A stretch of DNA of 64,000 nt, from assembly GCF_014837235.1 (NCBI RefSeq), contig NZ_JACYFT010000003.1, positions 81,660 to 145,659 of the forward strand. Direction: 5' to 3'. The translations under genes were made by a program, and so were the position numbers. The DNA is from Limnohabitans radicicola (GTDB lineage: Bacteria > Pseudomonadota > Gammaproteobacteria > Burkholderiales > Burkholderiaceae_C). The notes below the pieces were generated by a model that made no database searches, was not told the DNA's origin, and saw nothing but the letters and a program-made list of their open reading frames with translations. Positions 1 to 64,000 of the stretch are shown here, piece by piece. Each line of letters opens with the position of its first letter. Position 1 is the stretch's first letter.

Positions 1-152
1 AAGCTGGCCGCATGGGCCAGCCAGGCCAGGCCCATGAGGCGGCGTGCGCCTGCATCGGTCCAGACGCGAGGCATCACGGCCGGCAGGGCGTAAGCGAGCA
101 CCGCCAGCGCAGAGGCCAGCCAGATCCACAGGGGGGTACTCGTTAAAATCAT
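1..152 (-). CDS. Cytochrome c assembly protein, CcsA/YpjD-like, N-terminal fragment
   Basis: Only the first 50 codons are in the window; the gene runs off the left edge. The reading frame starts at an ATG on the complement of 150-152 and gives a hydrophobic N-terminus (MILTSTPLWIWLASALAVLA and on) that looks like the first membrane segment of an inner-membrane protein. The position, divergent from ffh, and the N-terminal sequence resemble the CcsA/YpjD-type cytochrome c assembly proteins found next to ffh in Burkholderiales. The family assignment is inference from context and a short sequence, because the conserved haem-handling region lies outside the window. Confidence 0.55.
   Translation of the reverse strand, partial: MILTSTPLWIWLASALAVLAYALPAVMPRVWTDAGARRLMGLAWLAHAAS
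144..149 (+). promoter_or_regulatory. Possible -10 element for ffh
   Basis: TAAAAT matches the sigma-70 -10 consensus at five of six positions and sits about 80 bases before the ffh start. No convincing -35 hexamer is visible at 16-18 bases spacing, so the assignment is weak. The site also overlaps the start of the divergent CcsA/YpjD-like gene. Confidence 0.3.
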
Positions 153-229
153 GGAACCGAGTTTAGCCTTTCAGGCATGGCCGCAGTGGCCGTGCCGTTT
201 TGGCCAGCGGTTTTTTTCAGATTGCATCC

Positions 230-1612
230 ATGGCCTCCGCACTGACCGACAAACTTTCGCGCCTCGTCAAGACCATCAGTGGACAGGCGCGCATCACCGA
301 ATCCAACGTCACCGACATGCTGCGCGAAGTGCGCATGGCCTTGCTCGAGGCCGATGTGGCGCTGCCCGTGGTGCGCGACTTCATCGCCCGCGTCAAGGAC
401 AAGGCGCTGGGGCAAGAGGTCATTGGCTCCCTCAAGCCCGGACAGGCCTTGGTCGGCATCGTCAACAAGGAACTCGCCGCCACCATGGGCGAGGGCGTGG
501 CCGACATCAACCTGGCCGCGCAGCCGCCTGCCGTGATCCTGATGGCCGGTTTGCAAGGTGCCGGTAAAACCACCACCACCGCCAAGCTGGCCAAGCACCT
601 GATTGAAAAGCGCAAGAAGAAGGTGCTGACCGTGTCGGGCGACGTCTACCGTCCCGCCGCCATCGAGCAGCTCAAGACTGTGACCGCGCAGGCCGGGGCC
701 GAATGGTTTCCCAGCACACCCGACCAGAAGCCGATCGACATCGCCCGCGCCGCCATCGATTACGCCCGCAAACACTACTTTGACGTGCTGCTGGTCGATA
801 CTGCCGGTCGCCTGGCCATCGACGAAGCCCTGATGGCCGAGATCAAGGGCCTGCATGCGGAACTCAAACCGGTGGAGACCCTGTTCGTGGTCGATGCCAT
901 GCAGGGCCAGGACGCGGCCAACACCGCCCGTGCTTTTGGCGAGGCGCTGCCACTCACGGGCATCGTGCTGACCAAGCTGGACGGCGACTCGCGTGGCGGT
1001 GCGGCGCTGTCGGTGCGCCAGATCACCGGGGCGCCGATCAAGTTTGCGGGCACCAGCGAAAAGATCGACGGCCTGGAAGTGTTCGATGCCGAGCGCCATG
1101 CGGGGCGCATCCTGGGCATGGGCGACATCGTGGCCCTGGTTGAGCAGGTGGCCGCCGGGGTGGACATGGAGGCCGCGCAAAAGCTGGCTGCCAAGGTCAA
1201 GGGCGGCGGCGGGTTTGACCTGAATGACTTCCTGGCCCAGATCCAGCAGATGAAGCAGATGGGCGGGCTCTCCAGCCTGATGGAGAAGCTGCCCTCGCAG
1301 CTGACGGCCAAGGCGGCCGACATGGACATGGGCAAGGTTGAGAAGGACATTGCCCGCAAGCAAGGCATCATCCACAGCATGACGCTCAAGGAGCGCAGCA
1401 AACCTGAAATCATCAAGGCCACGCGCAAGCGCCGCATCGCCGCGGGTGCCGGCGTTCAGGTGCAGGACGTCAACCGCCTGCTCAAGGAGTTCGAGCAGAT
1501 GCAGGACATGATGAAAAAAATGTCTGGCGGCGGCCTCATGAAGATGATGAAACGCATGGGGGCCATGAAGGGCATGATGGGCGGAGGCGGCTTCCCGGGT
1601 ATGCCTCGCTGA
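230..1612 (+). CDS. ffh: Signal recognition particle GTPase Ffh (SRP54)
   Basis: Protein subunit of the bacterial signal recognition particle. It binds 4.5S RNA and hydrophobic signal sequences on nascent chains and delivers ribosomes to FtsY at the membrane. The protein has 460 residues, normal for the family. An N-terminal helical domain precedes the GTPase domain with P-loop GLQGAGKT at 107-114, then DTAGR near 190 and TKLDGD near 250. The C-terminal M domain ends in the expected Met/Gly-rich tail (MKKMSGGG, MKGMMGGGG). The start at MASALTDKL is chosen because it matches the usual Ffh N-terminus; an in-frame upstream start at 200 would add ten atypical residues. It stands as a single gene. 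Confidence 0.97.
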   Translation: MASALTDKLSRLVKTISGQARITESNVTDMLREVRMALLEADVALPVVRDFIARVKDKALGQEVIGSLKPGQALVGIVNKELAATMGEGVADINLAAQPPAVILMAGLQGAGKTTTTAKLAKHLIEKRKKKVLTVSGDVYRPAAIEQLKTVTAQAGAEWFPSTPDQKPIDIARAAIDYARKHYFDVLLVDTAGRLAIDEALMAEIKGLHAELKPVETLFVVDAMQGQDAANTARAFGEALPLTGIVLTKLDGDSRGGAALSVRQITGAPIKFAGTSEKIDGLEVFDAERHAGRILGMGDIVALVEQVAAGVDMEAAQKLAAKVKGGGGFDLNDFLAQIQQMKQMGGLSSLMEKLPSQLTAKAADMDMGKVEKDIARKQGIIHSMTLKERSKPEIIKATRKRRIAAGAGVQVQDVNRLLKEFEQMQDMMKKMSGGGLMKMMKRMGAMKGMMGGGGFPGMPR

Positions 1613-1717
1613 CGGTGGCCACTCACCTTGGGGGAATGGGCTTCATCCCCAGGACCTGTGGTTCACTTTGTGGATAAGTGGCGGAACAACTGCCGCAGGC
1701 CTTGTCTGGCAAGGCTT

Positions 1718-2215
1718 TCAGCGTGCCGCCTGTTTTTTGGGCAAGCCCGCGATGTGGGTCAGCAGGCCCTCGCAGGCGTCTTCCACCAAATCCAGCACTT
1801 GTTCAAAGCCCTGGGTGCCGCCGTAGTAGGGGTCGGGCACCACCGGGCTGTCGTGCTGCAGGCAGAACTCGGTCAGGCGTTTGAGTTTGTGGCGGTGCGG
1901 CGCCGGGCACATGGCTTCGGCCAGTGCCAGGTTGTCCCAGTCCATGACCAGCACCAGATCGGACACCTCGAAGTCTTCGGCGACCAGCTGTCGCGCGCGC
2001 AGCATGGAGAGGTCGTAGCCCCTTTGGCGCGCATGTTGCTGGCTGCGGCGGTCGGGCGCTTCACCCTCATGGTAGGCGTGGGTGCCTGCCGAGTCGACCT
2101 CGATCCAGTGCTGCCAGTGCCGGGCTGCCACCTTGTGGCGCATGACGCCATCGGCGGTGGGGCTGCGGCAGATGTTGCCCATGCAGACAAAGGTGAGGCG
2201 GTAGCGGTCGGTCAT
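1718..2215 (-). CDS. Low-molecular-weight protein-tyrosine phosphatase
   Basis: Cytoplasmic phosphatase of the LMW-PTP family, which dephosphorylates phosphotyrosine on proteins. The active-site loop C11-MGNIC-R17-S-P is intact, with the nucleophile Cys11 and the phosphate-binding Arg17, and the general-acid loop DPYYGG is present near residue 130. The length of 165 residues fits. The start at MTDRYRLTF is preferred; an upstream in-frame start at 2242 would add nine residues. There is no tyrosine kinase or exopolysaccharide gene nearby, so a role in capsule control (the Wzb-type role) is not supported and the substrate is unknown. It diverges from the GGCT-like gene with about 60 bases between them. 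Confidence 0.9.
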   Translation of the reverse strand: MTDRYRLTFVCMGNICRSPTADGVMRHKVAARHWQHWIEVDSAGTHAYHEGEAPDRRSQQHARQRGYDLSMLRARQLVAEDFEVSDLVLVMDWDNLALAEAMCPAPHRHKLKRLTEFCLQHDSPVVPDPYYGGTQGFEQVLDLVEDACEGLLTHIAGLPKKQAAR

Positions 2216-2277
2216 GGTCGGTGCTGGGGATGAGGAGGGCACAATCGTTGCATCCCATTGTCCTGCAGGAGTTGACG

Positions 2278-2670
2278 ATGCATGAACTGTTCATTTACGG
2301 CACCCTGATGCCGGGCCTGCGGCTTCAGGCCGAAATGCAGGGTGCCGAGCGTCTGGGCACGGCGCGTGTGCCGGGGCGGCTGGTGGATGTGGGGCGTTAT
2401 CCCGGCTTCCTGCACGGTGACGGGCAGGTGAGCGGCGAGGTGTACCGCGTGAGCGAAGCCCAGCTGGCCCACCTGGACGAGGTCGAAGAAATGGTCCCGG
2501 GCGACCGGGCCGCCTCGCAGTACTGGCGCGAGCGAGTGACCGTGCAGGAGGGCGTCCTGGCAGGCCAGCAGGTCTGGACCTATGTCTACAACCTGCCGGT
2601 CGATGGCCTCACGCCGATCGCGCACGGCGACTACCGCCGCTACATCCGCGAAGTCGGGCGCGAATCCTGA
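2278..2670 (+). CDS. Gamma-glutamylcyclotransferase-like (YtfP/AIG2 family) protein
   Basis: Small cytosolic protein of 130 residues with the GGCT fold. The signature YGTL lies at residues 7-10, where the substrate carboxylate would bind, and an acidic pair at about 70-71 (DEVEEMVPG) is where the catalytic Glu is expected. Family members cyclise gamma-glutamyl-amines to 5-oxoproline, but for many bacterial members the substrate is unknown. The start at 2278 is set by an AGGAG ribosome site six bases upstream. It is divergent from the LMW phosphatase and convergent with miaB. Confidence 0.82.
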   Translation: MHELFIYGTLMPGLRLQAEMQGAERLGTARVPGRLVDVGRYPGFLHGDGQVSGEVYRVSEAQLAHLDEVEEMVPGDRAASQYWRERVTVQEGVLAGQQVWTYVYNLPVDGLTPIAHGDYRRYIREVGRES

Positions 2671-2683
2671 AAACCCCAGCAGA

Positions 2684-4021
2684 TCAGTCCTTGATCAGCA
2701 GCTCGCCACGCAGTGAGTGCGACAGGCCCTGGGTGATGCGCACATCCACCATCTGACCGATCAGGCGGTCCATGTTCGGGCCGCCGGGGAAGTTGACCAC
2801 CCGGTTGCACTCGGTGCGGCCCGCCAGCTCGGTGGTGTCCTTGCGTGAAGGGCGCTCCACCAAAATGCGCTGCACTGTGCCCACACGGCTCTCGCCAATG
2901 CGCTGCACGTTTTCTTCGATGGTCGCTTGCAGGTGGTGCAGGCGGCGCAGCTTGACCTCGTGCGGCGTGTCGTCGTGCAGGTTGGCCGCGGGCGTGCCGG
3001 GGCGGGGGCTGAAGATGAAGCTGAAACTCGTGTCAAAACCCACATCGGTGATCAGCTTCATCATCTTGTTGAAGTCGTCCTCGGTCTCACCGGGGAAACC
3101 CACGATGAAATCGCTGCTGAGCGACATGTCGGGGCGGATCGCCCGCAGCTTGCGGATCGTGCTCTTGTATTCCATGGCGGTGTAGCCGCGCTTCATGGCC
3201 ATCAGGATGCGGTCCGAGCCATGCTGCACCGGCAGGTGCAGGTGGCTCACCAGCTTGGGCACTTTCTCGTAGGCGTCGATCAGTCGCTGGGTGAACTCGT
3301 TGGGGTGGCTGGTCACGTAGCGGATGCGCTCGATGCCCGGCATGTCGGCCACGTACTCGATCAGCATCGCAAAATCGGCCAGATCTGACGTGCCGCCCAT
3401 CCTGCCCCGGTAGGCGTTCACGTTCTGGCCCAGCAGGGTGATTTCCTTCACGCCTTGTGCAGCCAGCCCGGCCACCTCGACCAGCACATCGTCAAACGGG
3501 CGTGAGACTTCTTCGCCTCGGGTATAGGGCACCACGCAGTAGCTGCAGTACTTGCTGCAGCCTTCCATGATCGACACAAAGGCCGTAGCACCGTCCACCT
3601 TGGCGGGCGGCAGGTGGTCGAACTTTTCGATCTCGGGGAAGCTGATGTCCACCTGCGGGCGCTGCTTGCGCTCGCGCTCGGCCAGCATCTCGGGCAGGCG
3701 GTGCAGGGTCTGCGGGCCGAACACCACGTCCACATAGGGCGCACGCTTGATGATCTCCGCGCCTTCCTGGCTGGCCACGCAGCCGCCCACGCCGATCAGG
3801 ACGCCCTTGGCTTTCAGGTGCTGCACCCGGCCCAGATCGCTGAACACTTTTTCCTGCGCCTTCTCGCGCACCGAGCAGGTGTTGAAGAGGATCAGGTCGG
3901 CCTCGTCCATGTCCTGCGTGGGCTCGTAGCCCTGGGCCGCACCCAGCACATCGGCCATCTTGTCCGAGTCGTACTCGTTCATCTGGCAGCCAAAGGTTTT
4001 GATGAAGACTTTCTTGCTCAT
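2684..4021 (-). CDS. miaB: tRNA-2-methylthio-N6-isopentenyladenosine synthase MiaB
   Basis: Radical SAM methylthiotransferase that adds the 2-methylthio group to isopentenyl-A37 of tRNAs reading UNN codons. The 445-residue protein has all three family parts. The N-terminal UPF0004 domain carries cluster cysteines C12, C49 and C81. The radical SAM motif CSKYCSYC has C155, C159 and C162. A C-terminal TRAM region ends in ISxGLxHSLxGEL. The start [18 protein letters not shown] is the standard one; the frame is open upstream but without homology. A terminator of the upstream DUF2889 gene separates the two, so miaB probably has its own promoter between 4022 and 4110. Confidence 0.97.
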
Positions 4022-4110
4022 GCAGCCTCCGCGCAGGGGGAAGTCAGGCAAAGCCAAGCGGCCCGCAAGGGGCGTGGGGTGCAGCGGTTCATGGTGTAAA
4101 TCCAGAGGCT

Positions 4111-4144
4111 GAAAAAGAACCGGACAGCGAGATGACGCTGTCCG
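4111..4144 (-). terminator. Intrinsic terminator of the DUF2889 gene
   Basis: On the minus strand GGACAGCG and CGCTGTCC form a perfect 8-bp stem (4122-4129 with 4136-4143) with a 6-base loop, followed by a TTCTTTTTC tract. It lies just after the DUF2889 stop and before miaB. Confidence 0.8.
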
Positions 4145-4156
4145 CAAAGAGCACGA

Positions 4157-4798
4157 TTATCCCTCGTCGCTGTCGCCCGGCACCGCGGCGGGGTTTTCGC
4201 GGGGCTTGAAAAACATCGGATAGGCACGGGCCACCGTCGGGCTGTCAAACGCCCAAGTGGTGCATTGCCCCAGAAACGGCGGCGGGGTGCTGATTTCCGG
4301 TTGCGGGCGACCTGCCAACTCGCGGCGGTGCCATTGACCCGCCGGCACCGCCTGGAAAGCCGCCGTGGCCATGTTGAACAGCAGCTCGCGCAGGTGGGTG
4401 CAGCCTTCGGTCCGGCCCATGTGCTCGTCGATGGTTTTGCGCCAGCCGCGCCCCAGTGTGGCGCCTTTGAGCTTGTGCATGTGCACCGGGCCATGCACGC
4501 ATTCGGCGTGCGGGATCTGGTCCAGCGAGGTGGCCACGTCCTGGATCACCAGGCGGTTGTCGACCGTCAGGCGGATCTGCAGGTGGTGGATCCGCTCGTT
4601 GGCCGGGAAGGTGCTTTCGTTGGGCACACCAAAGGTGAACGGCTTGACGTCGGTCAGCTCGGCTTCGATGTCCCACAGACCGTCTTCGCGGTCGTAGCCC
4701 CGGTAGGTGGCGGTTCGCGTATGTGACAGTTTTCGGGGGGAGGATGGGGGAAGTGCCACTTGTTTTCTCTTCGGTTCGGTTTCCAATGGTGACATCAT
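4157..4798 (-). CDS. DUF2889 family protein
   Basis: A 213-residue soluble protein of the DUF2889 family, function unknown. Conserved-looking stretches are YRGYDREDGLWDIEAELTD near the N-terminus, a middle segment GRGWRKTIDEHMGRTEGCTH that carries several possible metal or nucleic-acid-binding His/Cys residues, and HLRELLFNMATAAFQAVP. In other proteobacteria such genes are often found beside aromatic or fatty-acid CoA metabolism genes, and here it diverges from an acyl-CoA synthetase. Two adjacent ATG codons (4798 and 4795) can both be the start. The long upstream extension of this frame is antisense to the synthetase and is not real. Confidence 0.8.
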   Translation of the reverse strand: MMSPLETEPKRKQVALPPSSPRKLSHTRTATYRGYDREDGLWDIEAELTDVKPFTFGVPNESTFPANERIHHLQIRLTVDNRLVIQDVATSLDQIPHAECVHGPVHMHKLKGATLGRGWRKTIDEHMGRTEGCTHLRELLFNMATAAFQAVPAGQWHRRELAGRPQPEISTPPPFLGQCTTWAFDSPTVARAYPMFFKPRENPAAVPGDSDEG

Positions 4799-4819
4799 AA
4801 ATTTGAGGAGCCCAGCCCC

Positions 4820-6382
4820 ATGTCGCACACGATTGCCCCGGTGGTTCGCCGTCAGACCATTGCCGATGCCCTGCGCCGCACCGCGATCCGCCTGCCGGGC
4901 AAGACCGGGATCGTTTGCGGCGTCACCACCTGGACCTATGCCGAGTTCGATGCGCTGGTGACGCGCCTGGCCGCAGGCCTGGCCAGCATCGGCGTGGCCG
5001 AAGGCGACAAGGTGGCGGTGCTGGCCCGCAATTCGCACGGTTTTGCGGCGCTGCGCTTTGCGCTGGCCCGCCGGGGCGCTGTCATGGTGCCGATCAACTT
5101 CATGCTCAAGGCCGACGAGGTGGCCTACATCCTGCGCCATGCGGGTGCCAAAACCCTGGCCACCGACAGCGGCCTGGCCGAGTTGGCGCAGGCCGCTGCC
5201 AAGCTCGACACGAAAGTCGAACAATTCATCTGGCTGCCCTCCGAAGACCCCAGCCAGAGCGTGGCGGGCATGCACAGCTTCGACACACTGGCCGCCTGCC
5301 AGGATGCGTTGCCCGAGGTGCAGCTGGGCAGCAGCGATGTGGCGCAGATCGTCTACACCAGCGGCACCGAGTCCAGCCCCAAGGGCGCACAGCTCACGCA
5401 CGATGCCGTCATGTGGCAGTACGTCAGCTGCGTGATCGACGCCGAGATCGCCGAGGCTGACGTGGCCCTGCACGCGCTGCCGCTGTACCACTGCGCCCAG
5501 CTCGATGTGTTTTTTGGTCCGGCCATTTACATGGGCAGCACCAACGTCATCACCTCCAAGCCCACGCCCGACAACCTGCTGCCGATGCTCGAAAAGTTCG
5601 GCATCACCAGCTTCTTTGCGCCGCCCACCGTGTGGATTGCGTTGCTGCGTTCGCCGTTGATGGATGCGGGCAAGCTCTCCAAATTGGCCAAGGGCTACTA
5701 CGGCGCGTCGATCATGCCGGTCGAGGTGCTCAAAGAGCTGGCTTCGCGTCTGCCCAAAGTGCGGCTGTGGAACCTCTACGGCCAGACCGAAATCGCGCCG
5801 CTGGCCACCATGCTCGGCCCGGATGACCAATTGCGCAAACCGGGTTCGTGTGGCAAGGCCGTGCGCAACGTCGAAACCCGCGTGGTGAACGACGACATGC
5901 AGGATGTGGCCGTGGGCGAAGTGGGCGAGATCGTGCACCGCTCACCGCATTTGATGCTGGGCTACTTCCACGACGACGAGCGCACTCGGGCGTCGTTCGA
6001 GGGCGACTGGTTCCACAGCGGCGACCTCGGCATCATCGACGAAGAGGGCTACATCACGGTGGTGGACCGCAAGAAGGACATGATCAAGTCCGGTGGTGAA
6101 AACGTGGCCAGCCGCGAGGTCGAGGAAATGATTTACCGTCTGCCGCAAGTGAGCGAAGTGGCCGTGATCGGACTGCCCGATCCCAAATGGGTGGAGGCGG
6201 TGACCGCGGTGATCGTGGTCAAGGCCGGGCAGACGCTGGACGAAGCGGCCGTCATGCAGCACTGCGCGCAGCACATGGCGGGTTTCAAATGCCCCAAGCG
6301 TGTGATCTTCACCGACAGCCTGCCCAAGAACCCCAGCGGCAAGCTGCTCAAACGCGATCTGCGCCTGCGCCATGCGCAGTGA
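4820..6382 (+). CDS. Acyl-CoA synthetase (AMP-forming)
   Basis: Member of the ANL superfamily that activates a carboxylic acid to an acyl-adenylate and then to the CoA thioester. The 520-residue protein has the P-loop-like core VYTSGTESSPKG near 176, the YGQTE motif, the hinge region GDLGIIDEEGYITVVDRKKD and the C-terminal catalytic lysine context NPSGKLLKRDLR. TESSPKG instead of TTGxPKG is a small deviation. Overall it resembles fatty-acid or short-chain acyl-CoA synthases; the substrate cannot be read from sequence. The start has an AGGAG site. The next gene (GNAT) begins at or just inside its 3' end, so the two are probably co-transcribed. Confidence 0.9.
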   Translation: MSHTIAPVVRRQTIADALRRTAIRLPGKTGIVCGVTTWTYAEFDALVTRLAAGLASIGVAEGDKVAVLARNSHGFAALRFALARRGAVMVPINFMLKADEVAYILRHAGAKTLATDSGLAELAQAAAKLDTKVEQFIWLPSEDPSQSVAGMHSFDTLAACQDALPEVQLGSSDVAQIVYTSGTESSPKGAQLTHDAVMWQYVSCVIDAEIAEADVALHALPLYHCAQLDVFFGPAIYMGSTNVITSKPTPDNLLPMLEKFGITSFFAPPTVWIALLRSPLMDAGKLSKLAKGYYGASIMPVEVLKELASRLPKVRLWNLYGQTEIAPLATMLGPDDQLRKPGSCGKAVRNVETRVVNDDMQDVAVGEVGEIVHRSPHLMLGYFHDDERTRASFEGDWFHSGDLGIIDEEGYITVVDRKKDMIKSGGENVASREVEEMIYRLPQVSEVAVIGLPDPKWVEAVTAVIVVKAGQTLDEAAVMQHCAQHMAGFKCPKRVIFTDSLPKNPSGKLLKRDLRLRHAQ

Positions 6383-6389
6383 TCCGGGC

Positions 6390-6875
6390 ATGACGGCTTA
6401 CCGTTTGCGTCCCTTGCAGGTGGGGGATGTGGGCTGGATCGCCCACCGCCAAGGGCTGCTGTATGCACAGGAATACGGCTGGGACATCACTTTTGAAGCC
6501 CTGGTCGCCGAGATCGCGTCGCAGTTTGTGCAAAACCGCGACCCGGTCAAGGAGAACGCCTGGATCGCCGAAATCGACGACCAGGTGGTGGGCTCGGTGT
6601 TTCTGGTCAAGGTGTCGGACGGCATCGCCAAGCTGCGCCTGCTGTACGTGGAGCCCCATGCCCGAGGGCTGGGCATTGGCCAGCGTCTGACGGCCGAATG
6701 CATCGCCTTTGCCAGAGCCCAGGGCTACAAGACCCTGACACTCTGGACCAACGACATCCTGCACGCCGCTAGGCGCATCTACCAGGCGGCTGGTTTTCGC
6801 CTGGTGGCCGAAGACAAACACCATTCGTTTGGCCATTACCTGGTCGGGCAGAACTGGGATCTGGATTTGCTGTGA
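6390..6875 (+). CDS. GNAT family N-acetyltransferase
   Basis: A 161-residue acetyltransferase of the GNAT fold. The acetyl-CoA binding motif A is visible as EPHARGLGIGQRL (Q/RxxGxG/A), preceded by the beta-strand LRLLYV and followed by the C-terminal AARRIYQAAGFRLV segment. The sequence resembles acetyltransferases often fused or linked to MarR regulators, but none is present. The substrate is unknown. A start at 6372, which would overlap the synthetase gene by 11 bases, is possible; ATG 6390 begins directly with the folded domain. It lies between an acyl-CoA synthetase and an FAH-family enzyme, apparently in one transcript. Confidence 0.85.
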   Translation: MTAYRLRPLQVGDVGWIAHRQGLLYAQEYGWDITFEALVAEIASQFVQNRDPVKENAWIAEIDDQVVGSVFLVKVSDGIAKLRLLYVEPHARGLGIGQRLTAECIAFARAQGYKTLTLWTNDILHAARRIYQAAGFRLVAEDKHHSFGHYLVGQNWDLDLL

Positions 6876-6912
6876 ACATTTTTTTGAACCAAAGAACCTG
6901 AGGAGACTTCAG

Positions 6913-7698
6913 ATGGACCGTCGTCATTTTTTCCAAAGCTCAGCCCTTGTCACCACGGGTGCCGTGGTCGGCTGTGCCACGCCCGGCATCGCACAAAACA
7001 AACCCAAAACACCTTTCGAGGTGCCTGACACCTATGTGCCCATCGCAGGCAGCGATGAGATGTTTCCGGTGCGCCGCATCTATTGCATCGGTCGCAATTA
7101 CGCCGCCCATGCCCGCGAGATGGGCTCGGACCCCACGCGTGAGCCGCCGTTCTTTTTCCAGAAACCGACCGACGCCATCCAGGTCGTGAAGCCCGGCGTG
7201 GTGGCCGATCACCCCTACCCGCCGCTGACCAAAAACTACCACTACGAAGTCGAGCTGGTGGCGGCCCTGAACAAGGGCGGTCGCAACATCCCCATCGACA
7301 AAGCGCTGGACCTCGTGTACGGCTACGCCTTGGGGCTGGACATGACGCGCCGCGACCTGCAGCGCGGCATGGGTGACCAGAAAAAGCCTTGGGAAATCGG
7401 CAAGAGCTTTGACATGTCCGCACCGATCGGGGCGATCCACAAAGTGGCACAGACCGGGCATTTCAAGGAGGGCAGCATCTGGCTCAAGGTCAATGGGCAG
7501 GTCAAGCAGAGTGCCAATCTGAGCCAGATGATCTGGTCGGTAGCCGAGCAGATATCCAAGCTGTCCGAAGCGTTTGAGCTGTTTCCGGGCGACATCATTT
7601 ACTCCGGTACACCCGAAAACGTGGGCCCGGTGGTGCGTGGCGATGTGATGGAAATCCACATCGACGGCCTGCCCAACCTGAGCCTGAAGGTGGTGTGA
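6913..7698 (+). CDS. Fumarylacetoacetate hydrolase family protein with a Tat/lipoprotein-like signal
   Basis: FAH-fold enzyme of 261 residues; family members cleave or decarboxylate beta-diketo acids with a divalent metal. The metal-binding acidic residues are present in YHYEVELVAAL and ALGLDMTRRDLQ, and the C-terminal GDIIYSGTPENVGP motif is intact, so it looks catalytically competent. Unusually, the N-terminus MDRRHFFQSSALVTTGAVVG has a twin-arginine motif, a hydrophobic stretch and a possible lipobox VVGC. This suggests export by Tat, whereas FAH enzymes are normally cytosolic. An AGGAG lies seven bases before the start. The downstream Bug receptor starts inside its stop codon (TGATG). Confidence 0.87.
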   Translation: MDRRHFFQSSALVTTGAVVGCATPGIAQNKPKTPFEVPDTYVPIAGSDEMFPVRRIYCIGRNYAAHAREMGSDPTREPPFFFQKPTDAIQVVKPGVVADHPYPPLTKNYHYEVELVAALNKGGRNIPIDKALDLVYGYALGLDMTRRDLQRGMGDQKKPWEIGKSFDMSAPIGAIHKVAQTGHFKEGSIWLKVNGQVKQSANLSQMIWSVAEQISKLSEAFELFPGDIIYSGTPENVGPVVRGDVMEIHIDGLPNLSLKVV

Positions 7699-8690
7699 TG
7701 CCCTGGGTGTCTTTTGTGAAAACCGCGTTGCGTTGGGGGGCTCTTGGCACTGCGCTGGCGTTGTGCACTTTGGCCAGCGCCCAGTCCGCTGCGGCCTGGC
7801 CCAGCAAGAACATCCGCATCGTCGTGCCTTACGCCGCGGGCGGCCCGGCCGATTTGGTGGCGCGTGAGTTGGCGCAGGTGCTCACGGCCGACCTCAAACA
7901 GTCGGTGGTGGTCGAGAACATGGGCGGCGCGATGGGCGTGCCGGCGCTCGGGGCGGTGGCCCGTGCAGAACCCGATGGCCACACCTTGCTGATGGCGGCG
8001 GTGGGCAATGTGGTGCTGCAGCCCATGCTCAGCAAGCAAGGCGGCGCCGATCTGGTGGCCAAGTTGCGACCCGTGTCCACGGTCTCGACCGCGCCCCATG
8101 TGCTGGTGACTTCGGCCAAACTGCCGATCCGCAATGTTCAAGAACTGGTGGACTACGCCCGCGCCAACCCCGGCAAAGTCAGCTTTGCCTCGGCGGGCAC
8201 GGGCGGTACGGCCCACTTGGCCATGGAAATGTTCAAGTCGCTGTCGAAAACCGACGTGCTGCATGTGCCCTACAAAGGCTCGTCTGCTTCGGTCAATGAC
8301 TTGGTCTCGGGTCAGGTGACGGCGCTGTTCAGCAGCTACCCGTCCTTGCAGGGGCTGGTGGACAAGGGGCTGCTGCGCGTGCTGGCTGCGACGGCCCCCA
8401 GCCAGTCGCCCGCCACCAAATCGCTGCCCCTGATGTCGACCACCTTGCCTGGCTACGAGTACACCACCTGGTATGCCATGTACGCGCCACTGGCCACGCC
8501 CACGCCTTTGGTCCAGCGTATCCAGCAGGCGCTCACCCAGGCCTTGCGGCAGCCTGGGCTGGTGGCCAAGATCGAAGCGGCAGGCACAGAGCTGCATCCC
8601 GGTACCGCGCAGGAGGTGCAGGCTTGGACCCTGCGGGACACCGACAAATGGAGTCGTGTGATCCGGGAAGCCAGGATCGCCATCGATTGA
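7698..8690 (+). CDS. Tripartite tricarboxylate transporter substrate-binding protein (Bug/TctC family)
   Basis: Periplasmic solute receptor of 330 residues. A signal peptide (hydrophobic core LGTALALCTLASA) is followed by the family start WPSKNIRIVVPYAAGGPADL. Other family features are the HLAMEMFK-type segment after GTGGT and the PYKG motif at VLHVPYKGSS. Bug proteins bind carboxylates or other small acids for TctAB-type carriers. No tctA/tctB genes are in the window, so it is an orphan receptor, as is common in Burkholderiales. It is translationally coupled to the exported FAH-like enzyme (TGATG), suggesting that enzyme and receptor handle the same compound. The ATG at 7698 is preferred over a GTG one codon earlier. 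Confidence 0.9.
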   Translation: MPWVSFVKTALRWGALGTALALCTLASAQSAAAWPSKNIRIVVPYAAGGPADLVARELAQVLTADLKQSVVVENMGGAMGVPALGAVARAEPDGHTLLMAAVGNVVLQPMLSKQGGADLVAKLRPVSTVSTAPHVLVTSAKLPIRNVQELVDYARANPGKVSFASAGTGGTAHLAMEMFKSLSKTDVLHVPYKGSSASVNDLVSGQVTALFSSYPSLQGLVDKGLLRVLAATAPSQSPATKSLPLMSTTLPGYEYTTWYAMYAPLATPTPLVQRIQQALTQALRQPGLVAKIEAAGTELHPGTAQEVQAWTLRDTDKWSRVIREARIAID

Positions 8691-8728
8691 CAGCCTCCAG
8701 CTGCGGCAAAGCCCTGAGAAATCTGGGC

Positions 8729-8734
8729 TATAAT
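8729..8734 (+). promoter_or_regulatory. Candidate -10 box of the tRNA-Met gene
   Basis: A perfect TATAAT lies 60 bases before the tRNA. The -35 region is poor. A short hairpin (TCTTG/CAAGA, 8740-8752) lies in the leader. Confidence 0.5.
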
Positions 8735-8794
8735 GCTCGTCTTGTCGCAAGACAAAGGGTGGGTGGATCGTGAGGTTCGCCAACAGCCCACACC

Positions 8795-8871
8795 GGAGAT
8801 ATAGCTCAGTTGGTGAGAGCGCGGGATTCATAACCCCGAGGTCGGTGGTTCAACTCCACCTATCTCCACCA
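8795..8871 (+). tRNA. tRNA-Met (anticodon CAT)
   Basis: The 77-base sequence folds as a tRNA with CCA encoded. The acceptor stem is GGAGATA/TATCTCC, the D stem GCTC/GAGC, and the T arm GGTGG-TTCAACT-CCACC. The anticodon CAT is at 8829-8831 in loop TTCATAA. The anticodon stem is CGGGA/CCCCG, so the pair next to the loop is an A-C mismatch. The 5' end pairs normally, unlike initiator tRNA, so this is an elongator Met or, less likely, an Ile tRNA with lysidine-modified CAT. Confidence 0.92.
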
Positions 8872-8877
8872 GATCCA

Positions 8878-8909
8878 GGCCCACAGTTTCACGACTGTGG
8901 GCCTTTTTT
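8878..8909 (+). terminator. Intrinsic terminator after tRNA-Met
   Basis: GGCCCACAGT and ACTGTGGGCC form a perfect 10-bp stem with a 6-base loop, followed by six T residues, seven bases after the tRNA CCA end. Confidence 0.93.
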
Positions 8910-9038
8910 CGTGTTGGGCTTCAATTGATGAAGTTGACCAAACCTTAATTAATCGTAAGTTTTGATGTTTTTGCTGGTTATGTTTTGTCGGTGGTGCTAA
9001 ATTGGAAAGACGCACCCCACAGCCAACACGAACCACCC
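8910..9038. other. AT-richer intergenic region before the membrane protein gene
   Basis: About 130 bases without a gene. It contains a TTGACC hexamer (8934-8939) and the 8-base palindrome TTAATTAA (8945-8952). No matching -10 box at normal spacing was found. The sequence is visibly more AT-rich than its surroundings, which fits a promoter region. Confidence 0.4.
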
Positions 9039-9572
9039 ATGAGCGACCGCAATGCCCCCCTGGTCAGCGCCGCAGAGCTTGAAGCGCTGATCGCCAAGCT
9101 GGGTGCGGATGCAGAGGCACCGATCGACACTTGGACCCCTCTGCGGTTCTGGTACTTGGGGCTGATTGTGGCCAGCTACGTTGTTGCCTTGTTGTTGGCC
9201 CCGCAAGTGCTGGCAAACCACCTGAGCACCGATCCGCAGGAGGTGATCCGCTTGGAGCGCTTCCTGTACTTTCGGGGCTGGTTTCTCTTCATCGTTCTTG
9301 GTCTGGGCCTGTACTCCTACCTGCGCGGCTGGTACACGGCCATCGTGTTCAGCGCCTTTCTGGTGCTGGGGGTGGTCAACCTGATGTTTGACCTCTTCAC
9401 GGTCTACCCTGAAAAGCTCGCCAATCCCACACCCTTGTTCACGGTGCTGATGGTGCTGCGCCTGCTGGCGCTGTGGAGCGTCTACCTCACGGTCAGAAAC
9501 GTCAGCCGTCTGCCCGACGTGAAAGACCGGGCCAACATCCTCTTGCCTTTCAGGCCCTCAGACCGACTTTGA
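9039..9572 (+). CDS. Four-helix membrane protein of unknown function
   Basis: A 177-residue protein that I do not recognise. It has a soluble N-terminal part of about 40 residues, then four likely membrane helices: around FWYLGLIVASYVVALLLAP, FLFIVLGLGLYSYLRG, TAIVFSAFLVLGVVNLMFDL and LFTVLMVLRLLALWSVYLTV. The C-terminus is short and basic-polar. The start at MSDRNAPLV is the ATG nearest the conserved-looking region; an upstream in-frame start at 8985 would add 18 residues with no clear ribosome site. It stands alone after the tRNA-Met terminator, so it probably has its own promoter. Confidence 0.7.
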   Translation: MSDRNAPLVSAAELEALIAKLGADAEAPIDTWTPLRFWYLGLIVASYVVALLLAPQVLANHLSTDPQEVIRLERFLYFRGWFLFIVLGLGLYSYLRGWYTAIVFSAFLVLGVVNLMFDLFTVYPEKLANPTPLFTVLMVLRLLALWSVYLTVRNVSRLPDVKDRANILLPFRPSDRL

Positions 9573-9598
9573 AGCCTGCGCCGCCTGGGGTGTGCGCA

Positions 9599-9636
9599 AC
9601 AAAAAAGCGCACCACCCTGCGTGAGAGCGGTGCGCT
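9599..9636 (-). terminator. Intrinsic terminator of the enoyl-CoA hydratase gene
   Basis: On the minus strand AGCGCACC pairs with GGTGCGCT (8 bp, 9606-9613 with 9629-9636) around a 15-base loop and is followed by a T tract. It lies 25 bases after the stop codon. Confidence 0.7.
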
Positions 9637-9660
9637 CGGGCCGTGAGGGCCTCAGGCCCT

Positions 9661-10440
9661 TCAGCTGTTGGTGAAGTTGGGCGCGCGCTTGTTCAGGAAC
9701 GCGTCCATGCCTTCTTTCTGGTCGTGGGTGGCAAACAGGCCGTGGAACATGCGGCGCTCGAACATCACGCCGTCGGACAAGCCGCTTTCAAAAGCACGGT
9801 TCACGCTTTCCTTGGCCGCCATCACCGACAGCTGGCCGTAGCCGCAGATCATCAAGGCGGCGCCCAGCGCTTCGTCCATCAGTTTGTCCAGCGGCACCAC
9901 GCGGCTGACCAGACCGCCGCGCTCGGCCTCGGCGGCGTCCATCATGCGGCCTGTGAGCACCAGGTCCATGGCCTTGGACTTGCCCATGGCGCGCGGCAGG
10001 CGCTGCGTGCCGCCCGCGCCGGGGATGATGCCGATCTTGATTTCAGGCTGGCCGAACTTGGCGTTGTCGGCGGCGATGATGAAGTCGCACATCATCGCCA
10101 GCTCGCAGCCGCCGCCCAGCGCAAAACCGGCCACGGCCGCGATCACGGGCTTGCGGATGCTGCGGATGGTTTCCCAGTTGCGGGTGATGAAGTCGTTCTT
10201 GTAGACCTCGTTGAAGTTGTACTTGGCCATGGCCGAAATGTCGGCGCCTGCGGCAAAGGCCTTTTCGCTGCCGGTGACGATGATGCAGCCGATGGCTTCG
10301 TCGGCATCGAAGGCCTTGAGCGCGGTGCCCAGTTCGTCCATCAGGGGGCCATTCAAGGCATTGAGGGCCTTGGGGCGGTTGAGGGTGATGATGCCGACCT
10401 TGCCGCCTTCGGTGCGGACTTCGATGTTTTCGTAGCTCAA
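9661..10440 (-). CDS. Enoyl-CoA hydratase (crotonase family, PaaF/EchA-like)
   Basis: Hydrates 2,3-enoyl-CoA to 3-hydroxyacyl-CoA. The 259-residue protein has the oxyanion-hole segments AFAAGADI and [10 protein letters not shown], and both catalytic glutamates of true hydratases, in GGGCE and GQPEI followed by [12 protein letters not shown]. The start is taken as a TTG at 10440. It gives the family N-terminus (M)[19 protein letters not shown] and has a GGAG ribosome site six bases upstream, whereas the longer upstream frame is not homologous. It is divergent from paaG-paaI-paaK across a palindromic operator. A PaaF role (2,3-dehydroadipyl-CoA hydratase) is therefore plausible, but a general fatty-acid role cannot be excluded. 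Confidence 0.9.
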
Positions 10441-10543
10441 GGGTTTCTCCAATGGGGTGTGGAACTCAAGAACCACTATAACCAAGACATCTGCCATGAG
10501 CCTGTCAAACCGGGCGCAGGGGCTCCTGGGACTAGGGGAAAAC

Positions 10544-10569
10544 ATTAACCAACCGATCGGTCGGTTAAT
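10544..10569. promoter_or_regulatory. 26-bp palindromic operator, TetR/PaaR-like
   Basis: Half-sites ATTAACCnACCGA and TCGGTnGGTTAAT are exact inverse complements except at one position pair. It lies 30 bases before the paaG start and about 100 bases before the divergent enoyl-CoA hydratase. PaaR, a TetR-family repressor relieved by phenylacetyl-CoA, controls paa genes in betaproteobacteria through palindromes of this kind; the assignment here is inference. Confidence 0.7.
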
Positions 10570-10598
10570 GGTAAATTCGACGGCTAAGGAGAACTTCC

Positions 10599-11402
10599 AT
10601 GACCGAATCCACTGTCCCTACCGTGCTGTACGAGGCGCGGGGTGCTGTTGCCGTGATCACTTTGAATCGCCCGGCGGCCCTGAACAGTTTCACCCGCCAA
10701 ATGCACAATGACCTGTGGGCAGCCCTGGATCAGGCCGAGGCCGATCCTGCCATCCGTGCCGCCGTCATCACCGGTGCCGGGCGTGGATTTTGTGCTGGCG
10801 CTGATTTGTCGGACTTCGATTTCACACCCGGCCCCAACCGTGTTGAACGTGCCGATCCCGGCCCCATCATTGACCAGGCCTTCAACCCCAGCACACGCCG
10901 TCTGCAATCGCTGCGCATGCCCACCATTGCGGCGGTCAATGGCGTGGCGGCGGGCGCCGGTGCATCGTTGGTCATGGCATGTGACATGGCGATCGCTGCG
11001 CCCAGCGCCAGCTTCATCCAGGCTTTCAGCAAGATCGGCTTGATCCCCGATGCGGGCGGCAGCTGGCTGCTGGTCGAGCGCTTGGGCCTGGCCCGGGCCA
11101 TGGCGCTGGCCATGACCGGAGACAAGTTGACGGCGGAAAAGGCCAAGGAGTGGGGCATGATCTGGGATGTGGCCGATGACGCCTTGGCAGCCGCGCTGGC
11201 GATGGCCGAGCGTCTGGCACACATGCCCACCAAGGCCTTGGTGGCCACGCGCGCTTTGCTGCAGTCGGCCACCACCCGCACCTTGTCTGAGCACCTCGAT
11301 GCCGAGCGGGACACGCAATCCGCACTGGGCCGCACGCACGACTATTTCGAGGGTGTGCAGGCTTTTCTCGAAAAACGCCCCGCCCAATTCAAAGGCGAAT
11401 GA
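10599..11402 (+). CDS. paaG: PaaG-type 1,2-epoxyphenylacetyl-CoA isomerase
   Basis: Crotonase-fold isomerase that converts ring-1,2-epoxyphenylacetyl-CoA to the oxepin in phenylacetate degradation. The 267-residue protein has oxyanion-hole segments RGFCAGADL and [15 protein letters not shown]. It lacks the first hydratase glutamate and has Asp in [10 protein letters not shown], the pattern expected for PaaG rather than a hydratase. The start has AAGGAG seven bases upstream. It overlaps paaI (ATGATGA junction) and is followed by paaK, which supports the pathway assignment. The oxygenase genes paaABCDE are not in the window. Confidence 0.88.
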
Positions 11403-11839
11403 TGAGCACCACCGACCCCCAAGCCCTCGCCCGTCTGGTAGGCGAGACCATGTTCGCGGTGGACGTGGCATCCAAGGACACCATGGGCATGGAACTGCTG
11501 GCCTGCGAGCCAGGCCGTGCCGTGATGCGCATGGTGGTGAAACCATTGCACCTGAACGGTCACCAAATCTGCCACGGCGGCTTCATTTTCACGCTGGCCG
11601 ATTCGACTTTTGCCTTCGCCTGCAACAGCTACAACAAGAACGCGGTGGCCGCCGGTTGCAGCATCGAGTTCCTCAAACCCGGCAAGCTGGGCGATGTGCT
11701 GACCTGTGAAGGTGTTGAGCAAACCCTGAGCGGACGCCATGGCATTTATGACATGAAGGTCACTGACCAAAACGGCGAAGTCATCGCCATGTTCCGTGGC
11801 AAGAGCGCGCAGATCCCCGGCACCGTGGTGCCTGAATAA
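11402..11839 (+). CDS. paaI: Hydroxyphenylacetyl-CoA thioesterase PaaI
   Basis: Hotdog-fold thioesterase of 145 residues that removes CoA from dead-end hydroxyphenylacetyl-CoA and protects the CoA pool during phenylacetate catabolism. The PaaI signature is visible: HLNGHQICHGGFIFTLADSTFAFACNS with the conserved HGG and the acidic residue in LADS, then FLKPGKLGD. The start ATG at 11402 shares its first base with the paaG stop; an ATG at 11399 is equally possible. It sits between paaG and paaK in one transcript. Confidence 0.92.
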   Translation: MSTTDPQALARLVGETMFAVDVASKDTMGMELLACEPGRAVMRMVVKPLHLNGHQICHGGFIFTLADSTFAFACNSYNKNAVAAGCSIEFLKPGKLGDVLTCEGVEQTLSGRHGIYDMKVTDQNGEVIAMFRGKSAQIPGTVVPE

Positions 11840-11889
11840 AAGTCCGCTACAGACCTTCCGCGCAGCCCCAAAGATCCAATGGAGTTTTC

Positions 11890-13191
11890 ATGAGCCCAAA
11901 ATCCTTCCCCCTGGAGCCGATCGAAAAGGCCAGCATCGACGAGTTGCGCAGCCTGCAGCTCAAGCGCCTGCAGCAGACCTTGCAGCACGCCTACGCCAAT
12001 TCGCCCGTTTACCGTGCCAAGTTCGATGCCGCAGGCGTGCACCCCGACGACTGCAAGACGCTGGCCGACATCGCCAAGTTCCCCTTCACCACCAAGTCGG
12101 ACCTGCGCGACAGCTACCCCTTTGGCATGTTCGCCGTGCCGCGTGAAAACTGTGCCCGCATCCACGCGTCCAGCGGCACCACGGGCAAACCCACAGTGGT
12201 GGGTTACACCGCACGTGACATCGACACCTGGGCCAATGTGGTGGCCCGCAGCATCCGCGCAGGCGGTGCCCGTCCTGGCGACATGGTGCATGTGAGCTAC
12301 GGCTACGGCCTGTTCACCGGGGGCATGGGCGCACACTACGGTGCGGAGCGCCTGGGCCTCACGGTGGTGCCTTTTGGCGGTGGCCAGACCGAGCGCCAGG
12401 TGCAGCTGATCGAAGACTTCAAGTCCACCATCATCATGGTCACCCCCAGCTACATGCTGGCGATCGCCGACGAATACGAGCGTCAGGGCATCGACCCTAA
12501 GAGCAGCTCCTTGCGCCTGGGCATTTTCGGTGCCGAGCCATGGACCAACGACATGCGCGTGGCGATTGAAAAACGCATGGCCATGGACGCGGTCGACATC
12601 TACGGTCTGTCCGAGGTCATGGGGCCGGGCGTGGCCAGCGAATGCATCGAGACCAAGGACGGCCCGACCATCTGGGAGGACCATTTCTATCCCGAGATCA
12701 TCAACCCCGAAACCGGCGAGCCCGTGGCCGATGGCGAGATGGGCGAGCTGGTCTTCACCAGCCTGACCAAAGAAGCGCTGCCCATCATCCGCTACCGCAC
12801 GCGCGACCTGACGCGCCTGTTGCCCGGCACCGCCCGGACCATGCGCCGCATGGAAAAAATCACCGGCCGCAGCGACGACATGATGATCATCCGCGGCGTG
12901 AACGTGTTCCCCAGTCAGATCGAAGAGCTGATTTTGAAGCGCAGCGAATTGGCCCCGCACTACCAGTGCGTGCTGACCCGCGACGGCCCGATGGACGATT
13001 TGAAAGTGCTGGTCGAGACCAAGCCGGGGGTGTCACCCGACAGCATCGAGGCGCGAGCCGCAGCCAAGATGCTGCAGCACGAGATCAAGGTCTACATCGG
13101 TTCGAGCGTGGCCATTGAACTGCGGGCCGAAGGCGGCGTCGAGCGCAGCCAGGGCAAGGCCAAGCGCGTGGTGGATTTGCGCAAGAAGTGA
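11890..13191 (+). CDS. paaK: Phenylacetate-CoA ligase PaaK
   Basis: Activates phenylacetate to phenylacetyl-CoA with ATP, the first step of the aerobic hybrid pathway. At 433 residues it has normal PaaK length. Visible motifs are IHASSGTTGKPTVVGYT (adenylate-forming P-loop), the helix YGLFTGGMGAHYG, YGLSEVMGPGVASEC, the hinge TGRSDDMMIIRGVNVFPSQ and the C-terminal lysine region SQGKAKRVVD. It is the last gene of the paaG-paaI-paaK transcript and is followed by a REP-like element pair rather than a classical terminator. Confidence 0.96.
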   Translation: MSPKSFPLEPIEKASIDELRSLQLKRLQQTLQHAYANSPVYRAKFDAAGVHPDDCKTLADIAKFPFTTKSDLRDSYPFGMFAVPRENCARIHASSGTTGKPTVVGYTARDIDTWANVVARSIRAGGARPGDMVHVSYGYGLFTGGMGAHYGAERLGLTVVPFGGGQTERQVQLIEDFKSTIIMVTPSYMLAIADEYERQGIDPKSSSLRLGIFGAEPWTNDMRVAIEKRMAMDAVDIYGLSEVMGPGVASECIETKDGPTIWEDHFYPEIINPETGEPVADGEMGELVFTSLTKEALPIIRYRTRDLTRLLPGTARTMRRMEKITGRSDDMMIIRGVNVFPSQIEELILKRSELAPHYQCVLTRDGPMDDLKVLVETKPGVSPDSIEARAAAKMLQHEIKVYIGSSVAIELRAEGGVERSQGKAKRVVDLRKK

Positions 13192-13210
13192 GGTTTGAGG
13201 GGTCAGCCGT

Positions 13211-13234
13211 GCAGGAGCGGCGCCCCCGCCGCGG
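13211..13234 (+). repeat. REP-like hairpin element, forward copy
   Basis: A GGAG head is followed by stem GCGGCG/CGCCGC (13217-13222 with 13227-13232) and a 4-base loop. It is organised like the forward unit of a bacterial REP doublet; the partner is at 13261-13284 on the other strand. Confidence 0.55.
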
Positions 13235-13260
13235 TAGGGCACCCGCAGTCCACAGTCCAT

Positions 13261-13284
13261 CGCCCCGAGGGCGGGGCTCCCACA
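13261..13284 (-). repeat. REP-like hairpin element, inverted copy
   Basis: Read on the minus strand it is TGTGGGAGCCCCG then CGGGGCG. This gives a GGGAG head and a 6-bp stem (13262-13267 with 13272-13277) with a 4-base loop. Together with the forward copy it forms an inverted pair (REPIN-like) in the gap between two convergent genes. Confidence 0.55.
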
Positions 13285-13289
13285 AAACC

Positions 13290-15047
13290 TCAAGCCGCAG
13301 GCCAGCTGGCCTGGCGGTCCTTGGGGACCTCCAGTCGCCACACCGTGCTTTGCTGTGGCACGGTCAAAGGCAAGCGCAGCAAGCGCTTGTCACGTGACAC
13401 CAGCGCCCAAGCCTTGCGCTCTTGGCCCAGCAACTCGGGGACATCACTGAGCTTGCCCACGCGCCAGTGACCGCGCTGGCCGCGTGCGCCCACTTCCAGC
13501 CCCAGCCACTCGTCACCTGCCGCAAAACCGGCTTGCTCGGCCGCGCTGCCACGCAGCACGGCCTTGATTTGTACGCTGCCGTTGGCGTCCAGGTGGCGCA
13601 AGCCCAGGTGCTGGGCAAAGTCGCCTGACTCGGCGTGGATGCGGATGCCTTGCGACTCCAGCAAGCTGGCCAGCGGCAGTTCTTCGGTGCTGTGTACCCA
13701 GGCCTTGATTTCCTTGTGCCACGAACGACCCGTGAGCGCGTGCAATTCGTCCAGCACATCCTGCTCGCGCATCGGGCCCGCCTTACAGCGTTTCCACAGG
13801 CCGCGCATCACTTCATCCAGCGAATGGCCTTCGCTGCGCAGCGTCAGATCCAGGCACAGGGCCACCAGCGAGCCCTTGGTGTAGTAGCTCACCGTGGCGT
13901 TGGGGGTGTTTTCGTCCTGGCGGTAATACTTGACCCAGGCGTCCAGACTGGCCTGCGCCACCGTCTGCACATGGCGGCCCGGGGTTTGCTGCACTTGGGC
14001 AATGGCCTTGCCCAAGAGCTTCGCATAGGTGGCGTCGTCGATGAGCCCAGCGCGGCGCAGCAGCAGGTCGTCGTAGTAGCTGGTGAAACCTTCAAAGAAC
14101 CACAGCAGAGGCGTGTAGTTCTCGCGTGTGTAGTCGTAGCGCGCAAACGCATCGGGGCGCAGTTGCTTGACGTTCCAGGTGTGGAAGTACTCGTGGCTGA
14201 TCAGGCCCAGCAGCGTGGTGTAGCCCTCGCTGGTTTTATTGTCGCCCAGGCGTGGCAGGTCGCGGCGGCCAGCAATGAGCGCCGTGCTGTTCCTGTGCTC
14301 CAGCCCGCCATAACCATCGTTGACGGCGTTGAGCATGAACAGGTAGTGCTTGTGCGGGGCCTTTTTGCCCGCCTGTGCGCCTTGGCCATGCCAGAAGCGG
14401 ATTTCGGCTTCGCAGATTTTTTGCGTGTCGGCCAGCAGGCGTTCGCCATCGAACGAGGGCAGGGCGCCCGCCACCACAAAGCGGTGCGGGATGCCGCAGG
14501 CGCTGAAACTGCCGGACCAGAAGGTGCCCAGCTCCACCGGGCAGTCCACCAGTTCGTCGTAGTCTGCAGCCTGGTACAGGCCAAAGCCTTTCTTGTCGGT
14601 CTTGAGCGGGGTCAGGCCTGTGGCGGCCTGCCAGTCGGGCTGGCCCTTGACGGGCAGCAGCTGCAGCTGGTGGGGCTGGTCTTCTTGCCCGTGCACACGC
14701 AGGCACAGGCTGGTGCCGTTGAAAAAGCCGCGCTGGCTGTCGAGCCAGGCGGTGCGCACCGAGTTGTCGAAGGCGTAGACCTCGTAGCTGAGCACCAGGG
14801 GCTCACCGGGGCGGCAGGCCACCTCCCAGCTGCATTTGTCCAGTTGTGTGACGACGGCTGTACGGCGGTCTTGCCGTGCGCTCAGGTTTTGCAGGTGTTT
14901 GGCAAATTCGCGCACCAGGTAGCTGCCCGGGATCCACACGGGCAGCGACACGGTTTGCGTCGCGGCGGGCTGGGCAATCGTCAGCGTGACCTTGAACAGG
15001 TGGGCGTGGAGGTTGGCCGCCTCGACGGCGTAGTGAATGTGGCTCAT
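13290..15047 (-). CDS. M61 family metallopeptidase with PDZ domain
   Basis: Zinc aminopeptidase of the M61 (glycyl aminopeptidase) family, 585 residues. The zinc-binding motif HEYFH lies at 285-289 in the family context SHEYFHTWNVKQLRP, with the substrate-binding GGLEH at 247-251 and the downstream FEGFTSYYDDLLLRRAG. The N-terminal beta domain (PVWIPGSYLVREFAKHL) is typical, and a C-terminal PDZ domain at roughly 470-560 completes it. No signal peptide is visible. It is the last gene of the ubiH-dsbC-DUF3429-M61 operon, starting 6 bases after the DUF3429 stop. Confidence 0.93.
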   Translation of the reverse strand: MSHIHYAVEAANLHAHLFKVTLTIAQPAATQTVSLPVWIPGSYLVREFAKHLQNLSARQDRRTAVVTQLDKCSWEVACRPGEPLVLSYEVYAFDNSVRTAWLDSQRGFFNGTSLCLRVHGQEDQPHQLQLLPVKGQPDWQAATGLTPLKTDKKGFGLYQAADYDELVDCPVELGTFWSGSFSACGIPHRFVVAGALPSFDGERLLADTQKICEAEIRFWHGQGAQAGKKAPHKHYLFMLNAVNDGYGGLEHRNSTALIAGRRDLPRLGDNKTSEGYTTLLGLISHEYFHTWNVKQLRPDAFARYDYTRENYTPLLWFFEGFTSYYDDLLLRRAGLIDDATYAKLLGKAIAQVQQTPGRHVQTVAQASLDAWVKYYRQDENTPNATVSYYTKGSLVALCLDLTLRSEGHSLDEVMRGLWKRCKAGPMREQDVLDELHALTGRSWHKEIKAWVHSTEELPLASLLESQGIRIHAESGDFAQHLGLRHLDANGSVQIKAVLRGSAAEQAGFAAGDEWLGLEVGARGQRGHWRVGKLSDVPELLGQERKAWALVSRDKRLLRLPLTVPQQSTVWRLEVPKDRQASWPAA

Positions 15048-15053
15048 GGATGG

Positions 15054-15512
15054 TCAGGTGGCGCCCGCAGCCAAAAAGCAACTCAAGCTGGACACGATGG
15101 TGAGCTGTAAGCGCATGGGCAGCCAGGGGGCCAGGCCCGCAGCAGGCCAGGTGCGGCGGTCCATCACATAGCAGCCGATCAGCACAAAACCCAGCAGCGG
15201 CAAGCCTGCAAAGGCGGGCATCATCACCCCCACCCAGGCCAGCAGCGTGGGGGCCACGCCCCAGGTGAAGTGGATGCGAGGTGCCTCGGGGGTGATCAGC
15301 GCATTGCGAAAGCCCACGCCCCAGTGGATGCCGCCCAGAAACGACACGATGACCGCGCCGTAGCCCTGCATGGACAGCGCCACATAGGGGTGCAGGTCCG
15401 GGCCTGCGGCCCACAGGCACAGGGCCAGAAAAACAAAGGGGATCAGCCCGGCGTAGCCCAGGCGTCTGATCAGCACCCAGGTGGCGTCTTCGGTGTGTTT
15501 GGCGGGGGTCAT
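15054..15512 (-). CDS. DUF3429 family membrane protein
   Basis: A 152-residue integral membrane protein of the DUF3429 family, function unknown. Four to five hydrophobic segments are visible, with the family hallmark YGAVIVSFLGGIHWGVGF in the middle. A C-terminal stretch (LQLTIVSSLSCFLAAGAT) ends in a last helix. The start overlaps the dsbC stop by 4 bases (ATGA), so translation is probably coupled. Its operon partners are periplasmic redox, quinone and peptidase functions, which does not settle its role. Confidence 0.88.
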   Translation of the reverse strand: MTPAKHTEDATWVLIRRLGYAGLIPFVFLALCLWAAGPDLHPYVALSMQGYGAVIVSFLGGIHWGVGFRNALITPEAPRIHFTWGVAPTLLAWVGVMMPAFAGLPLLGFVLIGCYVMDRRTWPAAGLAPWLPMRLQLTIVSSLSCFLAAGAT

Positions 15513-16216
15513 TTGATGTCTGTCAGCATTTTTTCAACTTGGGCCACAGGCACGGCACCGGGCACGCGCGAGCCATCGGCAAAGAACAGGGTGGGCGTGC
15601 CGGTGATGCGCTGTTTTTTGCCGAATTCCACATTGGCGTCGATGATGGACGAGTCGCAGGCGTTGGCCGCAGGTGTGACGCCGTTGATCATCCAATCGTT
15701 CCAGGCCTTGGCCTTGTCCTTGGCGCACCAGATGTGGCGCGATTTGGTACGTGAGTCGTCGCCCAGGATCGGGTAGAGCAGGTGGTAAATCGTCACGTTG
15801 TCGAGCTTTTGCAGGTCTTTCTCAAAGCGCTTGCAGTAGCCGCAGTTCGGGTCGGCAAAGATCGCCAGTTTGCGTTTGCCGTTGCCACGCACTTGGGTGA
15901 AAGCGTTTTTGAGCGGCAGTTGGTCAAAAGGGATGGCCGACAGCTTTTCGGTGCGCTCTTCGGTCAGGTTGCGTTTTTGCCTGACGTCGATCAGGGCGCC
16001 CTGGATCAGGAAATTGCCTTCGGCATCCGAGTACATGATGTCGCTGCCCATGCGTACCTCGTACAGGCCGTTCATCGGGGTTTTGCTGACCTCGTCGATT
16101 TTCGGGATGTTGGGCAGGCGCTCGCTCAGGTTCTTGCGGATCGTGGCTTCCTGGGCCAGGGCTTGACCCATGCAGCCCGCCAGCAGGACAGTGGCGATCC
16201 ATCGTGACAACTTCAT
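15509..16216 (-). CDS. dsbC: Thiol:disulfide interchange protein, DsbC family
   Basis: Periplasmic disulfide isomerase of 235 residues. The N-terminal dimerisation domain (SERLPNIPKIDEVSKTPMNGLYEV) is followed by a thioredoxin-like domain with active site CGYC at 125-128 in the context IFADPNCGYCKRFEKDL, and the cis-Pro loop ITGTPTLFF. The signal sequence contains LLAGC at 11-15, which could be read as a lipobox, but a normal cleavage after ALAQ is equally likely. It overlaps both neighbours (ubiH and DUF3429) by 4 bases. Confidence 0.93.
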   Translation of the reverse strand: MKLSRWIATVLLAGCMGQALAQEATIRKNLSERLPNIPKIDEVSKTPMNGLYEVRMGSDIMYSDAEGNFLIQGALIDVRQKRNLTEERTEKLSAIPFDQLPLKNAFTQVRGNGKRKLAIFADPNCGYCKRFEKDLQKLDNVTIYHLLYPILGDDSRTKSRHIWCAKDKAKAWNDWMINGVTPAANACDSSIIDANVEFGKKQRITGTPTLFFADGSRVPGAVPVAQVEKMLTDIK

Positions 16217-17406
16217 GAAGTGGCTTTCTCGGTTAGAGGAGTGTGTGTGGCAGGTGCCGCAGAGCCCATGGCCTGGCGTGTCATCCAGCGCTTGAGTGGG
16301 CCCGAGCGGTCAAAGCCCGACAGTCCCCGGTTGCGCAGCTGTTGCCACACGGGGCCCTGTTGGGCAAACAGGCGCTGCAAGGTGTCGGTGACCAGGCCCA
16401 TGGCCTGTACATCGGCCTGGCGGGCGCGTTCGTAACGGCGCAGCAGCTTGAGGTCATGCAATGGCCGCCAGAACTCTTTGGTGCGAATCACCTTGGCGAG
16501 TTCGGCCGCATCGGCCAGGCCGACATTGAGGCCTTGGCCCGCCAAGGGGTGCATGGCGTGTGCCGCATCGCCCGCCAGTGCAAAACTCTGAGCGGAGGTG
16601 CCGGGCATGGGGCCGATCCAGCGCTCGGCGCGGGCCAGTTGCAAGGGCCAGACGGCGCGCTCGGATGTGAGCGTCATGCGGCCCAGCGCCAGTCCGCAGG
16701 CCGTGGCCAATTCGTGGCTGAAGTCCTCGGCGTTCAAGGCCATCAGGGCCTGTGCTCGGGCCGGATGGGTCGACCACACCAGAGCGACCTCGTGGCCGCC
16801 TTCACCACCCAAGGGCAGGAGCGCCAAGATTTCGGCCTGTGCTTGCGACAAGCCTGGGGTTTCGCCAAACCGGAACCATTGGCGAGCCACGCCGCCATGA
16901 GGCTGCTCGCACTGCAGTCGTGTGGCGACCGCGTGTTGTTCGTAGTGGGTGATGTCAAAGCCAATGCCCAACTCGGCACGTGTCTGGCTGGCACGGCCTT
17001 CGCAGACCACTGTGAGGGGGGCGGGCACTGGCGCGCTGACCACCTCGATCAAGGGCTGGAACTGCACGGCGGCGGCCAGCCGTGCTTCGAGCACGGGCAC
17101 ATCCACCATCCAATTGAGTTCGCCCGCGCCCTGGTCGCGCGCGTTGAAAGTCAGTTGCCCGCCATCGTCGCCCCACACCTGCATCTGGTGCACGGGCGTC
17201 ACGGCCGGGCTGTCGGGCCAGCAGCGCAACGATTGCAGCAGGCTTTGGGCTGCGCCATTGAGCGAGTAGGCCCGCACATCAGGTGCTGTGCTGGTTTTGG
17301 GCACATCCACCAAGGCCACACGCCAATGTTCGCGGGCCAGCAAGAGGGCCAGACTGCGGCCGACGATGCCGGCGCCGCGGATGCAAATGTCGGGGGGATG
17401 AGACAT
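16213..17406 (-). CDS. UbiH/UbiF/COQ6-type FAD monooxygenase
   Basis: Flavin-dependent hydroxylase of the ubiquinone biosynthesis family, 397 residues. The dinucleotide-binding motif GAGIVGRSLA starts at residue 11. The middle segment with RAYSLNGAAQSLL corresponds to the UbiH/COQ6 signature, and the second FAD motif ALAGDAAHAMHPLAGQGLNVGL is intact. Which ring position it hydroxylates (C4, C5 or C6) cannot be decided from sequence. The start MSHPPDICIRGAGIVG is chosen over a longer upstream frame. It is the first gene of the ubiH-dsbC-DUF3429-M61 operon. Confidence 0.9.
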   Translation of the reverse strand: MSHPPDICIRGAGIVGRSLALLLAREHWRVALVDVPKTSTAPDVRAYSLNGAAQSLLQSLRCWPDSPAVTPVHQMQVWGDDGGQLTFNARDQGAGELNWMVDVPVLEARLAAAVQFQPLIEVVSAPVPAPLTVVCEGRASQTRAELGIGFDITHYEQHAVATRLQCEQPHGGVARQWFRFGETPGLSQAQAEILALLPLGGEGGHEVALVWSTHPARAQALMALNAEDFSHELATACGLALGRMTLTSERAVWPLQLARAERWIGPMPGTSAQSFALAGDAAHAMHPLAGQGLNVGLADAAELAKVIRTKEFWRPLHDLKLLRRYERARQADVQAMGLVTDTLQRLFAQQGPVWQQLRNRGLSGFDRSGPLKRWMTRQAMGSAAPATHTPLTEKATS

Positions 17407-17550
17407 ATGCACATTGTAAAGAGCAAGCCATGCCTGCGAGGCTGTCCGGACTCTGGGTGACATGGCGCACAGATCGCCCGCATGGCTTTGCCTGTAATGC
17501 AAGGTCTCGCTTCGATCCAAGCGGGTTCATCACTCTGAAAGGACAAATAC

Positions 17551-18015
17551 ATGACATCTCTGAAAACCTGGACCCGTGCCGCATGGGTGCTGGCCGCGCT
17601 GTGTGCTGGCCCCGCCATGGCCGCAGACCCTGCTGCCCCCAAAACCCGTGAGCAGGTCAGGGCCGAGACCCGTGAAGCGATCCGCACCGGCGACATGCCT
17701 GCAGATGGTGAGATGGGGTGCAAACGCAACGAAATGAACCCTTCGCAATACCCGCCCCAAGCGGCTCCAGGGGGCGCGAAAACGCGTGAGCAGGTCAAAG
17801 CCGAGACCCGGCAGGCCATGCGCTCGGGGGACATGATGACTTCGGGCGAGGCCGGATGTGGACCCCAGCCAGTCCAATCCGGGGGGCAAGGCAAGACCCG
17901 GGCACAAGTCAAAGCCGAGCGTGATGCAGCCATCCGCCAAGGCGGGATGCAGGGGACGGGCGAGCTGGCAGGGAGTCCGCTGCCGGCAAATCCGGCACCC
18001 AGGAAGGCCCCTTGA
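17551..18015 (+). CDS. DUF4148-type secreted protein with three repeats
   Basis: A 154-residue protein with a clear signal peptide (AAWVLAALCAGPAMA) and a Pro/Gly/Ala-rich mature part. Three imperfect repeats of the DUF4148 type begin at KTREQVRAETREAIRTGD, KTREQVKAETRQAMRSGD and KTRAQVKAERDAAIRQGG, each followed by an acidic or Gly-rich linker. DUF4148 proteins are small periplasmic proteins of unknown role, abundant in Burkholderiales, and usually carry one copy of this motif. It is divergent from ubiH and stands alone; the start has a weak AAGGA site. Confidence 0.82.
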   Translation: MTSLKTWTRAAWVLAALCAGPAMAADPAAPKTREQVRAETREAIRTGDMPADGEMGCKRNEMNPSQYPPQAAPGGAKTREQVKAETRQAMRSGDMMTSGEAGCGPQPVQSGGQGKTRAQVKAERDAAIRQGGMQGTGELAGSPLPANPAPRKAP

Positions 18016-18229
18016 CGCTTGTCCTTGCCCCCCTCAGCGCTGGGCGGGGCGGGGCGTCCTGAACATTACAATTCAGTCCAGAGCGGTCAAGGCCAGAGCA
18101 GCGGTTTGCCAGAACGCCTTGTACCCACCTGATGCACGCCCGCACCCTGCGCACGCGTGCAAAACGTTCCCGCGCTCAAGCCCACATCGGGCTTGTCGGC
18201 GTTTGGGGACCACTGACTGAAAGATCGAT
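18016..18229. other. Intergenic region before ychF
   Basis: About 210 bases. The only structure seen is a hairpin AAGCCC/GGGCTT (18178-18194) without a T tract, 35 bases before the ychF start. No convincing promoter hexamers were identified. Confidence 0.3.
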
Positions 18230-19321
18230 ATGAGTTTGAAATGCGGCATCGTGGGCCTGCCCAACGTGGGCAAGTCCACACTGTTTAACGCCCTGACCAA
18301 AGCCGGCATTGCGGCCGAGAATTACCCCTTCTGCACCATCGAGCCCAACACGGGCGTGGTCGAAGTGCCCGATCCGCGTCTGCAGCAACTGGCCGAGATC
18401 ATTACGCCCGAGCGCATCGTGCCCGCGATTGTGGAGTTTGTGGACATCGCCGGTCTGGTCGCCGGGGCCAGCACAGGCGAAGGCTTGGGCAACAAGTTTT
18501 TGGCCCACATCCGCGAAACCGACGCCATCGTCAACGTGGTGCGCTGCTTTGAAGACCCCAATGTGATCCACGTGGCCAACAAGGTGGACCCGATCGCTGA
18601 CATCGAGGTCATCCAGACCGAGCTGTGCCTGGCCGACCTGGCTTCGGTCGAAAAAGCCATCCACCGCGTGAACAAAATCGCCCGCTCGGGTGACAAAGAG
18701 GCCGCCAAGCAATTGGCGATTCTGGAAAAGTGCCAGGCAGCGCTCAACGACACCAAGCCCGTGCGCACCATCGACTTCAGCAAGGAAGAGCGCGCCGAAC
18801 TCAAACAGTTCTTCCTCATCACTGCCAAGCCCGCCATGTTCGTGGCCAATGTGTCGGAAGACGGTTTCGAGAACAACCCCTTCCTGGACCGCCTCAAGGC
18901 CTTTGCCCAAGCGCAAAACGCGCCCGTGGTCGCCATCTGCGCCAAGATCGAAGCCGAGTTGTCCGAGATGGACGACGCTGACCGTTTGGAATTCCTCAAA
19001 GAACTCGGCCAGGACGAGCCCGGCCTGAACCGACTGATCCGCGCCGCTTACGACCTGCTGGGCCTGCAAACCTACTTCACCGCTGGTGTGAAAGAAGTGC
19101 GCGCATGGACCATCCGCAAAGGCGACACCGGCCCGCAAGCCGCAGGCGTGATTCACACCGACTTTGAAAAGGGCTATATCCGCGCCCAGACCATCGCTTT
19201 TGACGACTTCATCGCCTTCAAGGGTGAGCAAGGCGCCAAAGATGCGGGCAAGATGCGCGCCGAAGGCAAGGACTACGTGGTCAAGGACGGCGATGTGATG
19301 AATTTCCTGTTCAGCTCCTGA
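18230..19321 (+). CDS. ychF: Ribosome-binding ATPase YchF (OLA1 family)
   Basis: P-loop protein of 363 residues from the Obg-related family that hydrolyses ATP rather than GTP and binds ribosomes. G1 motif GLPNVGKS lies at 9-16. The N-terminal region [22 protein letters not shown] is diagnostic, and the switch [20 protein letters not shown] and the NVSED motif (replacing NKxD, in line with ATP specificity) are present. A C-terminal TGS domain ends in [10 protein letters not shown]. It is followed by a strong terminator shared with the convergent hydrolase gene. Confidence 0.97.
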
Positions 19322-19340
19322 GTCTCACAAAGACTTCATC

Positions 19341-19368
19341 AAAAAACCGCGCCGTGGCGCGGTTTTTT
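19341..19368. terminator. Bidirectional intrinsic terminator
   Basis: AAAAAACCGCGCC-GT-GGCGCGGTTTTTT forms a 13-bp perfect inverted repeat counting the A/T arms. It serves ychF on the plus strand and the alpha/beta hydrolase on the minus strand. Confidence 0.95.
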
Positions 19369-19387
19369 GATGGGGCAAAGGTGTTGG

Positions 19388-20341
19388 TCAGCGTTGGGTC
19401 ACCAGAAACTTCAGCACCTCGGCTACGCTGCGCTGCGGGTCCTCTTCTTGCGGCACATGGCCCAGACCGTCCAACACCACGTACTGGCTGCCAGCGATCT
19501 CTTTGTGGAATCGTTGCCCTGAGGGTTCGGGGATGAGCCGGTCCTCTGTGCCCCACAAAATCAGCGTGGGCTGCCCGATGGTGGGGATCAGCCCGGCAGC
19601 CTGCGCATCGGTCTCACGCAGTTTCATGCGCTGGGTCAGGCTCTCGCGGTTGCCTGCGCGCAGCGTCAGCTCGTAGTAGCGGTCCACCAGTTCGGGCGTG
19701 ACCTTGTCGGGGTTGGCGTACACATTGCGCACGCTGGACTCGATCATGCGCCGGGGCAGCAGCTTGCCCATGACGGGTTTGAGCCACTCGATCTGTGCCA
19801 GCCGAAAGCCCAGCGGAACCGAGGTCGATTGCAGCGGGTAGCCGCTCGCGTCCACCAGCACCAGGCGGCTGACCCGTTCGGGGTGCTGCACCGCCGTGCG
19901 CCAGGCCACACCGCCGCCCAGCGAGTTCCCTGCCAGCACCGCTCGGCGCACGCCCAACTGGTCCAGCAGCGCCGCGATGAAGTCGGCGTAACGGGTCATG
20001 CGGTAGTCGCCATCGGGGGCGGGGCCGGTGAGGCCAAAGCCGGGCAGGTCCATGCGGATGACGCGGCGCTGGCCTTGGAGCGCCTTGGCCCAGCCGTCCC
20101 AGGTGTGCAGGCTGGCCGAGGTGCCGTGGATCAGCACGATGGGCTCGGGGTCATCACGCGGGCCTTCGTCTCGCAGGTGCACCTGCATGCCTTGCAAGTC
20201 AATGAATTGGGAGGGTGCGGGTGCCCATCGTTCTTTCAGGCTGTCCACGCTGCGGTCGGGGGCCCATGACAGGGCCAGACCGGCGGTCAGTGTGGCCAGC
20301 AGGATCAGCGCCAACCAGCGCAGCAGTGTCATCCATTTCAT
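19388..20341 (-). CDS. Alpha/beta hydrolase with N-terminal membrane anchor
   Basis: A 317-residue alpha/beta-fold hydrolase. The nucleophile elbow GNSLGG places Ser140, the oxyanion-hole HG is at 72-73 (VLIHGTSAS), the acid residue is in LWGTEDRLIP, and the catalytic His is in DGLGHVPQEE. The first 25 residues (LLRWLALILLATLTAGLALSW) form a signal anchor, so the enzyme should face the periplasm. The substrate is unknown. Its start overlaps the stop of the upstream YqaA-like gene by 4 bases (ATGA), implying co-translation. Confidence 0.88.
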   Translation of the reverse strand: MKWMTLLRWLALILLATLTAGLALSWAPDRSVDSLKERWAPAPSQFIDLQGMQVHLRDEGPRDDPEPIVLIHGTSASLHTWDGWAKALQGQRRVIRMDLPGFGLTGPAPDGDYRMTRYADFIAALLDQLGVRRAVLAGNSLGGGVAWRTAVQHPERVSRLVLVDASGYPLQSTSVPLGFRLAQIEWLKPVMGKLLPRRMIESSVRNVYANPDKVTPELVDRYYELTLRAGNRESLTQRMKLRETDAQAAGLIPTIGQPTLILWGTEDRLIPEPSGQRFHKEIAGSQYVVLDGLGHVPQEEDPQRSVAEVLKFLVTQR

Positions 20342-20820
20342 ATCACCCAGCCTTCAGGAAAAAACCAGAGCAGCAAGGCCGTCATGCACAGGTAGCGGGC
20401 GAATTTGCCCATCGCCATGTACAGTGTGCAGGGCCAAAAGGGCATTTTGAGCCAGCCTGCCACGGCACACAGCGGGTCGCCCACGCCCGGCAGCCAGCTC
20501 AGCAGACAGGCCTTTGGGCCGAGCTTTTCCAGCCAGACCAGTGCCCGCAGATGGGGGGGCGAGTGCCCCCATTTGTGGGCTGCGCTGTGTGCCCCTCGGC
20601 CCATCCACCAGGTCAGCATCCCGCCCAGGGTGTTGCCCGCTGTGGCCACCACGATGGCGGGCCAGAACAGCTCGGGGTTGAGTTTGACCAAACCGAACAC
20701 CGCAGGCTCGGAGCCCATGGGCAGCAAGGTGGCCGAGACGAAGGCGACCACGAACACTGTGCTCAGGCCAAACTCCGGCAGGGCCAGCCATGTGAGCAGC
20801 TGATGTATCCAGACTTCCAT
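20338..20820 (-). CDS. YqaA-like inner membrane protein (DedA-related)
   Basis: Integral membrane protein of 160 residues with the compact SNARE-associated/DedA-like fold of YqaA. Visible features are FVSATLLPMGSEPAVF, the glycine-rich segment AGNTLGGMLTWWMGRG, and SWLPGVGDPLCAVAGWLKMP, in which the conserved GxxDP-type turn is seen. DedA-related proteins move lipids or lipid carriers across the inner membrane; for YqaA itself no firm role is known. It is the first gene of a two-gene unit with the anchored hydrolase. Confidence 0.85.
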   Translation of the reverse strand: MEVWIHQLLTWLALPEFGLSTVFVVAFVSATLLPMGSEPAVFGLVKLNPELFWPAIVVATAGNTLGGMLTWWMGRGAHSAAHKWGHSPPHLRALVWLEKLGPKACLLSWLPGVGDPLCAVAGWLKMPFWPCTLYMAMGKFARYLCMTALLLWFFPEGWVI

Positions 20821-20894
20821 GGAGATCAGTTTAACGAGCTTGCCTCAGGCCCTGCCGGGGGCAGGTGATTTGCTTAACACAAGGCACTTGCATC

Positions 20895-20919
20895 TGCTGA
20901 AATTTTCAGCAATTACAAT
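20895..20919 (+). promoter_or_regulatory. Palindrome and -10 element before dusB-fis
   Basis: TGCTGAAATTTTCAGCA (20895-20911) is a perfect inverted repeat with a single central base, directly followed by TACAAT (20914-20919), a good -10 candidate 50 bases before dusB. The palindrome covers the -35 to -10 spacer and so looks like an operator. Confidence 0.5.
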
Positions 20920-20968
20920 CGTGCCTCCTTTTTAGGCATTCCCGATTCCCCGCACACCCTCCCCAGTC

Positions 20969-22000
20969 ATGCAGATTGGTCCTTACCCCTTGCCGAACAA
21001 TCTGTTCGTGGCCCCCATGGCGGGGGTGACGGACCGGCCGTTCCGCCAGCTGTGCCGCCAGTTCGGCGCAGGCTATGCCGTGAGCGAGATGGTGACGTCC
21101 CGGCCCGATCTGCAAAAGTCCCTCAAGACCAGCCGCCGCGCCAACCACGATGGCGAGCCCGGACCGATCGCGGTGCAGATCGCGGGTACCGATGCGCAGA
21201 TGATGGCCGACGCGGCCCGCTACAACATCGACCGGGGCGCGCAGATCATCGACATCAACATGGGTTGCCCCGCCAAGAAAGTCTGCAACAAATGGGCGGG
21301 CTCTGCCTTGATGCAAGACGAGCCGCTGGCACTCGACATCATCAGCGCGGTGGTGGCGGCGGCCCAGCCGCACGGGGTGCCTGTGACGCTGAAGATGCGC
21401 ACCGGCTGGTGCCAGACCGAGAAGAACGCCCTGAGCATCGCCCGCGCCGCCGAACAAGCCGGGGTGCAGATGGTCACCGTGCACGGCCGCACACGCGAGC
21501 AGGGCTACAAGGGCGAAGCCGAATACGAAACCATTGCCGCTGTCAAAGCGGCGCTGCGCATTCCGGTGGTGGCCAATGGCGATGTGAACACGCCTGAAAA
21601 AGCCAAAGCCGTGCTGGCCCTGACGGGCGCGGACGCGGTCATGATTGGCCGCGCGGCGCAGGGGCGGCCCTGGATCTTTCGCGAAACCGCGCACTACCTG
21701 GCCACGGGCGAGATGCTCGCGCCGCCGCTGGTGGCCGAGGTGCGCCGCGCTCTGCTAGAGCACCTGCAAGACCACTATGGCCTGTATGGCGAGTACACCG
21801 GGGTGCGCTCGGCGCGCAAACACATCGGCTGGTACGTGCACAGCCTCCCTGGGGCCGAGGCCTTCAGGCAGCACATGAACACTTTGGAAACCGCAGACCG
21901 GCAACTGGCGGCTGTGGGCAATTACCTGGACGGCCTGGCCGACCAGATGGATCGGTGGCCTGCCCAGAGCAGCGAGCCCGTGTTGGAGATGGAACTGTGA
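20969..22000 (+). CDS. dusB: tRNA-dihydrouridine synthase DusB
   Basis: FMN enzyme that reduces uridine to dihydrouridine in the tRNA D-loop. The 343-residue protein begins MQIGPYPLPNNLFVAPMAGV with the FMN-binding MAGVTDRPFR. The catalytic Cys100 lies in NMGCPAKKV, the phosphate-binding segment ANGDV is present, and MIGRAAQGRPWIF is the family signature. It overlaps fis by 4 bases (GTGA), the dusB-fis arrangement known from gamma- and betaproteobacteria. Confidence 0.96.
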   Translation: MQIGPYPLPNNLFVAPMAGVTDRPFRQLCRQFGAGYAVSEMVTSRPDLQKSLKTSRRANHDGEPGPIAVQIAGTDAQMMADAARYNIDRGAQIIDINMGCPAKKVCNKWAGSALMQDEPLALDIISAVVAAAQPHGVPVTLKMRTGWCQTEKNALSIARAAEQAGVQMVTVHGRTREQGYKGEAEYETIAAVKAALRIPVVANGDVNTPEKAKAVLALTGADAVMIGRAAQGRPWIFRETAHYLATGEMLAPPLVAEVRRALLEHLQDHYGLYGEYTGVRSARKHIGWYVHSLPGAEAFRQHMNTLETADRQLAAVGNYLDGLADQMDRWPAQSSEPVLEMEL

Positions 22001-22242
22001 GCGATCGCGAACGACAAAGCATTGAAGCCTGCGTGCGGGCCAACCTCGAAGACTACTTTCGTGACCTGGACGGCACCGACCCGGCAGGCCTGTACGACAT
22101 GCTGGTGAAGGTGGTGGAAAAACCCCTGCTGGACGTGGTGATGCAGCGCGCCGGACAAAACCAGTCGCGCGCTGCCGACTGGCTGGGCCTGAACCGCAAC
22201 ACCCTGCGCAAGAAGTTGCTGGACCACCAGCTGCTCAAGTGA
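21997..22242 (+). CDS. fis: DNA-binding protein Fis
   Basis: Small nucleoid protein of 81 residues that bends DNA and regulates rRNA and many other promoters. The C-terminal helix-turn-helix is clear: QSRAADWLGLNRNTLRKKLLDHQL. The N-terminal dimerisation part is shorter than in E. coli (98 residues), as is normal in betaproteobacteria. The start is a GTG whose last two bases are the first two of the dusB stop codon, so translation depends on dusB. No ATG start fits the family N-terminus. Confidence 0.94.
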   Translation: MSDRERQSIEACVRANLEDYFRDLDGTDPAGLYDMLVKVVEKPLLDVVMQRAGQNQSRAADWLGLNRNTLRKKLLDHQLLK

Positions 22243-22282
22243 CGCCTGATTTTTTGATTTTTAGACTTTGAGGAACACCCTG

Positions 22283-23869
22283 ATGAAAGCCCTGATTTCC
22301 GTATCCGACAAGACCGGGATCGTCGAACTGGCCCAACAACTGCACGCCTTGGGCGTGGGCCTGATCTCCACTGGCGGCACGGCCAAACTCTTGGCCGAGC
22401 AAGGCCTGCCTGTGACCGAAGTGGCCGAAGTCACCGGTTTCCCTGAAATGCTGGACGGCCGCGTCAAAACCCTGCACCCCAAAGTGCACGGCGGCCTGCT
22501 GGCGCGCCGCGACACGCCCGAGCACATGGCGGCCTTGAAGGCCCACAACATTGACACGATTGATTTGCTCATCGTCAACCTCTACCCCTTTGAAGCCACC
22601 GTGGCCAAGCCCGGCTGCACGCTGGCCGACGCGATCGAGAACATCGACATCGGTGGCCCCGCCATGGTGCGCAGCGCCGCCAAAAACTGGAAAGACGTGG
22701 GCATCGTCACCGACGCCAGCCAATACGCGGACGTAATTGCTGAGTTGAAAACTAACGGCAAGTTGAGCGACAAGCTGCGTTTTGCTTTGTCTGTGGCTGC
22801 GTTCAACCGCATCAGCCAATACGACGGCGCGATCAGCAACTATCTGTCGAGCGTCAACTTTGAAACCGAAAAACTGAGCGAAGCGTACGTGCCCGAGCGC
22901 GCCCAGTTCAGCGGCCAGTTCAACGAGCAATACGTCAAAGTGCAAGACCTGCGCTACGGCGAAAACAGCCACCAGCAAGCCGCCTGGTACCGTGATCTGG
23001 CCCCGGCGGCCGGATCGCTCGCTACGGGTGTGCAACTGCAAGGCAAAGAACTCAGCTACAACAACATCGCCGACGCCGATGCGGCATGGGAATGTGTGAA
23101 GAGTTTTGACAGCTCAGCTTGCGTCATCGTCAAACACGCCAACCCCTGCGGCGTGGCCGTGGGCGCGAATCCGCTGGAGGCCTACAGCAAGGCTTTCCAA
23201 ACCGACCCCACCAGCGCCTTCGGCGGCATCATCGCCTTCAACCGCCCCGTCGACAAAGCCGCTGCCGAAGCGGTGAGTAAGCAGTTCGTCGAAGTGCTGA
23301 TGGCCCCTGACTTCAGCGCTGAAGCGCTCGAAGTGTTCAAGAGCAAAGTGAATGTGCGCTTGATGAAAATCACCCTGCCCGCCGACTACGGCAACGTGCG
23401 CAACGCTTTGGAAACCAAGCGCGTGGGCTCAGGCCTCTTGCTGCAAAGCGCCGACAACCACGAGCTGGCGCTGGCCGACCTGAAGGTGGTGACCGTCAAG
23501 CAGCCCACCCCCGAAGAACTCAACGACCTGCTCTTCGCCTGGAAAGTGGCCAAGTTCGTCAAGTCCAACGCCATCGTGTTCTGCAAAAACGGCATGACCA
23601 TGGGTGTGGGCGCAGGCCAGATGAGCCGCCTTGACTCCGCCCGCATCGCCAGCATCAAGGCCGAAGCGGCCAAGCTCAGCTTGCAAAACACCGTGGTGGC
23701 GAGCGACGCCTTCTTCCCCTTCCGCGACGGCCTGGATGTGGTGGTGGACGCAGGTGCCACTTGCGTGGCCCAGCCTGGTGGCTCGATGCGCGACCAGGAA
23801 GTGATTGACGCCGCCAACGAGCGTGGCGTGGCGATGGTGTTCACCGGCGTGCGCCACTTCCGCCATTGA
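22283..23869 (+). CDS. purH: Bifunctional AICAR transformylase/IMP cyclohydrolase PurH
   Basis: Catalyses the last two steps of de novo IMP synthesis. The 528-residue protein has the N-terminal MGS-like cyclohydrolase domain ([40 protein letters not shown]) and the C-terminal transformylase domain ([52 protein letters not shown]). The start at [10 protein letters not shown] follows a GAGGA site. It lies 40 bases after fis and may share its transcript. The frame ends at FTGVRHFRH, the canonical terminus. Confidence 0.98.
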
Positions 23870-23892
23870 TCCGCGTCATAGATCGGACTGTT

Positions 23893-25137
23893 TTGAACTT
23901 TGACCCACTTGGCCTGACCCCCGCGCTCTTGCGCGCTGTGGGTGACATGGGCTTGCATGCCCCCACCCCTATTCAGGCCGAGGCGATTCCTGCTGTCTTG
24001 AGGGCTGCCGACGTGTGGGCCACCGCACCCACCGGCTCGGGCAAGACCTTGGCGTTTGCCTTGCCGCTGGTGCAGCAGCATGTGTTGCAGCCGCGCCAGA
24101 CCAACTTCCGCCGTCCCATCCGCACCCTGGTGCTGGTGCCCACGCGGGAGCTGGCGGTGCAGGTGGGCGATGTCCTCACGAATTTGGCCTACCAGCCAGG
24201 GCTCAAGGTCTCGGTGGTGTACGGCGGCGTGTCGATCAATCCGCAAATGATGGGCCTGCGCGGCGGTGCCGACATCGTGGTCGCCACGCCGGGCCGTTTG
24301 CTCGACCTGGTCGACCACAATGCGGTGTATCTGGGCAGCGTGCAGCATCTGGTGTTGGACGAGGCTGACCGGCTGCTGGACCTGGGCTTTGCCGAGGAGC
24401 TGCAGCGCGTGCTGGCGCTCTTGCCCGCGAAGCGTCAGACCTTGCTGTTCTCGGCCACCTTCGTGCCCGAGGTGGAGGCGCTGGCCTCCAACTTGCTGCA
24501 GGACCCTGTGCGCATCACGGTCGACGCCTTTGACGGCCACAAGCCGGACATCACGCAGCGCGCCATTCGCGTGGACGAGAAAAAGCGCACCGCCTTGCTG
24601 CGCCATTTGATCGCCGAGAACAGCTGGAAGCAGGTGTTGGTGTTTGTCGCCACGCGCTACGCTTGCGAGCATGTGGCAAACAAGCTCTATAAAGCGGGCA
24701 TTTACGCCACCCCCTTCCATGGCGAAATGAGTCAGGGCGCCCGCCAGGATGTGCTGCGTGAATTCAAGTCCGGTCGCTGGGACGTGGTGGTCACCACCGA
24801 CCTGGCTTCGCGGGGCATTGACATCGCCATGCTGCCCGTGGTCGTCAACTACGACCTGCCGCGCTCAGCCACCGACTACACCCACCGCATTGGACGCACG
24901 GGCCGCGCCGGGGCCCATGGCGATGCCGTGAGTTTTGTCACGGCTGAGGCTTTGGCGCACTGGCAGCTGATCCAGAAACGCGAAAGCCTGGAACTCACTT
25001 TGGAGCAAATCCCAGGCTTTGAGCCCACCGACGAGCCGCCTGCACCGCAAGGCAACGGTGGCATCAAGGGCAAGCGCCCGAGCAAGAAAGACAAGTTGCG
25101 GGCGGCAGCGGCCGCGCAGGCGAAAAAAACCGATTGA
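23893..25137 (+). CDS. rhlE: DEAD-box RNA helicase, RhlE-like
   Basis: ATP-dependent RNA helicase of 414 residues with all superfamily motifs. The Q motif lies in MGLHAPTPIQAEAIP, motif I is APTGSGKT, and PTRELAVQ and TPGRLLD follow. Motif II is DEADRLLDLGF, motif III SATF, and motif VI HRIGRTGRAG. A basic C-terminal tail follows (KGKRPSKKDKLRAAAAAQAKK). No ATG fits; the TTG at 23893 gives the typical RhlE beginning MNFDPLGLTPALLRAV, while another TTG at 23866 would overlap the purH stop. RhlE-type helicases act in ribosome assembly and cold adaptation. A hairpin follows the stop. Confidence 0.9.
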   Translation: MNFDPLGLTPALLRAVGDMGLHAPTPIQAEAIPAVLRAADVWATAPTGSGKTLAFALPLVQQHVLQPRQTNFRRPIRTLVLVPTRELAVQVGDVLTNLAYQPGLKVSVVYGGVSINPQMMGLRGGADIVVATPGRLLDLVDHNAVYLGSVQHLVLDEADRLLDLGFAEELQRVLALLPAKRQTLLFSATFVPEVEALASNLLQDPVRITVDAFDGHKPDITQRAIRVDEKKRTALLRHLIAENSWKQVLVFVATRYACEHVANKLYKAGIYATPFHGEMSQGARQDVLREFKSGRWDVVVTTDLASRGIDIAMLPVVVNYDLPRSATDYTHRIGRTGRAGAHGDAVSFVTAEALAHWQLIQKRESLELTLEQIPGFEPTDEPPAPQGNGGIKGKRPSKKDKLRAAAAAQAKKTD

Positions 25138-25160
25138 ACTCACCCGGTGCGCGGGTGAGT
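25138..25160. terminator. Hairpin between convergent helicase and DUF6172 genes
   Basis: ACTCACCCG and CGGGTGAGT form a perfect 9-bp stem with a 5-base loop. No T tract follows on either strand, so it may be a transcript-end stabiliser rather than a strict intrinsic terminator. Confidence 0.5.
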
Positions 25161-25167
25161 GGGGCCA

Positions 25168-25503
25168 TCACTGCTCGCCGAATTCGTCCTCGTGGGCTTC
25201 GTCGCCCGTGTGCGAGGGGGCTTTGAGCACGCGCACGCCGTGCTTGCTCAAAATTTCCACATATACCGAGGCCGCGCCCGATTTGGCGACAGCGTCCACC
25301 GCCTCGATCACGCCGCTCACGCGCACCACTTCGGCGACGTCCGCCGTCAGGCCCACTTTGCAGTCAAAGTCCCAGAAGTCGGCACCGGCAGGCACGGCGC
25401 GGTTGCGTTCACGTTTGAAGTATTTGCGGATCTCGTGCTTGACGGCTTCGAGGACGCGGTCAGGGTGCTTGCCTTCGGCTTGCAGGGGGAAATTCTTTTT
25501 CAT
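25168..25503 (-). CDS. DUF6172 family protein
   Basis: A 111-residue soluble protein resembling the DUF6172 family, common in Burkholderiales and of unknown function. The N-terminal half KNFPLQAEGKHPDRVLEAVK and the stretch GADFWDFDCKVG are the recognisable conserved part; HEIRKYFKRERNR is strongly basic. The C-terminus is acidic (GDEAHEDEFGEQ). The start at MKKNFPLQ is preferred over an upstream frame start that adds 16 atypical residues. It is convergent with the helicase and stands alone. Confidence 0.8.
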   Translation of the reverse strand: MKKNFPLQAEGKHPDRVLEAVKHEIRKYFKRERNRAVPAGADFWDFDCKVGLTADVAEVVRVSGVIEAVDAVAKSGAASVYVEILSKHGVRVLKAPSHTGDEAHEDEFGEQ

Positions 25504-25608
25504 GGGAGGTCCAAGGGAGTGGGCAAGCGCCCGTTCCGGACGTGAATGCAAGGGGCGGATTATCGCTGGTTTGAAGACCCGTGGCGAAAGGCCGCGAGGG
25601 CACAGGCT

Positions 25609-26595
25609 TCAGTCGGCCTGGATTCTGGCTTCGCGCACGATGGTGCCCATGTGCCGGTGTTCGCTGGCCACCGTTTTCGCAAACTCGGCGACCGTGGCGG
25701 GCGCTGCCACGCATTGAGCGGCCAGCAAGCGATCGCGCAGTACAGGCAGGGCCAGCACAGCGTTGATCTGGGCATGGAGCTTTTCCACGACGGTGCCAGG
25801 CACGCCCGCCGGGGCAAAAATGCCAAAGCGCGAGCTGAAGTTGGCCGAAGCCAGGCCCAGCTCGGCCAATGTGGGCACGCCAGGCAGTGCGTCGAGTCGG
25901 GCCGCAGCGCCCACGGCCAGTGCACGCAAACGGCCTTCCTTGATGTGTTGCAGCACCACCCCCGAAGCGTTGGTCGACAGCACCTCGAACTGTCCACTCA
26001 GTGCGTCGGTGATCTGCTGGCCGCCGCCTTTGTAGGGCACATGGGTGATGCGCACTTGCGCGTTGCTGCGGATGTTCTCCAGCATCAGGTGCCCGAGCGA
26101 GCCCGATCCCGATGTGGCCCAGCGCAAGGCGTCGGGTTGTTGTTTTGCGCGAGCCAAGAGGGCCTTGAAGTCGCCTTGCGGCAAGGCCGGTGTGGCGGCA
26201 AGCAACACCGGCGAGTCCATCACGCTGGCCACGGGCATGAGGTCTTTCAAAGCGTCATAAGGCAGGTTGCCCAGGTGGGGGCTGAGCGTCAGCGGCGACA
26301 GGGCCGTGAACACCAGGGTGTAGCCATCCGGTGTGGATTTGGCCACCACATTCACCGCGAGCGAGCCACCGGCCCCGGCGCGGTTGTCCACCAGCACGGG
26401 TACGCCCAGTCGGGGGGCGAGTTGTTCGGCCAGTGCACGGGCCACTGTGTCGCTGACCCCGCCAGGCGGGTAGGCCACGGTCAGTTTGATGGGTTTGCTG
26501 GGCCAGACCGGGCCCTGTGCCCAGACGGGCAAGGCACTGCACAGCGCGGTGGTCAGCCATGTGCGGCGATCTGGGCGGGCTGCGTGGTGCGTCAT
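25609..26595 (-). CDS. Tripartite tricarboxylate transporter substrate-binding protein (Bug family)
   Basis: Second Bug-type periplasmic receptor in the window, 328 residues. A signal peptide (RRTWLTTALCSALPVWAQ, with a twin-arginine-like start) is followed by the family motif WPSKPIKLTVAYPPGGVSDT. The segments NRAGAGGSLAVNVVAKSTPDGYTL and HVPYKGGGQQITDALSGQ are characteristic of Bug proteins. No transporter or catabolic partner lies next to it, so the ligand is unknown. It is upstream of, and in the opposite orientation to, nothing obviously related; hemL precedes it on the same strand with an 80-base gap. Confidence 0.88.
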   Translation of the reverse strand: MTHHAARPDRRTWLTTALCSALPVWAQGPVWPSKPIKLTVAYPPGGVSDTVARALAEQLAPRLGVPVLVDNRAGAGGSLAVNVVAKSTPDGYTLVFTALSPLTLSPHLGNLPYDALKDLMPVASVMDSPVLLAATPALPQGDFKALLARAKQQPDALRWATSGSGSLGHLMLENIRSNAQVRITHVPYKGGGQQITDALSGQFEVLSTNASGVVLQHIKEGRLRALAVGAAARLDALPGVPTLAELGLASANFSSRFGIFAPAGVPGTVVEKLHAQINAVLALPVLRDRLLAAQCVAAPATVAEFAKTVASEHRHMGTIVREARIQAD

Positions 26596-26674
26596 GGCGG
26601 TTTAAATTTGAACGGTGAACCCACTGCCTCAATCTGGATGACAGCGCAAGTGCCTGGGCGAGCAGGCCTTGATG

Positions 26675-27970
26675 TCAGAGCGTGGCAAAGACTTCGCTGG
26701 CCGCCTGCACAGTGGCGGCAATGTCGGCTTCGCTGTGCGCGGCGCTCACAAAGCCGGCTTCGTACAGCGCGGGGGCGATGTAGACGCCGCGATCGAGCAG
26801 GCCGTGGAAGAGCTTGTTGAATTTGGGGCTGTCGCTGGTCATGACCTTGGCGTAGTTCTGCGGCAGCTCGGGCAGCAAGAAGAAGCCAAACATGCCGCCC
26901 TGGCAGTCAGCGGCAAAGGGCACGCCCGCTTTGGCGGCGGCGCCTTTGAGGCCGTCGACCAGGCTTTGGGTTTTGCTGCTCAAGGCATCCCAGAAGCCGG
27001 GCTTGGCGATTTCGCGCAGCGTGGCCAACCCGCAAGCCGTGGCCACGGGGTTGCCGCTCAAAGTACCGGCCTGGTACACCGGACCGGTGGGGGCGAGCTG
27101 GCGCATGATCTCACGCGGCCCGCCAAAGGCCGCCAGCGGCATGCCGCCGCCAATCACCTTGCCCAGCACGGTGAGGTCGGGCTGGAAGCCAGGGATCAGT
27201 TGGGCGTACACGCTTTGCGCGGAGCCGAGCGCGACGCGGAAACCGGTCATCACTTCGTCAAACACGAACAGCGCGCCGTGCTCGGTGCACAGCTCGCGGC
27301 AGCGCTTCATGAAGGGTACGCTGGCGCGCACAAAGTTCATGTTGCCCGCGATGGGCTCGATCATCACGCAGGCCAGTTCCTTGCCGTGCAGCTTGAAAGC
27401 CTCTTCGAGTTGTTCGACGTTGTTGTATTCGAGCACCAGCGTGTGCTGCACCACTTCAGGTGGCACACCGGCGCTGGTCGGGTTGCCAAAGGTGGCCAGG
27501 CCCGAACCGGCCTTGACCAGCAAGGCGTCCGCGTGGCCGTGGTAGCAGCCTTCAAACTTGATGATCTTGCTGCGGCCAGTCGCACCACGCGCCAGGCGCA
27601 GGGCGCTCATGCCCGCTTCGGTGCCCGAGCTGACCAGGCGCACCATCTCCATGGAGGGCACGTGCTTCAGGATTTCTTCGGCCAGCTCGATCTCGCGCTC
27701 GGTGGGCGCGCCAAACGAGAAGCCGTCGAGCGCCGCTTTTTGCACGGCTTCGAGCACAGCGGGGTGGCCGTGGCCCAGGATCATCGGGCCCCAGGAGCCG
27801 ATGTAGTCGATGTACTTTTGGCCGTTCGCGTCCCAAAAGTAAGCGCCCTGGGCACGTTGCACAAAGCGGGGCGTGCCACCCACCGCGCGAAAGGCGCGCA
27901 CGGGCGAGTTCACGCCACCGGGGATCACCTGGGCGGCGCGGTCAAACAGTTGCTGGTTGCGGTCGGTCAT
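26675..27970 (-). CDS. hemL: Glutamate-1-semialdehyde 2,1-aminomutase HemL
   Basis: PLP enzyme that converts glutamate-1-semialdehyde to 5-aminolevulinate in the C5 route of tetrapyrrole synthesis. The 431-residue protein has the substrate and cofactor segments [25 protein letters not shown] and [11 protein letters not shown], and the PLP lysine K271 in [16 protein letters not shown]. The N-terminus [20 protein letters not shown] is diagnostic against other class III aminotransferases. It follows thiD on the same strand with a 15-base gap, so they are probably co-transcribed. Confidence 0.97.
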
Positions 27971-27985
27971 GTTGAATCTTGAATG

Positions 27986-28936
27986 TCAGTGTTTGGTTTC
28001 GTTGAAGGGCACTTCAAAGTAATCGGCCCCTGGCGGCAGTCCATCGCCCTCGGTTTCTTCGTTGTTGCCGGTGTCGTCGTCGCTCAGCGCCCAAAACAGA
28101 CGGTCGGGTACAACCTGACCCATGCCTGGGCGAAAGCCCTCATCCAGGCTGCGATCGAGGTAGGCCAGGGCTTCGCTGGTGGCATCGGGCAAGTCCATGC
28201 CGGTGGCCAGCAAGGCGGCCAGTGCAGCAGACAAGGTGTCGCCCGCACCCGCAAACACCGCCTCGATGCGCTCAAACTTCTCGTGGGCAATCACCGTCTC
28301 GGGCGTGGCCAGCACATTGTCGATGTGCTGCTCGGGCAGGGGCAGGCCCGTGACCAGTGTGTAGGGTACGCCCAGCTCGCTGGCGGCCTTGGCAATGTCA
28401 CGCGGGCCGGGGTTGCGCTCGCCGCTCCATTCCGGCAGCAGCCAACGGCGCAGGGTGCTGTGGTGGCCCACCAGCACACTGGTTTGGGGCAGCAGCAGCT
28501 CGCGAAAGGCGTCCAGATAGTCGTCGATTTTGTCGTCTTCCCACCAGGACAAGTTGGGCATGTAGGCCACCACGGGTACGCCGTCGTAGTCGTCGGCCAT
28601 CTCGGCGATCAGGGCAATGTTTTCTGGCGTGCCGGCAAAGCCGACCTTGATGACCTGGATCGGCACGTCTTCGGCAATGCCGCGCGCCTGCTCACCCACG
28701 GCTTCTTCGTCAAAGGGGTAGAAGTCCTGGATGCCGCTGGTGTCGCGCACGTAAGCGCCTGTGACCACCGGCAAGGTGTGCGCCCCGACCGAGCCCATGG
28801 CCAGCACGTCGCCGCTGAGGCCCCCTGCGCCACTGGGGTCATTGGCGTTGAAGCACAAGACACAGGCCAGCCCTTGCGATTCGCCTTCGTCCGCTGGGCT
28901 TTCCGGGTCGGCAGTTTCGGGGAGTTTGTCGGTCAT
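27986..28936 (-). CDS. thiD: Hydroxymethylpyrimidine/phosphomethylpyrimidine kinase ThiD
   Basis: Ribokinase-fold kinase that phosphorylates hydroxymethylpyrimidine for thiamine synthesis. The core has NDPSGAGGLSGDVLAMGSVGAH with the conserved DPSGGAG-type motif, and GAGDTLSAALAALLATG with the catalytic Asp. At 316 residues it is longer than usual (about 265). It carries an acidic N-terminal extension (ETADPESPADEGE) and an acidic C-terminal tail (DDDTGNNEETEGDGLPPG). These tails resemble those of Burkholderiales homologues but have no known role. It is divergent from rubredoxin and precedes hemL. Confidence 0.88.
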   Translation of the reverse strand: MTDKLPETADPESPADEGESQGLACVLCFNANDPSGAGGLSGDVLAMGSVGAHTLPVVTGAYVRDTSGIQDFYPFDEEAVGEQARGIAEDVPIQVIKVGFAGTPENIALIAEMADDYDGVPVVAYMPNLSWWEDDKIDDYLDAFRELLLPQTSVLVGHHSTLRRWLLPEWSGERNPGPRDIAKAASELGVPYTLVTGLPLPEQHIDNVLATPETVIAHEKFERIEAVFAGAGDTLSAALAALLATGMDLPDATSEALAYLDRSLDEGFRPGMGQVVPDRLFWALSDDDTGNNEETEGDGLPPGADYFEVPFNETKH

Positions 28937-28983
28937 GAAAGGGCTTCGCAAGGGGCTGAACCGAGCCGCGCTGGGCGACCCGA

Positions 28984-28989
28984 TACAAT
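28984..28989 (+). promoter_or_regulatory. Possible -10 box of the rubredoxin gene
   Basis: TACAAT lies 38 bases before the rubredoxin start codon; no clear -35 box. Confidence 0.35.
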
Positions 28990-29027
28990 CGATTCATTCT
29001 ATTCGACTCACTGATTGCGATACCCCA

Positions 29028-29198
29028 ATGGAAAGCAAAACCTGGATGTGCCTGATCTGCGGCTGGATCTATGACGAAGCCGAAGGCGACCCCGAGCATG
29101 GCATTGCCCCCGGCACCAAATGGGAAGATGTGCCCATGAACTGGACTTGCCCCGAGTGTGCGGCCCGCAAGGAAGACTTCGAGATGGTCGCCATCTGA
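29028..29198 (+). CDS. Rubredoxin
   Basis: Small iron protein of 56 residues with one Fe bound by four cysteines: C8 and C11 in MCLICGWIYDEAEGDP, and C41 and C44 in WTCPECAARKEDF. The spacing and the length are textbook for AlkG-type or general rubredoxins. It transfers electrons to oxygenases or oxidoreductases; no alkane hydroxylase is nearby. It is divergent from thiD (a neighbour pair common in Burkholderiales) and ends at a strong terminator. Confidence 0.97.
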   Translation: MESKTWMCLICGWIYDEAEGDPEHGIAPGTKWEDVPMNWTCPECAARKEDFEMVAI

Positions 29199-29220
29199 GC
29201 CAACGGCACCCGAAAGCCAG

Positions 29221-29244
29221 GCCGCCTTTTCAGGCGGCTTTTTT
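29221..29244 (+). terminator. Intrinsic terminator after rubredoxin, overlapping the phrB 3' end
   Basis: GCCGCCT-TTTC-AGGCGGC forms a perfect 7-bp stem followed by six T. The stop codon and last codons of the convergent phrB gene lie inside it. Confidence 0.92.
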
Positions 29245-30714
29245 CTTGACCACGGCGTAACGCGCCAGTGTTTTTTCACGCGCTTCGGCGTGGTCCACCA
29301 CTGGTGCCGGGTAGGTCTTGCCGATCTCGATCCCTGCCGCCTGCAGCTCCAGCTCACCCGCCAGCCAGGGGGCGTGGATGGATTTGCCGGACAAAGCCGC
29401 CAGCTCGGGCACATAGCGGCGGATGAACTTGCCCTCGGTGTCGAACTTTTCGCTTTGGCTGATGGGGTTGAAGATGCGAAAGTAGGGCTGCGCATCGCAG
29501 CCGCTGGAACTGGCCCACTGCCAGCCGCCGTTGTTGGCTGACAGGTCAAAGTCGTTGAGGTGCGTGGCGAAGTATTTCTCGCCCCATCGCCAGTCCACCC
29601 CCAGGTCCTTGCACAAAAAGCTGGCCACCACCATGCGCAGCCGGTTGTGCATGTAGCCTGTCTGGTTGAGCTGGCGCATGGCGGCGTCCACCAAGGGGTA
29701 ACCGGTACGGCCTGCGCACCAGGCCTCGAACAGTTTGTGGCCGTGCGGGCCGTGGTCCCAGTGGATGGCGTCGTAGTCGCGCTTGAAGCTCTCGCCCTGG
29801 CCCACATGGGCGAAGTTGGCCAGCACCTGCACATAAAAGTCGCGCCAGATCAGCTCCGACAGCCACACGGCGGCGCCTTCGCTGCCCGATTGCATGCGGG
29901 CATGGGCTTCGCGGGCGAGTTGGCGGATCGACACGGTGCCAAAGCGCAGGTGCACGCTCAGGTAGCTGGGGCCTTTGACGGCCGGGAAATCGCGCCGGTG
30001 GCCGTATTCGTCGATGCGGTGCAGAAAATCCGCCAGCAGGCCTTGCGCACCCGATTCGCCCGTGGGGATGCGCAGCGCCTGCAGGTTGGTGCTTTCAAAG
30101 TCCAGGTCCTGCAAGGTGGGCACAGGCTGGCGCAGCGCAGGTGGGCGTGGGGCCAGGTGTTGTGCGTAGCGCTCCACCGGGTAGGCCTTGAGGTAGAAAT
30201 CATTCACCTTGCGCAGCCAGGCGTTTTTGTAAGGGGTGAACACCGAAAACGCGGTACCCGACAGGGTCATGACCTCCTGACGCTCGAAGACCACATGGTC
30301 CTTGCAGGTGTGAAAGGCGATGCCGTGGTCGGCCAGGTGGCCGCGCACATGGTTGTCACGCAGCTGGGCGTGGGGCTCATCGTCGTGGCTGGCAAAAACG
30401 GCCAGCGCGCCCAGCTGGTGGGCCAGTTTCGGGATCTCGTGCTCGGCCACGCCATGGCGCACGATCAGGCCGCAGCCTTGGGTGTTGTGTGACTGGCCCA
30501 GTTCGGCCAGGCGCTGGTCGAGCTCCTCCAGCGATTCGCGGATGAATTCGACACGCCGGTCGGCCCGGGGCAGGGCGTCCAGAATGGCGGTGTCAAAGAC
30601 AAAGGCCACATGGACCTGGCGGCAGTGTTTCAGGGCCTGGTAGAGCGCCGCGTTGTCGTGCGCCCGCAAATCCCGGCGCAACCAGACCAATCCGCTCGAA
30701 AAAGGGGTGTCCAT
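29230..30714 (-). CDS. phrB: Deoxyribodipyrimidine photolyase
   Basis: Light-driven repair enzyme for cyclobutane pyrimidine dimers, 494 residues. The N-terminal antenna domain (GLVWLRRDLRAHDNAALYQAL) and the FAD-binding domain with FPAVKGPSYLSVHLRFGTVS, SELIWRDFYVQVLANF and GRTGYPLVDAAMRQLNQTGYMHNRLRM are all present. NNGGWQWASSSGCDAQPYFRIFNP is the class I CPD photolyase C-terminal signature. The Trp electron-transfer positions look intact. It is divergent from yqgE and convergent with rubredoxin. Confidence 0.96.
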   Translation of the reverse strand: MDTPFSSGLVWLRRDLRAHDNAALYQALKHCRQVHVAFVFDTAILDALPRADRRVEFIRESLEELDQRLAELGQSHNTQGCGLIVRHGVAEHEIPKLAHQLGALAVFASHDDEPHAQLRDNHVRGHLADHGIAFHTCKDHVVFERQEVMTLSGTAFSVFTPYKNAWLRKVNDFYLKAYPVERYAQHLAPRPPALRQPVPTLQDLDFESTNLQALRIPTGESGAQGLLADFLHRIDEYGHRRDFPAVKGPSYLSVHLRFGTVSIRQLAREAHARMQSGSEGAAVWLSELIWRDFYVQVLANFAHVGQGESFKRDYDAIHWDHGPHGHKLFEAWCAGRTGYPLVDAAMRQLNQTGYMHNRLRMVVASFLCKDLGVDWRWGEKYFATHLNDFDLSANNGGWQWASSSGCDAQPYFRIFNPISQSEKFDTEGKFIRRYVPELAALSGKSIHAPWLAGELELQAAGIEIGKTYPAPVVDHAEAREKTLARYAVVKKKAA

Positions 30715-30764
30715 GGACAGTAAATACCTGTGGCGCCGACCCGGCAGCCCGAGGGCGGGGCCGT

Positions 30765-30770
30765 TAAAAT
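30765..30770 (+). promoter_or_regulatory. Possible -10 box of the yqgE-ruvX-pyr operon
   Basis: TAAAAT, five of six consensus positions, ends seven bases before the yqgE ATG. If used, transcription would start at or next to the start codon. Confidence 0.35.
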
Positions 30771-30776
30771 CGGTGC

Positions 30777-31379
30777 ATGTCTGCCGATTCTGCCTCCTTC
30801 AAGCTCACGCATCACTTTTTGATTGCAATGCCCGGTCTGGAGGACGAGGTTTTTGCCCGCAGCGTCGTCTACATGTGCGAGCACAGCGAACGCGGCGCCA
30901 TGGGCCTGATCATCAACAAGCCCAGCGATCTGACCATGCAGCACCTGTTTGACAAGGTGGACCTGCCTCTGCGTCGCGAAGACATGGTGGCATCCCCCGT
31001 GCTGCAAGGCGGCCCGGTGCAAACCGATCGGGGTTTTGTGCTGCACGACCCGATCCACATGGCCGATCCGGCGCAAGACGGTGGCGCCATTTACGCCTCC
31101 ACCCTCACCGTGCCCGATGGTCTGGAGATGACCACCTCGCGCGATGTGCTCGAAGCCCTGTCGTCTGGGGCTGGCCCGCGCCGCGTGCTGGTCACGCTGG
31201 GTTACGCATCCTGGGGCGAGGGGCAGCTCGAATCCGAGTTGGCCGAAAACGCCTGGCTCACCGTGCCCGCCGATGTGGGCATCGTGTTCGACACCCCGTT
31301 GGCGCAGCGCTATGACAAAGCACTCGACCTGCTGGGCCTCAAAGCCTGGATGCTCTCACCCGAGGCGGGGCACGCATGA
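30777..31379 (+). CDS. YqgE/AlgH family protein
   Basis: A 200-residue soluble protein of the UPF0301 (YqgE/AlgH) family. The conserved opening LTHHFLIAMPGLEDEVFARSVVYMCEHSERGAMGLIIN is clear, as are VLQGGPVQTDRGFVLH and GYASWGEGQLESELAENAWL. Its molecular role is unresolved; AlgH was first linked to alginate regulation. It overlaps ruvX by 4 bases. No Shine-Dalgarno sequence lies before the ATG, and a TAAAAT box ends only seven bases upstream, so the mRNA may be almost leaderless. Confidence 0.94.
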   Translation: MSADSASFKLTHHFLIAMPGLEDEVFARSVVYMCEHSERGAMGLIINKPSDLTMQHLFDKVDLPLRREDMVASPVLQGGPVQTDRGFVLHDPIHMADPAQDGGAIYASTLTVPDGLEMTTSRDVLEALSSGAGPRRVLVTLGYASWGEGQLESELAENAWLTVPADVGIVFDTPLAQRYDKALDLLGLKAWMLSPEAGHA

Positions 31380-31792
31380 GCCTGACGGAGGTCACTGCCG
31401 TTCCGCAGACCCAGCAAACTTTTCTGGCCTTCGATTACGGCCTCAAGCGCACTGGCGTGGCCGTGGGCAACCGCCTGATGAAAACAGCGACACCGCAGGG
31501 CACGATTGCCGCCGAGGGCGACGCCCGGTTTGTCAAGATCGCTGAGCGCATCAAAGAGTGGCAACCCGACGCGCTGGTGATCGGCGTGCCCACCCACCCC
31601 GATGGCGCTGAGCATGAGAACACCTTGCGTGCGCGCAAGTTCGGCCGTCAGTTGCGCGGCCGCTTTGGCCTCGCCGTGTACGAGGTGGACGAGCGCTACA
31701 CCACGACCGAGGCGCATTCGTATGGGGCCAAAGATGCCGATGCGGCCGCAGCGGCCATCATTCTTGAACAATTTTTAAGGAATCTGCCATGA
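31376..31792 (+). CDS. ruvX: Putative pre-16S rRNA nuclease / Holliday junction resolvase RuvX (YqgF)
   Basis: RNase H-fold nuclease of 138 residues. The three acidic positions are visible: Asp in FDYGLKRTGVAVG, Glu in YEVDERYTTTEA, and Asp in KDADAAAAAIIL. E. coli YqgF finishes the 5' end of 16S rRNA; older annotations call it a Holliday junction resolvase. It overlaps yqgE and pyrR by 4 bases each, giving a tightly coupled yqgE-ruvX-pyrR unit. Confidence 0.93.
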   Translation: MSLTEVTAVPQTQQTFLAFDYGLKRTGVAVGNRLMKTATPQGTIAAEGDARFVKIAERIKEWQPDALVIGVPTHPDGAEHENTLRARKFGRQLRGRFGLAVYEVDERYTTTEAHSYGAKDADAAAAAIILEQFLRNLP

Positions 31793-32289
31793 GTGCTTTG
31801 GCGTTGGATGCAGAGGCCCTGTACCAAGAACTGCTGCGCGGTGTGCGCAGCTTGTGCGGGGCGGATACCCGCCTGGTGGGCATCACCTCGGGCGGCGCCT
31901 GGCTGGCCCAGCGCCTGCAGCGTGACCTGGGCCTGGTCGGGGAGTCGGGTCAGGTGTCCTCGGTCATGCACCGCGACGATTACGCGCAGCGTGGTCTTGC
32001 GGCCGGCGGCCAGACCAGCCTGCCCTTCGAGGTCGATGGGGCCGACATCCTGGTGCTTGACGATGTGCTCTACACCGGTCGCACCATCCGCGCCGTGCTC
32101 AACGAACTCTTTGACTACGGTCGACCCGCCCGCGTGCAGCTGGCCGTGTTGGTGGACCGTGGAGGGCGCCAGTTGCCGGTGCAAGCCGACTACGCCGCCG
32201 CCCGCGTGGCCCTGCCCGAGACGCAATCGCTGGCGCTGGCCCGCGATGCGGCCGGGAAGTTCAGTTTTGACGTGGAGAACAAAGCCTGA
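31789..32289 (+). CDS. pyrR: PyrR-type phosphoribosyltransferase
   Basis: Phosphoribosyltransferase-fold protein of 166 residues. The PRPP-binding loop [19 protein letters not shown] and the segment [25 protein letters not shown] match PyrR. In Bacillus PyrR is an attenuation regulator of pyr mRNA with weak uracil phosphoribosyltransferase activity. In betaproteobacteria the RNA-binding role is not established, and no attenuator hairpin with a T tract is seen before pyrB. It overlaps ruvX by 4 bases and precedes pyrB by 16. Confidence 0.93.
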
Positions 32290-32305
32290 TCGAGGTGAGA
32301 ACAAC

Positions 32306-33271
32306 ATGCTCTACAAACGCAACAACCCCCAACTCAACAAGAACGGCGAGCTGATCCATCTGCTCTCCACCGAAGGCCTGTCCAAGGACATCCTGACCCA
32401 CATCCTCGACACCGCATCGAGTTTTGTGAGTGTCAACGACCGCGAGGTCAAAAAGGTGCCCCTCTTGCGCGGCAAAAGCGTGTTCAACCTGTTCTTTGAG
32501 AACAGCACCCGCACGCGCACCACTTTCGACATCGCGGCCACCCGTCTGTCGGCCGACGTCTACACGCTCGACATCGCACGCTCTTCGGCCAGCAAGGGCG
32601 AGTCGCTGCTCGACACCATCGCCAACTTGAGCGCCATGGCCGCCGACATCTTTGTGGTGCGCCACAGCGAGTCGGGCGCGCCCTACCTGATCGCCCAGCA
32701 TGTGGCACCCCATGTGCACGTGGTCAACGCCGGTGACGGGCGCCATGCCCACCCCACGCAGGCGCTGCTGGACATGTACACCATCCGGCACTACAAAAAA
32801 GACTTTGCCAACCTCACCGTGGCCATCGTGGGCGATGTGTTGCACTCGCGTGTGGCGCGCTCAGACATCCATGCGCTCACCACCCTGGGCTGCGCCGAGG
32901 TGCGCGTCGTCGGCCCCAAAACGCTGGTGCCCGCCGACATGGCCCAGATGGGCGTGCGCGTCTTCAATAATCTGGAAGAGGGCATCAAGGATTGCGACGT
33001 GGTCATCATGCTGCGCCTGCAAAACGAGCGCATGAGCGGTGCGCTGCTGCCCTCCAGCCAGGAATACTTCGAAAGCTTTGGCCTCACGCCTGAAAAACTG
33101 CAACTGGCCAAGCCCGACGCCATCGTCATGCACCCCGGCCCGATCAACCGCGGTGTCGAGATCGACTCGGCAGTGGTGGATGGCCAGCAAAGCGTGATCC
33201 TGCCGCAGGTGACTTTTGGCATCGCGGTGCGCATGGCGGTGATGAGCATCGTGGCCGGTAACGAAGCCTGA
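32306..33271 (+). CDS. pyrB: Aspartate carbamoyltransferase catalytic subunit PyrB
   Basis: Condenses carbamoyl phosphate and aspartate, the committed pyrimidine step. The 321-residue protein has the carbamoyl phosphate motif [11 protein letters not shown], the [12 protein letters not shown] helix, [13 protein letters not shown], and [12 protein letters not shown] near the C-terminus. The start at [16 protein letters not shown] is standard; the frame is open upstream but overlaps pyrR. No regulatory subunit (pyrI) is present. The adjacent inactive dihydroorotase is the expected structural partner for this class of enzyme. Confidence 0.97.
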
Positions 33272-33284
33272 GGGGAACAAGAAC

Positions 33285-34586
33285 ATGAAGATCCTGATTC
33301 AAAACGGCCGCGTGATCGATCCCGCCAGTGGCCTCGACCAAAGCGCCGATGTGGCGATCGCGGCGGGCTGCATCGTGGCGGTGGGGCCAGCGCCTGCCGA
33401 CTTCTCGCCCAACCGCGTGATCGACGCCAAAGGCTGCATCGTGGCCCCGGGCCTGGTGGACCTGGCGGCGCGCCTGCGCGAACCCGGCCAAGAGCACGCG
33501 GGCATGCTCGAGAGTGAAATGGCCGCGGCCGTGGCCGGTGGCGTGACCAGCCTGGTGTGCCCACCCGACACCGAGCCGGTGCTCGATGAGCCGGGGCTGG
33601 TGGAGATGCTGCGTTACCGCGCCGAAAAACTGCACCAGGCCCGTGTGCTGCCCCTGGGCGCACTCACCGTGGGCCTGAAGGGCGATGTGTTGACCGAAAT
33701 GGGCCAGCTCACGGCCGCCGGTTGTGTGGGCTTTTCGCAGGCCGAGGTGCCGATCCCCAGCACCCAGGTGCTGCAACGCGCCTTGCAATACGCCAGCACC
33801 TTTGGCTATGCCGTGTGGCTGCGCCCGCAGGAGTTGCACCTGGGCAAGGGCGTGGCCGCCAGTGGCCCGCTGGCCACGCGCATGGGTTTGTCGGGCGTGT
33901 CAGTGGCGGCCGAGACGATCGCACTGCACACGATTTTTGAGCTGGTCCGCGCCACACAAGCGCGTGTGCACCTGTGCCGCATCAGCAGCGCTGCAGGTGT
34001 GGCCCTGGTGCGCCAGGCCAAGGCCGAGGGCCTGCCGGTGACCGCCGACGTGAGCATCAATTCGCTGCACCTGACCGACGCCGACATGGGCTACTTTGAC
34101 AGCCGCGCACGCCTCACGCCCGTGTTGCGCCAGCAGCGCGACCGCGACGCGTTGCGCGCAGGCCTGGCCGACGGCACGCTCGACGTGCTGGTGTCCGACC
34201 ACACCCCGGTCGATGCCGATGCCAAGGCCTTGCCTTTTGCCGAGGCTGAGCCTGGCGCCACCGGCATGGAGTTGCTCTGGAGCCTGGCGCTCAAGTGGGG
34301 CCAGGAATCGGGTCTGGCCTTGCCACAGGTGCTTTCCCGCATCACGGCCGATCCGGCCCGCGTGCTGGGGGCATCGCTGGGCACCTTGCAGGATTCGGTG
34401 GGCCGATTGGCTGTTGGCGGCGCGGCCGATGTGTGCGTGCTGTCCGATCAGGGCCACTGGCCGGTGACGGCCGAGGTGCTGCGCAGCCAGGGCAAGAGCA
34501 CACCGTTTTCGGGTTATGAGTTGCCCGGTCGCGTGCTGGCCACGGTGGTGGGCGGCCATGTGGCGTTCGAGGCCGCCAAGGCCTGA
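33285..34586 (+). CDS. Dihydroorotase-like pseudoenzyme (PyrC'/PyrX)
   Basis: Protein of 433 residues with the full dihydroorotase fold but without its metal centre. The active motif DxHxHLREPG is here D59-L-A61-A62-R63-LREPG, so both metal-binding histidines are lost. The later His positions are also changed (LCRISSA instead of a HxSt motif; VSINSLHL instead of TPHHL), while SDHTP is kept. Such PyrC' proteins do not catalyse but form a dodecamer with PyrB in Pseudomonas and are needed for its activity. It lies 13 bases after pyrB. A functional dihydroorotase must be encoded elsewhere. Confidence 0.9.
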   Translation: MKILIQNGRVIDPASGLDQSADVAIAAGCIVAVGPAPADFSPNRVIDAKGCIVAPGLVDLAARLREPGQEHAGMLESEMAAAVAGGVTSLVCPPDTEPVLDEPGLVEMLRYRAEKLHQARVLPLGALTVGLKGDVLTEMGQLTAAGCVGFSQAEVPIPSTQVLQRALQYASTFGYAVWLRPQELHLGKGVAASGPLATRMGLSGVSVAAETIALHTIFELVRATQARVHLCRISSAAGVALVRQAKAEGLPVTADVSINSLHLTDADMGYFDSRARLTPVLRQQRDRDALRAGLADGTLDVLVSDHTPVDADAKALPFAEAEPGATGMELLWSLALKWGQESGLALPQVLSRITADPARVLGASLGTLQDSVGRLAVGGAADVCVLSDQGHWPVTAEVLRSQGKSTPFSGYELPGRVLATVVGGHVAFEAAKA

Positions 34587-34610
34587 GTCCAGACGCCCGC
34601 AGCGCGCACC

Positions 34611-35357
34611 ATGAAGTCTATGCGGGCCATCTGGAAACTGCTGCGCGGCCTGTGGCATGTGCTGTTGGGCCTCTGGTGGATCCATGCGCACTTCCCGCGA
34701 CTGAGCCCAGACCAGCGCGCCATGCGCGTGCAGGCCTGGTCCTTGCAGTTCTTGGCGCTGTGGGGCATCCATGTGAAGGTGCTGGGGCAACCGGTGGTGG
34801 CGGGGCCGGCTCTGATCGTGGCCAACCACATCTCGTGGCTCGACATTTCGGTGATCCATGCGGCGCGGCACTGTCGCTTTGTCTCCAAATCGGACATCCG
34901 TGACTGGCCGCTGGTGGGCATGTTGGCCGCGGGTGCTGGCACGCTCTTCATCGAGCGCAGCAGCCGCAAAGATGCGCTGCGCATGGTCAAGGACATGTCC
35001 GAAGCCATGAAAGAGGGCGATGTGGTGGCCGTTTTCCCGGAGGGCACCACCAGCGATGGCCGCGACTTGCTGCCGTTTCATGCCAACCTGATCCAGTCAG
35101 CGATCCAGGCCGATGCCCCGGTGCAGCCCATGTCACTCAAGTTTGTCGACGCGCACACGGGTGAGCCCAGTTTTGCCCCTTGCTACATCGGAGACGACAC
35201 GTTGATCGGCTCGATGTGGCGAACTCTCACGGCGCCGCCGATTTTGGCGGTGGTTCACTTTGGTGCGCCTCAGCGTGCACAGGGCCGTGAGCGACGGCAA
35301 TGGGCCAAGGACTTGCGCCAGGACATCATCCACCTGCGCGACACCGATTTCCCTTGA
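34611..35357 (+). CDS. Lysophospholipid/1-acylglycerol-3-phosphate acyltransferase (PlsC family)
   Basis: Membrane-associated acyltransferase of 248 residues. The catalytic HxxxxD motif is H73-D78 in VANHISWLD, with the second block FISKSD-like RFVSKSDI, the third FIERSSRKDA and the fourth FPEGTTSDG. A hydrophobic N-terminal segment (LWHVLLGLWWIHAHF) anchors it. PlsC makes phosphatidic acid; OlsA-type homologues acylate lyso-ornithine lipid. The OlsB-like gene 23 kb away raises that possibility, but sequence does not decide. It is the last gene of the yqgE-ruvX-pyr operon. Confidence 0.88.
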   Translation: MKSMRAIWKLLRGLWHVLLGLWWIHAHFPRLSPDQRAMRVQAWSLQFLALWGIHVKVLGQPVVAGPALIVANHISWLDISVIHAARHCRFVSKSDIRDWPLVGMLAAGAGTLFIERSSRKDALRMVKDMSEAMKEGDVVAVFPEGTTSDGRDLLPFHANLIQSAIQADAPVQPMSLKFVDAHTGEPSFAPCYIGDDTLIGSMWRTLTAPPILAVVHFGAPQRAQGRERRQWAKDLRQDIIHLRDTDFP

Positions 35358-35384
35358 GTTTGGTGCCCAGCACGCGAGGTGTCT

Positions 35385-36323
35385 TCAGTTCGGTGGAGGC
35401 CGTCCGCCCGATGATTCTTCAATGACTTGCCGCACGATGGCTCGGGCATGCGCTTCGGTGATGCCGAATTCCTTGCGCAGATGCTCGATGGTCCGCTGCT
35501 CTTTGGCGTTGATGTGGCCATCCTTGACCAGCTCTTCCACCTCGGTGGTGAATTCGATTTCCTGGCGCCTGACCCGGGTGGCGAATGCCGAGGCCACGAT
35601 GCCAGTGAGCAAGGCGACCGTGAACACGCCCGATAAGGCCGTCACCGCGCCGATGAACTTGCCATGGACCGAGACGGGGACCGCATCACCGTAGCCCACG
35701 GTGGTGATGGTCACGATGGCCCACCACATGGCGTCCGGGATGGTGCCGAACTGGGCCGGTTGCAGCCGATGCTCTGCGTAATACATCAGGCAAGAAGCGA
35801 TCAGGATGGTCAAGGCCAGCAGATAGAGCGCCGAAATGAACGAGTCACGTTCGGCATAGATCGATGCAATCAGGTCTTCCAGTGCGGTCGAGTAGTGTGA
35901 GAGTTTGAGGATCCGCAATATGCGGATGACCCGCAGAACCCGAAGGTCGAGTCCCGGCAGCAAGGACTGCAGAAAGAACGGCAGGATGGCAATCAGGTCA
36001 ATCAGCCCATGAAAGCCCAGCATGTAATGCAGTCGCCTGCGGGTGGCTGAGGCGTGTCCTGATCGGTGATTTTCGGCCGCAGTCCAGACGCGCAACAGGT
36101 ATTCGATGCTGAAAAACAGGATGGAGGCAGCATCAAACCATGCAAAGGCCTGCTGGTGATGGCGGTCGATTTCTGGCACAGACTCCAAAACCACCACCAC
36201 CACATTGATCAGCACCATCAAGGTCATGAGCCATGAAAAGGCCAAAGCCGCCTTCCGGTCCTTGACGCTCGCATAGCGCAGGATCAGGAAGAGCCGATGT
36301 CTCAGGGTCAGGTGCTTGGTCAT
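35385..36323 (-). CDS. Voltage-gated-type potassium channel / ion transporter
   Basis: Six-helix cation channel of 312 residues. The selectivity filter TITTVGYGDAVP lies in the pore loop, and the S4 voltage-sensor helix is RVLRVIRILRILKLSHYS with regularly spaced arginines. A C-terminal cytosolic part (EFTTEVEELVKDGHINAKEQRTIEHLRKEFGI) has a helical or coiled character and resembles a short SHOCT-like end. TVGYGD indicates potassium selectivity. The start at MTKHLTLRHRLF is preferred over the longer frame. It is divergent from the sulfide-oxidation genes. Confidence 0.9.
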   Translation of the reverse strand: MTKHLTLRHRLFLILRYASVKDRKAALAFSWLMTLMVLINVVVVVLESVPEIDRHHQQAFAWFDAASILFFSIEYLLRVWTAAENHRSGHASATRRRLHYMLGFHGLIDLIAILPFFLQSLLPGLDLRVLRVIRILRILKLSHYSTALEDLIASIYAERDSFISALYLLALTILIASCLMYYAEHRLQPAQFGTIPDAMWWAIVTITTVGYGDAVPVSVHGKFIGAVTALSGVFTVALLTGIVASAFATRVRRQEIEFTTEVEELVKDGHINAKEQRTIEHLRKEFGITEAHARAIVRQVIEESSGGRPPPN

Positions 36324-36478
36324 GGTTTGTCTGGGCAGGTCGTGTGGGCATATCCAGTGTGCGCCAAGCTCAAGTGTCGCAGACTGCACACAACAGCCGC
36401 TAAGATCGGCGTTTCGACTGGCTGGACAAGATTTTTGTATCCAGGTTCGGCCATGGCAGTTCCGTTCAAGGAGTTTTC
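36324..36478. other. Divergent promoter region between ion channel and cytochrome c genes
   Basis: 155 bases. Apart from an imperfect inverted repeat around TGGACAA/TTGTATCCA (about 36431-36452) nothing stands out. Promoters for both directions must lie here. Confidence 0.3.
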
Positions 36479-36790
36479 ATGAGCGTTTCACAGTGGATGG
36501 CGGTTGCAGGCTTGCTGGTCACTTCAGCACTGGTTTCCGCCCAGACCCCCGAAGCATTGCAGGTGCGCAGCTGGGCTGCGTCCTGTGCCAATTGCCATGG
36601 CACCCAAGGCCAGGCTCAGTCGCCCATGCAGCCCCTCGCGGGATCGCCGCAGGAGCTGATCGTGCAGCGCATGATGGACTTCAAGTCCGGCAAGGTGCCG
36701 TCTGCCACCGTCATGCACCAGCTGGCCAAAGGCTACAGCGATGAACAGATCGTGGCCATCGCTGCTTTTTTTGCTGCCCAGAAACGTTGA
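36479..36790 (+). CDS. Monohaem cytochrome c, sulfide dehydrogenase cytochrome subunit-like
   Basis: Periplasmic c-type cytochrome of 103 residues with a signal peptide (AVAGLLVTSALVSA). The single haem site is C36-A-N-C39-H40, and the distal methionine is likely in SATVMHQLAKGYSDEQI. The position directly before an fccB homologue and the size fit the electron-accepting subunit (FccA/SoxE-like) of flavocytochrome c sulfide dehydrogenase. Only one haem is present, whereas the purple-bacterial FccA has two. It is the first gene of a four-gene unit with fccB, soxY and soxZ. Confidence 0.9.
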   Translation: MSVSQWMAVAGLLVTSALVSAQTPEALQVRSWAASCANCHGTQGQAQSPMQPLAGSPQELIVQRMMDFKSGKVPSATVMHQLAKGYSDEQIVAIAAFFAAQKR

Positions 36791-36801
36791 GGAGACAGTC
36801 T

Positions 36802-38076
36802 ATGCAACGTCGTCATTTCCTGCAGTCAGGTTCGGCTCTTGGGGCCTTCGGCCTGGTGTCCGGTTGCGCCTCTGTGGACTCGGGCAAAGGCCCCAAGGTG
36901 GTGGTCATCGGTGCCGGTTACGCCGGGGCCACCGCGGCCAAATACATCCGCATGTGGTCGGACTATGGCATCCAGGTGACCTTGGTCGAGCCCAACCCCG
37001 CTTTTGTGTCATGCCCCATTTCCAATTTGGTGATTGGCGGCAGCAAGACCCTTGCCGACATCACCACGCCTTATGACAACCTGGTCAAACGCCATGGTGT
37101 CAAGCTCGTGCAGGACCGTGTGGTCAGCATCGACGCCGACAAGCGCCTGGTCCAACTCGCCAGCGGCAGCAGCCTGAGCTATGACCGCCTGGTGGTCTCG
37201 CCCGGTGTGGACTTCATGTGGGAGACCTTGCCCGGCATGGCCCGCGAAGGCGCCAAAGACAAGGTCTTGCACGCCTGGAAAGCCGGCGCCCAGACGGTGG
37301 CCCTGCGCAAGCAATTGGAGGCCATGCCCGACGGTGGCGTCTTTGCCATGTCGATCCCGATGGCGCCTTACCGCTGCCCGCCCGGCCCTTACGAGCGCGC
37401 CTGCCAGGTGGCCGATTACTTCAGCAAGGCCAAGCCCAACAGCAAAGTCATCATTCTCGACGCCAACGACGACGTGACCTCCAAAGGGCCGCTGTTCAAG
37501 AAAGCCTGGAGCGAGCGCTACCCGGGCATGGTGGAGTACCGCCCCAAGCACAACGTGATCGACGTGGATGCGGCCACGAACACGCTCAAATTCGACTTCC
37601 ATGACGACCTGAAGGCCTCGGTGCTCAATGTGATCCCGGCCATGCGTGCGGGCGATGTGGCCGCGCAAGCCGGTTTGGCAACGGCCAACAAGCGCTGGTG
37701 TGAGGTGGACTTTTTGACGTTCGAGTCCAAGGTCGTCAAGAACGTGCATGTGCTGGGCGACGCCGTGCTGTCTGCACCGCTCATGCCCAAGTCAGGGCAC
37801 ATGGCCAACCAGCATGGCAAAACCTGTGCTGCCGCCGTGGTGGCTTTGCTCACCGGGCAAGAGGTCAACCCTTTGCCGATCTACAACAACACCTGCTACA
37901 GCTTTGTCAGTGCCACCGAGGTGGTGCATGTGGCCAGCGTGCACCGTTACGACGCAGACAAGAAAACTATGCTCACGGTGCCAGGCTCGGGCGGGGTGTC
38001 TGCACAGGCCAACACGCTGGAAGGCCTGTATGCCATGGGCTGGGCGCGCAACATCTGGGCTGACACCCTGGCCTGA
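36802..38076 (+). CDS. fccB: Flavocytochrome c sulfide dehydrogenase flavoprotein subunit (FccB/SoxF)
   Basis: FAD enzyme that oxidises sulfide in the periplasm, 424 residues. The Tat signal MQRRHFLQSG leads into a hydrophobic stretch with LVSGC, which could be a lipobox. The FAD motif VIGAGYAGATAAKY begins at 36. Cysteines match FCSD: C71 in FVSCPISNLV (the covalent FAD position), one in YRCPPGPYERAC and one in NNTCYSFVS (the redox disulfide). The start has GGAGA nine bases upstream. It follows the cytochrome gene by 11 bases. Confidence 0.93.
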   Translation: MQRRHFLQSGSALGAFGLVSGCASVDSGKGPKVVVIGAGYAGATAAKYIRMWSDYGIQVTLVEPNPAFVSCPISNLVIGGSKTLADITTPYDNLVKRHGVKLVQDRVVSIDADKRLVQLASGSSLSYDRLVVSPGVDFMWETLPGMAREGAKDKVLHAWKAGAQTVALRKQLEAMPDGGVFAMSIPMAPYRCPPGPYERACQVADYFSKAKPNSKVIILDANDDVTSKGPLFKKAWSERYPGMVEYRPKHNVIDVDAATNTLKFDFHDDLKASVLNVIPAMRAGDVAAQAGLATANKRWCEVDFLTFESKVVKNVHVLGDAVLSAPLMPKSGHMANQHGKTCAAAVVALLTGQEVNPLPIYNNTCYSFVSATEVVHVASVHRYDADKKTMLTVPGSGGVSAQANTLEGLYAMGWARNIWADTLA

Positions 38077-38104
38077 AGCTTTTTTCATCCTTTCGGATTG
38101 CACC

Positions 38105-38557
38105 ATGCACGATCGTCGAAACACCTTGAAAGCCGGTGCGGCTTTGGCCGCCCTGTTGGCTTCGGCGGGTTACCCCCGGTGGGCTGCGGCCTACAGCAAG
38201 ACGGCTTTTGATGCGAAGACGGTACAGGACGCCACCAAGGCACTGAACCTGAACGCACTGAGCGAGAGCAAGGATGTGCTGCTCGCTGTGCCGGACGTGG
38301 CAGAAAACGGCGCTGCCGTTGGCGTCACCTTCGGCGCGGGTTTGCCCGGTGTGCGGCAGTTGCTGCTGTTGGTTGACAAGAACCCGACGGCTCTGGTGGC
38401 CCGATTTGCCCTCACCGATGCGGTGGACGCCCAGTTTTCCACTCGCCTCAAAATGGCCGAAACCTCGCAGGTCTATGCGGTGGCGATCCTGGCCGATGGC
38501 CGCGCCTTGTTTGCCCGCAAGGAAGTCAAAGTGACCCTGGGCGGCTGCGGCGCCTGA
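38105..38557 (+). CDS. soxY: Thiosulfate oxidation carrier protein SoxY
   Basis: Periplasmic sulfur-carrier subunit of 150 residues. A Tat-like signal (MHDRRNTLKAGAALAALLAS) precedes the mature domain. SoxY carries intermediates on a C-terminal cysteine, normally in GGCGG. Here the end is L-G-G-C148-G-A, so the cysteine is in place but the last residue is Ala. The start ATG at 38105 gives the RR motif at residues 4-5. It precedes soxZ by 17 bases. No soxXA, soxB or soxCD is in the window, so the pair may serve the sulfide dehydrogenase. Confidence 0.93.
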   Translation: MHDRRNTLKAGAALAALLASAGYPRWAAAYSKTAFDAKTVQDATKALNLNALSESKDVLLAVPDVAENGAAVGVTFGAGLPGVRQLLLLVDKNPTALVARFALTDAVDAQFSTRLKMAETSQVYAVAILADGRALFARKEVKVTLGGCGA

Positions 38558-38574
38558 ATTTGCAAGGAGCAACG

Positions 38575-38886
38575 ATGACCGAAGCCACCCGAATCCGGGC
38601 CCAATCCGCGGGCGACAAGGCCCAGGTGCGGGTCTTGATGAACCATGACATGGAAACCGGTCTGCGCAAGGACGCCGCAGGCAAGCTGATCCCCGCCTGG
38701 TACATCCAGCAAGTCGATGTCACCCACAACGGCAAGCAGGTGTTTTCGGTGGAATGCGGCACGGCCGTGTCCAAAAATCCGTTTCTGGCGTTCTCGGTTA
38801 AAGGGGCCAAGGCTGGGGACAAGATTGGCGTGGCATGGCGCGACAACCGGGGCGTGACACGCACGGACGAAGCTTTGGTGCTGTGA
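38575..38886 (+). CDS. soxZ: Thiosulfate oxidation carrier complex protein SoxZ
   Basis: Partner subunit of SoxY, 103 residues, no signal peptide of its own; it is exported with SoxY as a complex. Characteristic segments are VRVLMNHDMETGLRKDAAG, IPAWYIQQVDVTHNGKQVF and the C-terminal KIGVAWRDNRGVTRTDEAL. An AGGAG lies six bases before the start. It is the last gene of the fcc-sox unit and is followed by the oppositely oriented tRNA-Arg. Confidence 0.95.
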   Translation: MTEATRIRAQSAGDKAQVRVLMNHDMETGLRKDAAGKLIPAWYIQQVDVTHNGKQVFSVECGTAVSKNPFLAFSVKGAKAGDKIGVAWRDNRGVTRTDEALVL

Positions 38887-38921
38887 GCTTTTTGGCAGCG
38901 GTTGTGGCCGAGGCAAGCGGA

Positions 38922-38996
38922 TGGTGCCCCCGACAGGAATCGAACCTGTATTTACACCTTAGGAGGGAGTCGTTCTATCCATTGAACTACGGTGGC
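38922..38996 (-). tRNA. tRNA-Arg (anticodon CCT)
   Basis: 75 bases including the encoded CCA. The D stem is GTTC/GAAC, the anticodon loop CTCCTAA gives CCT (reads AGG), and the T arm is ACAGG-TTCGATT-CCTGT. The acceptor stem GCCACCG/CGGGGGC has one A-G mismatch at position 4-69. The anticodon stem ACTCC/GGTGT has a T-T mismatch at 29-41. Everything else is normal, so it is read as a functional gene for a rare codon. Confidence 0.88.
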
Positions 38997-39023
38997 GCCG
39001 TGGGGGATTGTAAAGGGCGACAT

Positions 39024-42000
39024 TCAGTCGCGGCGTACGGTGTAGACCAGATCCAGCGCGTTCACGTCACCTGCTTGCGCACGCAAGGTCAGGCGGCGTG
39101 AGAGGTCGTAGAACACGTACAGGCTGCCGAAGGCACCGCTCAGGCTGCTCTCGTAGACCAGATAAAAGTCTTTGGACAGGCGCTTGCCCAGCGTGATGGC
39201 GGTGCCTGTGGCGGTGTTGGCTGTGGTGGTCGCGCTGCGGCTGCCGCTGGCCACTGAAATCTCATCGAGTCCGAGTGCATTCGCCAGATCGCCGCCGAGG
39301 CGCTTGCCGTTGCCGCCCAGCAGGGCCATGGCGGCCTGTTGCAGCACGGCCGATTCAGCCCCGCCGCCAGCGGGCGAGCGGCCCAGCACCAGCCAGGCCA
39401 GCTTGTCGGCGTCGGGCATGTCGGGGTCAGCATACAAACGGATGCGCGGTGCCTGCGCGGTGCCGGTCACAGTGACGCCCACGCGTTGCGACAAGTTGGG
39501 GCGTAGCGCCAGGATCTCCAGGTCGGGGTTGTCATAGGCACCGTTGAAGCGCAGCAGGCCTTGCTCGATGGTCAGCTGCTGGCCATAAGCCTTGAAGCGG
39601 CCGCTGTCGGTACTGACTTGACCCGTGAGCCGTGGCTGGCCCTGACTGGCCGCATGGCTGACCAGGGTGAGTTGCCCTGCCAGCCGGGTGCTGAGGCCGT
39701 GGCCTTGCACCTGGAAGTCCGGACCCAGGTCCAGCAGCACGCGGATGTCCGGTGTGCCCATCAGGGTGCGGGGGCTGCTGGGGGCTGCGGGCGTGGCGAT
39801 CACATTCTTGTTGAGCACCACCACATCGTCACCCAGCGTGGGGGTGGTGTCGTCCTGCAAGATGAACTGCGCCTGATCTGCCTTGAGCTGGCCGCTCAGC
39901 TGCATCTGGCCTTTGGCCATCTTGCCGTTCATGTGTCCCGAGACCGTGAGTCGGCGATCCGCACGGTTGCTCACGCGCAAGCCCTGCGCCGTGATCTGCA
40001 AGTCCATCTGCACATCTTGCAGCGAGGCCATCTGTGCGTTCTGACCGGTCCAGACCACCTGGCCCTGGGCTGTGACTTGACCGCCTTGCGCGCCTGCGCC
40101 CTTGAGGCTGAATTCCTCCAGCACCATTTTTTGGTCCTGCAGCCGTGCACGCAGTTGGCCCTGGCTGAACTCGATGCCTTGAACGGCCGAGCGGGCCGCC
40201 AGGTTGTGGGCCTGAAGCTGCCCTGACCATTGCGGCTGGCCGCGTGTGCCACTCACGTCGAGAGCGGCATCCAGCGAGCCTTGCACCCGCCAGCCCGGTG
40301 GGGCCAGCCACGACCAGGCACCGATGCGTGGCAGTTGCGCGGTGACCCGCCCGGACAGCGGTGCTTGTGTGGGCCACAAGCCCGCAGGGTCTGTGGTGTC
40401 CATGCGGCTTTGCAACTGGGCTTGCAGTTGGCCTGCCCTTTCGGTGTTCCATTGCAGTTGCAGCTTGGCGTCCTGGCCTTCCACGCTCAACTGAGCCCAT
40501 GCCTCCTGGATGCCTGCGTCGGCGAGCGGTGCCGCTGTACCTTCTGTCGCGATCAAAAGACGCCCGCGGCTGCGCTCAAGCCGCGCCTGCAAGCGCAGCT
40601 GGTCTTCGAGGTTCAGCGTCAGGCGGCCTTTTAGCTGCAGATCTCCTGGAGCTTCGGGTGCGCCCAGGATCTGTGTCCACTGCCAAGGCAGGTCGCTGAG
40701 CTGTGCGTTCAGATGGGCCTGGGCCGGGCGGACGCCTGCGCGCGTCCAGTCACCGCGATCCACCTGCAACCAGGCTTTGCCCGGGCTGGGGCCCGTGATT
40801 TGCCACTGGCTCGGCGCCCATTGCAGGCGGCCTGTGGAACCTGTCCATTGCCAGTCGATCGGGCTTTGCAGTTGCAGGTTGCTGGTGTAGGGGCCAGCGG
40901 TCCATTGCAGTCGCGCTTCTTGCCATTGACCTTCCCATGCGGTCGGCCACGGCTGTGCGGGCACGTGCGTGAGTTGCCAGCGTGTGTCGAAATTCGCCAG
41001 GCCCTGGCTGTTTTGCGCTTGCCCTTGCGCGCGGGCCTGCAGGCTGTGCAGGGTGCCGTCGATCTGCGCGCTGGCCGCCCGCCATTGCCAGGCACCTGTG
41101 GTCATGCCCGTGAGCTGGAGCATGGGGGCTTCGAGCCGGGCTTGCAAACGCGTCTCGGGCTGCTGCCAGCCGCCCTGCCATTGGGCGGATGCCTGGGCCT
41201 GACCTTGGGCCCGCCAACCTTGCAAGTGGCTCTGTAGTTGGGGCCAGCGCTGCAGCCATTGCAGGCTGCGTTGCGCGTCCTGCACTTCGATCTGGAGCTG
41301 CCCTTGGCCCTCACGCGCAGCCAGCTGGCCTCGCAGTTGTCCTTGCAGACCGGGCCAGGCCCATGTCCACTGCCCGGTGAGCGAGGCGGCGGCGCTTTGC
41401 CATTGGCCCTGACCGCGCAGCAGCGCCTGGTTCAGGCGCAATTCCAGCTCATCCAGTGTCCACAGCCTGGGTGTCCAGGTGCCCATGGCCTTGAGCGAGG
41501 CGGTCTCACCCGCTACACCGCTGCCCGCAAGCGCCTGGGTGGGTTGCAGCAAGGCCTGGAACTTCACCATGCCTGCCTCGGCCTGCGTGGCTTGCACGGT
41601 GCCGCTCAGTGCCGGACCGTTCAATGCGGTGTGCAGCTGCCCCGGTGACAAGTGGTTCACCCTGGCGTTGCCATGCCAGCCGGCAGGTGTCCACTGGCCA
41701 TGAGCCTGTGCGCTGCCGCCGGGCCAGGCCAGGTCCAGGGCCTGGATTTGCCAGTCCTGCCCGTCTTTGTCCAGGTCCAGGCGCAGGCTTTGCAACGGGA
41801 TTTTGTGCAGATCCCAGGGGCCGGGCAGCCCGTTGGTGAGGGTGCCTTGCAGTTGCCAGCGTTGCGCTTGCGGGCGGGCTTGCACCTGTCCACTCAGTTG
41901 CGTGTGCGGCGCACCAGGCCACAGACTGGCCAGGTCCAGCTGCCGTGCACGCGCCTGGACCGAGGCGACAGCCTGGGCTTGCCAAGGGTGCAGGGTGGCG

Positions 42001-42779
42001 TCGACATCCAGCTGCATGGCCGATGCATCGGCCCCGGTGGGCTGCAGCTGCGCCTGCAATTGCAGCTGCGCCGAAGGCCCGGCCAGCGTGCCTTGCAGTT
42101 GTGCGTGGGCGGCCAGTGCCGTGGTTTTTGAGCTGCCAGGGGTCTGCGCAGTGATGTCGCCATGCAGTTGCACATCGAGCGCCATGGGCGCTGTGGCCTG
42201 CAGCGTGCCTTGTCCCCGGTAGCGGCCTTGTGCCAGTGCCAGGTTGTCCAGCGTCAGGCGGTGCGTTTGGCCGTCAAAACGGTAGTGGCCTTGCAGTTGC
42301 GACAGGGTGACGGGGCGGTCGCCTGTCCATTGAAGTCGATCGATTTGCCAGGGCAGATCGACCTGCAAAGGCCATGACCCCGGTGACAAGGCCGTGGTCG
42401 CCTGTGCAGGGCGATCGTCCTTGATGGTCAGTTGCTCCAGACGCCACTGCGTGATGGGCAGCTGCCCATGCCATAGGCGTGACCAGTCCAGTCCGATGTC
42501 GCTGCCTTGTGCTTGCACATCCAACCCGGCTTCGTGCCAGTGCGTTTGCCCGATTTGCCCGCCGAGGCGCAGGCTGCCTCGAACCTGGTCGAATTGCAGC
42601 TGTTGCGTGGCAGGCAAGGCCCAGGCCACGGCGTGCAAGGCGGTGCCCAGCGAGCCTTCGGTCTGGGCCCATGCCCACAGGCCACCCGCCAAGGCGGTGG
42701 TGCCCAGCAGCGCGATGGCGGCCACGGTCACGCCTCGCCTGGGTCTTGGCGTTGCGGTGTGGGCGGTGGGTTCGTGCAT
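39024..42779 (-). CDS. tamB: Translocation and assembly module subunit TamB
   Basis: Very long periplasmic protein of 1251 residues anchored by one N-terminal helix (VTVAAIALLGTTALAGGLWAWA). TamB/AsmA-like proteins form a hydrophobic beta-taco groove that bridges inner and outer membrane and supports outer-membrane protein insertion and lipid transport. The C-terminal DUF490 domain is recognisable: GTAQAPRIRLYADPDMPDAD, LAWLVLGRSPAGG, and the last strands KRLSKDFYLVYESSLSG to LVYTVRRD. The middle is rich in Gln, Trp, Leu and Gly, typical for beta-repeat proteins. It starts within the tamA stop (TGATG), so both are co-translated. Confidence 0.95.
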   Translation of the reverse strand: MHEPTAHTATPRPRRGVTVAAIALLGTTALAGGLWAWAQTEGSLGTALHAVAWALPATQQLQFDQVRGSLRLGGQIGQTHWHEAGLDVQAQGSDIGLDWSRLWHGQLPITQWRLEQLTIKDDRPAQATTALSPGSWPLQVDLPWQIDRLQWTGDRPVTLSQLQGHYRFDGQTHRLTLDNLALAQGRYRGQGTLQATAPMALDVQLHGDITAQTPGSSKTTALAAHAQLQGTLAGPSAQLQLQAQLQPTGADASAMQLDVDATLHPWQAQAVASVQARARQLDLASLWPGAPHTQLSGQVQARPQAQRWQLQGTLTNGLPGPWDLHKIPLQSLRLDLDKDGQDWQIQALDLAWPGGSAQAHGQWTPAGWHGNARVNHLSPGQLHTALNGPALSGTVQATQAEAGMVKFQALLQPTQALAGSGVAGETASLKAMGTWTPRLWTLDELELRLNQALLRGQGQWQSAAASLTGQWTWAWPGLQGQLRGQLAAREGQGQLQIEVQDAQRSLQWLQRWPQLQSHLQGWRAQGQAQASAQWQGGWQQPETRLQARLEAPMLQLTGMTTGAWQWRAASAQIDGTLHSLQARAQGQAQNSQGLANFDTRWQLTHVPAQPWPTAWEGQWQEARLQWTAGPYTSNLQLQSPIDWQWTGSTGRLQWAPSQWQITGPSPGKAWLQVDRGDWTRAGVRPAQAHLNAQLSDLPWQWTQILGAPEAPGDLQLKGRLTLNLEDQLRLQARLERSRGRLLIATEGTAAPLADAGIQEAWAQLSVEGQDAKLQLQWNTERAGQLQAQLQSRMDTTDPAGLWPTQAPLSGRVTAQLPRIGAWSWLAPPGWRVQGSLDAALDVSGTRGQPQWSGQLQAHNLAARSAVQGIEFSQGQLRARLQDQKMVLEEFSLKGAGAQGGQVTAQGQVVWTGQNAQMASLQDVQMDLQITAQGLRVSNRADRRLTVSGHMNGKMAKGQMQLSGQLKADQAQFILQDDTTPTLGDDVVVLNKNVIATPAAPSSPRTLMGTPDIRVLLDLGPDFQVQGHGLSTRLAGQLTLVSHAASQGQPRLTGQVSTDSGRFKAYGQQLTIEQGLLRFNGAYDNPDLEILALRPNLSQRVGVTVTGTAQAPRIRLYADPDMPDADKLAWLVLGRSPAGGGAESAVLQQAAMALLGGNGKRLGGDLANALGLDEISVASGSRSATTTANTATGTAITLGKRLSKDFYLVYESSLSGAFGSLYVFYDLSRRLTLRAQAGDVNALDLVYTVRRD

Positions 42780-44599
42780 CAGAACTTGAACCCCACGCTC
42801 ATGTGCAGACGCCATTGGTGCGTGTCCTGGGCCTGCGCCAGGTCAATTTGCAAAGGCCCGACCGGGCTGCGCCAGCGGGCACCCAGGCCTGCGCCGACTT
42901 TGGCCCGCATTTGCGAAGGGTTGTCGGCCACGGCACCGGCATCGACAAACACCGCGCCCTCCCAGTCGGTGCGCTGGGACTGGCGGTAGATCGGGATTTG
43001 CCACTCGACACTGCCGGTGGCCAGGTAACGCCCGGCGCTGATGACGCCGGGGCGGGTGGCCACGCCAATGCCGCTCAGGGCATAACCGCGCACGCTGCCA
43101 TCACCGCCTGCCAAAAACAGCTGCGTGGTCGGGATGCCGCTGGCGTCGCGCGTGACCACGCCGCCCAACTCACCACGCATGGACAGGCGCTGGCCGCTTT
43201 CGCCCAGCGCTTGCATGCCCAGCACCTTGCCCAACCAGCGGCCGTAAGGCGTGCGCTGGTTGCCCAGGGTCACACCCGAGCCGACCTCCAGACCGAAGCC
43301 CCAGCCTTGGGTGGGAAAAGGCAGGGTGTCAAAGCGGCGCCAGGTCCAGGCGTAGTTGGCGCTCAAGGACTCGCGCGTGTCGGCCAAGGTGCCCAGGGTG
43401 TGCGAGGTGTCGTATTGGGCGTAATAGGTGCGGTCCACCCGTTCGGCCAATTGGGTGCGGCCTGCACGCAGGCGCTGGCTGGTGACTTCGTAGCCGGTGA
43501 AGACCTGGTGCTCGGCTTTGCCCGAGGTGGTCCAGCGCCAAAGTTGTTCGTTGGGCTGGCCCAGCAAATCGAGGCTCAGTGTCTGCAAGGTCCTGTCGAC
43601 CGCAACTTTGGTCACAGCGCGCCAGTCCAGTCCCGGCACGCGGTGTTGGGTGTACTCGGCGCTGACGCGGGGGCCGTTGTCGCTGCGCACACCCACACCC
43701 ACCACCCACTTCTGGCGCAAGGCTTCTTTCAGCTCGATCTTGACGGGCATGGCCTGCGCGTCGCCCTCGGTGTCGAGCGTGACGAACACCGAGTCATAAA
43801 AACCGCTGGCCACAAGGCGTTGCTGGGCTTCGAGCAGGTCGCTTTGCCGATAGGCTTGCCCGGTCTTGATGCGGGCCAGGCGCACGGCCTGCTCAGCGCC
43901 ATAGCGTTCGCTGCCCGTGACCTGCGCGGGGCCCAGCACCACCCGTGGGCCGGAGTCCAGCGTGAGCGAGAGCCGGGCCGTGTGGGTGTCGGGGTCCACC
44001 TGCGCCTGGCTCGTCACCAGCCGTGCGAGGGGGTAGTTTTCTGCCGTCAGTCGGCGCAGCGTGGCGGACTTGGCTTGCGCCCAATCCGATTGGGTGAAGG
44101 CTTTGCGCGCAGGCAAAAGCCATTGTTGTTGCAGCGCGTGCTTTTGGGCCTGTGTGGCCGGGTTGTGGGCGATGTCGCCTTGCAGCGTGAGTTGCACCTC
44201 GCTCACCACGCTTTGTTGCCCCGGAGCCACGTTCAGCAGCACCTGACGTGCTGCGCCACCGGGTGTGTCCGGCAGGTTTTGCCACTTCAGTGTGGGCGAG
44301 AAATACCCCAGCGTGGCCAGCAACTCGCGGGCTTGCTCGTCCGCTGACTGCAGCAAGCGCTGGAGCTCGGCATCGTCCAGGTCTGCGAGATCCTTGTAGC
44401 GTTGCAGCTCCAAATGCTGCTGCAACCAGGCGGCCACTTGGGGGGGGGCTTCTATGTGCAGCGAAAAAGCGGGCGTGGGGGACGGGGATGGCGCTGCGCC
44501 TGGTGCCTGCGCCAGTGTGCCACCCGCCCAAGCGAAGCAGAGCAGCAGCGCCCACAGGCGGAGGAAAAACGGTTTCTGGAGCCGACGCCTCCCGGTCAT
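42779..44599 (-). CDS. tamA: Outer membrane assembly factor TamA (BamA/Omp85 family)
   Basis: Outer-membrane beta-barrel protein of 606 residues. A signal peptide (FFLRLWALLLCFAWAGGTLA) precedes three POTRA-like domains up to about residue 270, visible as repeated blocks such as ARLSLTLDSGPRVVLGPAQV and YRQSDLLEAQQRLVASGFYDSVFV. The Omp85 barrel follows with FLAGGDGSVRGYALSGIG (the conserved RGY motif) and ends in the outer-membrane signature HMSVGFKF. It works with TamB. The start MTGRRRLQK is chosen because the longer frame is antisense-like noise. It lies 18 bases after the VWA gene. Confidence 0.95.
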   Translation of the reverse strand: MTGRRRLQKPFFLRLWALLLCFAWAGGTLAQAPGAAPSPSPTPAFSLHIEAPPQVAAWLQQHLELQRYKDLADLDDAELQRLLQSADEQARELLATLGYFSPTLKWQNLPDTPGGAARQVLLNVAPGQQSVVSEVQLTLQGDIAHNPATQAQKHALQQQWLLPARKAFTQSDWAQAKSATLRRLTAENYPLARLVTSQAQVDPDTHTARLSLTLDSGPRVVLGPAQVTGSERYGAEQAVRLARIKTGQAYRQSDLLEAQQRLVASGFYDSVFVTLDTEGDAQAMPVKIELKEALRQKWVVGVGVRSDNGPRVSAEYTQHRVPGLDWRAVTKVAVDRTLQTLSLDLLGQPNEQLWRWTTSGKAEHQVFTGYEVTSQRLRAGRTQLAERVDRTYYAQYDTSHTLGTLADTRESLSANYAWTWRRFDTLPFPTQGWGFGLEVGSGVTLGNQRTPYGRWLGKVLGMQALGESGQRLSMRGELGGVVTRDASGIPTTQLFLAGGDGSVRGYALSGIGVATRPGVISAGRYLATGSVEWQIPIYRQSQRTDWEGAVFVDAGAVADNPSQMRAKVGAGLGARWRSPVGPLQIDLAQAQDTHQWRLHMSVGFKF

Positions 44600-44616
44600 G
44601 GCACCCACGAACAGAC

Positions 44617-45801
44617 TTATTTGCTCAGCAAACGCATCGCATCTTCCAGGCCCTTGAGGGTCAGGGGGAACATGCGGTTGCTCATGAGCTGCTGGATGAT
44701 GGAGATGCTTTGGCGGTATTGCCACACGCCTTGCGGCTCGGGGTTGATCCAGGCGAACTTGGGGAAGGCATGCGTGAGGCGCTGCAGCCATTCCGCTCCG
44801 GCCTCTTCGTTGTTGTATTCGACGCTGCCGCCTTTTTGCAGGATCTCGTAGGGGCTCATGGTCGCGTCCCCGATGAAGATCAGCTTGTAGTCCTTGTTGT
44901 ACTTGCGCAGGATGTCCCAGGTGGCGAATTTCTCGGCAAAGCGGCGCTTGTTGTTCTTCCACATGAAGTCGTACACGCAGTTGTGGAAGTAATAAAAGTC
45001 CAGGTGCTTGAACTCGGCCTTGACAGCCGAGAACATTTCTTCGACGCGCGCAATGTGCTCGTCCATCGTCCCGCCCACGTCCATGAGCAGCAGCACCTTG
45101 ACGTTGTTGTGGCGCTCCGGGCGCATGATGATGTCCAGGTAACCTGCGTTGGCAGCGGTTTTGGAGATCGTGCCGTCCAGGTCCAGCTCGTCGTGGGAGC
45201 CTTCGCGCGCAAAGCGGCGCAGGCGGCGCAGCGCCACCTTGATGTTGCGCGTGCCCAGCTCTTGCTGGTCGTCGTAGTCCTTGTAGGCGCGCTGGTCCCA
45301 GACCTTGACGGCGCTTTTGTTGCCACCCTTGCCACCGATGCGGATGCCCTGCGGGTTGTAGCCGCCATTGCCAAAGGGGGATGTGCCGCCTGTGCCGATC
45401 CACTTGTTGCCGCCTTCGTGGCGTTCCTTTTGCTCTTCCAGGCGCTTCTTGAGCGTCTCCATCAGCTCGTCCCAGCCCATCTTCTCAATGGCGGCTTTTT
45501 GCTCGGGCGTGAGTTCCTTTTGCAGGATTTTTTCGAGCCAGTCCAGCGGCACTTCTTTCGTGAAGTCGGTCAGCATCTCCACGCCCTTGAAATAGGCGCC
45601 GAAAGCCTTGTCGAACTTGTCAAAGTGCTTCTCGTCCTTGACCAGCACGGTGCGGCTCAGGTGGTAGAAGTCGTCCATGCTGCAAGCGTCGGACGCCGGG
45701 CCGACCACATTGGCTTGCAGGGCTTCGAGCAGCGTCAGGTACTCGCGCACCGACACCGGGACTTTGGCCGCGCGCAGGGTGTAAAAGAAATCGATCAGCA
45801 T
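44617..45801 (-). CDS. VWA domain-containing protein, CoxE-like
   Basis: Cytosolic protein of 394 residues with an N-terminal helical region and a C-terminal von Willebrand A domain. The metal-site (MIDAS) motif is degenerate: D241-V-G-G-T-M-D instead of DxSxS. The central linker is Gly-rich and basic (GTGGTSPFGNGGYNPQ, then GGKGGNK). Such proteins pair with MoxR AAA ATPases to help assemble or activate large metalloenzymes or envelope machinery. Here the MoxR partner is three genes upstream in the same operon, and TamA/TamB follow directly. Confidence 0.88.
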   Translation of the reverse strand: MLIDFFYTLRAAKVPVSVREYLTLLEALQANVVGPASDACSMDDFYHLSRTVLVKDEKHFDKFDKAFGAYFKGVEMLTDFTKEVPLDWLEKILQKELTPEQKAAIEKMGWDELMETLKKRLEEQKERHEGGNKWIGTGGTSPFGNGGYNPQGIRIGGKGGNKSAVKVWDQRAYKDYDDQQELGTRNIKVALRRLRRFAREGSHDELDLDGTISKTAANAGYLDIIMRPERHNNVKVLLLMDVGGTMDEHIARVEEMFSAVKAEFKHLDFYYFHNCVYDFMWKNNKRRFAEKFATWDILRKYNKDYKLIFIGDATMSPYEILQKGGSVEYNNEEAGAEWLQRLTHAFPKFAWINPEPQGVWQYRQSISIIQQLMSNRMFPLTLKGLEDAMRLLSK

Positions 45802-45816
45802 GGCGTGTCTCCGTGC

Positions 45817-46428
45817 TCAGGCCCGCACACGTGCGAGTTGGTAGTCCAGATGCGCTTTCACATTGGGCCATTCGCTGGCGATGATGCTGTAGACGCAGGT
45901 GTCGCGCAGTGCGCCAGCAGCCAGAGGGTGCGGGTTGATCTGGTGGCTGCGCAGCACGCCGTCGAGCTTGGCACCCAGGCGCTCGATGGCGCGGCGGCTT
46001 TGCTGGTTGAAGAAGTGCGTGCGGAACTCCACCGCGATGCAGCCCAGCTGCTCAAAAGCGTGGCTCAGCAAAAGGCGTTTGGCCTCGGTGTTGAGCGGGC
46101 TGCGCTGCACGCTTTGGCGGTACCAGGTGGAGCCGATCTCCACGCGCCGATTGCCCGCATCGATGTTCATGTAGGTCGTCATGCCCACCGCTTGCTGGGT
46201 GGCCGGGTCGATCACGGCAAACGCGCACATGCTGCCCTTGGCCTGCAGGTCCAGCCGCCGAGCGATTTCGGTGGCCATGGCTTCGGGGCGGGGGATGGCG
46301 GTGTACCAGTGGTTCCACAATTCGCCGTCTTGCACCGCTTGCACCAGATCGTCGTGGTGTGCGGCGGTCAGTGGCACCAAGGTCACATGTTGGCCGCTCA
46401 GGGTGACGGGGGGGGCAAAGGCGCTCAT
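45817..46428 (-). CDS. GNAT family acetyltransferase, RimJ/RimL-like
   Basis: Acetyltransferase of 203 residues resembling ribosomal-protein or amino-terminal acetyltransferases. The opening VTLSGQHVTLVPLTAAHHDDL, the acetyl-CoA region VGMTTYMNIDAGNRRVEIG, the segment NTEAKRLLLSHAFEQLGCIAVEF with FNQQSRRAIERLGAKLDGVL, and the end YSIIASEWPNVKAHL are family features. The specific substrate is unknown. It overlaps the upstream 76-residue membrane protein gene by 4 bases. Confidence 0.9.
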   Translation of the reverse strand: MSAFAPPVTLSGQHVTLVPLTAAHHDDLVQAVQDGELWNHWYTAIPRPEAMATEIARRLDLQAKGSMCAFAVIDPATQQAVGMTTYMNIDAGNRRVEIGSTWYRQSVQRSPLNTEAKRLLLSHAFEQLGCIAVEFRTHFFNQQSRRAIERLGAKLDGVLRSHQINPHPLAAGALRDTCVYSIIASEWPNVKAHLDYQLARVRA

Positions 46429-46655
46429 GGGGACTCCGAATCTTTTTGACCGGCACGCCAGCGGCGGGCCAGTTGCAGGCCACCACCACCGCCCAGCCCC
46501 ACCAGCACGATGGCGCCGATGCTGGTGCCGCTGTAGCCCGCGCTGAACAGGTTCCAGCCCAGAAAATGGCCGATCCAGTACCCGGCCAGCGCGCCGCCGA
46601 CAAAGCCGACCGCGTCAGAAAGACCTTCCAGCAGGAGTTGGCGTGCGTCGGACAT
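46425..46655 (-). CDS. Small glycine-rich membrane protein
   Basis: A 76-residue protein with two hydrophobic, glycine-rich segments: GFVGGALAGYWIGHFLGW and TSIGAIVLVGLGGGGGLQLA. The first resembles glycine-zipper helices. The ends are short and charged (ARRWRAGQKDSESP). I recognise no family with certainty; AtpI/AtpZ-like or glycine-zipper 2TM proteins are similar in outline. It lies between moxR (11-base gap) and a GNAT gene (4-base overlap). Confidence 0.75.
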   Translation of the reverse strand: MSDARQLLLEGLSDAVGFVGGALAGYWIGHFLGWNLFSAGYSGTSIGAIVLVGLGGGGGLQLARRWRAGQKDSESP

Positions 46656-46666
46656 GGTCGGCGCGT

Positions 46667-47509
46667 TCAGCGGTTGCGCTGGTTCATGAAGACCAGCTTT
46701 TCAAACAGGGTCACGTCCTGCTCGTTCTTGAGCAGCGCGCCCACCAGCGGAGGCACCGAGACCTTTTGGTCGGCGCTTTGCAGGGCTTCGAGCGGGATGT
46801 CCTCGGCCACCAGCAGTTTCAGCCAGTCGAGCAGTTCGCTGGTCGAGGGCTTTTTCTTCAGGCCCGGCAGGTTGCGCACGTCATAGAAGGTCTTGAGCGC
46901 AAGGGCCAACAGGTCTTTCTTGAGCGTGGGGAAGTGCACATCCACGATCTGCTTCATCGTTTCTGCTTCGGGGAACTTGATGTAGTGGAAGAAGCAGCGG
47001 CGCAGGAAGGCGTCGGGGAGCTCTTTTTCGTTGTTGGAGGTGATGAACACCAGTGGGCGGGTCTTGGCCTTGATCAGTTGGCGCGTCTCGTAGCAATAGA
47101 ACTCCATGCGGTCGATCTCGCGCAGCAGGTCGTTCGGAAACTCGATGTCGGCCTTGTCGATCTCGTCGATCAGGATGGCCACAGGCACTTCGGAAGTGAA
47201 CGCCTGCCAGAGCACACCCTTGATGATGTAGTTCTCGATGTCCTTGACTTTTTCGTCGCCCAGCTGGCTGTCGCGCAGACGGCTCACAGCGTCGTATTCG
47301 TACAGACCTTGCTGGGCCTTGGTGGTCGATTTGATGTGCCACTGCAGCAGCGGCAGGCCCAGCGCCTCGGACACTTCTTCGGCCAGCATGGTCTTGCCGG
47401 TGCCCGGCTCGCCCTTGACCAGCAGGGGCCGTTTGAGGGTGATGGCGGCATTGACAGCCAGCATCAGGTCTTGGGTGGCGACGTATTTTTCGGTACCTTG
47501 GAATTTCAT
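46667..47509 (-). CDS. MoxR family AAA+ ATPase
   Basis: AAA+ chaperone of 280 residues. Walker A GEPGTGKT lies at 33-40, Walker B in VAILIDEIDKADIEFPNDLL, sensor 1 in VFITSNNEKELPDAFLRRCFFHYI, and the C-terminal lid with EDIPLEALQ. MoxR ATPases work with VWA proteins to mature or activate target complexes. It is the first gene of the leftward operon moxR-76aa-GNAT-VWA-tamA-tamB. A perfect FNR-type site lies 72-85 bases before its start. Confidence 0.94.
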   Translation of the reverse strand: MKFQGTEKYVATQDLMLAVNAAITLKRPLLVKGEPGTGKTMLAEEVSEALGLPLLQWHIKSTTKAQQGLYEYDAVSRLRDSQLGDEKVKDIENYIIKGVLWQAFTSEVPVAILIDEIDKADIEFPNDLLREIDRMEFYCYETRQLIKAKTRPLVFITSNNEKELPDAFLRRCFFHYIKFPEAETMKQIVDVHFPTLKKDLLALALKTFYDVRNLPGLKKKPSTSELLDWLKLLVAEDIPLEALQSADQKVSVPPLVGALLKNEQDVTLFEKLVFMNQRNR

Positions 47510-47549
47510 GATGGGGCGGCTTCTTTGACGTGAAAAGTGGCTTGTCAGG

Positions 47550-47574
47550 ATTATGCGGGCCAGGCCGATATAAT
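47550..47574. promoter_or_regulatory. Divergent -10 candidates for moxR and cytochrome c4
   Basis: CATAAT on the minus strand (47550-47555) and TATAAT on the plus strand (47569-47574). -35 elements are poor in both directions, which fits activator-dependent or weak promoters. Confidence 0.4.
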
Positions 47575-47580
47575 CGCGAG

Positions 47581-47594
47581 TTGATTTTTATCAA
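47581..47594. promoter_or_regulatory. FNR/Anr-type binding site
   Basis: TTGAT-TTTT-ATCAA matches the FNR consensus at all ten specified positions. It lies 24 bases before the cytochrome c4 start and 72 bases before moxR. On the minus strand CATAAT (47555-47550) is a -10 candidate that would place the site near -44 for moxR. On the plus strand TATAAT (47569-47574) would place it just after the transcription start, a repressing position. Confidence 0.65.
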
Positions 47595-47617
47595 TCACTT
47601 TGGATTGTCCAAGCAAA

Positions 47618-48277
47618 ATGAACAAGCTGTTGACCTCGATGTTCGCCCTGGCTGTCGCTTCTGTGACCGCTTTTTCCGCCCAAGCCCAGGAAGTCAAGGG
47701 CGATGCCAAAGCCGCTGAGCAAAAGATTGCCATGTGCATCGGCTGCCACGGCATCAAAGGCTACCAGGCCAGCTTCCCTGAGGTGTACCGTGTGCCGATG
47801 ATTTCCGGCCAGAACGCCAAGTACATCGCAGCGGCCCTCAATGCCTACAAAAAAGGCGACCGCAAGCACCCCACCATGCGCGGCATTGCAGACAGCCTGA
47901 GCGATCAGGACATCGCTGACATCTCGGCTTACTACGAGCAACACGGCAAGACCGATGCCGTGGTGCCCGCCCCGACAGCCCCTGACGCCAAAGTGGCTGC
48001 ACTGCTGCAAAAAGGCGCTTGCGTCTCTTGCCACGGCGACAACTTCAGCAAGCCCGTCGACCCCAGCTACCCCAAGATCGCTGGCCAGCACAAAGACTTC
48101 TTGTTTGTGGCCCTCAAGTCCTACAAAACCGAGAACCAATCCACCTGGGGCCGCAGCAACGGCGTGATGGGTGGCATCGCCAAGCAGTTCTCCAATGCCG
48201 AACTCAAGGCCCTGTCCGCTTATGTGGGCAGCCTGGAAGGCGAACTCAAAACCGTGCCGCAATCCAAGTTCCGCTGA
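47618..48277 (+). CDS. Dihaem cytochrome c4
   Basis: Periplasmic cytochrome of 219 residues with a signal peptide (SMFALAVASVTAFSAQA). Two haem sites are present, C40-I-G-C43-H44 and C135-V-S-C138-H139, each followed by a cytochrome c fold with PMISGQNAKYI and PKIAGQHKDFLFVALKSY. The duplicated domain structure and 20-25 kDa size are those of cytochrome c4, an electron donor to terminal oxidases. Axial methionines are likely in HPTMRGIADSL and GVMGGIAKQFS. It stands alone with a terminator behind it. Confidence 0.93.
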   Translation: MNKLLTSMFALAVASVTAFSAQAQEVKGDAKAAEQKIAMCIGCHGIKGYQASFPEVYRVPMISGQNAKYIAAALNAYKKGDRKHPTMRGIADSLSDQDIADISAYYEQHGKTDAVVPAPTAPDAKVAALLQKGACVSCHGDNFSKPVDPSYPKIAGQHKDFLFVALKSYKTENQSTWGRSNGVMGGIAKQFSNAELKALSAYVGSLEGELKTVPQSKFR

Positions 48278-48297
48278 TCAGCGTTCTGGTTGCCAGC

Positions 48298-48324
48298 AAA
48301 AAAGCCCGCGTCAGCGGGATTTTT
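48298..48324 (+). terminator. Intrinsic terminator after cytochrome c4
   Basis: CCCGC-GTCA-GCGGG stem-loop flanked by an A run and followed by ATTTTT; it may also act in reverse for the convergent DUF1841 gene. Confidence 0.8.
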
Positions 48325-48354
48325 GCTTTTCAGGGCCTGGCTTCTGGGGCTGCG

Positions 48355-48792
48355 TCAGTCGCGGGTGGCGTGGCGCTGAACACAGGCGATGTAGGCCTCG
48401 CCATCGGGCATGCGGCCCGCACGCTGGCTCTCATGCACCATGCGGCCCAGGCATTCCATGGCCTGGTGGTGGGCGTCGTGCAGTGAGTTGAGCTTGTGCG
48501 TCAGCAGCTCCACCGCCTGCCGGATGCCCCGGGGCTGGTCGATGCTGCATTGCTCACTGATCGACAGGTGCATCGACAGGTGCAGGAAGGGGTTGTCCTT
48601 GTTCGGGTCGACCTGGGCCATGTCGCGCAGCGCGGCGTCCACGTCCGACAAGGCCGCGTGGTACTCGGGGTGCTCGTCGATCCACTGGCTGACCAGCATT
48701 TCCATGGGCTCCAGAGGCGCAGTGGTTCGGGCTTTGGCATAAACGCCGCAAAAAAATCGCCGTACATCGGCTTGGGAGGGTTGAATCAGCAT
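48355..48792 (-). CDS. DUF1841 family protein
   Basis: A 145-residue cytosolic protein of the DUF1841 family, function unknown. The start MLIQPSQADVRRFFCGVY matches the family beginning. The conserved middle is EHPEYHAAL followed by DNPFLHLSMHLSISEQ, a His-rich stretch that could bind metal. The end is GEAYIACVQRH. The longer upstream frame is not homologous. It is convergent with cytochrome c4 and divergent from the thiolase gene. Confidence 0.87.
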   Translation of the reverse strand: MLIQPSQADVRRFFCGVYAKARTTAPLEPMEMLVSQWIDEHPEYHAALSDVDAALRDMAQVDPNKDNPFLHLSMHLSISEQCSIDQPRGIRQAVELLTHKLNSLHDAHHQAMECLGRMVHESQRAGRMPDGEAYIACVQRHATRD

Positions 48793-48866
48793 GGGCTGGA
48801 TTGTCCCTGATGTGGCGGTGCTGGCCTGTGGCCAAGCCCTAGAATGAAACCAGCCAAACGCCCAAA

Positions 48867-48884
48867 CATGCAATAAAATGCATG
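48867..48884. promoter_or_regulatory. Palindrome over the -10 region of the thiolase gene
   Basis: CATGCA-ATAAAA-TGCATG is a perfect 6-bp inverted repeat with a 6-base spacer. TAAAAT (48874-48879) inside it is a -10 candidate 32 bases before the thiolase start. A repressor site is possible; no regulator gene is adjacent. Confidence 0.35.
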
Positions 48885-48910
48885 CAACACATCTTCTGGA
48901 GACGTTAAAC

Positions 48911-50113
48911 ATGAACCAAGCTTACATTTGCGACGCTGTTCGCACCCCCTTTGGCCGTTACGGTGGTGCTTTGAGCAGCGTGCGTACCGACGATCTGGGC
49001 GCTGTGCCTTTGCGCGCCCTGATGGCCCGCAACCCGAACGTGGATTGGGCCGCCGTGACCGACGTGCTCTACGGTTGTGCCAACCAGGCCGGTGAAGACA
49101 ACCGCAACGTGGCCCACATGAGCAGCCTGCTGGCAGGCCTGCCGATCGATGTGCCCGGTGCCACCCTCAACCGCCTGTGCGGTTCGGGTCTGGACGCTGT
49201 GGGCACCGCAGCCCGTGCCATCAAGGCCGGTGAAGCCGGTCTGATGATCGCCGGTGGCGTGGAAAGCATGAGCCGCGCCCCGTTCGTGATGCCCAAAGCC
49301 GAGAGCGCTTTCAGCCGCGCCAACGCCGTGTACGACACCACCATTGGCTGGCGCTTTGTGAACAAGCTGATGAAGGCCCAGTACGGTGTCGACTCGATGC
49401 CCGAGACGGCCGAGAACGTGGCGACCGACTTCAAGATCGAGCGCGAAGCGCAAGACCTGATGGCCTACAACAGCCAGCTGCGTGCGGTGGCCGCCATCAA
49501 GGCCGGGCACTTGGCACGCGAGATCGTGGGCGTGAGCATTCCCCAGAAAAAGGGCGATGCGATCATCGTCGACACCGACGAACACCCGCGCGAAACCAGC
49601 CTGGAAGCGTTGGCCAAGCTCAAAGGTGTGGTGCGCCCGGACGGCACCGTGACCGCAGGCAACGCCAGTGGTGTGAACGACGGCGCTTGCGCCTTGCTGC
49701 TGGCCGGTGAGGCCGAGGCTGCCAAATACGGCCTCACGCCCAAAGCCCGTGTGGTGGGCATGGCCACGGCTGGCGTGGCGCCGCGCATCATGGGCATTGG
49801 CCCCGCGCCGGCCACCCAAAAAGTGCTGGCCCAAACGGGCCTGACCATTGACCACATGGATGTGATCGAACTCAACGAAGCCTTTGCGGCGCAAGGCCTG
49901 GCCGTGCTGCGCATGCTGGGTCTGAAAGACGACGATGCCCGCGTGAACGCCTGGGGTGGCGCGATTGCCCTGGGCCACCCGCTGGGCGCCTCGGGGGCGC
50001 GTCTGGTGACCACCGCCATCAACCGCCTGCAGCAAACCGCTGGCCGTTACGCGCTGTGCACCATGTGCATTGGCGTGGGGCAGGGCATTGCGCTGATCAT
50101 CGAACGCGTCTGA
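48911..50113 (+). CDS. 3-oxoadipyl-CoA/acetyl-CoA thiolase (PcaF/PaaJ type)
   Basis: Thiolase of 400 residues that cleaves 3-oxoadipyl-CoA to succinyl-CoA and acetyl-CoA, the last step of the beta-ketoadipate and phenylacetate pathways. The nucleophile C90 is in NRLCGSGLDAV, with NEAFAAQG, the catalytic His in GHPLGASGAR, and the second Cys in CMCIGVGQG. The N-terminus MNQAYICDAVRTPFGRYGGAL is the PcaF/PaaJ form. It is 36 kb from paaG-paaI-paaK. The start has a GGAGA site. Confidence 0.9.
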   Translation: MNQAYICDAVRTPFGRYGGALSSVRTDDLGAVPLRALMARNPNVDWAAVTDVLYGCANQAGEDNRNVAHMSSLLAGLPIDVPGATLNRLCGSGLDAVGTAARAIKAGEAGLMIAGGVESMSRAPFVMPKAESAFSRANAVYDTTIGWRFVNKLMKAQYGVDSMPETAENVATDFKIEREAQDLMAYNSQLRAVAAIKAGHLAREIVGVSIPQKKGDAIIVDTDEHPRETSLEALAKLKGVVRPDGTVTAGNASGVNDGACALLLAGEAEAAKYGLTPKARVVGMATAGVAPRIMGIGPAPATQKVLAQTGLTIDHMDVIELNEAFAAQGLAVLRMLGLKDDDARVNAWGGAIALGHPLGASGARLVTTAINRLQQTAGRYALCTMCIGVGQGIALIIERV

Positions 50114-50135
50114 GTTTCAGCGCCGCGATGGGGTC

Positions 50136-50171
50136 GAAGCCGCGCTCAGTGCGCGGCTTCGGCCTTTTTTT
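50136..50171 (+). terminator. Intrinsic terminator of the thiolase gene, inside the acr3 3' end
   Basis: GAAGCCGCGC-TCAGT-GCGCGGCTTC forms a perfect 10-bp stem, followed after GGCC by seven T. The last codons of the convergent arsenite transporter gene are encoded within it. Confidence 0.9.
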
Positions 50172-51210
50172 CGTACCAGCCCTTGCTGCGGTTGGCCACA
50201 TGCACCACCAGCAGCATCACAGGCACCTCGATCAGCACGCCCACCACGGTGGCCAGTGCTGCGCCTGATTCAAAGCCAAACAGGCTGATGGCGGCCGCCA
50301 CGGCCAGCTCGAAGAAGTTGGACGCCCCGATCAGCGCGGACGGGCAGGCCACGTTGTGCTTTTCACCCAGGGCACGGTTCAGGCCGTAGGCCAGCGCCGA
50401 GTTGAACAACACCTGGATCAGGATCGGCACCGCCAGCAAAGCGATCACCAGCGGCTGCTGCAGGATGGCCTGGCCCTGAAAGGCGAACAGCAGCACCAGG
50501 GTCAGCAGCAGCGCCGCGATGGACCAAGGGCCGGTGCGGGCCATGGCGGCGTCGAAAGCCTGAGCCCCCCGGGCCAGCAGCGCCTTTCGCAAGCCCTGGG
50601 CCAGCACCACCGGGATCACGATGTACAGCACCACCGAGGTCAGCAGCGTGTCCCAGGGCACGGTGATGGCCGACAGCCCCAGTAAAAAGCCCACCAGCGG
50701 CGCAAAAGCCACCACCATGATGCTGTCGTTGAGCGCCACTTGCGAGAGCGTGAACAGCGGGTCGCCGTGGGTGAGGCGACTCCACACAAACACCATGGCG
50801 GTGCAGGGGGCGGCGGCCAGCAAAATCAGGCCGGCGATGTAGCTGTCCAGTTGTTCTGCAGGCAACCAGGCAGCGAACAGGTGGCGGATGAACAGCCAGC
50901 CCAGCAAGGCCATTGAAAAGGGCTTGACCAGCCAGTTGACGAACAAGGTCACGCCAATGCCTTTGACGTGCTGACGCACCTCGCCCAAGGCGCTGAAGTC
51001 CACCTTGATCAGCATGGGGATGACCATCACCCAGATCAGCAAGCCCACGGGCAGGTTGACCTGGGCCACTTCCATCTGGCCAATGGACTGGAACACGCCA
51101 GGGAAAAACTGACCGAGCGCGATGCCGATGACGATGCACAGGCCAACCCAGACCGTGAGGTAACGCTCGAACACGCTCATGGGGGCGGGTGTGCTGTGGC
51201 TTGAAGACAT
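50146..51210 (-). CDS. arsB: Arsenite efflux transporter, ACR3 family
   Basis: Inner-membrane arsenite permease of 354 residues with ten hydrophobic helices. The segments LIWVMVIPMLIKVDFSAL, LAAAPCTAMVFVWSRLTHGDP (with the conserved cysteine essential for arsenite transport) and LNDSIMVVAFAPLVGFLLG are ACR3 signatures, and the end is IEVPVMLLVVHVANRSKGWY. The start at 51210 has a GGAGCGG ribosome site seven bases upstream; the longer frame is noise. It is the last gene of arsR-arsC-acr3. No arsH or arsA is present. Confidence 0.94.
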   Translation of the reverse strand: MSSSHSTPAPMSVFERYLTVWVGLCIVIGIALGQFFPGVFQSIGQMEVAQVNLPVGLLIWVMVIPMLIKVDFSALGEVRQHVKGIGVTLFVNWLVKPFSMALLGWLFIRHLFAAWLPAEQLDSYIAGLILLAAAPCTAMVFVWSRLTHGDPLFTLSQVALNDSIMVVAFAPLVGFLLGLSAITVPWDTLLTSVVLYIVIPVVLAQGLRKALLARGAQAFDAAMARTGPWSIAALLLTLVLLFAFQGQAILQQPLVIALLAVPILIQVLFNSALAYGLNRALGEKHNVACPSALIGASNFFELAVAAAISLFGFESGAALATVVGVLIEVPVMLLVVHVANRSKGWYEKKAEAAH

Positions 51211-51220
51211 GTACCGCTCC

Positions 51221-51706
51221 TCAGGCCTGGGCCAGTGCACGGGCCGTGGTCTGCAGCGCTTGCGCCTGCAGTTGCTCTGGCGGCAGGTTGACCAGCAGTT
51301 GCAGCCGCTGCTGGATGGCGATGAGTGTCTGCGCAAAGGCCTTGAGCTTGACCTCATCGGGCGCGTCGCCCGCAGAAGGGTCGGCGTAGCCCCAGTGGGC
51401 GGTGGCCGGGTGACCGGGCCAGATCGGGCAGACCTCGCCTGCGGCGTTGTCGCAGACGGTGATGATCAGGTCCATGTGGGGGGCATCTGGCTTGGCGAAC
51501 TCGTCCCAGCTCTTGCTGCGCAGGCCCTCCGTGGGGATGCCCGCTTGCTGCAGCACCTGCAGGCCCAGCGGGTTGGGGCGCTGGTTGTCGCGTGGGCTGC
51601 TACCGGCCGAGTAGGCCTGGAAGCGGCCAGCGCCGATGTGGTTGAGCAGGGCTTCGGCCAGGATGCTGCGGGCCGAGTTGTGGGTGCAGAGAAAGAGAAC
51701 GTTCAT
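51221..51706 (-). CDS. arsC: Arsenate reductase, LMW-phosphatase family (ArsC)
   Basis: Reduces arsenate to arsenite, 161 residues. The P-loop C7-THNSA-R13-S14 carries the nucleophile, and C85 and C93 in ITVCDNAAGEVC are placed for the disulfide cascade of the thioredoxin-coupled ArsC class. The WPGHPATAHWGYADPSAG segment contains the general-acid Asp. It lies 25 bases after arsR and 10 before acr3, so arsenate is reduced and arsenite exported by one operon. Confidence 0.94.
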   Translation of the reverse strand: MNVLFLCTHNSARSILAEALLNHIGAGRFQAYSAGSSPRDNQRPNPLGLQVLQQAGIPTEGLRSKSWDEFAKPDAPHMDLIITVCDNAAGEVCPIWPGHPATAHWGYADPSAGDAPDEVKLKAFAQTLIAIQQRLQLLVNLPPEQLQAQALQTTARALAQA

Positions 51707-51731
51707 GGTGCAAAGAGAGTGTGTGAGAGTG

Positions 51732-52055
51732 TCAGCAATCGCAGGCCAGTGCTTTCGGTTCCAGGCAAGAGCTGCCTTGGCAGCAGTTGTCGGTCAGGTA
51801 GGCGAGCACGGCGTTCATCTGCTCGAACTGCGCCCGGTAAATCAGGTGGCGTCCGGCCCGCTCTTGCGTGACCAGTTCGGCATGCATCAGCTCCTTGAGG
51901 TGAAACGACAAGGTGTTGGCGGCCACGCTCAGCTGGTCTGACAAAACGCCCGGGGTCAGGCCAGCAGGGCCAGCTTGCACCAGCGCGCGAAAAATCTCCA
52001 ACCGGGAGGTTTGTGCCAGCGCGGCCAAAGCGAGGATGACGGTTTGCGATTCCAT
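51732..52055 (-). CDS. arsR: Arsenic-responsive ArsR family repressor
   Basis: Winged-helix repressor of 107 residues. The DNA-binding helix is VAANTLSFHLKELMHAELV. Five cysteines cluster at the C-terminus (C91, C92, C97, C105, C107 in DNCCQGSSCLEPKALACDC), a layout in which As(III) is sensed by C-terminal rather than alpha-3 helix cysteines. An inverted repeat at its start codon is the likely operator. It is the first gene of arsR-arsC-acr3. Confidence 0.93.
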   Translation of the reverse strand: MESQTVILALAALAQTSRLEIFRALVQAGPAGLTPGVLSDQLSVAANTLSFHLKELMHAELVTQERAGRHLIYRAQFEQMNAVLAYLTDNCCQGSSCLEPKALACDC

Positions 52056-52077
52056 ATTTCGATGATAGTTGAAATAT
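52054..52077. promoter_or_regulatory. ArsR-type operator
   Basis: ATATTTC and GAAATAT (52054-52060 and 52071-52077) form a perfect 7-bp inverted repeat with a 10-base spacer. The left arm overlaps the arsR start codon, so binding would block the operon. Confidence 0.65.
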
Positions 52078-52194
52078 ATGAAGATTTTGTGACGCCTCAG
52101 GGTGCAATGCGGGCGACAGCCCGGGCCTGCGGTGCGGTGTGCGCTTGACTAAGATGCCCCATCTGCAAGCCCGAACCCTCCGAGGAGACCCGAC

Positions 52195-53187
52195 ATGAAA
52201 GCCAGCTGGTACAGCCGCAATGGCGATGCGAACGACGTGTTGCAAGTGGGCGAGTTGCCCACACCCGAGCCCGGCCCGGGTGAGGTGCGGGTGCGGCTGC
52301 TCACCTCGGGCGTGAACCCGTCGGATGTGAAGTCGCGCCGCGCCAAGCCGGTCACCGATCCGCTCGTTGTGCCCCACAGCGATGGCGCAGGCGTGATCGA
52401 CCGCGTGGGCGCGGGTGTGCCCGCCTCGCGTGTGGGTGAGCGTGTCTGGGTGTGGAATGGCCAATGGCAACGCGCCCTGGGCACGGCCTGCGAGTACATC
52501 GCCTTGCCAGAGGCGCAGGCGGTACGGCTGCCCGATCAGACCGACTTTGCGGCCGGTGCCTGCTTGGGCATCCCGGCCTTCACCGCTGTTCAGGCGGTGA
52601 CCTGGGCGGAGCGCCTGGCGGGTGACTTGCGCGGCCAGTCGGTGCTGGTCACAGGCGCGTCGTCGGCCGTGGGCCACTACATCACGCAACTGGTCACACT
52701 GGCGGGTGGCCGCGTGATCGGCACGGTGGGCTCAGAGGCCAAGGCTGCGCACGCACGCGCTGCGGGCATGCAGGAGGCGATCTTCTACAAAACCGAATCG
52801 GTGCCCGAGCGCGTCAAGGCACTCACCCGAGGTCAAGGCGTGTCGGTCATCATCGACATGGATTTTTCGTCCACCGCAGGTTGGGCAGCCGAGGCCTTGA
52901 AGCCGCATGGCCAGGTGGTGTGCTATGGCTCCAACGCCTTGCAGCAGACCTTCGAGTACCGACCCTGGCTGTTCAATTCGCTGGGGGTGAAGTTCTTTCT
53001 GGTCTACGAGTTGAGCCCGGCAGACCGCGCACTGGCGGTGGCCCGCTTGACGGCCTTGCTGGCGCAGGGGGCCTTGCAGCACAGCATTGGCCCGCGTTTT
53101 TCGCTCGACCAAATGGTGCAAGCCCACCAGGCGGTGGAAGCCGGGCAGTCGATTGGCAACGTGGTGGTGGACATCGCACCGAATTGA
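52195..53187 (+). CDS. NADPH:quinone oxidoreductase-like zinc-less MDR protein
   Basis: Medium-chain dehydrogenase/reductase of 330 residues of the quinone reductase type. The N-terminal GroES-like domain (VLQVGELPTPEPGPGEVRVR, GVNPSDVKSR) lacks the zinc-ligating cysteines of alcohol dehydrogenases. The NADPH-binding motif is in SVLVTGASSAVGHYITQL (AxxxVG type), and the C-terminal HQAVEAGQSIGNVVVDI is standard. A GAGGAG site precedes the start. The substrate is unknown. It is divergent from arsR. Confidence 0.9.
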   Translation: MKASWYSRNGDANDVLQVGELPTPEPGPGEVRVRLLTSGVNPSDVKSRRAKPVTDPLVVPHSDGAGVIDRVGAGVPASRVGERVWVWNGQWQRALGTACEYIALPEAQAVRLPDQTDFAAGACLGIPAFTAVQAVTWAERLAGDLRGQSVLVTGASSAVGHYITQLVTLAGGRVIGTVGSEAKAAHARAAGMQEAIFYKTESVPERVKALTRGQGVSVIIDMDFSSTAGWAAEALKPHGQVVCYGSNALQQTFEYRPWLFNSLGVKFFLVYELSPADRALAVARLTALLAQGALQHSIGPRFSLDQMVQAHQAVEAGQSIGNVVVDIAPN

Positions 53188-53325
53188 TGCGCTGCAGCGG
53201 GGGCGGTGTATACCGCATCCACCCCGCTGCTCAGGTTTTCAGGGTATCGGCAAACCCTTGTGGCTTTCCCACAATCGAGGCATGTCCCAGACTGCCCCTG
53301 ATCAGATTGCCAAGCGTTGTGGGCC
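53188..53325. other. Intergenic region before the Lon/FtsH genes
   Basis: 138 bases. It contains a short hairpin GCGGT-GTAT-ACCGC (53202-53215) and no good promoter hexamers or Pho-type repeats. Confidence 0.3.
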
Positions 53326-55800
53326 ATGACGAGCGTGCGCCTTTCCGCAGACCAGTTGCGCCGCCGGGTGGACCCGGCGGCACTGGGTTTTCGCGACACG
53401 TCTGAACTGCTGGAGCAGGCTTTGCCCTGGATCGGGCAGGCCCGAGCAGAAACGGCCGCACGCTTTGGCCTCAGGCTGGACCAGCCGGGCTACAACCTGT
53501 TTGTGCTGGGTGAGGTGGGCAGTGGTCGCACCACTTTGCTGCGTCAGATGATGCAAGCCGAAGCCGTGCTGCGGCCTGTGCCGCCGGATCTGTGTTACCT
53601 GCACAACTTTGAGACCCCCGAGCATCCCCGGGCCTTGCGCTTGCCCGCAGGCGATGGGCGTTTGCTTCGCCAATTGATGGCACAGTGGGTCAAACGCCTG
53701 GGCAATGACATTCCCAAACGGCTGCTGGAGCCGGACTTCAAGACCGAGAGCGATCGGATCGAAAAAGCCTACAAGACCGAAGAAGACATGGCCTACGCTG
53801 CCATCAGCGCGTATGCCGAGTCCAGGCACTTCAGCCTGATGCGAGAGCAGGGGCACATGGTTTTCAGCTACCGCGATGAAAAAGGCGAGCCGATGACGGC
53901 CGGGCGCGCCATGACGCTCCCGCACGAGCAGCGTGCCGAGATCGACAGCGCTGAAGCCGATTTGCGCGATGAGATCGGCCGCTTTCTGGAAAAAACCCGC
54001 TCCATGGAGCATGTGATGAACGAGGGTTTGGCGGCTTTGCGCAGGCAGGTGATCAAACCCTTGATCGACCATGAACTGCAAGCCATCCGCAATGCCTTGC
54101 GCAAGCCCATCAAGGAGTCGGACAAACTGACGGCTTATCTGGAACGTGTGCAGCAAGAGGTGCTGGAAAACCTGGAGTTGTTCCAACCGGGCGACGAGGA
54201 AGAAGCCCGCCTGGAGGCGCTTGAAAGCGTCTTGTCTCGTTTGGGCGTGAATGTGGTGGTGGATAACCATGGCCTGGTCGGTGCGCCAGTGATCCAGGAA
54301 GACAACCCTTTGTTTCGCCAACTGTTTGGCAGCATTGAATATGACTCGGGCGGGGACATGCTGGTCACGGATTTTTCGCGCATCCGTGCAGGCAGTTTGC
54401 TCAAGGCACATGGGGGATTTCTGATGCTGCATCTGCGCGATCTGCTGGCCGACGCCCCGGTCTGGGAAAAGTTGTACCGATTCCTGCGCAGTGGTCGTCT
54501 GCAGATTGAAGAGCCAGGCGCGATGTATTCGCCCATTGCTGCCGTGTCCCTGGAGCCCGATCCAGTGGATGTGCAGGTCAAGATCGTTTTGATTGCATCG
54601 GTCGACGAGTTCTACGCGGTCCAGGAAGCCGATCCTGAATTCGCCCGCAGGTTCCGTTGCAAAGTGGATTTTGTCGACAGCTTTGTCGCGACCCCCGAAT
54701 CGCTGCAGGCCACGGCAGTGTTTGTGTCCCACACCTGCCGCGAGAAAGGCTTGCCGCATTTTGACGCACAGGCCGTGGCCGTGCTGATCGAGGATACCCA
54801 CCGTCAGGCCGGGGACCAAAGTCGGCAGAGTGCCATCTTTGCCCGCTCACAGGCCCGGGTGATTGAGGGGGCTGCTCTGGCGCAGCAGCGCGGTGCAACG
54901 CTGGTGCAGGCGCAGGATGTGCAGGCGGCCCTGCTTTCTCATCGGCATCGGCACGACCATGCAGAGCAGCGCTTGCAAGAAGCGATTGCCGAAGGCGACC
55001 GGCTGCTGGATGTGGCCGGGCAATGCACAGGGCAGATCAATGGGCTCACGGTGGTGGACCTCGGCGACCACAGTTTTGGACTGCCCGTGCGCGTGACGGC
55101 GCGCACCCATGCGGGCGAAGAGGGCTTGCTCAACATGGAGCGCGAGGTCGAGATGTCGGGGCCCATCCACGACAAGGGGGTGCTGATTTTGCACAGCTAC
55201 CTGTCCTCGCTGTTTGCGCACATGGCCCCGTTGGCCATGAATGCCGCCGTGGTCTTTGAGCAGGAGTACAGCGGCGTGGAGGGCGATTCTGCTTCGTGCG
55301 CCGAGTTGTACGCCTTGTTGTCGAGTTTGGCCAATGTGCCGCTGGCGCAGGCGATCGCGGTGACCGGCGCCTTGAACCAGCGGGGCGAAGTCTTGCCTGT
55401 GGGGGGCATCAACGAAAAAATCGAAGGCTATTTCCGCAGCTGTGAGTTGCTGGGCCTGAACGGTCAGCAAGGTGTGCTGATGCCCACGCGCAACCTGCGC
55501 CACCTGATGCTGTCTTCGTCTGTGGTGCAAGCCGTGGCGCAAGGGCGCTTTCATGTCCATGCGGTGGCCAGTGTCGCTGACGGCATGACGCTGTTGTGCG
55601 GTTTGCCGTTTGGGGAGTTGGGTGCGGACGGGTATGCGCCGAACACCTTGCTGGGACGGGTTCAGGCCACACTGAAAGCCTACCGCGCAGCCTGTGAGGC
55701 GATTGACGGCAGGCATGCCAGACGGCATATGACCAAGGCTCGCCCAGCCAGACCAGAACGTGGCGTGTCTTCGACTTTGCAGGCAGGCAGACGCCCATGA
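53326..55800 (+). CDS. Lon-family ATP-dependent protease (AsrA/LonB-like)
   Basis: AAA+ serine protease of 824 residues. The C-terminal S16 protease domain has the Lon catalytic pair S655 (GDSAS) and K698 (INEKIEG), 43 residues apart as in Lon, and the surrounding [11 protein letters not shown] and [17 protein letters not shown]. The N-terminal part lacks the Lon substrate domain and instead has a long helical insert in the ATPase region (residues about 200-290, Glu/Leu/Arg-rich). The Walker A is GEVGSGRT at 62-69 with Arg in place of Lys, so ATP use should be tested. It overlaps the ftsH-like gene by 4 bases. Confidence 0.88.
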
Positions 55801-57647
55801 GCCGCAAGCAGCTGTGGACCTGGCTTTATGGCTTGTTGGCGCTGGCGCTGGTTCTGGGGGTGCAAACCTTTTGGCAGGGGGCTCAGCAGACCGAGACAGT
55901 GCCTTACAACCAGTTTGAGCAAGCCCTGGTGGAAGGCAAGGTCCAGGAGGTGATCGTCACTGACCAGCATTTGCTTGGCCGCCTCAAGACCCCGGAAGGG
56001 ACCAAGACCCAGTTGTCGACCGTGCGGATCGAGCCCGAGCTGGCGGCCTGGCTCGGTGGTTTCAAGCTGCCCTACAGGCGAATCACCGAGAGCGGATTTT
56101 GGCGCGACGCTCTGTCGTGGGTGTTGCCATCCCTGGTTTTCTTTGGCCTCTGGTGGCTGGTGATCCGCCGTGTGGTGTCGCAGCAAGGCGGCATGGGCAG
56201 CTTGATGCGCATCGGCCAGAGCCAGGCCAAGGTGTATGTGATGCACGACACCGGCGTGACCTTTGCCGATGTGGCCGGGGTCGATGAAGCCAAGCAGGAA
56301 TTGGTCGAGGTGGTGGATTTCCTCAAGCACCCCATGGATTACGGCCGCCTGGGGGCGCACATCCCCAAAGGGGTGTTGCTGGTCGGGCCGCCGGGGACGG
56401 GCAAGACCTTGCTGGCGCGGGCGGTGGCCGGTGAGGCAGGGGTGCCATTTTTCTCGATGTCGGGCAGCGAGTTTGTTGAACTGTTTGTGGGTGTGGGTGC
56501 ATCGCGCGTGCGTGACCTGTTTGAGCAAGCCAGGGCCAAGGCCCCGGCCATCATCTTCATAGACGAACTCGATGCCCTGGGCCGTGCCAGGGGGGCGTTT
56601 CCGGGTCTGGGCGGGCACGATGAAAAGGAGCAGACCCTCAACCAGCTGTTGGCCGAGATGGATGGTTTTGATGCGTCCGCAGGCGTGATCATCCTGGCGG
56701 CCAGCAACCGCCCCGAGATTCTGGACCCGGCGCTCCTGCGTGCCGGGCGCTTTGACCGTCAGGTTTTGGTGGACAAACCCGACAAGAAAGGCCGGCTGGA
56801 CATCCTGCGCGTTCATGCGCGCAAGGTCACGCTGGCGGCAGACCTGGCGCTGGAGGAGGTGGCTGCCATCACACCTGGATTCAGTGGCGCCGATCTGGCG
56901 AACCTGGTCAATGAAGCGGCGATCGTGGCCACTCGGCGAAAGGCAGACAGCGTCACGCTGGCCGACTTCACGGCGGCCGTGGAGCGCATCGTGGCCGGGC
57001 TTGAAAAGCGCAATCGCCTGCTCAATCCTCAAGAGCGCAGGGCCGTCGCTTTCCATGAGATCGGCCATGTGCTGGTGGCACTGGCTTTGCCGGGCAGCGA
57101 TCCTGTCCACAAGGTGTCGATCATTCCGCGGGGCATTGGCTCGCTGGGCTACACCTTGCAAAGGCCAACCGAAGACCGCTACCTGATGACCATGGAGGAG
57201 TTGCAACAAAAAATCTGTGTCTTACTGGGAGGACGTGCAGCCGAGAAACTGGTGCTGGACAGTTGGTCGACAGGGGCTGCCGACGATTTGGTCAAAGCCA
57301 CTCAAATCGCACGTGACATGTCCATGCGTTACGGGATGGACGAAACGTTGGGCTGCGTGAGTTACGACAGCCCTCATCCCGCCTGGATCAGCGTCCCGGA
57401 CGACATGGGTATGCGAGCACCTTTGGCCGAGTCGACACAAAAAACCATCGACGAGGCGGTGCGCCGCATCGTCATGCAGGGCTATGAGCAAGCCCTGTCC
57501 ATTCTCAAGCAGCACCGCGCCTTGCTGGAGCGTTGCGCGCGGGAGTTGTTGGAACAGGAAACTCTTGACGCCCAGGCGCTGGCGCGTTTGACGGAGGCGT
57601 TGCGTTCGCCGGAGTTGGAGCAGAAGAGCTTGTTTGAAACCCAGTGA
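55797..57647 (+). CDS. ATP-dependent zinc metalloprotease, divergent FtsH paralogue
   Basis: Membrane AAA+ protease of 616 residues. Two membrane helices (about 6-26 and 102-124) flank a short periplasmic domain. Walker A GPPGTGKT lies at 197-204, Walker B in [10 protein letters not shown], and the second region of homology is [20 protein letters not shown]. The zinc motif is H420-E-I-G-H424 where standard FtsH has HEAGH, with the third ligand Asp in [15 protein letters not shown]. Residues in the ATPase core are otherwise canonical. It is probably an accessory FtsH, not the housekeeping copy usually beside rlmE. It is translationally coupled to the Lon-like protease (ATGA). Confidence 0.93.
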
Positions 57648-57668
57648 AGTCAAAGAAACTTCATCGAT

Positions 57669-57686
57669 CTGACACGTGAGTGTCAT
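57669..57686 (+). promoter_or_regulatory. Possible Pho box before the OlsB-like gene
   Basis: CTGACAC-GTGA-GTGTCAT matches the double CTGTCAT repeat with 4-base spacer at 11 of 14 positions. The same bases also form an inverted repeat TGACAC/GTGTCA, so a different regulator or an RNA hairpin is possible. No good -10 box follows at the expected distance. Confidence 0.4.
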
Positions 57687-57733
57687 GTGTGAAATGGAAG
57701 ATGCAGGTTCATGTCATGCACGAAGGACCTGTT

Positions 57734-58576
57734 GTGAAAGAGTTGCCTAACCCCACTTTCGCCCTATCTCCCATCCAGCTGCCCCGGGGGTCACTTCATC
57801 CAGGATCAACTGCGTCACCTCAAGCGTTCGTGGTGGCCACTGCCCCGTCAGGCATCCAGGTCAGCTGGGCCCGTCACCTCGATGAAGTCCGTGAAGCACA
57901 ACGCCTGAGACACCATGTCTTTGCTGGCGAGATGGGCGCGCGCCTGGACACCAGCATCGCGGGCCACGACGTCGACCTTTTCGATGACTACTGCGAACAC
58001 CTGCTGGTGCGCGATGCCGCCACGGGGCAGGTGATCGGTACCTACCGTGTCTTGACGCCTGCGCAGGCCAGGCGTGCAGGCAGCACCTACAGCGACACCG
58101 AATTCGATTTGACCCGTCTGCGCGGTCTGCGCGAGCGGATGGTGGAGCTGGGTCGCAGCTGTGTGCACCCTGACCATCGACATGGCGGCGTGATCATGGC
58201 TCTGTGGGGGGCATTGACAGAGTTCATGCTGCGCAACCAGCTGGATGTGATGATCGGATGCGCCAGCATCCCCATGTTGCACAACGGGGTGGTGAGCGGC
58301 GATCTGGCGGCCAGCATCTGGCACCAACTCAAGCAGACCCACCTGGCCCCGATCGAATGCCATGTGCTGCCACGCTTGCCATTGCCAGTAGACGAACTCG
58401 ATCAGACCCTGCGCACCGAACCGCCAGCCTTGATCAAAGGTTACTTGCGTCTGGGGGCCAAAGTGCTGGGCGCACCCGCTTGGGACCCGGACTTCAATAC
58501 CGCCGACTTGCCCATGATGATGCGCATCGTCGACATGCCCGCCCGCTACAGAAAGCACTTCATGGGGGCTGCCTGA
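57734..58576 (+). CDS. OlsB-like GNAT N-acyltransferase (ornithine lipid synthesis)
   Basis: Acyltransferase of about 280 residues in the OlsB/Acetyltransf_5 group, which transfers a 3-hydroxyacyl chain from acyl carrier protein to the alpha-amino group of ornithine. Characteristic blocks are EAQRLRHHVFAGEMGARLD, DLFDDYCEHLLVRD, GTYRVLTPAQARRAG, ELGRSCVHPDHRHGGVIMAL and GCASIPM. The GTG at 57734 has AAGGA six bases upstream and is preferred; ATG codons at 57716 and 57701 are alternatives. The next gene starts in its stop codon (TGATG). Membership of a phosphate-stress operon is inferred from plcP and the glycosyltransferase. Confidence 0.82.
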   Translation: MKELPNPTFALSPIQLPRGSLHPGSTASPQAFVVATAPSGIQVSWARHLDEVREAQRLRHHVFAGEMGARLDTSIAGHDVDLFDDYCEHLLVRDAATGQVIGTYRVLTPAQARRAGSTYSDTEFDLTRLRGLRERMVELGRSCVHPDHRHGGVIMALWGALTEFMLRNQLDVMIGCASIPMLHNGVVSGDLAASIWHQLKQTHLAPIECHVLPRLPLPVDELDQTLRTEPPALIKGYLRLGAKVLGAPAWDPDFNTADLPMMMRIVDMPARYRKHFMGAA

Positions 58577-59469
58577 TGAAGCCACAAACCCAGTGGGTGG
58601 CCCGAGCCATGCCGACAGGTTTGTCCAGTGACCTGCAGCATCCCGCTGTACGCGTTGCAGATGTGTCCGATGATGAATCGCCTGCTGGTCGCCAACGCCT
58701 GCGGGCGATTTTCATTTCAGACTTGCACATCGGAACACCAGGCTTTCAAGCGGATGCCCTGCTCGAATTTCTCAAGGCCCACTCCAGTGACACGCTGTAT
58801 CTGGTGGGGGACATCGTGGACGGTTGGCAGCTGCGTCGCCGCTGGTTCTGGCCCCAAAGCCACAACGATGTGGTTCAGAAACTGCTGCGGCGTGCGCGCA
58901 AGGGTTGTCGCGTCATTTATGTGCCAGGCAATCACGATGAATTTGCGCGGGCTTTTGCAGGGCACGCCTTTGGTGGCGTGGACATCCAGCATGAGACGGT
59001 TCACACCACCGCACGAGGCCAGCGTCTTTGGGTCATCCACGGTGACCACTTTGACGGCGTGATCCAGTGTGCCAAATGGCTGGCCTATGTGGGGGACTGG
59101 CTCTACGAACTGACACTCAAGATCAACCGTCACCTCAACCGATTGCGTGGTCGCCTCGGTTTGGAGTATTGGTCTTTGTCTGCTTACCTCAAGCACAAGG
59201 TCAAGAAGGCTGTGAATTTCATCTCTGATTTTGAGGTGGCTGTGGCGCATGAAGCCCGCCGCCGTGGCTATGACGGGGTGGTGTGTGGTCACATCCACCA
59301 CGCCGAGATTCGCGATGTCGATGGCGTTCTTTACTGCAACGATGGCGACTGGGTAGAGAGCCGAACCGCGCTCGTGGAACATATGGATGGTCGGCTGGAG
59401 ATCATCCACTGGGGCTCGGGCCCGGTGACTGTGAGCAGCTTGGCTTTGCCGCAAAGGATCACCGCATGA
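58576..59469 (+). CDS. plcP: PlcP-like phospholipase C / metallophosphoesterase
   Basis: Calcineurin-type phosphoesterase of 297 residues. Metal ligands are D49 and H51 (ISDLHIGT), D79 (LVGDIVDGW), N119-H120 (GNHDE), and the histidines of VIHGDHFDG and CGHIHHAE. The blocks YLVGDIVDGWQLRRRWFWPQ, SHNDVVQKLLRRARKG and LAYVGDWLYELTLKINRHLN closely resemble PlcP of Sinorhizobium. That enzyme removes the phosphorylated head group from phosphatidylcholine and other phospholipids under phosphate limitation. Automatic annotation would call it UDP-2,3-diacylglucosamine diphosphatase (LpxH). Co-occurrence with a glycosyltransferase and OlsB supports PlcP. It overlaps both neighbours. Confidence 0.85.
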   Translation: MKPQTQWVARAMPTGLSSDLQHPAVRVADVSDDESPAGRQRLRAIFISDLHIGTPGFQADALLEFLKAHSSDTLYLVGDIVDGWQLRRRWFWPQSHNDVVQKLLRRARKGCRVIYVPGNHDEFARAFAGHAFGGVDIQHETVHTTARGQRLWVIHGDHFDGVIQCAKWLAYVGDWLYELTLKINRHLNRLRGRLGLEYWSLSAYLKHKVKKAVNFISDFEVAVAHEARRRGYDGVVCGHIHHAEIRDVDGVLYCNDGDWVESRTALVEHMDGRLEIIHWGSGPVTVSSLALPQRITA

Positions 59470-60542
59470 AACTCGCACTCATCACCGACGCCTGGCATCC
59501 CCAGGTCAATGGCGTAGTGACCACCCTCAACGAGCTGGTCAACGCCTTGCAAGGCATGGGGGTGCAAGTCCACGTGATCCACCCGGGTCAGTTTGAACAC
59601 CGCCCCTGTCCTGGCTATGCGGGCATCGATCTGGCGGTGCGCCCAGCCAAAAGACTGACACGGCTGCTGGACAACTTGCAGCCCGATGCAGTCCACCTGG
59701 CGACCGAGGGTCCGCTGGGCTGGGCTGGCCGAAAAATTTGTCTCCAAAAAAACTGGGCTTTCAGCACGGCATTTCACACCAAATTTCCAGAAATTCTGAA
59801 TTCCGCCCTGCGCATTCCTTTGTCGTGGGGGTACGCCCTGTTCAGGCATTTCCACAAGCCATCGTCGGCGGTCATGGTGCCAACGCAGGGCGTGCTTGAC
59901 ATGCTGCAGCAGCGTCAATTTCGACAGCTCAAGCCTTGGACGCATGGCGTGGACACACACTTGTTTGGATTTCACGCACAGCCATTGGCGCTGGAGGGGT
60001 TGGAGCACTTGCCGCGGCCATTGTGTTTGTTCGTCGGCCGGCTTTCCTATGAAAAGAACATCGAGGCCTTTCTGAAGCTGCCTGTGCAAGGCACCAAAAT
60101 CGTATGCGGTGTCGGCCCACTGGAGACCAGTCTGAAAAGCAGATACCCTGATGTGCACTGGATGGGGGTATTGCCCCGTGAAGAGCTGGCCAGGGTGTAC
60201 GCCGCCGCTGATGTGTTTGTGTTCCCATCGCGCAGTGAAACTTTTGGTTTGGTCATGCTCGAGGCCATGGCCACAGGCACGCCCGTGGCCGCCTATCCGG
60301 TCGACGGCCCTTTGCAGGTGTTGGGTGCAGACCATGGCAAGCCTCAGGGGGGTGTGCTGGATGCCGACCTGCAGACCGCAGTCGCGCGAGCGCTGACCGT
60401 GCCCCGGATGCAGGCCCGCCAGCGTGCTGAGGCGTTTGACTGGGACGCAGCGGCACGACTTTTTGTCAATCACCTGGTGTCTGTGCACGCCAGGCAAGGC
60501 CACATGCTGTCAGCTGTCACAGTACTGTCACCAAGGACATGA
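59466..60542 (+). CDS. Glycosyltransferase family 4, likely diacylglycerol glycosyltransferase (Agt-like)
   Basis: GT-B glycosyltransferase of 358 residues. The N-terminus ITDAWHPQVNGVVTTLNEL is the acceptor-domain signature of the MgtA/SqdX/Agt group. TEGPLGWAGRKICL and AFHTKFPEI follow, and the donor domain has FVGRLSYEKNIEAFL and the E-x7-E motif SETFGLVMLEAMATGTPVAAYPVDGP. In many bacteria this gene lies beside plcP and makes glycolipids from the diacylglycerol it releases. The sugar (hexose or uronic acid) cannot be told. It overlaps plcP by 4 bases. A Pho-box repeat lies inside its last codons, before ppk. Confidence 0.86.
   Translation: MKLALITDAWHPQVNGVVTTLNELVNALQGMGVQVHVIHPGQFEHRPCPGYAGIDLAVRPAKRLTRLLDNLQPDAVHLATEGPLGWAGRKICLQKNWAFSTAFHTKFPEILNSALRIPLSWGYALFRHFHKPSSAVMVPTQGVLDMLQQRQFRQLKPWTHGVDTHLFGFHAQPLALEGLEHLPRPLCLFVGRLSYEKNIEAFLKLPVQGTKIVCGVGPLETSLKSRYPDVHWMGVLPREELARVYAAADVFVFPSRSETFGLVMLEAMATGTPVAAYPVDGPLQVLGADHGKPQGGVLDADLQTAVARALTVPRMQARQRAEAFDWDAAARLFVNHLVSVHARQGHMLSAVTVLSPRT
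60507..60531 (+). promoter_or_regulatory. Pho box before ppk
   Basis: CTGTCAC-AGTA-CTGTCAC (60514-60531) matches the PhoB double repeat (CTGTCAT, 4-base spacer) with only the final T to C changes. A further CTGTCAG directly precedes it at 60507-60513, giving three CTGTCA units. AACAAT (60542-60547), ten bases downstream, is a plausible -10 box, and the ppk ATG follows at 60582. Confidence 0.78.
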
Positions 60543-60581
60543 ACAATCGATGGTTGATCGGATTTGATTGGAAATCTCAAT

Positions 60582-62657
60582 ATGGCTGAATCGGCCACCA
60601 CCGCAGACTTGGCGAATCCGCCGCTCCCGCCCTTGCTGGATCGTGATCTGAGCATCCTGGCATTCAATGAGCGGGTGTTGGATGGTGCCAGACGCCACGA
60701 TGTGCCGCTGCTCGAGCGCTTGCGTTACTTGTGCATTGTGTCTTCCAATCTGGATGAATTTTTTGAGGTGCGGGCTGAGCCACACGTGGCAGCAGCCCAG
60801 CAGCACATTGATGAGGGGGCTTTGAGCATCCAAAGCCTGCAGTCGATCACGACCCGTGCGCGTGCCATGGTGGATGAGCAGTACCGCCTGTACAACCACG
60901 AACTGCTGCCCGCGTTTGAAAAAGAAGGCATCCGTATCCTGTCACATGGTGAGCGCAATGTGGCTCAAAGGCGCTGGGTCAAGACTTATTTCAACAAGGA
61001 TGTCAAACCCTTGCTGATGCCCGTCAGCCTCGACCCTTCACACCCCATGCCCCAGGTGGCCAACAAGTCGCTCAATTTCATTGTTCACCTCAAGGGCAAG
61101 GATGCCTTTGGCCGTAGCAATGAAATCGCCATCGTCAAGGTTCCCCGCGTTTTACCCCGTTTGATCCGTATGCCTGACCGCTTGAGCAACGGTGGCACAG
61201 CCTTCGTATTGCTGTCGAGTGTGATTCGCGCGCATTTGTTCGAATTGTTTCCAGGTCGTGAGGTGGATCAGTTTTCGCAATTCCGGGTCACACGTCACTC
61301 GGATCTGGCGGTGGACGAGGATGAAGTTGTCAATTTGCGCACAGCCTTGCGCCAAGGCTTGCAACACCGCCATTACGGACAGGCTGTTCGTCTTGAAGTT
61401 TCTTCCAACTGCTCGCCACAGCTGTCGGACTTCTTGTTGCAGCAGTTCGACTTGCCCGTCCAGGCATTGTTCCGGGTCAATGGCCCGGTCAATCTGGTGC
61501 GTTTGATGCAACTGATCGATTTGAGTGCCAAGCCTGCCTTGCTGTTTGCGCCTTACCAGGCCAGTTTTCCGCGCGATGTGCCCAAGTCAGGAGCCATCAT
61601 GGCACGTATGCGGCAAGGCGATGTGCTTATCCATCAGCCTTTTGAGAGTTTTGATGGCGTGCTCGCGTTCCTTGGTGAAGCCGTCGATGACCCGCAGGTG
61701 CTGACCATCCAGCAAACCATTTACCGCACGGGCAGCGATCCAGCCATGATGAACTTGCTGCGCGAGGCCGTGCGTCGCGGGAAAGAGGTCACGGCAGTGG
61801 TCGAACTCAAGGCCCGCTTTGACGAAGAGGCCAACATCAATTGGGCCGAGCAACTCGAATCCATTGGTGTGCAGGTGGTCTATGGTGTGGTTGGTCTCAA
61901 GACCCACGCCAAAATGCTGCTGGTGACCCGACGGGAGGGGCGACATTTGAGGCGCTACGGCCACCTGTCGACGGGTAATTACAACCCGCGCACCGCGCGT
62001 CTGTACACCGACATCAGCTATTTGACGGCGGATCCGAAAATCACAGGTGACATGGAGCAGCTGTTCGTGCATCTGGCCAGTCAAAATCCGTTGCCGAGAA
62101 TGCACCGTCTGTGCGTAGCGCCGTTCAACCTGCATGCACGCATGCTGCGTGCCATCGGCGACGTCAAAAAGGCTGCGGAGCGGGGAGAGGATTCCCGCAT
62201 TGTATTGAAGATGAACGCCTTGACCGATGCGCCCCTGATCGAAGCCTTGATGGAGGCCGGTCAGTCAGGTGTGCGGATCGATTTGATTGTGCGTGGCGCT
62301 TGCATGCTGCCAGCTGGACTGCCAGGGAAAACAGACAACATCAAGGTGCGCTCGGTCATCGGGCAGTTTTTGGAACATTCGCGAGTGTCATATTTCAGGG
62401 CTGGTGTGGAGGAGACACTTTACCTCTCGAGTGCCGACTGGATGAACCGTAACATGATGCGGCGCATCGAGGTGGCTTGGCCTGTGCTGGACCCGGTCTT
62501 GCGGCAGCGCATCATCGACGAGTGCTTGCTGGCCTACATGCATGACCAGCATGATGCCTGGGACATGCAGTCCGATGGTCAATACGTGCGAGCGGCCCTT
62601 CTGCACCCTGGACCAGGCGCACAAGCCGCCCTGATGGCGCGTTACGCTAAAACCTGA
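60582..62657 (+). CDS. ppk: Polyphosphate kinase PPK1
   Basis: Makes polyphosphate from ATP through a phosphohistidine intermediate. The 691-residue protein has normal PPK1 length with N, H, C1 and C2 domains. Markers are RDLSILAFNERVLDGA, DEFFEVRAEPHV, the phosphohistidine region VVGLKTHAKMLLVTRREG, YGHLSTGNYNPRTARLYTD and NMMRRIEVAWPV near the end. The ATG at 60582 is preferred over an upstream TTG at 60564. It has its own Pho-box promoter inside the preceding glycosyltransferase gene and is followed by sixA after 17 bases. Confidence 0.97.
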   Translation: MAESATTADLANPPLPPLLDRDLSILAFNERVLDGARRHDVPLLERLRYLCIVSSNLDEFFEVRAEPHVAAAQQHIDEGALSIQSLQSITTRARAMVDEQYRLYNHELLPAFEKEGIRILSHGERNVAQRRWVKTYFNKDVKPLLMPVSLDPSHPMPQVANKSLNFIVHLKGKDAFGRSNEIAIVKVPRVLPRLIRMPDRLSNGGTAFVLLSSVIRAHLFELFPGREVDQFSQFRVTRHSDLAVDEDEVVNLRTALRQGLQHRHYGQAVRLEVSSNCSPQLSDFLLQQFDLPVQALFRVNGPVNLVRLMQLIDLSAKPALLFAPYQASFPRDVPKSGAIMARMRQGDVLIHQPFESFDGVLAFLGEAVDDPQVLTIQQTIYRTGSDPAMMNLLREAVRRGKEVTAVVELKARFDEEANINWAEQLESIGVQVVYGVVGLKTHAKMLLVTRREGRHLRRYGHLSTGNYNPRTARLYTDISYLTADPKITGDMEQLFVHLASQNPLPRMHRLCVAPFNLHARMLRAIGDVKKAAERGEDSRIVLKMNALTDAPLIEALMEAGQSGVRIDLIVRGACMLPAGLPGKTDNIKVRSVIGQFLEHSRVSYFRAGVEETLYLSSADWMNRNMMRRIEVAWPVLDPVLRQRIIDECLLAYMHDQHDAWDMQSDGQYVRAALLHPGPGAQAALMARYAKT

Positions 62658-62674
62658 ACACCAGTGGAGTGGGC

Positions 62675-63136
62675 ATGGACTTGATCTTGTGGAGACATGC
62701 AGAGGCGCTCGATCTGGAAAGCCAGGAAGACGACATGTTGCGCCCCTTGACGAGCAAAGGAGAAAAGCATGCCGCCCGCATGGCCCAATGGCTGGACAGG
62801 CAACTGCCTGAGGGCACCCGTATCCTCTGCAGCCCAGCGGTGCGTGCGGAGCAAACTGTGCGCGCCTTGCAGCGTAAATACAAGGTTCGCGATGCCCTGT
62901 CACCAGGTGCAAGCGTGCAAGATGTGCTTGAAACAGCCCAATGGCCGGATGCGAAATTTCCGGTGCTCCTGGTCGGACACCAGCCTTCATTGGGGGCGGT
63001 AGCGGCTCAGCTTCTGGGTATGGCTCACGGCACTTGCCCGATCCGCAAAGGTGCTGTCTGGTGGCTGCGCAGTCGACAGCGCGACGGGGTGGAGCAAACG
63101 GTCATTTTTTCGGTGACCACCCCGGAGAAACTGTAA
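62675..63136 (+). CDS. sixA: Phosphohistidine phosphatase SixA
   Basis: Histidine phosphatase-superfamily enzyme of 153 residues. The catalytic RHG-like motif is R7-H8-A in ILWRHAEAL, with the second His in LLVGHQPSLG, plus TSKGEKHAARMAQWL and ILCSPAVRAEQT. SixA dephosphorylates histidine-phosphotransfer domains such as ArcB and PtsNtr proteins. It commonly sits beside ppk/ppx in betaproteobacteria. It is the last rightward gene of the ppk unit and is convergent with the Lys/Ala-rich protein gene. Confidence 0.92.
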   Translation: MDLILWRHAEALDLESQEDDMLRPLTSKGEKHAARMAQWLDRQLPEGTRILCSPAVRAEQTVRALQRKYKVRDALSPGASVQDVLETAQWPDAKFPVLLVGHQPSLGAVAAQLLGMAHGTCPIRKGAVWWLRSRQRDGVEQTVIFSVTTPEKL

Positions 63137-63155
63137 CGGCTCTGCCGAGACTGGT

Positions 63156-63641
63156 TCAGTTCTTGCCTGGACGGCCCGTTTTCAATGTCGGAACGGCGGC
63201 CAAGGCTTTTTTGAAGGCGACATCCGAGGCAGCGTTCAGCAGCATCAGTCCAGCACGAATCAGCTCACTCTTCTTGATGTCGAGTCCCAGGCTCAATGCT
63301 TTTTTCTTCATATCGCCAAGTTGAGCAAATTCGTTTTTCGGAATGGTAAAGCTGTCACGCACCACTTTGACTTTTTTGTCTTTGATAGCTGGTTCTGGGG
63401 CTTTCTTTTGGGCTGGGTCCTGACGCCCTGTGGTCGCCTTTTTCGCTTTTGCAGGGTCCACTGGCTTGGCATTTTGGGACGGAGCCGCGTTTTGGGATTT
63501 CACGGCCAATGCTTTGGCGACATTCGCGCCTTGGGCTTTGATTGGGGCAGGTTTATTGGCCGATAAGGACTTTGAGGTCGATGCAGGTTTTTTGACGGGA
63601 GCCGCCGATTTGGCGTTTGGCGCAGTGACTTTCTTTGTCAT
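63156..63641 (-). CDS. Lys/Ala/Pro-rich protein with a ribbon-helix-helix-like C-terminal domain
   Basis: A 161-residue, very basic protein. The first 95 residues are low-complexity Lys/Ala/Pro/Ser (histone H1-like: VKKPASTSKSLSANKPAP, PAKAKKATTGRQDPAQKK) and probably disordered. The last 65 residues look folded, KVVRDSFTIPKNEFAQLGDM followed by KSELIRAGLMLLNAASD, and resemble a strand-helix-helix DNA-binding domain; this is inference. Similar proteins are seen in Comamonadaceae without known function. GAGGA precedes the ATG. A near-perfect palindrome lies 13 bases upstream, suggesting autoregulation. Confidence 0.72.
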   Translation of the reverse strand: MTKKVTAPNAKSAAPVKKPASTSKSLSANKPAPIKAQGANVAKALAVKSQNAAPSQNAKPVDPAKAKKATTGRQDPAQKKAPEPAIKDKKVKVVRDSFTIPKNEFAQLGDMKKKALSLGLDIKKSELIRAGLMLLNAASDVAFKKALAAVPTLKTGRPGKN

Positions 63642-63653
63642 GGATTCCTCTTT

Positions 63654-63677
63654 TATAAACCGTATATACCGTTTATA
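63654..63677. promoter_or_regulatory. 24-bp palindrome before the Lys/Ala-rich protein gene
   Basis: The arms TATAAACCGTAT and ATACCGTTTATA are inverse complements except for one position pair. The same stretch also holds three ACCG units at an exact 9-base period (63659, 63668, 63677). It covers the -13 to -36 region before the start codon and is probably an operator. Confidence 0.6.
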
Positions 63678-63696
63678 CCGATCTCAAAAAGCAAAG

Positions 63697-64000
63697 TCAA
63701 GCCAGCATCAATTTCCAGTTTGTCTTTTGCCAGGCCAGCACTTCTTCCTTGAGCAAGTGCGCAGATTGAGGCCAAAGCTGAGCCCACTGGTTGGTCAATG
63801 CCAAACGGACCGTTCGGCGCTTGCTGTCCAGCTCAATCTGCACGTCGGCAATGTCGGGGTCTCGGCGCGCATGGCAAAAAATGACGGCTAAACGCAGGGC
63901 CATCAGCTGGAGCACAAACAGGGGGTCTTCCAGAGTGCTGTCCAGTTTTTTGAGCTTGCCTCGGTGCCCCAGAACCAAGAGCCCCAAGCGGTGCAGTTCG
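63697..64000 (-). CDS. ppx: Exopolyphosphatase Ppx/GppA family, C-terminal fragment
   Basis: The last 101 codons of a gene entering from the right edge. The sequence ELHRLGLLVLGHRGKLKKL, PLFVLQLMALRLAVIFCHARRDP and the terminal SAHLLKEEVLAWQKTNWKL match the C-terminal HD-like domain of Ppx/GppA phosphatases, with conserved FCHARRD. Ppx hydrolyses polyphosphate or pppGpp. It is divergent in direction from ppk and sits 600 bases from sixA, so synthesis and breakdown of polyphosphate are encoded together. Only the C-terminal part is visible, so catalytic residues cannot be checked. Confidence 0.88.
   Translation of the reverse strand, partial: ELHRLGLLVLGHRGKLKKLDSTLEDPLFVLQLMALRLAVIFCHARRDPDIADVQIELDSKRRTVRLALTNQWAQLWPQSAHLLKEEVLAWQKTNWKLMLA

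Follow-up and report, generated by a model that had tools for sequence, protein, structure and literature searches.

An olsB-plcP-agt operon predicted to replace phospholipids at low phosphate in Limnohabitans radicicola

In Limnohabitans radicicola, three overlapping forward-strand genes (57734-60542), an olsB-like gene, plcP and an agt-like gene, most probably form a PhoB-controlled operon that swaps phospholipids for a glycolipid and an ornithine lipid, with ppk storing phosphate. Positions refer to the window, i.e., the whole stretch of 64,000 nucleotides that was analysed (Table 1). We infer transcription, enzyme activities, the use of ornithine, the sugar added and the change in lipids from homology-based gene identities, from the order, overlap and conservation of the genes, and from the Pho-box-like sites and pho neighbours. 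At low phosphate, PhoR-PhoB would turn on the three genes from the site at 57669. PlcP would convert membrane phospholipids to diacylglycerol and the phosphorylated head group, from which phosphate would be recoverable, and Agt would join a sugar to the diacylglycerol to give a glycolipid. OlsB is predicted to join a 3-hydroxy fatty acid and ornithine, and OlsA, encoded elsewhere, to add the second fatty acid that yields ornithine lipid. Both products would stand in for phospholipids, and ppk, next downstream with its own exact Pho box, may store the recovered phosphate as polyphosphate.

Table 1. Coordinates of the predicted genes and Pho-box sites in the window.
Feature	Position	Strand	Remarks
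olsA-like, candidate lyso-ornithine lipid O-acyltransferase	34611..35357	+	downstream of gene read as pyrC
Pho-box-like site before olsB	57669..57686	+	CTGACACGTGAGTGTCAT, 2 mismatches
olsB-like, predicted ornithine (amino acid) N-acyltransferase	57734..58576	+	280 aa from GTG 57734
plcP, predicted intracellular phospholipase C (metallophosphoesterase)	58576..59469	+	297 aa
agt-like, predicted GT4 diacylglycerol glycosyltransferase	59466..60542	+	358 aa
exact Pho box before ppk, within agt 3' end	60514..60531	+	CTGTCACAGTACTGTCAC, sole exact match in genome
ppk1, polyphosphate kinase	60582..62657	+	ORF open from TTG 60564; ATG at 60582
sixA-type phosphohistidine phosphatase	62669..63136	+	TIGR00249 74.7 bits vs cut-off 74.5

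The first-pass annotation had described three overlapping genes with TGATG and ATGA junctions, and both junctions are present, at 58574-58578 and 59466-59469, respectively. Pfam matches were obtained for all three products (PF13444 for the OlsB-like protein, PF12850 and PF00149 for PlcP, GT4/GT1 domains for the glycosyltransferase), and ppk1 scored above the cut-offs of NF003918 (1039.6 bits) and TIGR03705 (855.1 bits). The start of olsB is likely GTG 57734, which is preceded by GAAGGA. It was placed there because relatives share the N-terminus at this position (MKELPNPTFA or MKELPSPTFA in four of six relatives displayed) and because the alternative upstream GTG (57680) falls within the Pho-box-like site.

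The olsB-plcP-agt neighbourhood is more than chance. A family sample of 100 genomes, L. radicicola among them, contains 66 genomes with both olsB and plcP; the two genes are neighbours on the same strand in 30 of these (own included), and olsB, plcP and agt are consecutive in 24 of the 100 (own included). Among 77 rows, comprising the window and 76 named relatives after removal of four of 80 that contained stops, olsB is next to plcP in 65 and not in nine, with three undecidable; this set is biased because it was drawn from the best 80 of a match list of limited length. The adjacency is rare in the wider order sample (5 of the 78 genomes with both, own included, among the matches listed). Many related loci stop near the operon, so that missing neighbours there are weak evidence.

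Phosphate control of the operon is predicted and is supported by enriched Pho-box-like sites and neighbouring pho genes. Sites with up to three mismatches precede olsB in 34 of 69 regions, the window included, compared with 1.9% of dinucleotide shuffles, and they precede ppk in 46 of 57, whereas the comparison genes plcP, agt and sixA gave 5/80, 0/53 and 3/54. These counts were drawn from 81 regions, those of 80 relatives plus that of the window itself, of which 12 were dropped for olsB, 24 for ppk, one for plcP, 28 for agt and 27 for sixA, and they supersede values of 35/69 (olsB) and 42/57 (ppk) at the same threshold from poorer start anchors. The olsB site carries four to five mismatches in the 11 nearest relatives displayed. 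It is one of 32 sites with at most two mismatches in the 3.34-Mb genome, and 24 of the 30 best of these lie inside an open reading frame of over 500 bases on either strand. At three mismatches the listing is mostly chance, with 529 matches genome-wide versus 462 for the reversed pattern and seven in the window versus 17 in shuffles. Downstream follow ppx, two alkaline-phosphatase-like genes, pstSCAB, phoU, phoB and phoR, of which ppx, pstSCAB and phoUBR lie just past the window, and PhoB in the genome scores 330.8 bits against a cut-off of 296.2.

The predicted OlsB-like function is the weakest assignment of the three operon genes. The protein matches the GNAT domain PF13444 with 120.6 bits (cut-off 22.4) and is 33% identical to Sinorhizobium meliloti OlsB over 261 columns. 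Its best NCBIfam match is an OlsB model with 161.7 bits (cut-off 350), followed by a second OlsB model with 145.0 bits (cut-off 320); as both cut-offs were missed, it is named OlsB-like and not a curated member. The predicted structure matches GNAT folds, with LasI and FeeM in the top three. These matches are partial (TM by query about 0.45), and the five models of the prediction differed, from a mean pLDDT of 78.6 down to 40.2, with values below 50 at residues 1-38 and 73-80. A search of solved structures gave a single match (E 0.35), and a search of a plasmid collection gave no Burkholderia match among 27 records.

The low identity and the missed cut-offs would also fit an enzyme with a different amino acid substrate, for example glutamine, lysine or glycine, which would direct the operon to a different aminolipid, and the related GlsB is reported to make a glutamine lipid (PMC6298996). 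We consider this unlikely, however, as the top curated matches are OlsB models and as 68 of the 124 order genomes with both, among the matches listed, have the best OlsA-like homologue no more than 500 bp from olsB. Furthermore, olsB is described near olsA, and glsB near bamE, in Rhodobacteraceae (PMC6298996), and olsB of Burkholderia has been tied to ornithine lipid (PMC7814305), the sequence comparison here being with the S. meliloti enzyme. The protein is predicted to work like OlsB.

By its gene content, the operon alone would not complete ornithine lipid, as the required OlsA would be encoded elsewhere, with a candidate 22 kb upstream (Table 1). The best NCBIfam match of this OlsA-like protein is OlsA NF052553 (133.7 bits, under the cut-off of 300), ahead of TIGR00530 (103.5 bits), and it is 36% identical to S. 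meliloti OlsA over 140 columns. The window scan gave no Pho-box-like match beside the gene. Linkage of the OlsA-like gene to olsB was found in none of the five genomes of its own family in the order sample, among the matches listed; in two genomes of the order (G031 and G076), olsA-like, plcP, agt and olsB lie within about 4 kb. Homologues at E 1e-15 or better occur in 186 of 200 order genomes for the OlsA-like protein versus 138 for OlsB, and 24 of 148 genomes listed for the OlsA-like protein (148 of the 186) have no OlsB match, so homology alone is not OlsA-specific.

The Agt-like glycosyltransferase is 45.4% identical to Pseudomonas aeruginosa Agt1 over 337 columns, and 42 of the 47 order genomes with both, among the matches listed, have its gene on the strand of plcP and no more than 500 bp away. 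Agt is the labile part of the operon, and a glycolipid arm is not obligatory in relatives: agt does not adjoin plcP in 25 of 76 decidable rows (window and named relatives), a quick tree of one protein implies at least 15 changes of its state, a count that weak forks can inflate, and five of the family genomes in which olsB and plcP adjoin lack an Agt match at 1e-50. This patchy distribution would suit a GT4 enzyme that makes some other glycoconjugate, in which case phosphate mining and ornithine lipid would be as predicted and no bulk glycolipid would replace phospholipid. The identity to Agt1, which was purified and reported to use UDP-glucose and diacylglycerol (PMC8528852), and the proximity to plcP make that very improbable. 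Of the two-route replacement proposed by the first-pass annotation, the OlsB-, PlcP- and Agt-type genes are borne out by homology; the proposal has to be narrowed in that OlsA lies outside the operon and the glycolipid arm is optional.

The 297-residue phosphoesterase is a PlcP-type phospholipase C by predicted activity. It is 55.0% identical to S. meliloti PlcP and 57.1% identical to P. aeruginosa PlcP, which are 46.6% identical to one another. D49/H51, G78-D79, G118-N-H-D121, H155-G-D and G238-H-I-H are invariant across 17 sequences of the family, and we take these residues to be the metal ligands of the phosphoesterase fold. As had been anticipated from the sequence blocks, the protein groups with the reference PlcPs and not with LpxH. 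In a tree of 30 of 59 gathered rows, which left out unalignable phosphoesterases of the own genome and a wrong-frame row (L086), 28 PlcP-side rows split from two LpxH rows (support 100/100), and the window PlcP lies within a 25-row set that holds both reference PlcPs (support 97/94). One Parabacteroides homologue of unknown function also belongs to this set.

LpxH and the window PlcP share a phosphoesterase superfamily, and PlcP has GNHD at the GNRD position of LpxH. GNHD was found in 45 of 49 PlcP-like rows, the other four (L047, L056, L058 and L086) being wrong-frame reads with neither a phmmer match nor GNHD/GNRD. Since three other phosphoesterases of the L. radicicola genome also carry it, GNHD distinguishes PlcP from LpxH but is not specific to PlcP. 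An LpxH-type lipid A enzyme in a cluster for envelope biosynthesis unrelated to phosphate, for which distant homology (solved LpxH structure 5wly, E 0.0006) and the public annotation of homologues might speak, was rejected as extremely improbable, since the protein reaches 35.2 bits with the LpxH profile TIGR01854, far under the curated cut-off of 190.35 and similar to the reference PlcPs (38.9 and 44.5 bits), whereas a separate LpxH gene elsewhere in the genome (C10:199168) scores 191.9 bits, barely above it, and a topology forcing the window PlcP together with the two LpxH was rejected (p-AU 0.003). The condition under which the first-pass annotation would have dropped its reading, a grouping with LpxH in a genome lacking another lpxH, did not occur. 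The public name of PlcP homologues, 'UDP-2,3-diacylglucosamine diphosphatase', misleads, in agreement with the earlier suspicion that automatic annotation hides PlcP under the LpxH enzyme name.

Enzymes of these types are already known, as are both lipid responses; what is unusual is the combination of these enzymes in one operon. Both routes under low phosphate have been reported together in Methylosinus (PMC9239053) and Agrobacterium (PMC3972451). The available parts of the literature treating both genes yielded no description of an olsB-plcP operon. Operons in which a GT4 agt directly follows plcP, and for which Pho boxes were predicted, are described for P. aeruginosa (PA3219-PA3218), Methylosinus trichosporium OB3b and marine bacteria (PMC8528852, PMC9239053, PMC4796936), and the window proteins are 57% (PlcP) and 45% (Agt) identical to those of P. 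aeruginosa. In L. radicicola, however, olsB precedes plcP in the overlapping run, and ppk, sixA and pho/pst genes follow downstream. The OlsB- and OlsA-like genes recall the pathway of S. meliloti and Burkholderia, and a Pho-box-like site before olsB was also predicted in 21 of 43 genomes of Burkholderia sensu lato (PMC7814305). Here, by contrast, olsB is linked to plcP-agt, the OlsA-like gene is located elsewhere, and the proteins are only 33-36% identical to those of S. meliloti.

For the Comamonadaceae, it is a tentative suggestion that mining by PlcP is wired to ornithine-lipid and not to glycolipid synthesis, so that olsB-plcP would be a stable PhoB-driven core, Agt an add-on that is often gained and lost, and ppk the store for phosphate. 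If true, aminolipid formation would belong to the same switch as PlcP, unlike in Ruegeria, where it is called independent of the PlcP pathway (PMC9938194). Low-phosphate lipid replacement has been described for marine bacteria, rhizobia, methanotrophs and Pseudomonas, and a 2026 Baltic study reports that freshwater lipid remodelling appears less pronounced (PMC13086504). Should the operon function as predicted, freshwater members of the Comamonadaceae, Limnohabitans for one, would possess a system that is genetically coupled, and the value of the glycolipid arm could be tested directly by comparing natural strains that have Agt with those that lack it.

The three overlapping forward genes reported by the first-pass annotation, for an N-acyltransferase, a metallophosphoesterase and a family 4 glycosyltransferase, are present in the window (C11:81660-145659) of this 3.34-Mb genome and are followed by ppk and then by a sixA-type gene. 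The GTG listed below, with GAAGGA just ahead, is most likely the start of the olsB-like gene, and an MKELP(N/S)PTFA N-terminus was found at this position in four of six relatives inspected. Among the relatives listed, the nearest PlcP sequences belong to Limnohabitans and other Comamonadaceae (78–86% identity in the 14 best loci). In the 80 related loci (flanks of about 5 kb or shorter), the LonC gene was found in none and FtsH in four (L104, L112, L119 and L147; 39–50% identity). The 161-aa protein listed, rich in lysine, alanine and proline, has a homologue in four of these loci and matched no family in Pfam or NCBIfam.

Features of the operon and its surroundings (window coordinates)
Feature	Position	Strand	Remark
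LonC-like protease gene and FtsH paralogue	53317-57647		immediately 5' of olsB
OlsA-like acyltransferase candidate	34611-35357		outside the operon; best match OlsA model
Pho-box-like site, 2 mismatches	57669-57686		5' of olsB; pattern search
OlsB-like N-acyltransferase	from GTG 57734	forward	first of three overlapping genes
PlcP-type metallophosphoesterase, 297 aa	58576-59469	forward	second of three
GT4 glycosyltransferase (agt-like)	59466-60542	forward	third of three
CTGTCAYNNNNCTGTCAY, exact Pho-box-like site	60514-60531		final codons of agt, 5' of ppk; only exact match in the genome
161-aa protein	63156-63641	reverse	

The phosphoesterase shares 55.0% identity with Sinorhizobium meliloti PlcP and 57.1% with Pseudomonas aeruginosa PlcP. 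The computed mutual identity of these references, 46.6%, supports their use, as it agrees with the published 46% given in the available text of PMC8528852. An LpxH identity is made very unlikely by a score of 35.2 bits with the LpxH model (cut-off 190.35), by a 30-row tree, with LpxH represented by two sequences and some branches long, that split 28 PlcP-side rows from E. coli LpxH and the genome's own LpxH (support 100/100), and by rejection of a topology forcing the protein together with both LpxH sequences (p-AU 0.003). The earlier assignment to the PlcP type therefore holds, since the tree separates the two sides and a distinct LpxH is encoded at C10:199168-199815 (191.9 bits, above the cut-off). 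The S. meliloti reference record CP090106.1 (3.7 Mb; OlsB 511.5 bits, cut-off 320; OlsA 432.7 bits, cut-off 300) is named plasmid pSymB, a label that looks wrong because it contains chromosome-type genes, among them mutS, metK and trpS. Distant PlcP-like phosphoesterases (33–39% identity) lie beside a ceramide glucosyltransferase in loci L177 and L178 and a glycosyltransferase in L176, hinting at PlcP cousins serving other lipids.

The Agt-like protein is 45.4% identical across 337 columns to P. aeruginosa Agt1, which as a purified enzyme uses UDP-glucose and diacylglycerol (PMC8528852, available text). Of the 47 order genomes having both plcP and an agt homologue, 42 carry the two on one strand no more than 500 bp apart. 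The plcP-agt1 pair also occurs on P. aeruginosa plasmid pHPA0698-2 (L154), in surroundings resembling captured chromosome.

The OlsB-like protein contains PF13444 and shares 33% identity with S. meliloti OlsB; its top matches are OlsB models, both scoring below cut-off (161.7 bits against 350 and 145.0 against 320). The best of its predicted models (mean pLDDT 78.6) resembles GNAT folds, and second and third in the ranking were LasI, an acyl-homoserine-lactone synthase, and FeeM, an N-acyl amino acid synthase. Ornithine lipid synthesis requires a second enzyme besides OlsB, and no OlsA was found among the operon genes. Of three PF01553 proteins in the genome, the candidate listed, preceded by what we take to be pyrR, pyrB and pyrC (31789-35357 with the candidate included), is nearest to OlsA; it scores 133.7 bits with the OlsA model (below the cut-off of 300), above the 103.5 of the general model TIGR00530, and shares 36% identity with S. 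meliloti OlsA across 140 columns. Where both genes are among the matches listed (124 order genomes), 68 genomes have the best OlsA-like homologue and olsB on one strand no more than 500 bp apart. Two order genomes (G031 and G076) hold olsA-like, plcP, agt and olsB genes inside about 4 kb. However, OlsA-like homologues outnumber OlsB in the order (186 versus 138 of 200 genomes) and adjoin olsB in none of the five own-family genomes of that sample, which counts against the assignment.

Across the genome, as in the window, Pho-box-like matches with up to three mismatches occur no more often than chance would give, so the case for phosphate control rests on site position and conservation. Across the relatives and the window, such sites precede olsB in 34 of 69 regions (1.9% of dinucleotide shuffles) and ppk in 46 of 57 (3.7%), as against 5 of 80, 0 of 53 and 3 of 54 control regions upstream of plcP, agt and sixA. 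The 11 nearest relatives inspected show four to five mismatches upstream of olsB, which counts against such control. Immediately past the window follow ppx, two alkaline-phosphatase-like genes, pstS-pstC-pstA-pstB, phoU, phoB and phoR. In this 16-kb stretch, ppx, the first phosphatase gene and pstS each have a three-mismatch site upstream, and three further sites lie away from these starts. The olsB site, with two mismatches, thus matches the pattern at least as well as the sites of established Pho genes at this locus. The phosphatase-like pair stands in tandem in the ppx-pstS interval (L174 2463-5300) and scores under the model cut-off.

Under the proposed mechanism, PhoB would activate olsB-plcP-agt, PlcP would free diacylglycerol and head-group phosphate, Agt would glycosylate the diacylglycerol, OlsB and OlsA would make ornithine lipid from ornithine and fatty acids, and ppk would store the phosphate. 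The roles of PlcP, Agt and OlsB/OlsA are assigned because homologues have been characterised (PMC3972451, PMC9239053, PMC8528852; available text). As scanning the window gave no Pho-box-like site at the OlsA candidate, regulation of the ornithine-lipid route would act on OlsB.

According to the available text of the sources, PlcP-glycosyltransferase operons bearing Pho boxes (PMC4796936), predicted Pho boxes upstream of Burkholderia olsB (PMC7814305) and joint formation of ornithine lipid and glycolipids at low phosphate (PMC9239053) were already known, and aminolipid formation was described as independent of the PlcP pathway (PMC9938194). In the text examined of the open-access papers naming both genes, no joint olsB-plcP operon was found described.

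Among 100 family genomes, the own genome included, plcP was found in 72, olsB in 79 and agt in 38; the three are consecutive in 24. The locus table comprised 77 rows, the window and 76 of the 80 named relatives (best 80 of a longer match list), in which agt directly follows plcP in 51, does not in 25 and is undecided in one. As a quick tree required at least 15 changes for agt and at least five for olsB adjacency, and plcP reaches ppk within 311 bases in 13 loci without agt, the glycolipid arm is the movable part of the operon. Same-strand adjacency of olsB and plcP was seen in 30 of 66 family genomes having both, versus 5 of 78 in the 200-genome order sample, the own genome among them; the olsB-plcP arrangement is therefore largely a family trait.
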